Part shown: positions 1 to 23,415 of the stretch, in pieces | How the letters are laid out: each line of letters begins with the position of its first letter | Numbering within the stretch: position 1 is the stretch's first letter | Virus record (IMG/VR): IMGVR_UViG_3300037284_000008 | Location: 1-23,415 of that record | Direction: 5' to 3' (one strand) | Length of the DNA: 23,415 nt | Origin: a virus | The notes under the pieces: model-generated | Told to the model about the DNA's origin: nothing | The model's database searches: none | The model's input: only the letters and a program-made list of their open reading frames with translations | Translations under genes and position numbers: made by a program

Positions 1-1734
1 TTCACCAAGTCGCTGTCCGCCGTTCGCTGCCCACGGCGCCCGAAACACGTGCCGGTCGCGGAGTGGCGCGCGTGGTGGGCGTCACTCGACGACGACGCGC
101 GGCGCGTGTACGGCGTGCAGCCCATGTTGACCGACGAAGGTTTCGCCCGCGTGATTGACTACTGCGAGAACGACGTCGTGATTCTTGCGGAAGCGTGGCC
201 GCGCCTCTCCGAGTGGCTGGACGTGGACGCCGACGCGGAGCGCGTCGACGCCGCCGTCAACGATCGCGGAGTGTGGTTCGACCGCGACCTCGCTCGGGCG
301 CTAATCGCGCATGACGCGCGCATCGGCGAGCAAGCTTGCGACGTCGCCGCCGCCGCGCTTGGCTGGACTGCGGACCGCGTGCGCGCCGCCGCGAACAGCC
401 CCGCGCAGTTCTGCGCCGCGACTGGGTCATCCGACGCGCAAGCGCTGACGGTCGAAACGCTAGACCATCCGCTAGCACGGGCGCGCGAAGCGCTGGCGTC
501 AATCGCAAGGGGCAAACTCGAGGCAGGGCTGCGGCTGGCGAACGACGACGGGCGGCTCCGCGACTCGCACCGGTACTACGGCGGCCATACGGGACGCTGG
601 TCGGGCCAAGGCGTGCAGACCCAGAACATGCCGCGCCCGGCAAAACACCTTGAGGACGTGGACACCGACGCGCTCGCCGACGCCGTGCTGGCGGGGGACG
701 TCGCTGACGCGGACATCGACGCGGACGTCGTGTCACTCCTCGTGCGCGCGGCGATCGCCGCCGCGCCCGGGTATGAGCTGGCGTGCGCTGACTTCGCGCA
801 GGTCGAGGGCCGCGCGTCCGCCTGGTTCGCGGGCGACGAAGACGCGGTGCGCGTCTACACGTCGGGCGCGGACCCGTACACGATCGCCGCCGAGCACATC
901 GCCGCCGTGTGCCCAATGCCTGCCGGTGTGAAGCCGCGCCAAATCGGCAAATGCGCGGAACTCGCTCTCGGCTACGGCGGAGGGCCCGGCGCTTTTGCCA
1001 AGATCGCGCAGGGCAACCGCGTCGACCTGTCCGCATTCAGCGGCGCGGACCGCCGGCGCATCGTTGACGCATGGCGCGACCTGCACGCGCCGATCGTGCG
1101 GTTCTGGTACGCCGCTGAGGCCGCGATGCGCAAAGCGATCGACGGCAGGCCGGCGTGGTGCAAGGCGTTTCAGTTCGTGCCGGGTGGCGCGGACGTCGCG
1201 TGCTTCCTCCCGTCGGGGCGACCGATCGTCTACAACGGTATCCGGCTGTCGCCGCAAGAGGGGCGAAAGCCGCGCATCACGTACCTGCCCGCGGGCGAGG
1301 ACGAGCAACGCGCCGCGCCGTACTGCCCCGACTGTATGCGGCGGCTCGCGCCGACGAAGTTCTGCGGCTGCGGCGCAGAGCTCCGCGGCCAGTCGTGCCC
1401 CCAGCACGGCAAGCCGGCGACGTCGTACCGCATGTGTCCCCAGCACGGTCTCGTTGAGGCCGCGTTGCGCGCCGATGTGTACGGCGGGAAGCTCGTCGAG
1501 AACATGGTGCAAGCGTACTGCCGCGACCTGATGGCGGACGCGCTCGTGCGCACTGAGGCCGCGGGGCTGCGCCCCGTGATGCACGTGCACGACGAAATTG
1601 TCTGCGAAGTGCCGGAGGGCACTGGACAAGAGGCGCTCGCCGAGTTACTACACGTGATGTCCACCCTGCCCGCGTGGGCCGCCGGCTTCCCGATTGGGGC
1701 CGACGGTTGGCACGGGCGACGTTACAGGAAATGA
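1..1734 (+). CDS. Family A DNA polymerase (PolA-like), 5' end beyond window
   Basis: The frame is open from base 1, so the true start lies upstream; the first in-window start-like codon is GTG at 49, but nothing supports it. The product is the phage replicative DNA polymerase. The end of a DnaQ-type 3'-5' exonuclease domain shows as an Exo III-like YCENDVVI near 160-183. The polymerase domain has the TGRWSG...QNMPRP signature (about 592-636), motif A DFAQVEGR (790-813), motif B with RQIGK and ELALGYGGG (937-981), and motif C HVHDEIV (1582-1602) carrying the catalytic Asp. A cysteine/histidine cluster (CxxC, CxC and two CPQH motifs, 1324-1448) is inserted between motifs B and C, just before the conserved YGGKLVENMVQA helix. 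It heads a tightly packed + strand cluster. The family assignment is secure; the role of the Cys cluster is unknown. Confidence 0.95.
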   Translation, partial: FTKSLSAVRCPRRPKHVPVAEWRAWWASLDDDARRVYGVQPMLTDEGFARVIDYCENDVVILAEAWPRLSEWLDVDADAERVDAAVNDRGVWFDRDLARALIAHDARIGEQACDVAAAALGWTADRVRAAANSPAQFCAATGSSDAQALTVETLDHPLARAREALASIARGKLEAGLRLANDDGRLRDSHRYYGGHTGRWSGQGVQTQNMPRPAKHLEDVDTDALADAVLAGDVADADIDADVVSLLVRAAIAAAPGYELACADFAQVEGRASAWFAGDEDAVRVYTSGADPYTIAAEHIAAVCPMPAGVKPRQIGKCAELALGYGGGPGAFAKIAQGNRVDLSAFSGADRRRIVDAWRDLHAPIVRFWYAAEAAMRKAIDGRPAWCKAFQFVPGGADVACFLPSGRPIVYNGIRLSPQEGRKPRITYLPAGEDEQRAAPYCPDCMRRLAPTKFCGCGAELRGQSCPQHGKPATSYRMCPQHGLVEAALRADVYGGKLVENMVQAYCRDLMADALVRTEAAGLRPVMHVHDEIVCEVPEGTGQEALAELLHVMSTLPAWAAGFPIGADGWHGRRYRK

Positions 1735-1746
1735 TTGGAGCAGAGC

Positions 1747-2061
1747 ATGGCGATTCCGGTAAGTTGGAGCTGCGTCACTATCAAAACACCCGCGGGCGCC
1801 TGCGCGCCCAAACCTCCCGCGTCGCTTGACGTTGAGCTGGCGTACGACGGCGCGGTCTACGTCGGCACGCTGACCCGCAAGCGCTCGCCGTTGCCTGAAA
1901 TGGCGGAGTGGGACGGCGACGAGATCGTATGGGACGACAAGCGCTACGCTGTATCCGAGGACGCGCGGTACGTGTACGCTAGCACGTCTGGGTGGGAGTC
2001 TAGCATCCTAATCACGCCGCTTTGGGTCATCGACGCATTCCGCGCGGAGGGGTTGCTGTGA
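1747..2061 (+). CDS. Hypothetical phage protein, 104 aa
   Basis: Function not recognised. A TTG at 1735 also opens this frame, but ATG 1747 is preceded by GGAG at 1737-1740 at a good ribosome-binding distance, so I start there. The protein is small, soluble-looking and rich in Trp, Tyr and Asp, with a probably beta-rich pattern (VELAYDGAVYVGTLTRK). No signal peptide or membrane segment is visible. It sits 12 bases after the polymerase stop and its own stop overlaps the GTG of the next gene, so it is probably cotranscribed and translationally coupled. Confidence 0.7.
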   Translation: MAIPVSWSCVTIKTPAGACAPKPPASLDVELAYDGAVYVGTLTRKRSPLPEMAEWDGDEIVWDDKRYAVSEDARYVYASTSGWESSILITPLWVIDAFRAEGLL

Positions 2062-2426
2062 CCTGGTTGGACGAAGCGACACTCAGCGAAGTGCGCGTAG
2101 CCCTGGGCGTGCGCGACGGCGAGACGACACTGAGCGCTGTGCGCCGAGTTGTCGCTGAGCGCGACGCCGCGAGGGCCGAGCGCGACGAGCTCGCCGCCGC
2201 ATGCGACGTGCTGCGCGGAATACTCGACGATGAGCCTCCGCTTGACGTCCACCAGACGCCGCACGCCGCCGCATGCGACGCTGCCGAAACGCTGCGCGAA
2301 GCGTGCGCCGCCGCTGTCAGCGCTAGCTTCTCGAACGACGCTGCCGAAGCGCTGACCGCCGCGCTGCAGCACGCGAACGTCGCGGTGCGCCTGTGCGAAG
2401 CTGCGCGGAAAGCCGAGGCGTCATGA
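2058..2426 (+). CDS. Hypothetical coiled-coil phage protein, 122 aa
   Basis: Function not recognised. Start taken as GTG 2058, which overlaps the upstream TGA (GTGA) and follows CGGAGGGG at 2044-2051; upstream TTG 2022 would overlap the previous gene by 40 bases. The middle (AERDAARAERDELAAACD) is strongly predicted helix and likely coiled coil. The second half carries loosely repeated Ala-rich segments (AACDVLRG, AACDAAETLREA, NDAAEALTAA), mirrored in a 17-base direct repeat at 2192-2208 and 2264-2280. Small proteins of this kind are common in phage metabolic clusters. Confidence 0.65.
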   Translation: MTWLDEATLSEVRVALGVRDGETTLSAVRRVVAERDAARAERDELAAACDVLRGILDDEPPLDVHQTPHAAACDAAETLREACAAAVSASFSNDAAEALTAALQHANVAVRLCEAARKAEAS

Positions 2427-2575
2427 CGCGCGACATCAAAGTTTTCCTGCTTTCGCTCGGGATCGTAGCCGGCTGGGTTGCGCTTTTGTACCTCAGCCCA
2501 GCGATGGCGCATGCAGCTAGCGCGGCAGCCTTCGGCTGGATGGCTGTAGGCTTCGCGCGGGACGTGCTGTCATGA
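2423..2575 (+). CDS. Small membrane protein, 50 aa
   Basis: Start chosen at ATG 2423, which overlaps the upstream TGA as ATGA and keeps this cluster's coupling pattern. After a short charged N-terminus (MTRDIK) comes a hydrophobic segment (VFLLSLGIVAGWVALLYL) and then a second, weaker one (AASAAAFGWMAVGFA), so one or two membrane spans are likely. Function unknown. Tiny membrane proteins in early/metabolic phage clusters can be host-takeover or exclusion proteins, but nothing here shows which. Its stop overlaps the next ATG. Confidence 0.6.
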   Translation: MTRDIKVFLLSLGIVAGWVALLYLSPAMAHAASAAAFGWMAVGFARDVLS

Positions 2576-2817
2576 TCCCCGCCCTAACCTACGCGGCGGC
2601 CGACATTGGCTGCGCCGACGCCCAACGACGAATCATCGACGCACTGGACCTGATCGTCACGTACGGCGGCGCTGACGGCGCGCACCATAAGGACTGGGTG
2701 CTGGATCAGGTTGCGCGTAAGCTTGCTGGACCGCACTACGAAGCGCTCGTCGCCGACGCCCGCGCGGGCGAAGACGGCCCGGCTACGTACAACTGGGACT
2801 GCGGGGTGGCACCATGA
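2572..2817 (+). CDS. Conserved phage hypothetical protein, 81 aa
   Basis: Starts at ATG 2572, overlapping the previous stop by four bases. The core pattern, a short helix (IIDALDLIVTYGG) then GAHHKDWVLDQVAR, an ALVADARAG segment and a final YNWDCGVAP, matches a small conserved protein I recall from many phage genomes, where a YGG...HHK.WV.DQ...L signature precedes a Gly/Asp-rich tail. No function is established to my knowledge. The paired His residues are compatible with metal binding, which is only a guess. It is coupled to the endonuclease gene downstream by an ATGA overlap. Confidence 0.7.
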   Translation: MIPALTYAAADIGCADAQRRIIDALDLIVTYGGADGAHHKDWVLDQVARKLAGPHYEALVADARAGEDGPATYNWDCGVAP

Positions 2818-3359
2818 ACTCGCTGCTCGCGATCGACCCGGGGTACGCCAAGCGCGGGCCGGGCTGCGCGTGCGCAATGTTCGTCGACCACCGCTTGACT
2901 AGCCTGTGGTACGAGCGCCCGTCGGGGCCGCGCCCCTTCCCCGCATGGCCCGCCGCTGTCGTGTGGGAACTACCCGAGGTGCGCCCACGCGAGGACGTCA
3001 GCCCGAGCAAGGCGAACACGCTGGTGCGGCTAGCTGCCGAAGGCGCGTTGCTCGCGGGGTTGTACGCGGCGGCGCGCAGCGCTGAGGTGCGAGCCGCCGC
3101 GCCGACTGAGTGGAAAGGCAGCAAAGCCAAGCCCGTGCACCACGGCCGCGTACTGGCGGAGCTCGACGAAGCGGAGCTCGACGTCGTCGTCGATGTGTGC
3201 GGCGCCGACACCGTCGAGCGCGTCCAAGCGGCCAAGCGCGCGGGCGGGCTCGACCGTTGGGCGAAGGCCGGCGCCGCGTACTACGGGCGTTGGGACGGGC
3301 ACAATGCGCTCGACGCTGTGGGCCTGGGGCTATGGCAACTGGGAAGAATGCCGCGGTGA
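2814..3359 (+). CDS. RuvC-like Holliday junction endonuclease
   Basis: A 181-residue protein with the RNase H fold layout of phage RuvC-like resolvases. It begins MNSLLAIDPGYAKRG, the first strand with a catalytic Asp; a central acidic position lies in VVWELPEVRPRE; and the last helix HNALDAVGLGLWQLG supplies the final Asp. Family members resolve branched DNA, as needed for phage replication and before packaging. ATG 2814 overlaps the upstream TGA. The region after the second motif (EWKGSKAKPVHHGRVLAEL, then VVVDVCGADTVERV) is somewhat atypical, so another RuvC-fold nuclease is possible. Confidence 0.8.
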   Translation: MNSLLAIDPGYAKRGPGCACAMFVDHRLTSLWYERPSGPRPFPAWPAAVVWELPEVRPREDVSPSKANTLVRLAAEGALLAGLYAAARSAEVRAAAPTEWKGSKAKPVHHGRVLAELDEAELDVVVDVCGADTVERVQAAKRAGGLDRWAKAGAAYYGRWDGHNALDAVGLGLWQLGRMPR

Positions 3360-3550
3360 AGGACCGCGTCCAGCACTACCTCGAGCGCGGCCGTCGCGAG
3401 CGGCGCCTGGACTGGCTGCAGGTTGCCGCGGACGCGATGGCTGCGCGTTTACCGAAGAGTTACGAGCCAAGGAATTTCGACGCGATCGGCGCGTACTACA
3501 CCCTGAAAGACGAGATCGTGGCCGTCGTGCAGAGCTGGCCGCGCGGCTAG
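3356..3550 (+). CDS. Hypothetical phage protein, 64 aa
   Basis: Function not recognised. I choose GTG 3356 because it forms a GTGA overlap with the endonuclease stop and lies 9 bases after GGGAAG (3341-3346); ATG 3332 in the same frame would give 72 residues and is the alternative. The product is a basic helix-rich N-terminus (YLERGRRERRLDWLQ) followed by a segment with aromatic residues (FDAIGAYYTLKDEIVAVVQ). It could be a small DNA-binding or accessory protein; nothing decides this. Confidence 0.6.
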   Translation: MKDRVQHYLERGRRERRLDWLQVAADAMAARLPKSYEPRNFDAIGAYYTLKDEIVAVVQSWPRG

Positions 3551-3566
3551 ATTGGAGCAACACCCC

Positions 3567-4166
3567 ATGTTTTCGATCGACCCTGAGTTCCGAGCATTCA
3601 TTCCACCGCTGACTGACGACGAGCGCACCAAGCTCGAGGCGTCTCTCGTCGCCGCTGGCCGCGCGCGCGATCCGCTAACTGTCTGGCGGGGCGGCGGTGA
3701 GGGCGGCGCGGACGTGCTGCTCGACGGGCACAACCGTTACGAAATCTGCACTCGGCTAGGGTTGCCGTTCGAAGCCGAGGCGATTGAACTGCCCGACCGC
3801 GCTGCCGCCATGGCGTGGATGTTCGAGCATCAGCTGGCGAGGCGGAACTTGTCGCGGGCGCAGCGGGTGGCGATCGCCGTGCTGCACGGCCTCGAGGCTC
3901 CACCCGGCGTGGCGGCGAACTTGGCTCGCAAAATGGCCGAAGACGAGGACGGGCGCCGCCGCTTGGGGTTTGTCGTCGCGGGCAAGCTGCGGTCGGTGCA
4001 GGCGGCTCATACTGACTGGAGCCGCGCTCGCGGCGAGGGCAAGCCGAAGCGCCGGCGCCGGCTGTCGATAGAGGACGCAATCGCAGCCACCGCAAGGCTA
4101 AGCCCCGAGGACAAGCTGGCACTTGCCGAACGGCTGGTGCTGGAAGCAGAGGCTTCCAATGGGTAA
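3567..4166 (+). CDS. ParB-like nuclease-fold protein
   Basis: The 199-residue product starts at ATG 3567 after GGAG (3554-3557); TTG 3552 is a weaker alternative. The N-terminal half has the ParB/Srx fold pattern: FIPPLTDDERTKLEASLVA, then DPLTVWRG, a VLLDGHNRYEICTRLG segment with the GHNRYEI box (ParB box II is GHRR-like), then a helix with LARRNLSRAQR. This domain binds DNA and in some relatives hydrolyses CTP or cuts DNA. The C-terminus has a basic KRRRR stretch and a final helix (SPEDKLALAERL). No ParA partner is in the window, so a phage regulatory or nuclease role is more likely than partition. The 3' end overlaps the repeat-protein gene by eight bases. Confidence 0.8.
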   Translation: MFSIDPEFRAFIPPLTDDERTKLEASLVAAGRARDPLTVWRGGGEGGADVLLDGHNRYEICTRLGLPFEAEAIELPDRAAAMAWMFEHQLARRNLSRAQRVAIAVLHGLEAPPGVAANLARKMAEDEDGRRRLGFVVAGKLRSVQAAHTDWSRARGEGKPKRRRRLSIEDAIAATARLSPEDKLALAERLVLEAEASNG

Positions 4167-4941
4167 GCGCGTCGCCGAGATGACGCCCGAAGAGCGCGAA
4201 CGGAAGCGCGAACGCAATCGTCAGTACCGCGCTTCGATGACCGACGAAGAGCGAGAGCGAGAGCGAGAGCGCCGGCGCCGTTACTACGCGGAGATGACCG
4301 ACGAACAGCGCGAACGGAAGCGCGAACGGGAGCGCGAACGGGAGCGCGAGCGGAAGCCCGATTACAACCGCCGGCGCCGCGCCTCGATGACCGACGAGCA
4401 GCGCGAGCGAGAGCGCGAGTATCAGCGCTGGCGCCGCGCCTCGATGACCGACGAAGAGCGCGAGCGGCAACGCGAATGGGCGCGCGAGTACCGGCGCCGC
4501 CACTACGCCTCTATGACCGACGAGGAGCGCGAGCGGAGGCGCGAGTACAACCGCCGCTACCGCGCCTCTATGACCGACGAGGAGCGCGAGCGGAGGCGCG
4601 AGTACAACCGCCGCTACCACGCCTCGATGACCAACGAACAGCGCGAACGGAAGCGTGAGTACGAGCGCCGCCGCCACCGCGCATCTATGACCGACGAACA
4701 GCGCGAACGCGAGCGCGAGCGCGAGCGCCGCGCCTCTATGACCGACGAACAGCGTGAACGTGAGCGAGAGCGCGATCGCCAGCGCCGCGCCTCTATGACC
4801 GACGAACAGCGTGAACGTGAGCGAGAGCGCAGTCGCCGGCGCTACGCGATGATGACCGACGAACAGCGCGAGCGGAAGCGTGAGTACGAGCGCGAGTACC
4901 AGCGCCGCCGCTACCACGCCAAGAAAGGCAACAACCCATGA
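4159..4941 (+). CDS. Arg/Glu-rich tandem-repeat protein, 260 aa
   Basis: Start taken at ATG 4159, which overlaps the ParB-like gene by eight bases; an upstream in-frame ATG at 4123 would lie deep inside that gene. After seven residues the whole protein is about twelve copies of a roughly 19-23-residue unit of the form MTDEQRERxREYxRRYRAS, ending in KKGNNP. Such alternating Glu/Arg sequence predicts one long charged helix (ER-type single alpha-helix or coiled coil), net basic. Similar MTPE/MTDE-Arg-rich repeats occur in phage and other genomes without a firm function that I know of. DNA/RNA binding or a molecular spacer are possibilities only. Adjacent units are nearly identical in DNA, so copy number probably changes quickly. 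Confidence 0.75.
   Translation: MGKRVAEMTPEERERKRERNRQYRASMTDEERERERERRRRYYAEMTDEQRERKRERERERERERKPDYNRRRRASMTDEQREREREYQRWRRASMTDEERERQREWAREYRRRHYASMTDEERERRREYNRRYRASMTDEERERRREYNRRYHASMTNEQRERKREYERRRHRASMTDEQRERERERERRASMTDEQRERERERDRQRRASMTDEQRERERERSRRRYAMMTDEQRERKREYEREYQRRRYHAKKGNNP
4180..4925 (+). repeat. In-frame tandem repeats, mostly 57-69 bp units, about 12 copies
   Basis: Units begin at successive ATGACC(G/C)A codons, e.g. 4513, 4570, 4627, 4738, 4795 and 4852. The 57-bp spacing between 4513 and 4570, and between 4738 and 4795, is exact, and the first pair is identical over about 55 bases (4506-4560 versus 4563-4617). Other units vary by insertion of extra RE codons. The repeat encodes the body of the Arg/Glu-rich protein. 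Confidence 0.85.
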
Positions 4942-6092
4942 CACCCGCCGAAATCAAAGCCCGCATCGCAGCACTCAGAGACCCGCCCTTCGCGCCCGTC
5001 CCCGACGGTTTCGCCGTGCGCGGCGTGAGCTCTACCGTCAACGCCGACGGCGAAGTCACAGCCCAGTCCGTCAAAGCGCAGCCCGAGGGCCCTGTCGAGA
5101 CGCTCGAGCAAGCGCGCCCCGACGGGCACCTTGTCAAGGGCGTCAGCACTCTGCTCGGCCCCGACGGGCAGGTTCGCGCGCAATGGGTCAAGACCAAGCA
5201 AGAGGACCGCGATCGCTGGGCTGCATGGGAAGCCGCAGCGCACGCGGTGCTAGAGGCGCATGCTGTGCCTGGCGCTGTCGAGCCCGCGCCCACGCCCGCT
5301 GCGACTGACCCCGACACCATGACGGCCTACGTGATCGGCGACGCGCATATCGGCATGCTCAGCTGGGCGCCTGAGACCGGCGCTAGCTGGGACATCAAGC
5401 GCGCGGAGCGCGTCATGTGCGAGGCGATCGACCACCTGTTCGCGGTTGCGCCTAACAGCGGGCTCGCGCTGATCGAGAACCTCGGCGACCTGCAGCACGC
5501 CGACACGCCGCGCAACGTCACGCCGGAGGGCGGCAACCCGCTCGACGTGGACGGACGCGACGTGCGCGTGCGCGAGGCAGTGATCCGTATCTGCCGGTAC
5601 TACATTGACCGCGCGTTGGAGAAGCACGACCGCGTCATCTTCGTCAACCAGCCCGGCAATCACGACCCCTACGCGAGCGTCTGGCTAGGGCTGCTACTCC
5701 GCACGGCGTACGAGCGTGAGCCCCGCGTCGAGATTGACACGAGCCCCGCGCCTCGCCGTGTGACGGAGTTCGGCCAGAACCTGATCATGACGACGCACAA
5801 GCCGCAGGCCAGCGAGGACCTGGGGCACGTGTTCGCCGCAGAGTACGCCGAGCAGTGGGGGCGCACGTCGCACCGCACAGTTCACGCCGGGCATGTCCAC
5901 CACAAGTCGAGCAAAGAGCGCCCCGGCTTCGACGTCGAGACGTTCGGCATCCTGGCGCCGCGCGACGCATGGCACGCGGGCCGCGGGTACCTAGCGCAAC
6001 GCCGCATGCAGGCTATCGTGTACCACCGCCAGCACGGCGAGGACGCGCGTTTCACGTTCCACGTAAGCAGGATCGGAGTGACGAATGACTGA
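4938..6092 (+). CDS. Calcineurin-like metallophosphoesterase
   Basis: The 384-residue product starts at ATG 4938 (ATGA overlap). All five metal-binding blocks of the calcineurin-like family are present: GDAHIG (D135, H137), LGDLQHAD (D184), PGNHDPY (N241, H242), TTHK (H287) and HAGHVHHK (H319, H321). Phage members are often annotated as DNA-repair exonuclease-like or phosphatase proteins; the substrate cannot be read from sequence. The N-terminal 125 residues lie outside the catalytic domain and contain a duplicated motif, VRGVSSTVNADGEVTAQSVK (residues 27-46) and VKGVSTLLGPDGQVRAQWVK (66-85). A Pro/Ala-rich linker (about 110-127) joins it to the enzyme. Phosphodiesterase/nuclease activity on DNA is a reasonable inference from its neighbours. 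Confidence 0.88.
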   Translation: MTPAEIKARIAALRDPPFAPVPDGFAVRGVSSTVNADGEVTAQSVKAQPEGPVETLEQARPDGHLVKGVSTLLGPDGQVRAQWVKTKQEDRDRWAAWEAAAHAVLEAHAVPGAVEPAPTPAATDPDTMTAYVIGDAHIGMLSWAPETGASWDIKRAERVMCEAIDHLFAVAPNSGLALIENLGDLQHADTPRNVTPEGGNPLDVDGRDVRVREAVIRICRYYIDRALEKHDRVIFVNQPGNHDPYASVWLGLLLRTAYEREPRVEIDTSPAPRRVTEFGQNLIMTTHKPQASEDLGHVFAAEYAEQWGRTSHRTVHAGHVHHKSSKERPGFDVETFGILAPRDAWHAGRGYLAQRRMQAIVYHRQHGEDARFTFHVSRIGVTND

Positions 6093-6525
6093 CCACGACC
6101 CCATCAACCGCCCGAGCCACTACACGCAGCACCCGAGCGGGATTGAATGCATCACCATCACGGAGCATTTCAATTTCTGCATCGGCAACGCGATCAAATA
6201 CCTCTGGCGCGCGGGGCTGAAAGGCGACGCGGTCGAGGACCTGCGCAAGGCGTGTTGGTACGTCGAGCGCGAGATCGCGCGGCGGACGGGCGCTGAGTGG
6301 CGGTTCGACGGCAACGAGCCCCCGCCGGTCGATCTGCCCGACGGGATGAGATGGCATCGCAACTCCATTGACGGCGACTGGGAAGTGCACCACGGGACGA
6401 GGCGCGTGGGGTACGCGCGGCCCGGGTTCTGGGTTGTGGGTGAAGCCCACGAGAGTCCGCGCACGTTCGGGTGCGATGAGACGGGGGAAGCCGCCTGCCG
6501 TGCGCTAGCAGAGGCGCTGCGATGA
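6085..6525 (+). CDS. DUF3310 family protein
   Basis: A 146-residue protein overlapping the phosphoesterase by eight bases. Residues 6-66 match the DUF3310 pattern common in phages: INRPSHYTQ, then IECITITEHFNFCIGNAIKYLWR, and LRKACWYVEREI. The family is sometimes labelled nucleotide kinase-like, but its activity is not well established as far as I know; the conserved His and Glu positions resemble MazG-type or nucleotide-handling helical proteins. The C-terminal 75 residues (from about TGAEWRFDG) are an additional Trp- and Gly-rich segment outside the usual domain, which I do not recognise. Confidence 0.8.
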   Translation: MTDHDPINRPSHYTQHPSGIECITITEHFNFCIGNAIKYLWRAGLKGDAVEDLRKACWYVEREIARRTGAEWRFDGNEPPPVDLPDGMRWHRNSIDGDWEVHHGTRRVGYARPGFWVVGEAHESPRTFGCDETGEAACRALAEALR

Positions 6526-6752
6526 TCGTCCACACTGAATCTGGCTCCCGCTACGAGCTGGACACCAAAGAGCGGCGCGCGCGCAAGCTCACCGGCGCAC
6601 ACACTGAGATGACCGCCGACGGCTGGCGCGACTACCGCGTCGTGTTCGGGCCGACGCTTGGCCATTCAATGCTCATCGTCTGGCGCGCGCCCGGCAAGCT
6701 CTGCGGCGACCGCGGGACGCAAACGTCGCGGGTCACGTGGGTGGAGCGGTGA
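6522..6752 (+). CDS. Hypothetical phage protein, 76 aa
   Basis: Starts at ATG 6522 with an ATGA overlap. The sequence opens MIVHTESGSRYELD, followed by KERRARKLTG, and later GHSMLIVWRAPGK, a beta-rich pattern that resembles small conserved proteins in actinobacterial and other phages in which a TxSGS.Y..D opening is followed by a LLIVWR strand. No function is known to me. Its stop overlaps the methyltransferase start. Confidence 0.65.
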   Translation: MIVHTESGSRYELDTKERRARKLTGAHTEMTADGWRDYRVVFGPTLGHSMLIVWRAPGKLCGDRGTQTSRVTWVER

Positions 6753-7231
6753 GCGGCGCGGCGTACCACCGCGGAGCGTCAGCGCAAGCCGTCGCCACGC
6801 CTCGCGAATTGATCGACGCCGTCGAAGCGCGCTTCGGTGAGCTGACGCTGGACCTCGCCGCCGACGCGACGAACGCCATCGTCGATTGCCACTTCGGGTC
6901 AGGCTCACCAGTAGCGACTGACGCGCTCGCGGCAGATTGGCGGGGCTTCGACTGGCCCGGGCTGTGGTGGCTGAACCCGCCGTTTGCGAAGATCGCGCCG
7001 TGGGTCGAGAAGTGCGCGACGTCGGGGCGCAGCATCGTCGCACTACTGCCCGCTAGCGTGGGCAGCGAGTGGTTCGCCAGCTACGTGCTCGACGCCGCCG
7101 ACGTGTACTTCCTCCGCCCGCGCGTGACGTTCGCGGGGCACTCGCAGCCGTACCCGCGTGACTTGATGCTCGCGCACTACTCAACGCGCCGCGCGCCTGC
7201 GACGGTGCAGTCTTGGCGGTGGAAGCCGTGA
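6749..7231 (+). CDS. Phage Dam-type DNA N6-adenine methyltransferase
   Basis: The 160-residue product starts at GTG 6749 (GTGA overlap); GTG 6737 in frame is an alternative. It fits the short phage Dam family: an N-terminal ATPRELIDAVEARFG segment, a TLDLAAD strand in the SAM-binding region, the catalytic motif IV variant WWLNPPF (N76-F79, in place of DPPY), and a C-terminal VYFLRPRVTFAG block. It transfers methyl from SAM to adenine in DNA. No matching restriction enzyme is nearby, so the likely role is protecting phage DNA from host restriction or marking replicated DNA. The recognition site cannot be told from sequence. Confidence 0.88.
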   Translation: MSGAAYHRGASAQAVATPRELIDAVEARFGELTLDLAADATNAIVDCHFGSGSPVATDALAADWRGFDWPGLWWLNPPFAKIAPWVEKCATSGRSIVALLPASVGSEWFASYVLDAADVYFLRPRVTFAGHSQPYPRDLMLAHYSTRRAPATVQSWRWKP

Positions 7232-7491
7232 CTGCCGCCCGCCTCCCCCGCGTCGGCGCGCTCGTGCTCGTGCGGTGGGAGGATGCCGACGGCGTACTTG
7301 AGCGCAGCGCCGGCGACCGCGACTCGCCGACGCCTGAGGCCGACGCTGAAACCGTGGGCTGGCTATGCAAGCGCACACGGCGCAAGCTACACGTTGCGTG
7401 CGAGCGCTTCCCCAGAGGTTGCCGCGACCGCTATCGCGGCGTGACGCGCATCCCGATCGGCTGGGTGCGCGAAGTGGTAAGGATCGCCTAG
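7228..7491 (+). CDS. Hypothetical protein, 87 aa, last gene of + strand arm
   Basis: Start set at GTG 7228, overlapping the methyltransferase stop; TTG 7213 in frame is less likely. The product is basic and beta-rich (RVGALVLVRWEDADG at the N-terminus; IPIGWVREVVRI at the end), with HVACERFPRGCRDRYRG in between, and resembles an SH3-like small domain. Function not recognised. It ends in a TAG at 7489-7491 that shares the palindrome CTAG with the stop of the convergent gene, leaving no room for a terminator between the arms. Confidence 0.65.
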   Translation: MTAARLPRVGALVLVRWEDADGVLERSAGDRDSPTPEADAETVGWLCKRTRRKLHVACERFPRGCRDRYRGVTRIPIGWVREVVRIA

Positions 7492-7895
7492 CGCCCCGCG
7501 CAGCCCGTCTCGCTCGCGTGGTACGAGCAGATCCGCTCCTCGAGCCCAGCGATGCGGGAGCGGTCCGCCTGCAGCTTCGTGCGTACCCGTCCGACGTCGT
7601 CTTGCAGGTCGAATATCCTTCGATCCCGTTCAATCAGCCGTTGCTCTAGCTGGTCGATCCGTTCAATGATCGCGCCGTCGTCACTCCCGACGTGCACCTG
7701 CCCTGCCATGGCGGCAGCGCCCAACGTGAACATCCCGGTGATCGTCGCGACGAGCGCACCTCCGACCGCGCTAATCACCGCAGCCCAAATCGGACGACCT
7801 CGCAAGCGGTCAGACCACGAGCGTCGTGGCGTTGCGGGCGGGCGCAGATCACCGTCCCGCTCGACGGCCGCCAGTCGATACTCTCCGCGCGGCAT
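7488..7895 (-). CDS. Membrane protein with coiled coil (spanin-like candidate)
   Basis: Start is ATG 7895 (TGATG with the upstream stop, GGGG seven bases before) or GTG 7898. About 33 polar, basic residues precede one long hydrophobic segment (WAAVISAVGGALVATITGMF and onward, about residues 36-65). The C-terminal 70 residues are heptad-like and charged (IIERIDQLEQRLIERDRRI, then DVGRVRTKLQADRSRIAGLEER) and end in a short Cys-containing tail. A cytoplasmic N-terminus and a periplasmic coiled coil fit an inner-membrane spanin (Rz-like) or another lysis accessory protein. It is the last gene of the lysis cassette. No sequence signature proves the spanin role. Confidence 0.6.
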   Translation of the reverse strand: MPRGEYRLAAVERDGDLRPPATPRRSWSDRLRGRPIWAAVISAVGGALVATITGMFTLGAAAMAGQVHVGSDDGAIIERIDQLEQRLIERDRRIFDLQDDVGRVRTKLQADRSRIAGLEERICSYHASETGCAGR

Positions 7896-8107
7896 CACGC
7901 GACCCCGACTAGTTGCTCCACGTAGTGCAGCCGTTTCTCGACCGCGACCGCGCGCTCCTCGTCTTGCTCGTGGAGCAATGTTACGAGGCGCAGCACTTCG
8001 CCGAGCTCGGCGGTCTGCTCATTCACGGCGTCGGCTAGTACGCGCTGGCGCTCCTCGAGGGCGCGCAGCCGCTTCGTGATTTCGTTTTGGCACTCGATCC
8101 GATTCAT
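7895..8107 (-). CDS. Small coiled-coil protein, 70 aa
   Basis: Begins at ATG 8107, which makes an ATGA overlap with the lysozyme stop; an in-frame upstream start at 8134 would overlap more. Nearly the whole protein is charged helix with Leu/Val heptads (EITKRLRALEERQRVLADAV, then ELGEVLRLVTLLHEQDEE). There is no membrane segment or export signal. It may partner with the downstream membrane/coiled-coil protein, an inference from adjacency and shared architecture. Function unknown. Confidence 0.6.
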   Translation of the reverse strand: MNRIECQNEITKRLRALEERQRVLADAVNEQTAELGEVLRLVTLLHEQDEERAVAVEKRLHYVEQLVGVA

Positions 8108-8721
8108 GACACAAGCTCCAACGGCCAGTAGCACTCCGCCGGGTCCAGCGCCGAGTTCGCTTCGACGACCGCCGCGTTGCGGAACGCGATTTTCTGCTCG
8201 ACGTTTCGTCGCACGACGCCGGGGTTGCCAGCTTCGCGCAGATGACTTTCCTTCGCCGCGCGCCCCCAGTCACGCGCCCGGCATGCCTCGCGGTGCTTCG
8301 GCCATTTTGCGAGGCTAGCACCCGCAGCCCACGCGCGCGACAATGCGCCTAGCTGCGCGTCCGCAGGCCACTCAGCGAAGTCGCGGAACGTGCCTCGCAG
8401 CATGCCTGCATTCGCTTCCAGGCGCCGCTCAGTGAGAGCGTCGATATCACGCTCAGCCAGCCGTAGCGCGCCACGATACGCGGCGGCAACGCGCCCCCGC
8501 GGCATCGCCTTGACTCGCGACCATTCGTCGAACACTTCGGCGGGTGTCGCCACCCGCCCGTCGATCCGCCAAGGCAGCTGCAGCGCCAGCCCGATCGGGT
8601 CTATGAGCGCGCCCACGCCGACGGTCACGAGTCCGCGGACGTCGAGGTACGGCCACGCGACGCGCCCCTCGAGCGGCTCGCTGAAGTCGTGCCACAGGGC
8701 GAGGACGGAGGGGCGGATCAC
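8104..8721 (-). CDS. T4-lysozyme-like muramidase (endolysin)
   Basis: The 205-residue product begins at GTG 8721, which overlaps the upstream stop and has AGGAG six bases ahead. The N-terminal region LEGRVAWPYLDVRGLVTVGVG carries the Glu-Asp-Thr triad of T4-type lysozymes at E18, D27 and T33; the spacing (9 and 6) equals that of T4 lysozyme (E11, D20, T26). The later region (LGALSRAWAAG, HREACRARDWGRAAKES, NPGVVRRNVEQKIAF) fits the helical lobe of phage muramidases. It would cut the glycan strands of peptidoglycan at lysis. No signal peptide or SAR-type N-terminal segment is seen, so it should need a holin. Confidence 0.82.
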   Translation of the reverse strand: MIRPSVLALWHDFSEPLEGRVAWPYLDVRGLVTVGVGALIDPIGLALQLPWRIDGRVATPAEVFDEWSRVKAMPRGRVAAAYRGALRLAERDIDALTERRLEANAGMLRGTFRDFAEWPADAQLGALSRAWAAGASLAKWPKHREACRARDWGRAAKESHLREAGNPGVVRRNVEQKIAFRNAAVVEANSALDPAECYWPLELVS

Positions 8722-8903
8722 GAAGCTCTCCTGGGCCACAGCTCCCACGGGCCCCACGGGTCGTCGTAGCCGGCGCACGCTTCTTCGGTCTCGTCCGCTT
8801 CGTTCGCTTCGCGCGCGGCGGCGTCTTCCGCGCGCTGGCGCTCAATGGCCGCGCGTGCGCTGCGCCGCTCCTGGCGGTCTGCTTTGGTGCGTTGCGCTTT
8901 CAT
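8718..8903 (-). CDS. Small Arg/Ala/Glu-rich protein, 61 aa
   Basis: Start at ATG 8903, overlapping the amidase stop (ATGA). The first 45 residues are a charged helix (QERRSARAAIERQRAEDAAA); the C-terminus is Trp/Pro-rich (DDPWGPWELWPRR). There is no hydrophobic segment, so it is not a holin. Position between two peptidoglycan enzymes suggests a lysis accessory role, but nothing in the sequence shows one. Confidence 0.5.
   Translation of the reverse strand: MKAQRTKADRQERRSARAAIERQRAEDAAAREANEADETEEACAGYDDPWGPWELWPRRAS
8726..8732 (-). promoter_or_regulatory. Ribosome binding site of the muramidase gene
   Basis: On the minus strand this reads AGGAGAG; the AGGAG core ends six bases before the GTG at 8721. 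It lies inside the end of the preceding gene and decides the muramidase start over the longer GTG at 8778. Confidence 0.7.
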
Positions 8904-9379
8904 GCCAGCATTGGGTCGAGGCTGAAGAACCCAGTCCAATCGCCGATATGCTTTCGGTGCTCCGCGACGACACCGTAGCGCTTTCCGTCGAAACTGTTGC
9001 CGTCGACGGTGATGACGGTCCCGTCGCCGGGTACTCGCACGACGATCGCGCCGTGCTGCCCGCGGTGCCGGTACGCCTCCGCGCCGACGTGAGGCAACGG
9101 CTTGAACTGCAGGTCATGCGGCGCCTCGAAGCCGCGCCCCGGCAGCCACACCCAGTCAGCGGGCGGCTCGGCGCCATGCGCCGCGCGGTACCGCTCGCGG
9201 AGGCAGTGCAGGACGAACGCGCGGCACCACGACAGCGGGCGCCCCCTCGCGTCTACCGGGTCCGCTTGCGGAGGGCGCAACGTGTCGAGCCACACGCGCT
9301 CGTGTACGTCGCCCGCGCCGACGTAGCTGAGCGCAATCACGGCTAGCGCTTCGCGCGCGATCGAGATGTCAGTTACCAC
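8900..9379 (-). CDS. CHAP/NlpC-like peptidoglycan amidase or endopeptidase
   Basis: Start taken at GTG 9379 (MVTDISIAREAL), 11 bases inside the preceding 40-codon gene. The 159-residue protein has the papain-like signature of CHAP domains: a Cys in LSWCRAFVLHC (C52), a His opening a strand in GQHGAIVVRV (H109) and an Asn in TVDGNSFDG (N128), spaced as a Cys-His-Asn catalytic set. The N-terminal helix (AREALAVIALSYVGAGDV) is typical. Such enzymes cut peptide cross-links or the amide bond of peptidoglycan. It may act in lysis with the muramidase, or be a virion-associated enzyme. The gene is on the minus strand of the lysis cassette. Confidence 0.68.
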   Translation of the reverse strand: MVTDISIAREALAVIALSYVGAGDVHERVWLDTLRPPQADPVDARGRPLSWCRAFVLHCLRERYRAAHGAEPPADWVWLPGRGFEAPHDLQFKPLPHVGAEAYRHRGQHGAIVVRVPGDGTVITVDGNSFDGKRYGVVAEHRKHIGDWTGFFSLDPMLA

Positions 9380-9491
9380 GGCAGCACCCCGCAACGAACA
9401 TGCCCACGCTGGTCACGACGGCCCAGTAGACGACGTCGATCGTCAGCGGCAGGTCTCCGCTGCAGACCAGCGCGGCGAGTGCTTGAGTCAC
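9369..9491 (-). CDS. Very short membrane protein, 40 aa (holin-like candidate)
   Basis: A short frame from GTG 9491 to TGA 9371-9369. Support: GGAGG eight bases before the GTG, a GTGA overlap with the previous gene, and a single clean hydrophobic segment (VVYWAVVTSVGMFVAG, about residues 20-35) with a short N-terminus. The alternative 84-codon frame across this stretch is Ser/Arg-rich and looks like a shadow. A single-span protein just ahead of a cell-wall hydrolase could be a pinholin/holin or antiholin, by position only. Confidence 0.6.
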   Translation of the reverse strand: MTQALAALVCSGDLPLTIDVVYWAVVTSVGMFVAGCCRGN

Positions 9492-9643
9492 CGCCGTCGC
9501 CTCCGCGCGACGATGTCTCGCAACCGCTGGCGCCGCGCGTCGATGTCGGCCGCGTCGATGCGCTCACCACCCCGCCGGAGCAGCGGCGCGACGACGCGGA
9601 GCAGGAGCTCCGCGGCGCGGAGGGCAAGCTCGGTTCGGCTCAT
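9488..9643 (-). CDS. Short basic amphipathic protein, 51 aa
   Basis: Runs from ATG 9643 to TGA 9490-9488. The ATG overlaps the stop of the Cys-rich lipoprotein (ATGA) and GAGGAG lies eight bases upstream. The sequence begins MSRTELALRAAELLLRVVAP, a Leu-rich amphipathic helix, and ends in a run of arginines (IVARRRRR). It could be a small membrane-active or membrane-associated lysis protein, but no family is recognised. Confidence 0.6.
   Translation of the reverse strand: MSRTELALRAAELLLRVVAPLLRRGGERIDAADIDARRQRLRDIVARRRRR
9500..9504 (-). promoter_or_regulatory. Ribosome binding site of the 40-codon membrane gene
   Basis: Minus strand GGAGG, eight bases before GTG 9491. It is embedded in the Arg-rich end of the upstream gene and is the main reason to accept such a short frame. 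Confidence 0.6.
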
Positions 9644-9879
9644 CGCCTACACTCCTCAGCGTGTGCCAAGATTTGCGCGTCGCACGCAGCCAGCCCAACG
9701 TCGTAGCAGAGGTCGTCTTCCCCGCGGCACGCCTCGACGACAGACTCGGCGCACGCGCGGTCGAGCGCCTCCGCGCTGCGTGGGCTGCACGGGTTTGCGG
9801 CGCACCCGCCGAGCACGATCGGCGCGAGGCCGAGCGCGATGCGGAGGTCCCGCCAGAGCTTGCGCCAGCGCCGCCTCAC
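9640..9879 (-). CDS. Cys-rich lipoprotein, 79 aa
   Basis: Start GTG 9879 overlaps the upstream stop (GTGA) and follows a purine-rich GAGGGCGGAA. A basic N-terminus (MRRRWRKLWRDLR) precedes a hydrophobic stretch (IALGLAPIVLGGC) with an LGGC lipobox; cleavage before C26 would leave a lipid-anchored mature protein of about 54 residues. That mature part has six further Cys (NPC, ACA, EAC, LCY, ACD, ECR), spaced for disulfides in the periplasm. It lies in the lysis cassette. Candidate roles are an outer-membrane spanin partner or a superinfection-exclusion lipoprotein; sequence alone does not decide. Confidence 0.68.
   Translation of the reverse strand: MRRRWRKLWRDLRIALGLAPIVLGGCAANPCSPRSAEALDRACAESVVEACRGEDDLCYDVGLAACDAQILAHAEECRR
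9652..9657 (-). promoter_or_regulatory. Ribosome binding site of the 51-codon gene
   Basis: Minus strand GAGGAG, eight bases before ATG 9643, inside the last codons of the lipoprotein gene. Confidence 0.6.
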
Positions 9880-10148
9880 TTCCGCCCTCGCACCGCCTTC
9901 ACGGCGTCGGCGACGATCTCCTGGGCGATCGCTTTGACCTCGTCGGCTTGCGTGTTCTCCTCGCCAACGATGCGCACGTAAGAATCGACAACGAAGAGCG
10001 CGACGCCGGTCAGTACCGGAGCGAGCACGCCCACGGTAGCAGCCCAAGGCCCGACGGTGACTCCTAGCGTCGCGAGCAACGCTAGCAGCGCGGCGACGAG
10101 GACCGAAATTGAGGCGACAGTGGCGGTGTTTTTGACGGGTGTAGCCAT
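9876..10148 (-). CDS. Holin-like protein with two membrane segments, 90 aa
   Basis: Start ATG 10148. Two hydrophobic segments (about 12-33, VASISVLVAALLALLATLGV region; about 37-55, VGVLAPVLTGVALFVV) with a short loop, then a charged C-terminal helix (ENTQADEVKAIAQEIVADAV) ending in KAVRGRK. Size, topology and basic tail fit phage holins, which make membrane pores that release or activate endolysin. It lies upstream of both cell-wall enzymes in the same transcription direction. The 5' side has no strong ribosome-binding site; it begins four bases after the protease stop, so coupling is likely. Confidence 0.72.
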   Translation of the reverse strand: MATPVKNTATVASISVLVAALLALLATLGVTVGPWAATVGVLAPVLTGVALFVVDSYVRIVGEENTQADEVKAIAQEIVADAVKAVRGRK

Positions 10149-10152
10149 GAGG

Positions 10153-10668
10153 TTATTCTAGCACATTTCGAGGCAGCTCGCACCTAGCGCGCTGCTTTCC
10201 GCACGAGACGACGACGCACACGAGCGCGCCATCTGAATCCCACACCCCGGACCCCGAGTCCCCGGGACGGCACGGGTAGGCAAGCTGAGCCCCTAGGTGA
10301 CCGTGCCAATCAACCCACTCAACCGTTGCCGGAATCGACTCACCGCGCCCGGTCGTGACCGTGACCGTCTCACCGCGTCGCGGCGTCCCGACGGCTGCCC
10401 ATCGCGCGACTCGTCGCTCGGGGGTGTGCAGCTCAGCAAGGTCCCGCACCGGGTGACGTCGTGCTACACGCGCCCGGGTGCCCCGCTCGACCGTCGCCCC
10501 GTCACCGTCCACACAATGCGCCGCGGTGACGAGCGCTCGGGGTCCGATCCAGGTCGCCCCGCAGCGGCCGCCGTCAAGCGGGACAGTGAGCGACGAGACC
10601 TCGGGAGCCGTCGCGGGTTGGGCCACACACGACGCCAGCAACAGTGCCGCAGCTGCGGCTCGAGTCAC
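10153..10668 (-). CDS. Trypsin-like serine protease with lipoprotein signal
   Basis: The 171-residue product starts at GTG 10668 (GTGA overlap). A short signal with lipobox LLASC (C14) predicts export and lipid anchoring. The S1 family blocks are present: TAAHCV (H51), DLAEL (D76 as the candidate Asp) and the PGDSGSG block (S138). C36 and C52 fit the conserved disulfide next to the active His. The protein is shorter than typical trypsin-like enzymes (about 220 residues), with compact loops and a C-terminus ending SCGKQRARCELPRN. It would act outside the cytoplasm, in periplasm or outer membrane. Its place between a lectin-like tail gene and the holin-like gene suggests envelope attack or protection from superinfection; the substrate is unknown. 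S1 proteases are unusual in phage genomes. Confidence 0.8.
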   Translation of the reverse strand: MTRAAAAALLLASCVAQPATAPEVSSLTVPLDGGRCGATWIGPRALVTAAHCVDGDGATVERGTRARVARRHPVRDLAELHTPERRVARWAAVGTPRRGETVTVTTGRGESIPATVEWVDWHGHLGAQLAYPCRPGDSGSGVWDSDGALVCVVVSCGKQRARCELPRNVLE

Positions 10669-11612
10669 GGGATGGCCCCCAGCCCGTGGTAGTCGTCGAT
10701 CTGCGCCATGAGAGCTTCAACCTCGGTATCTGTTAGAGGTACGGAAGCTCCGCTGGCGACGTAGACGTCGAGTATGTCACCTTCAAGAAAAGCAGCTAAG
10801 CCTCCGTTGTTGGAGCCAAACCTGGTAAAGCCACCAATTGCCCTTGCGGTGTAACTCAGACCGGAGTCAATCTTTGATCCGTCTAACCAAATGTCGGCCG
10901 TGCCTCCAGACCCGTCGAAAACGAAAGCCAACACGTGATCGCCTGTAGAGGCGGCAGTGGCTGAGTCGCGCCAAGCCCCGTCGTAAAACGCCCAGAAACC
11001 GCTATGCACACCCATAATTAGGCGTCCAGTAGCGGCATCGGCTAAGTAACCCCCGGCTGTATCAAGGCTGACAGCGAACACGACCACGTGGCTCGTGTCA
11101 GCTGTCACATCTCCGTCTAGCAACAGACTGTCGTCCGTGCCGTCGAAATCGACTGACGCGCTACCCGGGTAAGCAGGCTGCTCCGTGGTATCCGATTGAT
11201 CTGCGGAGATGCCGCCGATCTGATCAACCCAGGCAGAAACCCCGGTCGCGGTAGTCACACCCCGCTTCGCGTCCCAGTTTACAGTCCCTGCTCGAACGTT
11301 CGTCGTGCTCGTGTCGGACGCCGTACCGACAGTGACCTCGACGGTGACACCGGTGCCGACCATGGCAGCCGTCGGGAAACCCGTGATCGAGAATGCACCG
11401 CCGGAGACCGTATCGGTGCCTAGCGTCTGACCGTTGACGGTGGCTGTAGCGGTGCTGCCATCGGCGGCTGTAGTAGTCCCCTCGATTGCGTCGCCAGTAT
11501 TCTCCTGGCTCTCGAACAGGGTAGTCGGTGTACTCGTGATCGTGACGGTGTCACCCCCAGCCGACCGGCTCGGCCCCAGCCCCAACGAAAGACCTAGACT
11601 CATGCCCGCCAT
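10665..11612 (-). CDS. LamG/ConA-like lectin domain tail protein (receptor binding)
   Basis: I start at ATG 11612 (MAGMSLGLS); ATG 11603 is possible too. The 315-residue product has a Gly/Ser-rich beginning, an Ig-like region (about 50-120; GTTTAADGSTATATVNG, VTVEVTVGTASDT), then a concanavalin/LamG-type jelly roll to the C-terminus (SVDFDGTDDSLLL, LAFVFDGSGGTADIWLDG, RFGSNNGGLAAFLEGDI). Such domains bind glycans, so it is probably a tail-tip or fibre adhesin. The 3' part, about 10,700-11,100, has visibly lower GC (about 53% counted over three lines, 10741-10920) than the surrounding genes, suggesting separate acquisition of the receptor-binding part. Confidence 0.7.
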   Translation of the reverse strand: MAGMSLGLSLGLGPSRSAGGDTVTITSTPTTLFESQENTGDAIEGTTTAADGSTATATVNGQTLGTDTVSGGAFSITGFPTAAMVGTGVTVEVTVGTASDTSTTNVRAGTVNWDAKRGVTTATGVSAWVDQIGGISADQSDTTEQPAYPGSASVDFDGTDDSLLLDGDVTADTSHVVVFAVSLDTAGGYLADAATGRLIMGVHSGFWAFYDGAWRDSATAASTGDHVLAFVFDGSGGTADIWLDGSKIDSGLSYTARAIGGFTRFGSNNGGLAAFLEGDILDVYVASGASVPLTDTEVEALMAQIDDYHGLGAIP

Positions 11613-11614
11613 TC

Positions 11615-12214
11615 TCAACCCCGCTCCTCGTCCCACCAAACCACGACGCCAACGTCTCTGGAGGTTACATCTTGCTGGACCTGGAAAACGAGATCCGACC
11701 CGTCGAACCCTAGAGACCAGTCAATCGACACACCCGATCGGCGCCCCGTCAGTGTACCGGTGATCGCAGTGTTTGCGGCGCCTACCGTGTCAGCAGTCAC
11801 GTTGTGGAGGTAGTAGTTACCACCCCCTCGCTCGACCTCGAATTCGAGGTCCCGAATATCAGCCCTAAAGGCGCTCTCCCGGAACGTCACCCGAATCCCG
11901 ATCCTGCGGATCTTCCCGTCTGCACTCGCCAGGCTCGCGAGCGCGTGTGACCATACGGTGATGAGACTCACGCCCACGCCGATCGACGAGATGGGCCTCT
12001 CATAATCGTGGAAATTGTGGAGGGGCAAGTCGTTGCAGTCGTAACCAGAGCCGTCCCCGGCCGCGAAAAGCATCGTGCTGAGCGGCGCGATGACGTTGAC
12101 CTTGCGCGCGTTGTCCGGGGTGACGGTCAAGCCGACGAAATCGAGCCCGCCCTGTAGCTCAAGCTCCACGCCGTCGTTGAGCACGCGACCGAAGTATGCG
12201 TCTAGTGCAGGCAT
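11615..12214 (-). CDS. Tail-associated hypothetical protein, 199 aa
   Basis: Start ATG 12214. No family recognised. The product is beta-rich with many Val, Asp and Gly (GVELELQGGLDFVGLTV; SLITVWSHALASLASADG; RIGIRVTFRE; LEFEVERGGGNYYLHN) and ends VGVVVWWDEERG. No membrane segment is seen. Placed between small tail/fibre genes, it is likely a virion component of the tail tip or a fibre-assembly partner, by position only. Confidence 0.6.
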   Translation of the reverse strand: MPALDAYFGRVLNDGVELELQGGLDFVGLTVTPDNARKVNVIAPLSTMLFAAGDGSGYDCNDLPLHNFHDYERPISSIGVGVSLITVWSHALASLASADGKIRRIGIRVTFRESAFRADIRDLEFEVERGGGNYYLHNVTADTVGAANTAITGTLTGRRSGVSIDWSLGFDGSDLVFQVQQDVTSRDVGVVVWWDEERG

Positions 12215-12218
12215 ACGA

Positions 12219-12488
12219 TCACCAGTACACGATGATGTCGGCGGTCGACGCCGAGCCGATAGCGGTCGCCTCGATCGGGACCGTCATCCCCGCCGTAACA
12301 GCAAGCGTGCGCACCTGCCCGGCGGCGGTCGTAACGACCAGGTCGCCTGCCGTGATGACGTAGATTTGCCTGCACGGACGTACGACGGGAGACTCCGCCG
12401 CCGACGTCAGGTCGATGTCCGCCACGAATGAAGTGTACGGCTTGCAGTCGCGCGCCGGTCGGATGTCTTCGTTGTCTGCTTTGCTCAT
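12219..12488 (-). CDS. Small beta-rich tail-tip/fibre-associated protein, 89 aa
   Basis: Start ATG 12488. After a polar N-terminus (MSKADNEDIRPARD) the protein is a set of short strands: QIYVITAGDLVVTTAAG, RTLAVTAGMTVPIEATAIG and TADIIVYW. This pattern is common in small phage proteins near fibre or head-decoration genes and may form a trimeric beta structure. Function not established. The start lies eleven bases after the preceding stop. Confidence 0.6.
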   Translation of the reverse strand: MSKADNEDIRPARDCKPYTSFVADIDLTSAAESPVVRPCRQIYVITAGDLVVTTAAGQVRTLAVTAGMTVPIEATAIGSASTADIIVYW

Positions 12489-12498
12489 GGCTCAGTCC

Positions 12499-13284
12499 TC
12501 ACCTTAGGTCTACCCCGCACCACGTCACGATCACCACGACGCCGTCGGCTCCGTCACCACCAGTCCCCGTTTCGCCTGCTAAAGTTCCGGCGGTCCCGTC
12601 TGAGGCTAACCCGCCGGACCCGTAACAGCTCGCACCAGCGCCGCCGCCTCCGGCTGTCGTCCCGAGGCTGGTGCCGGTGCCGCCGCCGCCGCCAGCGCCG
12701 TAACCTCGTCCAGCTGCGCCCGGGTCCCCGGCGGCGGCGGAACCGGGCCCCTCGTAGGGATATGCGGGGTCTGAGTCTGCCCCGACTGCGCCGGTGTTAC
12801 CCCCGTCTCCACCGTCCCATTTACGAGCATATTCCGTGTTCGTGTCGAAGACACCGAGGCCTAGAGCGCCGCTTCCGCCAGCGGCGCCGGTCGTACTAGT
12901 AGCGTCCGCGCCGCCCGCGCCGCCAGGCGCGGCAATCGACAGCGCCGCGCCCTGCACTAGCGTCTGTCCTCCGTTCCCGAGGCTGACAAGGTCACCGCCG
13001 GCCCCGATGGTGATCGTCAGCGGAGTAACGAGTTCACTGGCGGGCATTTGCACCCGTCGCAGCGCACCACTGCCGCCGCCGCCGCCACCGCCCTCGCCGT
13101 CGGCAGTGCTTCCAACGCCACCGGCCCCTCCGCCCCCTACCGCCGTAATATCGACGTAGACCGCGTTTGCGGGCATCGTCCATGTGCCGTCCGCCGTAAA
13201 CGTCTGCACGTTCGGCACGAGGCATGCGGTTCGATCGGCGAGCGCCTCTAGCGCGGTTGAAACGTCAGCTGCAGAGATGGTCAT
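12499..13284 (-). CDS. Gly-rich tail adhesin
   Basis: The 261-residue product starts at ATG 13284 (ATGA overlap). The N-terminus (QTFTADGTWTMPANAVYVDI) has a TADGTWT-type lead-in seen in phage Gly-rich tail domains, followed by very Gly-rich segments (VGGGGAGG, EGGGGGGG, GAGGGGGT, AGGGGAGA) and ending in a short strand (DGVVVIVTWCGVDL). Gly-rich repeats of this kind can form polyglycine-II sandwiches in phage adhesins, where loop variation sets host range. Its place among fibre genes fits. The alternating Gly runs also make this DNA prone to slippage. Confidence 0.7.
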   Translation of the reverse strand: MTISAADVSTALEALADRTACLVPNVQTFTADGTWTMPANAVYVDITAVGGGGAGGVGSTADGEGGGGGGGSGALRRVQMPASELVTPLTITIGAGGDLVSLGNGGQTLVQGAALSIAAPGGAGGADATSTTGAAGGSGALGLGVFDTNTEYARKWDGGDGGNTGAVGADSDPAYPYEGPGSAAAGDPGAAGRGYGAGGGGGTGTSLGTTAGGGGAGASCYGSGGLASDGTAGTLAGETGTGGDGADGVVVIVTWCGVDLR

Positions 13285-14228
13285 ACGGGGCGGTCTCCGT
13301 CGTCGGGGATAGTAATTATAGCAGGAAACACAGCGGGGTCGCCAGCGTAGCTCGACCCGTCGGGCATCGGGATCGTCGCGAGGAACGACGCCGGGTCCCC
13401 GCTCAGCACAGCTGCGCCGGCGAAGTACGGCGTTTCGATCGTCTCGGCGAACTGCGTCGGGTCGCCGGAGTCGTTGCGCAGCTCAGCGCGCAGCACGACG
13501 TAGCGACAGTCCGCGGAACGGGCCGGTACGTAAGCGGTGCCGCTGATCTTCCCCCACCGCGCCCATGTCGCGTCGGGCGCGGGCGCCGACCCGTCGAGCG
13601 AAACGATGCACCACTCGGGTTGTGTGCCGGCCGCCATCCAACGATGCGGGTCCCGCGCGTCCACTAGCCGGCGCATCGCGATCCAGTCCCCGGGCGTCGT
13701 CCCGCCGATGCCGATCGTGCCGCCGTCGGCGAAGTCATCGTGCGCGCTAGCGATGCCGGTCAGGTCAATGACCAACCACTGACGCGCCCATTCGGACGCG
13801 GGACCACCATCCCAGTCCCACGCCACGCCGTAGGCGTAGCTAGGCGTTTCGTTCGCGTCGAGCGCGCGCCTGTTCTGGTTGCGGTCGTGTGTCCAGCACG
13901 GCACGCCGCCCCAGTAGTGGTGTACCTGTGTCAGCAACGCGAAAGCGCTGCCGCGGATGCGATGCCCCCGCGGGTAACGCCACGCTCGCAAGCGCGCCGC
14001 GTAGTGCTCCAGCGTCTCGTCACGCCCTCGTGGAATCAGCCGGTACTTGCCGATCAGCTTCGCCGCTGACTCGCCCGCGCGCGAGGGGAACCGCGCGTTC
14101 AAGCCATCGCGCAAGCGCTGGCGGTAGGCATCGACGAGCGTCGACACTCCTTCGGCGATCAGCTGCCCCTGGTCGACGAAGAGCCACCAGGGAAGCATCA
14201 GGCGCGCGATATTGCGTAGCGTCGCCAT
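13281..14228 (-). CDS. Tail protein I-like baseplate component
   Basis: A 315-residue protein starting at ATG 14228. The N-terminal part (MATLRNIARLMLPWWL, AYRQRLRDGLNARFP, RLIPRGRDETLEHYAARLRAW) is helical and fits the region where P2 gpI-like proteins sit immediately after baseplate J. The C-terminal half is beta-rich with Trp-containing segments (YGVAWDWDGG, WARWGKISG). Gene order (J then this) is the main support; sequence similarity to gpI is weak by eye. It probably links the baseplate to the fibres. Confidence 0.6.
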   Translation of the reverse strand: MATLRNIARLMLPWWLFVDQGQLIAEGVSTLVDAYRQRLRDGLNARFPSRAGESAAKLIGKYRLIPRGRDETLEHYAARLRAWRYPRGHRIRGSAFALLTQVHHYWGGVPCWTHDRNQNRRALDANETPSYAYGVAWDWDGGPASEWARQWLVIDLTGIASAHDDFADGGTIGIGGTTPGDWIAMRRLVDARDPHRWMAAGTQPEWCIVSLDGSAPAPDATWARWGKISGTAYVPARSADCRYVVLRAELRNDSGDPTQFAETIETPYFAGAAVLSGDPASFLATIPMPDGSSYAGDPAVFPAIITIPDDGDRPV

Positions 14229-15340
14229 CAGACCTCCGTCACCGTGCAGCTTGCGAGCGTTGCCACGTGCCCGTCGGCGAGGTCCACGTCCGACGCGGGC
14301 GCCGTCTGCGTCACGGTCGGGTCCTCGACGCCGCTGTCAACGAGCAGCTGGTGAGCGATCGAGGTAGTCGCGGACACCGCGATGAGCCCGCCGACGTCGA
14401 GCTCCGCTAGGTGCGCCCCGATCAAGTCGCTCAGCGTAGCCTCGTAGTCGCCGGGGATGCCAGTGCCGCTAACGTTGAAAGCGAACGCCGTCGAGTCCTC
14501 GGTCGAGTTAGTGACCGTCGGCGTGATGCAGTTCGGCGTCGCCCATGCCTCAACTGCATCCTGCGCAGCCGTCACCGCCGCGCCCGATACCGCTCCCGAC
14601 GCGCCAGCGACGTACACCGTTACCGCGCCCGTGGAGCTGTTCGCGAGAGTCTGCGCGCGTGTGATTTCGTCACTGCCCGTCAGCGACGACTGCTTCACGA
14701 CGTAGTTGTAGGCGTCGCTCGGTCCGTTGGGGGACAGCGCCCCGAGGCTCTCAAGACACTCAGTCTCGAGCGAGGCTTCCGACTGCTCGTCGGCGCCGAC
14801 GGCTTGCGTGCTGGACGAGATCGTCACGTCGATCAGGTCAATCACGATGTCGTCGATCTCGTCCACGCCCGCGTTACCCGCGGTGCCCGCCTCGTCCGCG
14901 ATGACCTCGACCGTCGTCGTTGTTCCGGGCCCGGACGCCAGCACCATGTCTTCCGTCGAATGGTAGGTAACGCCCGTGGTCGAGTTCTTCACGACGAGGC
15001 GCCCCGCGTCCAGCTCGAAGTACCCTCCCCCGCCATTGCTCAGTGTAACCGTCGACGTCGCGTATGTCGCTTCGTCGCGCTCGACCCCGAAGAACTCCGA
15101 CGCGACAAGCGTCTTCCACGACCCTCTCGCCGTCGTGAGAAAACCCGACTTGATGAAAACCGCAGCCTCTTCGTCGCGCGTCTCGAGGACGCGCGCAGCG
15201 AACTTGAATAGCACCCGCACGGGGTCGTCCACCTGCCACGACGTCGTGTCCACCCCAGCGGCGGCGAGAAGCTCAAGCCCCGTCTCCAGTATGCGCTCGG
15301 CGGTCGAAACAGTGAAAAGCGTATCGATGCTGACAGTCAC
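14228..15340 (-). CDS. Baseplate J-like protein
   Basis: The 370-residue product starts at GTG 15340 (GTGA overlap) and has the baseplate J layout: a helical N-terminus (ERILETGLELLAAAGVD), a mid-section VIADEAGTAGNAGVDEI typical of the family, then ASLETECLESLG with SPNGPSDAYNYVV, where J proteins carry a turn and helix before the second half. The C-terminal portion is beta-rich (IPGDYEATLSDLIGAHLAEL). J proteins form wedge arms of contractile-tail baseplates. It overlaps the stop of the gp25-like gene by four bases. Confidence 0.85.
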   Translation of the reverse strand: MTVSIDTLFTVSTAERILETGLELLAAAGVDTTSWQVDDPVRVLFKFAARVLETRDEEAAVFIKSGFLTTARGSWKTLVASEFFGVERDEATYATSTVTLSNGGGGYFELDAGRLVVKNSTTGVTYHSTEDMVLASGPGTTTTVEVIADEAGTAGNAGVDEIDDIVIDLIDVTISSSTQAVGADEQSEASLETECLESLGALSPNGPSDAYNYVVKQSSLTGSDEITRAQTLANSSTGAVTVYVAGASGAVSGAAVTAAQDAVEAWATPNCITPTVTNSTEDSTAFAFNVSGTGIPGDYEATLSDLIGAHLAELDVGGLIAVSATTSIAHQLLVDSGVEDPTVTQTAPASDVDLADGHVATLASCTVTEV

Positions 15341-15759
15341 GTCGGGAGCCCTCCGATTAAATTGACGCTGACTTCGGACACGTCGAGCGTCAGCGCAAAC
15401 TGGCCTGACTCGTCCGCGGGTACGACGTCGACGCGCAACTGCACAGACACCGAAGCGTCGGCGCGGCGGACGTCAGTTACCGTCGCAGCAACTGCCGCGA
15501 CACGCTCGTCCTTTGCGACTTCACTTTCGACGATTGTCGCGAGCCGCGCGGGGTTGGCGTTGCTAGCGCTAGCACCTAGCAGCCGCCGCAGGTCGTACCC
15601 AAACGCGAGCTCTTCTTTGCCCCCTTGCAGCGTTCCGCGAGGGGTGCTCAGCCGTCGCCAAATCGAAGCCGCAAGCGCAGCGCGACCTTTGACGGTCCGG
15701 GTCGGTTGCAACCCGCGCGGCCCGTAACAGTACAGCGTAGCGCCGAAACCCGTAGTCAT
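15337..15759 (-). CDS. gp25/gpW-like baseplate wedge protein
   Basis: I choose ATG 15759 (ATGA overlap); the in-frame extension upstream to 15903 is a low-complexity shadow. The 140-residue protein has the gp25 order: an N-terminal region ending in RLSTPRGTL, then FGYDLRRLLG, a helix (PARLATIVESEVAKDERVA) and the VTDVRRADASVSVQLRVDV strand. These proteins are lysozyme-fold-like in T4 but act structurally in baseplate wedges. Gene order gp25-like then J supports it. Confidence 0.82.
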   Translation of the reverse strand: MTTGFGATLYCYGPRGLQPTRTVKGRAALAASIWRRLSTPRGTLQGGKEELAFGYDLRRLLGASASNANPARLATIVESEVAKDERVAAVAATVTDVRRADASVSVQLRVDVVPADESGQFALTLDVSEVSVNLIGGLPT

Positions 15760-16001
15760 GCCACTGTCCCCACTCCCGGCGCGGTAGTCGCCCCCGTCTG
15801 CGCCGCCGCTGTGCCCGTCGTCGCGACAGGCACGCCCGCCGGTACCGTCACCACGGCCTGCGCTGTGATATGCGCGACCACCGCGGACGCGACCTCGTCG
15901 CACAGCGCCGTCAGCGCCGCGTTGTCTACAGCCTGCGCATCTCCGTTCGCGAGTAGCCCGGCTTTAATCGCCGCGGAAAGTGTCGTCGCGTTCAGTGCCA
16001 T
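15756..16001 (-). CDS. Small conserved baseplate-region protein, 81 aa
   Basis: ATG 16001 is chosen over the longer frame from 16073, which would run into the hub gene. It begins MALNATTLSAAIKAGLLANG and is Ala/Thr/Val-rich with no charge-rich domain, ending in PGVGTVA. Short proteins with this start (MALN..TL...I) are common between spike and gp25 genes in myophages. Function is not assigned; it may cap or chaperone the spike. The start lies one base beyond the hub gene stop. Confidence 0.65.
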   Translation of the reverse strand: MALNATTLSAAIKAGLLANGDAQAVDNAALTALCDEVASAVVAHITAQAVVTVPAGVPVATTGTAAAQTGATTAPGVGTVA

Positions 16002-16002
16002 G

Positions 16003-17070
16003 TCAGAGCCCCGCCTGGACAGTAGTGGACGCGAAAGTGATCGTGCCGGCGAAGCCGCCTGCGACCACCGCATCTGTCAGCCGAGCGACGCCGAGGCGCG
16101 GCTCGGGGCCAAGCAATGTTCCCGTGGTCAGCCACCCCGGGTCATCCCACGCCGGACCCGCTGAAACGAATGGCCGCGACGGGTCGTTGTCCGCGAAGCT
16201 TACCTTGACTACCGCCCCCGGCGTCGCAACGGCGCGGACGCCCCATGGCCCGCAGACGGGCGCGCGGCGGAGGTCCGGCATGCCGGTCGCCGCACGTACA
16301 ATCTGCAGGTTCACGCGGTCGCCAGACTGGCTCACGACGCGGTATTCATACGTGCCGCGGTACCGGCGCGCGGGGTCGAGCGCCTCCGTCAACCGCGCCC
16401 ACGCCGCGAGCCGCCGCGCGGGGCGCGTGCCCGAGTACACGCGCGCGGTCAAGCGACCGTCATCCAGCACGTACTCTACATCCGTCGCGGGCAGCCCGCC
16501 ATCCACGACGACGCCTGGGACGAGCGACGCGAGCGTGTCCGACACTACGTCCACCGCGCCGACACCGGGCGCCCGTCGCGTGCGGGTAGCCTCCCCAGTG
16601 TACTCACTTTCAGAGCGCTGCCCGATCTGAGTCACACCTTCGAAATCGACGTACCAACCGCGCGGGTACAGCCGATGCAGCACCGCGGATGCGGGCTCCT
16701 CCGCGCGCACGTAGTGGCGGCTGGTCGTGTTGCTGCCGACGCCCTCGACAGTCTCGCCGACTTCCGCTGCAACGTCGCCGACCACGGTAGCGGCGAGCAC
16801 ACCTGCATCATTGCTGTAGCTCCGAACGCCAACCTCGCGGCCCCACCCGCCGGCGCCCCCCGCGACGCGGTACGCCGCGCGCCCGTCCGCCGCGCCGCCG
16901 TCAACGACAGTCCCTTTGAGCTCCAGGTCAGCAAGCGCCAACGTCACCGCGCCGCCGCGCGAAAGCTCGACCGGCGACGTCAAGTCAACGTCCGCCCACC
17001 ACACACCCCACGCGGGGACCTGCACGCGAGCGCGCGACACCGCAGCGCCTTCGAGGCTCGCGGTGCTCAT
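16003..17070 (-). CDS. Baseplate hub/spike protein (gpV-like OB-fold C-terminus)
   Basis: A 355-residue protein starting at ATG 17070. The N-terminal half (LEGAAVSRARVQVPAWG, ADVDLTSPVELSRGG, LELKGTVVDGG) is beta-rich and fits a hub-type domain. The part from about residue 235 (YEYRVVSQSGDRVNLQIVR, RAPVCGPWGVRAVATPG, VSFADNDPSRPFVSAGP) has the OB-fold of baseplate assembly protein V, including the FADxDPSRPFV motif. This looks like hub and spike functions joined in one chain; the exact boundary is uncertain. It would sit at the tip of the tail tube. Confidence 0.72.
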   Translation of the reverse strand: MSTASLEGAAVSRARVQVPAWGVWWADVDLTSPVELSRGGAVTLALADLELKGTVVDGGAADGRAAYRVAGGAGGWGREVGVRSYSNDAGVLAATVVGDVAAEVGETVEGVGSNTTSRHYVRAEEPASAVLHRLYPRGWYVDFEGVTQIGQRSESEYTGEATRTRRAPGVGAVDVVSDTLASLVPGVVVDGGLPATDVEYVLDDGRLTARVYSGTRPARRLAAWARLTEALDPARRYRGTYEYRVVSQSGDRVNLQIVRAATGMPDLRRAPVCGPWGVRAVATPGAVVKVSFADNDPSRPFVSAGPAWDDPGWLTTGTLLGPEPRLGVARLTDAVVAGGFAGTITFASTTVQAGL

Positions 17071-17618
17071 GCCTCCGCCGCCTCGTCAAAGAGCCCGTCG
17101 AGCTCACGCCTTGCTTCGCGGTTCGGATCGTAGACCTCCGCCTGGCCGTTGCCTGCCGCGCCCGCGTCAGTGTTCGGCGCCGCTGCCGCGGTCGACGTAG
17201 GCTTGGGCTTTGGTGGACGGTACTCGATAAATTTCACCGTGTACGTGACGCCGCCGCGCGAGTCGCGAGCCGCCCCTCCAATGCCCGCGTTGCAGACTTC
17301 GGTGAAGCGATTTTCCGCCAGGTCCGGGTGGTACACGGGAAGCGCCTTCGGTTCCGCGCCGCTCGTCGTCGACTCAATCACGCGCTTGAACGCCGGCCAA
17401 GCGAGCTGTTGCTCGGGAGACGCAAGGTAGAACGACGCTTGAAACTGTCCGACACCCTCGCCGTTGTACGTCGACGTCGCGCCGGTCTGCCCCTTCGCTT
17501 TCTCGGTGTCCCACGACTGCGCGCGCTCGTGGCCGGTCAGTGTCACCTTACCGGGCGAGATAGACTCCCCCAGCACAATGAAGTCATAGATCTCGGGGAA
17601 CTCACGAGGGTCGATCAT
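17067..17618 (-). CDS. Tail hub/tube-initiator-type protein, 183 aa
   Basis: Starts at ATG 17618 (ATGA overlap), directly downstream of the tape measure. It opens MIDPREFPEIYDFIVLGESI, followed by a beta-rich core (SPGKVTLTGHERAQSWDTEK, YNGEGVGQFQASFYL) and FTEVCNAGIGGAARDSRGG, a pattern seen in phage tail proteins encoded between tape measure and hub. The C-terminus is a Pro/Ala-rich linker (RPPKPKPTSTAAAAPN) and an acidic helix. Tube-initiator or LysM-like hub function is inferred from position. Confidence 0.65.
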   Translation of the reverse strand: MIDPREFPEIYDFIVLGESISPGKVTLTGHERAQSWDTEKAKGQTGATSTYNGEGVGQFQASFYLASPEQQLAWPAFKRVIESTTSGAEPKALPVYHPDLAENRFTEVCNAGIGGAARDSRGGVTYTVKFIEYRPPKPKPTSTAAAAPNTDAGAAGNGQAEVYDPNREARRELDGLFDEAAEA

Positions 17619-19777
17619 GCCGCGGCCCCCGCGAGCGCAGTCGCGTCGCCCTCAATCAACCGAGTCACGAGCTCGACGAAGTCCTGCGCTTGCTGCGGCG
17701 TCGAGCCCGCACCAAGCGTCAGGTTCTCGATCACGACGAGGGGTCCGCGATTGTTCGTGGTGACTGTTGCGCCGCCGCTTGCGGCGGCCGCGCGCGCCGG
17801 CTCCGGCGACGCCAAGTTCGCGACCGCGTCGTTCGCCGCCTTCGCGTTGGAGTCGACACCTTTAACGAAACCCTCGCCGGTGTAGCCGCCGATCTCAGCG
17901 AAAACCTTTGACGGACTGGCAATGCCAAGCTGGCGCTTCGCCGCAGCGATCGCACCGCCCACCGCGCCGCTCATCGCCGACACGACCCTGCCCGCCGACC
18001 CCGTGATACCTTTCGCAAGCCCTGCCATGATATCGCCGCCGACCTGCGTCACTTTCGCGACGGCGTCCCTCAGCGCGCCCAGCGCGGCGTCAACGGCGCT
18101 CTTTACCGCAGTCAGGAGCACTACACCTGTCACTTTCGCCGTCTTCGCCATTTGGACGAGGGCGTACCCGAGGGCGGTGATGGCCGCGACGAGCGCGGCG
18201 AGAGGCGCCAGCGCGAGAGCCGTCGTCGCGACAAGTACCGTACCGATCAAAGTGACGCCCGCCGCAACGCCCGCAAGGAACGGAGCCGCGTACTCACCCG
18301 CCTTCGCGATCGCGCGCAGCACTGTCTCGAGGTCCCACCCCTCGAAGTCTAGCCCGAGCAACTCGGACACACGATCGATCACCGGCTTCAGCCCAATGTA
18401 GACTTTCAGCGCACCGATGGCCAAACCAAGGAAGAAGGCCTCCACCGCCCACGCCGCGGTTTGCGCCTGGTCAATGATAGGCTGCAGCACGCCTTCAAGC
18501 ACCGCTTTCAGCACTCTGCCCGCGACCGTGTTCTCGTCAAACAACGCGACCAGCGTACGCAACCCTTTGAGCGCACCTTCAATATCAAGGTCAGCGAACA
18601 GTCCTCCGAGGTTCGACTTGAGCCGCTGCCCCTGGGCTTCGAGCCCCAGCATTTGCCGAGCGACGATGTCGCCAAACTTGCGCTCAGTCTCGAACGCAAC
18701 GGCCGAGACGTTGCCCTTTGCCGCTTTCAGTTGCTCGTTGAAGTACGCGAGCCCCTGCCCCTGCCCTAGCGCAGCCTCGGCGAGTGCGACCGACCGAAGC
18801 GCCGCGGGCATGTCGGACGCGCTCACCTTCGCGTCATCGAGCTGCCGCGTCAAACCGCGGAGCTCCTCCGCTGCGACGCCCGTCTCGCGCGTCAGCTCAG
18901 CGAAGCCCCCGGACACCGCCGCGACCTCGGGGTAAGCGGCGTCAAACGCCTCGGCGGTGAGCCGCGCGTTTCGCGCAACGTCCGCCAACTTGACGGCCAA
19001 CGCAGCGAACGCGACCGACGCAGCCGCCGCGACCGCAGCAAGCGCCACGAGTGCCGCCGCGATAGCAGCGAGCCCGACGCCAAGCACGACGCCGGTTGCG
19101 GTGGCCGTCCCGAACCACTCGTTGAGATCGACGAACGCCTGCACGGGAAACAGCGCGCGCTCGCCGAGTTCCCCGAGCGGGCCCCCGATATCGCCGAGTG
19201 CCCCTCGGAACGTCGAAAGCTTCGTCGCCGCATCGCCCAGTCGATCGGTTGCACGCTTCGTCAACTTTTGCGCGTTGCCCATCGTGCGGCTCAGCCGTTT
19301 CTGGGCGTCCGCCGCTTGCTCCGCGTCACGCTCAAGCTTTCGCAGCGTGCCGCCGTAGGCGTCAAGCGCCGATTTCGCGCGCGTAGCGGCAGCGCGCGCA
19401 GCGTCAACGGAAGACGTGTCTTGAGCTTTCGCAAGCCGCGCTTGTGCATTTCGCGCCCCGCGTGCGACCGCCGCCTGCGCTTTCTCGATCGCTTCCGCGC
19501 GCTTCAGCTCCGCGCGCTCCGCGCCGCGCGCGGCTTGGACGGCCGCCTGCTCCAGCCCGGCATACTCCGCTTTCCCTTTGCCGAGCGCTGCGTTCGCTTC
19601 GGCGCTCGCCTGCGACGCCGCATCGAGCTGACCACGCAACTGAGTCAACGCGTCCTCGAACGCCTGCGCTTGGCGACCGCCCGTCGACAGCTTGTCCGCC
19701 AACGTGTCGAGTTGCTTGGCGGACGCGCCCTCATCAAGCTGGGCGCTTATGTCGATGATGTAGCTAGTGTCAGCCAC
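17615..19777 (-). CDS. Tail tape measure protein
   Basis: A 720-residue protein starting at GTG 19777 (GAGGT about six bases upstream). The N-terminal third is Ala/Gln/Glu-rich coiled coil (QLDTLADKLSTGGRQAQA; EYAGLEQAAVQAARGAERAE). Hydrophobic segments follow, e.g. VVLGVGLAAIAAALVALAAV (about residue 230) and AAPFLAGVAAGVTLIGTVLV (about 490). Near the C-terminus QLGIASPSKVFAEIGGYTG is a strong tape-measure signature. The protein sets tail length and is ejected with the DNA; this length suggests a tail on the order of 100 nm if about 0.15 nm per residue holds. It follows the frameshifted chaperone gene, as expected. Confidence 0.92.
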   Translation of the reverse strand: MADTSYIIDISAQLDEGASAKQLDTLADKLSTGGRQAQAFEDALTQLRGQLDAASQASAEANAALGKGKAEYAGLEQAAVQAARGAERAELKRAEAIEKAQAAVARGARNAQARLAKAQDTSSVDAARAAATRAKSALDAYGGTLRKLERDAEQAADAQKRLSRTMGNAQKLTKRATDRLGDAATKLSTFRGALGDIGGPLGELGERALFPVQAFVDLNEWFGTATATGVVLGVGLAAIAAALVALAAVAAAASVAFAALAVKLADVARNARLTAEAFDAAYPEVAAVSGGFAELTRETGVAAEELRGLTRQLDDAKVSASDMPAALRSVALAEAALGQGQGLAYFNEQLKAAKGNVSAVAFETERKFGDIVARQMLGLEAQGQRLKSNLGGLFADLDIEGALKGLRTLVALFDENTVAGRVLKAVLEGVLQPIIDQAQTAAWAVEAFFLGLAIGALKVYIGLKPVIDRVSELLGLDFEGWDLETVLRAIAKAGEYAAPFLAGVAAGVTLIGTVLVATTALALAPLAALVAAITALGYALVQMAKTAKVTGVVLLTAVKSAVDAALGALRDAVAKVTQVGGDIMAGLAKGITGSAGRVVSAMSGAVGGAIAAAKRQLGIASPSKVFAEIGGYTGEGFVKGVDSNAKAANDAVANLASPEPARAAAASGGATVTTNNRGPLVVIENLTLGAGSTPQQAQDFVELVTRLIEGDATALAGAAA

Positions 19778-19780
19778 GGC

Positions 19781-19945
19781 CTACCTCGCCGTCAATGCGG
19801 CCTCGATCAAGTTTAGCACAGTCGCCGCGCGCTCGGCGACAGCGCGCGCCTCCACCGTTGGCTCATCAACACCCAGCGCCGAGAGCAAAGCGTCAGCCGT
19901 TGCGCGCGGGTCAGCGCGCAACGTGTCGACAAGCTCGTTCAGTCT
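19781..19945 (-). CDS. -1 frame extension of the tail assembly chaperone (54 codons)
   Basis: After the slip at 19945-19951 translation would continue AGA CTG AAC... for 54 codons to TAG at 19783-19781, four bases ahead of the tape measure GTG at 19777. The added segment (RLNELVDTLRADPRATADAL, then ERAATVLNLIEAA) is helical and coding-like. There is no start codon of its own near the junction, so this stretch is otherwise an unexplained 160-base gap. The predicted fusion is 149 + 54 = 203 residues, comparable to lambda gpG-T. Function: the gpT-like part would bind the tape measure/tube. Confidence 0.78.
   Translation of the reverse strand, partial: RLNELVDTLRADPRATADALLSALGVDEPTVEARAVAERAATVLNLIEAALTAR
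19898..19923 (-). other. 10-bp hairpin downstream of the frameshift site
   Basis: The minus strand reads CGTTGCGCGC, TGACCC, GCGCGCAACG, a perfect 10-bp inverted repeat with a 6-base loop. It begins about 21 bases after the slippery site. Stimulatory structures usually lie 5-9 bases away, so its role as a stimulator is uncertain; the GC stem would nevertheless be stable. It could also be coding coincidence. Confidence 0.5.
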
Positions 19946-20391
19946 TTTCCCTCGTCCGCCTCCCGTGTTTCACCGAGCTTGACCGCGGCGTGGCCGGCTT
20001 CGAGTTGCACCGCCGATCGCTGATCGTACAGCGCCTCGCGGAGGTCTCCTTCGGGCGGGTACACCAGGCACGTGCGCCCGACCTGCGTGTACGCCGCATC
20101 GAAATCACCGACCTTCACCTTGTTTCGGCTGTCCGTGCCGGGTTTGATCATGTCGCGGTAGCGCTTCATTTCCGGCTTGGACGGCACCCTCACTGCGATC
20201 AACGAGGGCAGCCCGGGCGCATAGTTGATGCGCAGCACGGACACGTTCGACGGGCCGTGCTCAACCTCGAGGTCGGCGATCGCCTCGAGGTCGCTGGCCT
20301 CCTGCTCTTCGCGCTGAGCCTCCAGCGCGGCACGCACAGCCTGACGCTGCGCCTGCAATCGTTCGATTTTCTCGCGGGGTGTTTCGCTCAT
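19939..20391 (-). CDS. Tail assembly chaperone, zero-frame product (150 aa)
   Basis: Starts at ATG 20391 behind a strong AAGGAG. A charged coiled-coil N-terminus (EKIERLQAQRQAVRAALEAQ) precedes a beta/alpha core (VRVPSKPEMKRYRDMI, KVGDFDAAYTQVGRTCLVYP) and a short acidic end (ETREADEGKD). Its place between the tube and the tape measure is the position of phage tail assembly chaperones (lambda gpG-like), which bind and shield the tape measure. A G_GGA_AAA slippery site sits two codons before its stop, so a longer product joined in the -1 frame is expected. Confidence 0.8.
   Translation of the reverse strand: MSETPREKIERLQAQRQAVRAALEAQREEQEASDLEAIADLEVEHGPSNVSVLRINYAPGLPSLIAVRVPSKPEMKRYRDMIKPGTDSRNKVKVGDFDAAYTQVGRTCLVYPPEGDLREALYDQRSAVQLEAGHAAVKLGETREADEGKD
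19945..19951 (-). other. -1 ribosomal frameshift site, G_GGA_AAA
   Basis: Minus strand GGGAAAA is read in the zero frame as GAG GGA AAA GAC TGA, which is the X_XXY_YYZ form (X=G, Y=A, Z=A). The zero-frame stop follows two codons later and the -1 frame stays open for 54 codons, ending just before the tape measure gene. Lambda uses a closely similar heptamer (GGGAAAG) in its G/T pair. Confidence 0.8.
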
Positions 20392-20399
20392 GACGTGAT

Positions 20400-20406
20400 C
20401 TCCTTA
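20400..20406 (-). promoter_or_regulatory. Ribosome binding site of the tail chaperone gene
   Basis: The minus strand reads TAAGGAG; the TAA is the tail tube stop and GGAG lies eight bases before the chaperone ATG at 20391. A strong site with the stop codon built in fits high or coupled expression. Confidence 0.75.
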
Positions 20407-20913
20407 CAGAAGGGTGGTCTTCTTGCCGTTCGTGATATCGATGATTTCCTTCGCGTGGAACGTGACTTCAACCATGTTGGCGTCGGTGCCCTGGCTTACG
20501 TTGCGCGTTCGCCCGGTGTAGCGAATGCCATTCAGGTATACCTCGTCGATGCGATCGCTGTTCGGCGGCGTGTGCATCAGCTGGACGTTGAAGTGCACAA
20601 GTCCGACGCGCGCGACGTCTCCGCGCACGTAGCCCCCGCCAAGCGCAAAGCAGGCGTCCGCCAGGCGCTCGAGGAAAACGTCGTACCCTTGCTGATAGAA
20701 CGTCATGGTGAATTCGTTCGTGACGCTGCCGGTCGTGGTCGCAGTCACGCGCCCGCCCTGCCGCGCCTCGCCAAGTTCGAGCGCGCTCGAAGTGTTCACC
20801 GCGTTGACGTCGGACATCTCGAACAACTGCAGGTCGAGTCCGCTCACGAACGACTGCAGATCGGCCCAGCTGGGGGCGACGTTGTTATAGATCGGAAATT
20901 CGTTGTTCGCCAT
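20404..20913 (-). CDS. Tail tube protein
   Basis: The 169-residue product begins at ATG 20913, one base after the sheath stop, behind AGGTGGG. It fits phage major tail tube proteins in size and in beta-rich pattern (SALELGEARQGGRVTATTTG, FTMTFYQQGYDVFLERL, VEVTFHAKEIIDITNG). Hexameric rings of this protein would form the inner tube around the tape measure. Position between sheath and chaperone is the standard order for contractile tails. Confidence 0.82.
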   Translation of the reverse strand: MANNEFPIYNNVAPSWADLQSFVSGLDLQLFEMSDVNAVNTSSALELGEARQGGRVTATTTGSVTNEFTMTFYQQGYDVFLERLADACFALGGGYVRGDVARVGLVHFNVQLMHTPPNSDRIDEVYLNGIRYTGRTRNVSQGTDANMVEVTFHAKEIIDITNGKKTTLL

Positions 20914-20914
20914 G

Positions 20915-22891
20915 TTATCCCACCTGGATTTCGCCGTTGATCGTGTGGATGGTGCCGTTCAGATCGAGCTGAACGACGTAGGTTGCAGTCGCAGGGACGA
21001 CACTCAGGTCGTCAGTGCGCGACAGCGTGAACACAGCGCGCGATGCGCGCGGGCCATCGCCGAGCCCCTGATCTGCGATTGCTTGCGTCAGGTCGTCGTT
21101 GACCTTCTTCTCGATGACTCGGGCCGCCGCGTTGGTGATCGTGCCGTCGGGCTTGCGCACGACAGACTGTCCGACGGCGGTCAGCGCCGAGCGCTGGGCC
21201 GTGTTGTCCACGAGGTCGACGACCGCCTGATTGTGCGAGTACTGCAGCACACTACCGTCACCGGCACGAGTCAGCGACAGCGCAATGTACGCGCCCGCGT
21301 CGTTGTGCCAAGTGCGGTAGCAGCTGAAGTTCGCGGCCACGCCCGCCCCGCCGTAAACGCGGTCGTCGTACTCGGCGAGGTTGCCCTCGGCGTCAGTCAG
21401 ATCGTCGCCTGTAGGTCCGCTTTCCCAGCGCCAGGGCGCGATGTGGAGGTCGTACTGATACGACCGAATCGAGTCGCGCCAGCTCACGGGGCGTCGGTAG
21501 AACCACCCCGTGTAGGCCGACGTCCGCCGCGCACGCCCCGCGCAAAGGATCAGCCGGGCAGCGCCGCTGGCGCCCGTGCCGGTGATGTCCTCAAACTCAG
21601 CGTCTTGCGCCGCGATCCACTGAGGCCAGGTCTGCCCGGCGGTCGCAGTGACCGAGGTCATGCCAATCACCTCCGTCGCCCCGAGCGTGCCCGTGGCAAA
21701 CGTCAGCGTCGTCGCCGAGACGGCAGTCACCGTGCCTGTGACATCGTTCGTGCCTCCGGACGTGCCGGCGAACGTCACGACGTCGCCGACGCGGAACCCG
21801 TCGTCGAGCCACGACCCGCGCGACCGCGCGACCGTGTCGTCGCCCCCGCCCCCGTCGGTGAACGTGAGCGCACCTTCAGCCGTGAGGGTCACGCCAGCGA
21901 CGGGGCCTTCGTCGACCAGGTCGTCCGAGTCCAGCGTGATCGTGGTCGCGTCAGTGACCGTGATCGCGTCGGCCGTAGTCATGTCGTTGCTGGCAGAACC
22001 GCTGATCGTCAGGATGTCGCCCGTCGCGAAACCGTCCGCGACGAACGACCCAGCGGAACGCACGATCGTGTCGCCCGCTACGCCGACCTCAGCGAAAGTG
22101 ACCGACGGGCTGCCCGTCATGCGCACAGTCGTCGAGCTCAGCGTCGCCAGCGGCAGCCGGTCGCGCACACTCGCGCGACAATGCACCGCCCGCTTGTCCG
22201 ACGTCTTGTACGAATTCAAGTCGTCACGCAACGCGCCGGCTTCCGTGCTGCTCTGCAAGTCACCGATCAAGATGCCCGAGCGGAAGAACTTGAGGCCCTC
22301 GCCGAGCTTGTCAAACGCCGTATCCAGTCCACTTGCGTCCGCGCGCGGCTCGCTACCGTGCCAGGTGTGGATCGTGTCGCCTGCAACGAGCGTACCGCCG
22401 GCAAAGCTCATCGTGACGTTGACCTTCGGCAGAACGAAACTCGACGCGGTGCCGAGCTTGTGGCGCTTGAACGTGCGCCCGTCGTCGAGGCTGTAGTCCA
22501 GCACGATCTGGTCAGTGCCGACCGTCCCGCCCGTCACGACCTTCACGACGCCGCCGTGCTCGTGCAGGACGCCGCTGCCGCCTGCAGCGAGCGACGTTAC
22601 GCTGGAGCCCGTGTTGCCGCTAGTGTCCTCGCGCCCGACAACGCCAGCGGTCGCGATTGGAAGCCCCACGAAAATGACCGGGCTCCCCGTTTCATCGACA
22701 TGCTGAGCGACGTACTCCACTCCGGTGCTGTAGCCGTGCTGAGTCTCAACTGCGTCAGCCGACCCGAAAATTCGAGGCGTCGCGTCCGCGCTATTCGCCA
22801 CGGGAGCGAACACGCAGACATAGTTGACGCCGAGCGCAAGGGCTGCGGCGGCGGCGCTGATCGTGGTGTTGCTGCTAGGTAGAGTTGCCAT
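20915..22891 (-). CDS. Contractile tail sheath protein with two inserted modules
   Basis: The 658-residue product begins at ATG 22891 (TGAGGA just upstream). The N-terminal part (ISAAAAALALGVNYVCVFAP) and the C-terminal part (AAARVIEKKVNDDLTQAIAD to YVVQLDLNGTIHTINGEIQV) fit phage sheaths, whose C-terminal helix/strand region polymerises around the tube. The middle, about residues 256-416, holds two tandem beta-rich modules with a DTIVRSAGSF..DGF..GD and DTVARSRGSW..DGF..GD pattern; similar repeats occur as decoration in phage virion proteins. The module pair makes this sheath larger than many (often about 380-500). It would sit on the outside of the sheath. Confidence 0.85.
   Translation of the reverse strand: MATLPSSNTTISAAAAALALGVNYVCVFAPVANSADATPRIFGSADAVETQHGYSTGVEYVAQHVDETGSPVIFVGLPIATAGVVGREDTSGNTGSSVTSLAAGGSGVLHEHGGVVKVVTGGTVGTDQIVLDYSLDDGRTFKRHKLGTASSFVLPKVNVTMSFAGGTLVAGDTIHTWHGSEPRADASGLDTAFDKLGEGLKFFRSGILIGDLQSSTEAGALRDDLNSYKTSDKRAVHCRASVRDRLPLATLSSTTVRMTGSPSVTFAEVGVAGDTIVRSAGSFVADGFATGDILTISGSASNDMTTADAITVTDATTITLDSDDLVDEGPVAGVTLTAEGALTFTDGGGGDDTVARSRGSWLDDGFRVGDVVTFAGTSGGTNDVTGTVTAVSATTLTFATGTLGATEVIGMTSVTATAGQTWPQWIAAQDAEFEDITGTGASGAARLILCAGRARRTSAYTGWFYRRPVSWRDSIRSYQYDLHIAPWRWESGPTGDDLTDAEGNLAEYDDRVYGGAGVAANFSCYRTWHNDAGAYIALSLTRAGDGSVLQYSHNQAVVDLVDNTAQRSALTAVGQSVVRKPDGTITNAAARVIEKKVNDDLTQAIADQGLGDGPRASRAVFTLSRTDDLSVVPATATYVVQLDLNGTIHTINGEIQVG
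21644..22126 (-). repeat. Two tandem sheath insertion modules (about 80 aa each)
   Basis: Residues about 256-336 and 337-416 of the sheath align with each other: a DTI/VxRSxGSF/W...DGFxxGD start, then an ISG/FAG strand, an xND turn, TVTDATTITLD or TVTAVSATTLTFA, and a closing acidic/Thr stretch. Alignment is by eye and diverged at DNA level. Confidence 0.6.
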
Positions 22892-22897
22892 CAGTCC

Positions 22898-23415
22898 TCA
22901 GCTCTGTGGAAGGTGCGCACGCATAGTGCACGTCAGATGAATGATGTCGGCGTCGTCGTCCGACGTGTGATTCTGGATTTGCAGCGAGACGGTCTCGCCG
23001 GGTGCAACGAGCACGACTTGGGTAACCATGCCCGGCGTATCGCCGAGGCTGGTCGTCAGCGTGTGCCCGTGGTCGCCCTGGACCGTGCCCTCGACGGCGA
23101 CGCCTAGCGCTACGGCGTTGCCGTTGCCGGCGTCGGCAAATGCGCACTGCGCGACGACGTCCACCCAGACTGACTCACTCCCGCCCCAGACCAGACCCGC
23201 GCCGCTCGGCGCCAGCGTCCACTCGCTCGACCCAGGAGAGCCGAGCGCGAACGTCCCCGCGATCTCGGACCAAACGTTCCGCGTAAGTGCGGTCGTCGCG
23301 AAAACATCCATGTTGATGCTGCCGAGCTTCGGCCACGCATCGACATATCCCTTCGTTGCCAGGTGATCGTCCGCCGTCGGCGTGACGCCCTCGACCACGG
23401 CGGTGAAGCCCTGCG
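22898..23415 (-). CDS. Virion/fibre-type protein, 5' end beyond window
   Basis: The frame is open through base 23415, so the start is outside; GTG 23398 is only an internal candidate. Near the visible start is VTPTADDHLATKGYVDAW, matching the P.(A)D..A..KGYVD motif common in phage tail-fibre and other virion proteins. The rest is beta-rich (LVWGGSESVWVDVVAQCAFA, TVQGDHGHTLTTSLG, MVTQVVLVAPGETVSLQIQN). Its place just upstream of the sheath suggests a head-tail or fibre/decoration component. The stop lies six bases before the sheath ATG. Confidence 0.65.
   Translation of the reverse strand, partial: QGFTAVVEGVTPTADDHLATKGYVDAWPKLGSINMDVFATTALTRNVWSEIAGTFALGSPGSSEWTLAPSGAGLVWGGSESVWVDVVAQCAFADAGNGNAVALGVAVEGTVQGDHGHTLTTSLGDTPGMVTQVVLVAPGETVSLQIQNHTSDDDADIIHLTCTMRAHLPQS

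What the first reader, a model, noticed from the sequence alone, without database searches (positions are those of the whole stretch)
10153..10668. Exported trypsin-like lipoprotein protease in a phage lysis cassette
Seen: lipobox LLASC, TAAHCV and PGDSGSG in one short gene that overlaps its tail neighbour and runs into the holin-like gene. Known: S1 proteases are rare in phages and normally act outside the cytoplasm. Inferred: it may cleave an envelope, surface-layer or outer-membrane protein during lysis, mature a lysis protein, or change receptors to block reinfection.
Basis: partly seen in the sequence, partly recalled or inferred. Interest (0 to 1): 0.75.

Follow-up and report, generated by a model that had tools for sequence, protein, structure and literature searches.

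The report
Exported protease in phage lysis module
A phage late-gene cluster carries a small membrane-anchored protein-cutting enzyme next to its cell-bursting genes, and similar enzymes sit in the same kind of place in several unrelated phages, so it probably helps break or alter the host's outer surface at the end of infection, although its target is unknown.

Summary
The gene is real. On the MINUS strand, 10153-10668 encodes a 171-aa protein with a lipoprotein signal (LASC), TAAHCV, D76 and PGDSGSG. Pfam calls it Trypsin_2 (1.4e-7, above cutoff). An AlphaFold2 model (pLDDT 76) superposes on chymotrypsin-fold proteases (HtrA/DegS, Rv3671c, 3C-like; Z about 16). dN/dS against the one close relative is 0.15. 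It lacks trypsin's specificity Asp and any PDZ domain, so "trypsin-like" describes the fold, not Lys/Arg cleavage.

It sits in a co-directional late cluster: tail fibre (4-nt overlap), protease, hairpin membrane protein, Cys-rich lipoprotein, CHAP-like and lysozyme-like proteins, TM coiled-coil protein. The close relative (L001) lies in a phage whose head and tail genes are unrelated, so the protease travels with a late/lysis module. Exported S1 proteases lie in or beside lysis genes in several other phages; L215 is clearest: holin-like, SAR-type lysozyme, S1 lipoprotein, Rz/Rz1. Many other phage S1 proteases lie elsewhere, so enrichment is only suggestive.

Best reading: an envelope-anchored protease made with the lysis proteins, cutting envelope proteins at lysis; substrate unknown. 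Receptor destruction and lysogenic conversion remain possible. No searched paper describes S1 proteases as lysis-module parts; similar genes are annotated in cultured phages.

The parts
10153..10668 (-). Exported S1 (Trypsin_2) serine protease, predicted lipoprotein, 171 aa
   Evidence: Pfam PF13365 1.4e-7; AF2 model and fold matches; dN/dS 0.15
10627..10668 (-). Signal sequence and lipobox LASC (Cys14 the predicted lipidated residue; Val at +2)
   Evidence: Sequence; conserved as LVSC in L001
10513..10527 (-). TAAHC, catalytic His51 and Cys52 of the standard S1 disulfide with Cys36
10441..10443 (-). Catalytic Asp76
   Evidence: Invariant in 23 phage S1 proteins; not used to select them
10246..10266 (-). 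PGDSGSG, catalytic Ser138
10665..11639 (-). Tail-fibre-like protein; overlaps the protease start by 4 nt (GTGA)
   Evidence: Position after baseplate genes; no family hit; N-terminal ~105 aa related to the L001 fibre, remainder not
11615..12214 (-). Tail/fibre-associated protein shared with L001 (76% over 153 aa)
9876..10148 (-). Two-TM hairpin protein, holin-like
   Evidence: phrog_13404 holin E 0.025; weak; unrelated to the protein at the same place in L001
9640..9876 (-). Small Cys-rich lipoprotein (start uncertain)
   Evidence: Lipobox GGC; related lipoprotein at the same place in L001, 36% over 56 aa
8900..9394 (-). CHAP-like protein, possible endolysin (start uncertain)
   Evidence: Pfam CHAP E 0.03, below cutoff
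8104..8778 (-). Lysozyme-like protein with E37-D46-T52 at the spacing of T4 lysozyme E11-D20-T26
   Evidence: Motif conserved in L001; no Pfam, PHROG or PDB hit; T4 spacing from own knowledge
7488..7898 (-). TM plus coiled-coil protein, Rz-like in layout
   Evidence: 95% identical in L001, dN/dS 0.06; PHROG hits of unknown function only

Best explanation
The gene makes an exported serine protease of the S1/Trypsin_2 type (HtrA-like catalytic domain without PDZ), anchored by an N-terminal lipid to an envelope membrane, probably the outer one. It is translated together with the last tail gene and the lysis genes, so it accumulates late. Most likely it cuts envelope proteins at the end of infection (for example outer-membrane or wall-linking proteins), helping the envelope fail and virions come free, as an adjunct to holin, endolysin and spanin-like proteins. 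Shown: fold, triad residues, purifying selection, export signal, gene context, recurrence beside lysis genes. Inferred: lipidation, outer-membrane location, timing, catalytic activity, that it acts in lysis, and the substrate.
For: Trypsin_2 above cutoff; chymotrypsin-fold model, Z about 16; D76 invariant along with the motif residues; lipobox in both relatives; dN/dS 0.15; coupled to the tail and lysis genes, no terminator or same-strand promoter between them. Shared with L001, whose head and tail genes are unrelated, together with the TM coiled-coil, lysozyme-like and lipoprotein genes. S1 lipoproteins in lysis modules of other phages: L215 between SAR-type lysozyme and Rz/Rz1, L139 near a PHROG endolysin at 2e-63; exported S1 also beside L094/L099 Rz-like and M15 endolysin and L010 XhlA/hemolysin-like.
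Against: No substrate, no activity data. Lysis genes of the window are identified only weakly (holin-like E 0.025, CHAP E 0.03, lysozyme by motif). Many phage S1 proteases are not near lysis genes; over-representation is mild and rests on hand classification (P about 0.04). The host and its envelope type are unknown.
Confidence: 0.48

Rival explanations
1. Receptor destruction or superinfection exclusion: the envelope-anchored protease cuts the phage's own receptor or another surface protein late in infection, so that progeny do not bind debris and sibling phages are shut out. It would resemble T5 Llp in purpose, by cleavage rather than binding.
For: Directly follows tail-fibre or tail-spike genes in the window, L001, L139 and L217 and near them in L026/L115; lipoprotein like Llp (PMC9586334).
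Against: Protease 91% identical in L001 while the C-terminal part of the adjoining fibre is unrelated; in L215 it lies between endolysin and Rz, away from fibres.
Confidence: 0.2
2. Lysogenic conversion gene: an exported protease placed at the lysis/tail-fibre boundary but serving the lysogen, for example in surface remodelling.
For: Staphylococcal phages carry pfam13365 genes on maps with their lysis cassettes (PMC6507118); mosaic exchange limited to the ORF; the L139 phage has a serine recombinase.
Against: Overlaps the tail gene and has no promoter or terminator of its own; no tyrosine or serine recombinase in the window or in the 44.8-kb L001 contig, though both may be fragments.
Confidence: 0.13
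3. Maturation or release of a lysis protein: it cleaves the holin-like, spanin-like or signal-anchored endolysin protein to time lysis.
For: Sits among these genes here and in L215; a protease step was proposed, and then doubted, for the Mu releasin (PMC9239132).
Against: The adjacent small membrane protein is unrelated in L001 while the protease is conserved.
Confidence: 0.12
4. Virion part or tail-fibre processing enzyme.
For: Overlaps the tail-fibre gene; a separate group of exported S1 proteins (L209-L229) sits just before tape-measure-like genes.
Against: The lipoprotein signal would send it to the envelope, not to cytoplasmic assembly; it is shared with a phage that has unrelated tail genes.
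Confidence: 0.05

Closest known systems
PHROG 9683 'protease' and annotated phage genes such as the 'putative trypsin-like peptidase' of Rhizobium phage RHph_TM3_3_14B (QIG68660.1)
   Same: Phage-encoded exported S1 proteases; the Rhizobium gene lies a few genes after lysozyme and Rz-like genes
   Different: Window protein is a weak PHROG member (7.5e-4), shorter, and a predicted lipoprotein inside the late cluster; no function is recorded for the family
HtrA/DegP/DegS periplasmic proteases (S1C) and M. tuberculosis Rv3671c
   Same: Catalytic domain fold, Z about 16; envelope location
   Different: No PDZ domain; 171 aa; lipoprotein anchor; phage late gene
Phage T5 Llp superinfection-exclusion lipoprotein (PMC9586334)
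   Same: Phage lipoprotein acting in the periplasm
   Different: Llp binds FhuA and is no protease; no sequence relation claimed
Caulobacter LypA/LypC of the CARD-NLR-like system that lyses cells to release gene transfer agents (PMC13236601)
   Same: Trypsin-like peptidase activity needed for phage-type lysis
   Different: Multidomain host immune-type proteins, not exported lipoproteins; a precedent in function, not a relative by test here
Phage-borne exfoliative-toxin-type S1 proteases of staphylococcal prophages (named only)
   Same: S1 proteases carried by phages, listed with maps of lysis cassettes (PMC6507118)
   Different: Lysogenic-conversion toxins of Gram-positive prophages; sequence relation not tested here

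Membership tests
S1 (PA clan) serine peptidase, Trypsin_2 | Profile match above curated cutoff | tested here: met
   PF13365 32.7 bits against 27.6; PF00089 24.8 against 20.6
S1 (PA clan) serine peptidase, Trypsin_2 | His-Asp-Ser triad residues in order | tested here: met
   H51, D76, S138; D76 invariant in 23 relatives without being selected for
S1 (PA clan) serine peptidase, Trypsin_2 | Double beta-barrel fold | tested here: met
   AF2 pLDDT 76; Foldseek E about 5e-6 and VIA-align Z about 16 to chymotrypsin-fold proteases; the last 10 residues are poorly modelled
S1 (PA clan) serine peptidase, Trypsin_2 | Triad atoms brought together; proteolytic activity | not testable with these tools
   Coordinates not provided; no assay
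Trypsin in the strict sense (Lys/Arg specificity) | Asp at position 189 of the S1 pocket (Ser minus 6) | tested here: not met
   Pro132 at that position; the full-length trypsins of other contigs have Asp
HtrA/Deg proteases | Protease domain followed by PDZ domain(s) | tested here: not met
   171 aa in all, no PDZ hit
Bacterial-type lipoprotein | Signal sequence with lipobox and Cys | tested here: met
   LASC at 11-14; LVSC in L001
Bacterial-type lipoprotein | Lipidation and membrane location | not testable with these tools
   Needs expression and labelling
Rz1-type outer spanin | Short Pro-rich lipoprotein nested in or paired with Rz | tested here: not met
   171-aa enzyme domain, not nested in another gene; in L215 the S1 gene is separate from Rz/Rz1
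Phage lysis-cassette component | Position among holin, endolysin and spanin genes | tested here: inconclusive
   Window neighbours are weakly identified; clear in L215
Superinfection-exclusion lipoprotein | Blocks phage adsorption to its receptor | not testable with these tools
   Needs an adsorption assay; only the lipoprotein feature and nearby fibre gene are shared

The most novel reading that the evidence does not exclude
S1 lipoprotein proteases are an unrecognised, recurrent part of Gram-negative phage lysis modules: an envelope-anchored protease that dismantles protein links of the outer membrane, acting beside or in place of spanins.
Probability: 0.25. Interest if true: 0.75.

Novelty: new variant of a known kind. 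Interest (0 to 1): 0.5.

Why it matters
Phage lysis of Gram-negative cells is described with holin, endolysin and spanins (or disruptins). A protease step at the envelope would add a protein-cutting component, and because genes such as the one in L215 sit in a textbook cassette, the idea can be tested directly by gene removal. Even if the role is receptor destruction or superinfection exclusion, it would be a catalytic version of a job so far ascribed to binding lipoproteins.

Tried and rejected
Reading the coordinates on the plus strand: many stops; the gene is on the minus strand. Relatives among cultured phages: no tblastn hit for P0001 at E<0.01, nor for L010 or L056 at E<0.01 and L094 at E<1e-4. 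The MT835528 and MW462191 hits are HtrA-type proteins among bacterial-looking genes and say nothing about phage context. Baseplate and TM coiled-coil queries in viral contigs gave nothing beyond L001's contig. The AF2 model of the lysozyme-like protein was too poor (pLDDT 42) and was not searched; a profile of the lysozyme-like pair found nothing in PDB. The genome-contig scan gave only short, distant matches in bacterial contigs. The virion-protease reading was set low because of the lipoprotein signal and because the gene is shared between phages with different tails. Enrichment near lysis genes was computed only as a rough binomial with an assumed 16% background and hand classification (P about 0.04), so it is not claimed as established. 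Literature: no paper in the held library was found to describe S1 proteases as lysis-module parts; a 2025 survey of viral lytic proteins mentions no such protease. Absence from this library is not absence from the field.

Full report
WHAT IS THERE. The finding's coordinates are right but the gene lies on the minus strand: 10668 (GTG) to 10153 (TAA), 171 aa. It has a 13-residue signal sequence ending in the lipobox LASC, then TAAHCV (H51), RDLAEL (D76) and PGDSGSG (S138). Pfam assigns Trypsin_2 (PF13365, 32.7 bits, E 1.4e-7) and Trypsin (PF00089, 24.8 bits), both above their curated cutoffs; PHROG 9683 'protease' matches at 7.5e-4. The gene starts inside the stop of the tail-fibre-like gene 10665-11639 (GTGA, 4-nt overlap) and stops 4 nt before the ATG of a 90-aa two-TM protein, 9876-10148. 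No terminator and no same-strand promoter was found in 9800-11000.

IT IS UNDER SELECTION. The window is a 23.4-kb IMG/VR fragment. One close relative was found, in contig IMGVR_UViG_3300037504_000456 (L001): 91% identical protein. Differences fall at codon positions 1/2/3 as 8/10/41, dN 0.054, dS 0.353, ratio 0.15. Around the gene, nucleotide similarity between the two covers 10177-10653 only, that is, it stays inside the ORF.

FOLD. AlphaFold2 on an alignment of 23 phage S1 proteins gave mean pLDDT 76, pTM 0.69, with a beta-strand pattern. Foldseek against PDB returned calicivirus and picornavirus 3C-like proteases, Rv3671c, DegS and HtrA (best E about 5e-6). VIA-align gave Z 15-16 over 135-156 residues to Deg2, DegP, HtrA1, Rv3671c and Tulane virus protease. 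The 23-sequence profile finds Deg/HtrA chains at up to 1e-31. TAAHC, D76, G136, S138 and G139 are invariant; TAAHC and GxSG were used to select the sequences, so of these only D76 is an independent result. C36 and C52 match the standard S1 disulfide, which fits folding outside the cytoplasm. The residue at the trypsin S1-pocket position is Pro132, not Asp, and there is no room for a PDZ domain. So the protein is an S1/PA-clan protease with an HtrA-like catalytic domain, but neither a trypsin in specificity nor an HtrA in architecture.

SURROUNDINGS. Downstream on the same strand come a holin-like hairpin protein (phrog_13404, E 0.025), a small Cys-rich lipoprotein (9640-9876), a CHAP-like protein (8900-9394, CHAP E 0.03), a lysozyme-like protein (8104-8778) with E37-D46-T52 at the spacing of T4 lysozyme's catalytic residues (spacing from own knowledge), and a TM coiled-coil protein (7488-7898). 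Each identification is weak by itself; together, in this order at the end of the tail cluster, they look like a lysis module. L001 has the same order: tail fibre, protease, an unrelated small two-TM protein, a related lipoprotein, a possible NlpC- or CHAP-like protein, a related lysozyme-like protein (54%), the TM coiled coil (95%). The rest of that 44.8-kb contig (sheath-like, baseplate-like, portal-like genes by position and length) shares almost nothing with the window. The protease is therefore carried between otherwise unrelated phages with a late module, while the adjacent hairpin protein and the C-terminal part of the adjoining fibre are not conserved with it.

SURVEY. Scans of IMG/VR for VTAAHCV, ITAAHCV, VTAAHCL, VTAAHC[I] and a GC-rich LTAAHC[VI] pattern gave many loci. 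From the first three scans 70 proteins had both motifs, in 17 similarity clusters. The largest cluster (33) is mostly full-length trypsins, and about 17 proteins of the last scan form a group near tape-measure-like genes. Among the shorter exported ones, several lie in or beside lysis genes. L215: holin-like 1462-1653, SAR-type Phage_lysozyme (6e-39; phrog_7 2e-50), S1 lipoprotein (Trypsin_2 7e-16, phrog_9683 5.5e-15), Rz-like (phrog_5151 0.008), nested Rz1-like lipoprotein, then a terminase-like gene. L139: endolysin (phrog_181 2e-63), beta-helix tail spike, S1 lipoprotein (6.6e-10), lipoprotein, TM protein. L094/L099: S1, Rz-like (phrog_739 1.8e-3), TM protein, M15 endolysin (2.5e-19). L010: XhlA/hemolysin-like (phrog_1193 2.9e-7) then S1. 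L026/L115 and L217: tail-fibre-like genes followed at once or after small genes by an S1 lipoprotein and small lipoproteins. L056: DUF5675 neighbour (7.5e-20). L024: CHAP three genes away. Cultured Rhizobium phage RHph_TM3_3_14B carries an annotated 'putative trypsin-like peptidase' some genes after lysozyme and Rz-like genes. Many others are in early, packaging or unclear regions. With hand classification and an assumed 16% background, adjacency is only mildly over-represented (P about 0.04), so I treat it as a recurrent pattern, not a proven association.

MECHANISM. Shown: S1 fold and triad residues, export signal, purifying selection, late co-directional position, recurrence in lysis modules. 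Inferred: lipidation, outer-membrane placement (Val at +2; Gram-negative host assumed), activity, and a role at lysis. The most economical account is that it is made late with the other lysis proteins and cuts envelope proteins, easing outer-membrane failure and virion release. Receptor destruction is the main rival because of the tail-fibre neighbours, but the protease is conserved where the fibre is not, and in L215 it sits between endolysin and Rz. Lysogenic conversion is possible (staphylococcal phages carry pfam13365 genes with their lysis cassettes, PMC6507118); no recombinase was found in the window or L001's contig, and the gene has no unit of its own. Maturation of a lysis protein has been discussed for the Mu releasin (PMC9239132), but here the neighbour varies while the protease does not.

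KNOWN AND NEW. Phage S1 proteases are known as annotated genes and as PHROG 9683, so the protein itself is a member of a known kind. Its placement as a lipoprotein in lysis modules of several unrelated phages is not described in the papers I could search. The nearest functional precedents are T5 Llp (a periplasmic lipoprotein acting on the receptor, PMC9586334) and the Caulobacter Lyp system, in which trypsin-like peptidase activity is needed for lysis and release of gene transfer agents (PMC13236601). Both differ in kind. I rate it a new variant of a known kind, interest 0.5.

Noticed in passing
L209-L229 (viral contigs, e.g. L210:1034-2095, L220, L221): A separate group of exported S1 proteases with an identical VSSGDSGGGI motif and a conserved N-terminal region, lying just before tape-measure-like genes in about 17 contigs; a tail-linked exported protease would be odd in its own right.
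   Followed up: no
L018, L019, L020, L030, L045, L080 and others: About 30 viral contigs encode full-length trypsins (DSCQGDSGGPL, with the specificity Asp) that begin with a lipoprotein-like signal, some with extra C-terminal sequence; context not worked out.
   Followed up: partly
window 4123-4941: Protein made of repeats of RASMTDEERER (8 SMTDE copies; tandem DNA repeats with a 57-bp period at 4173-4893).
   Followed up: no
L001 6675-6745 and 7150-7220: Two near-identical intergenic elements, promoter-like (TTGACC, 17-18 nt, TACTAC) followed by CTGGCCCGGCAGTCTCCGGGAC, before the lipoprotein gene and before the next gene; possible late promoters.
   Followed up: partly
window 9640-9876 and L001 6768-7013: Small Cys-rich lipoprotein family conserved next to the protease (36% over 56 aa), a possible partner.
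   Followed up: partly
L005 1802-3209: Run of three overlapping genes with lipoprotein-like starts in a 128-kb viral contig, the middle one an S1 protease.
   Followed up: no
L007 6577-7599 and L012 1602-2546: Exported S1 proteases followed by a collagen-like (Gly-X-Y) tail in viral contigs.
   Followed up: no
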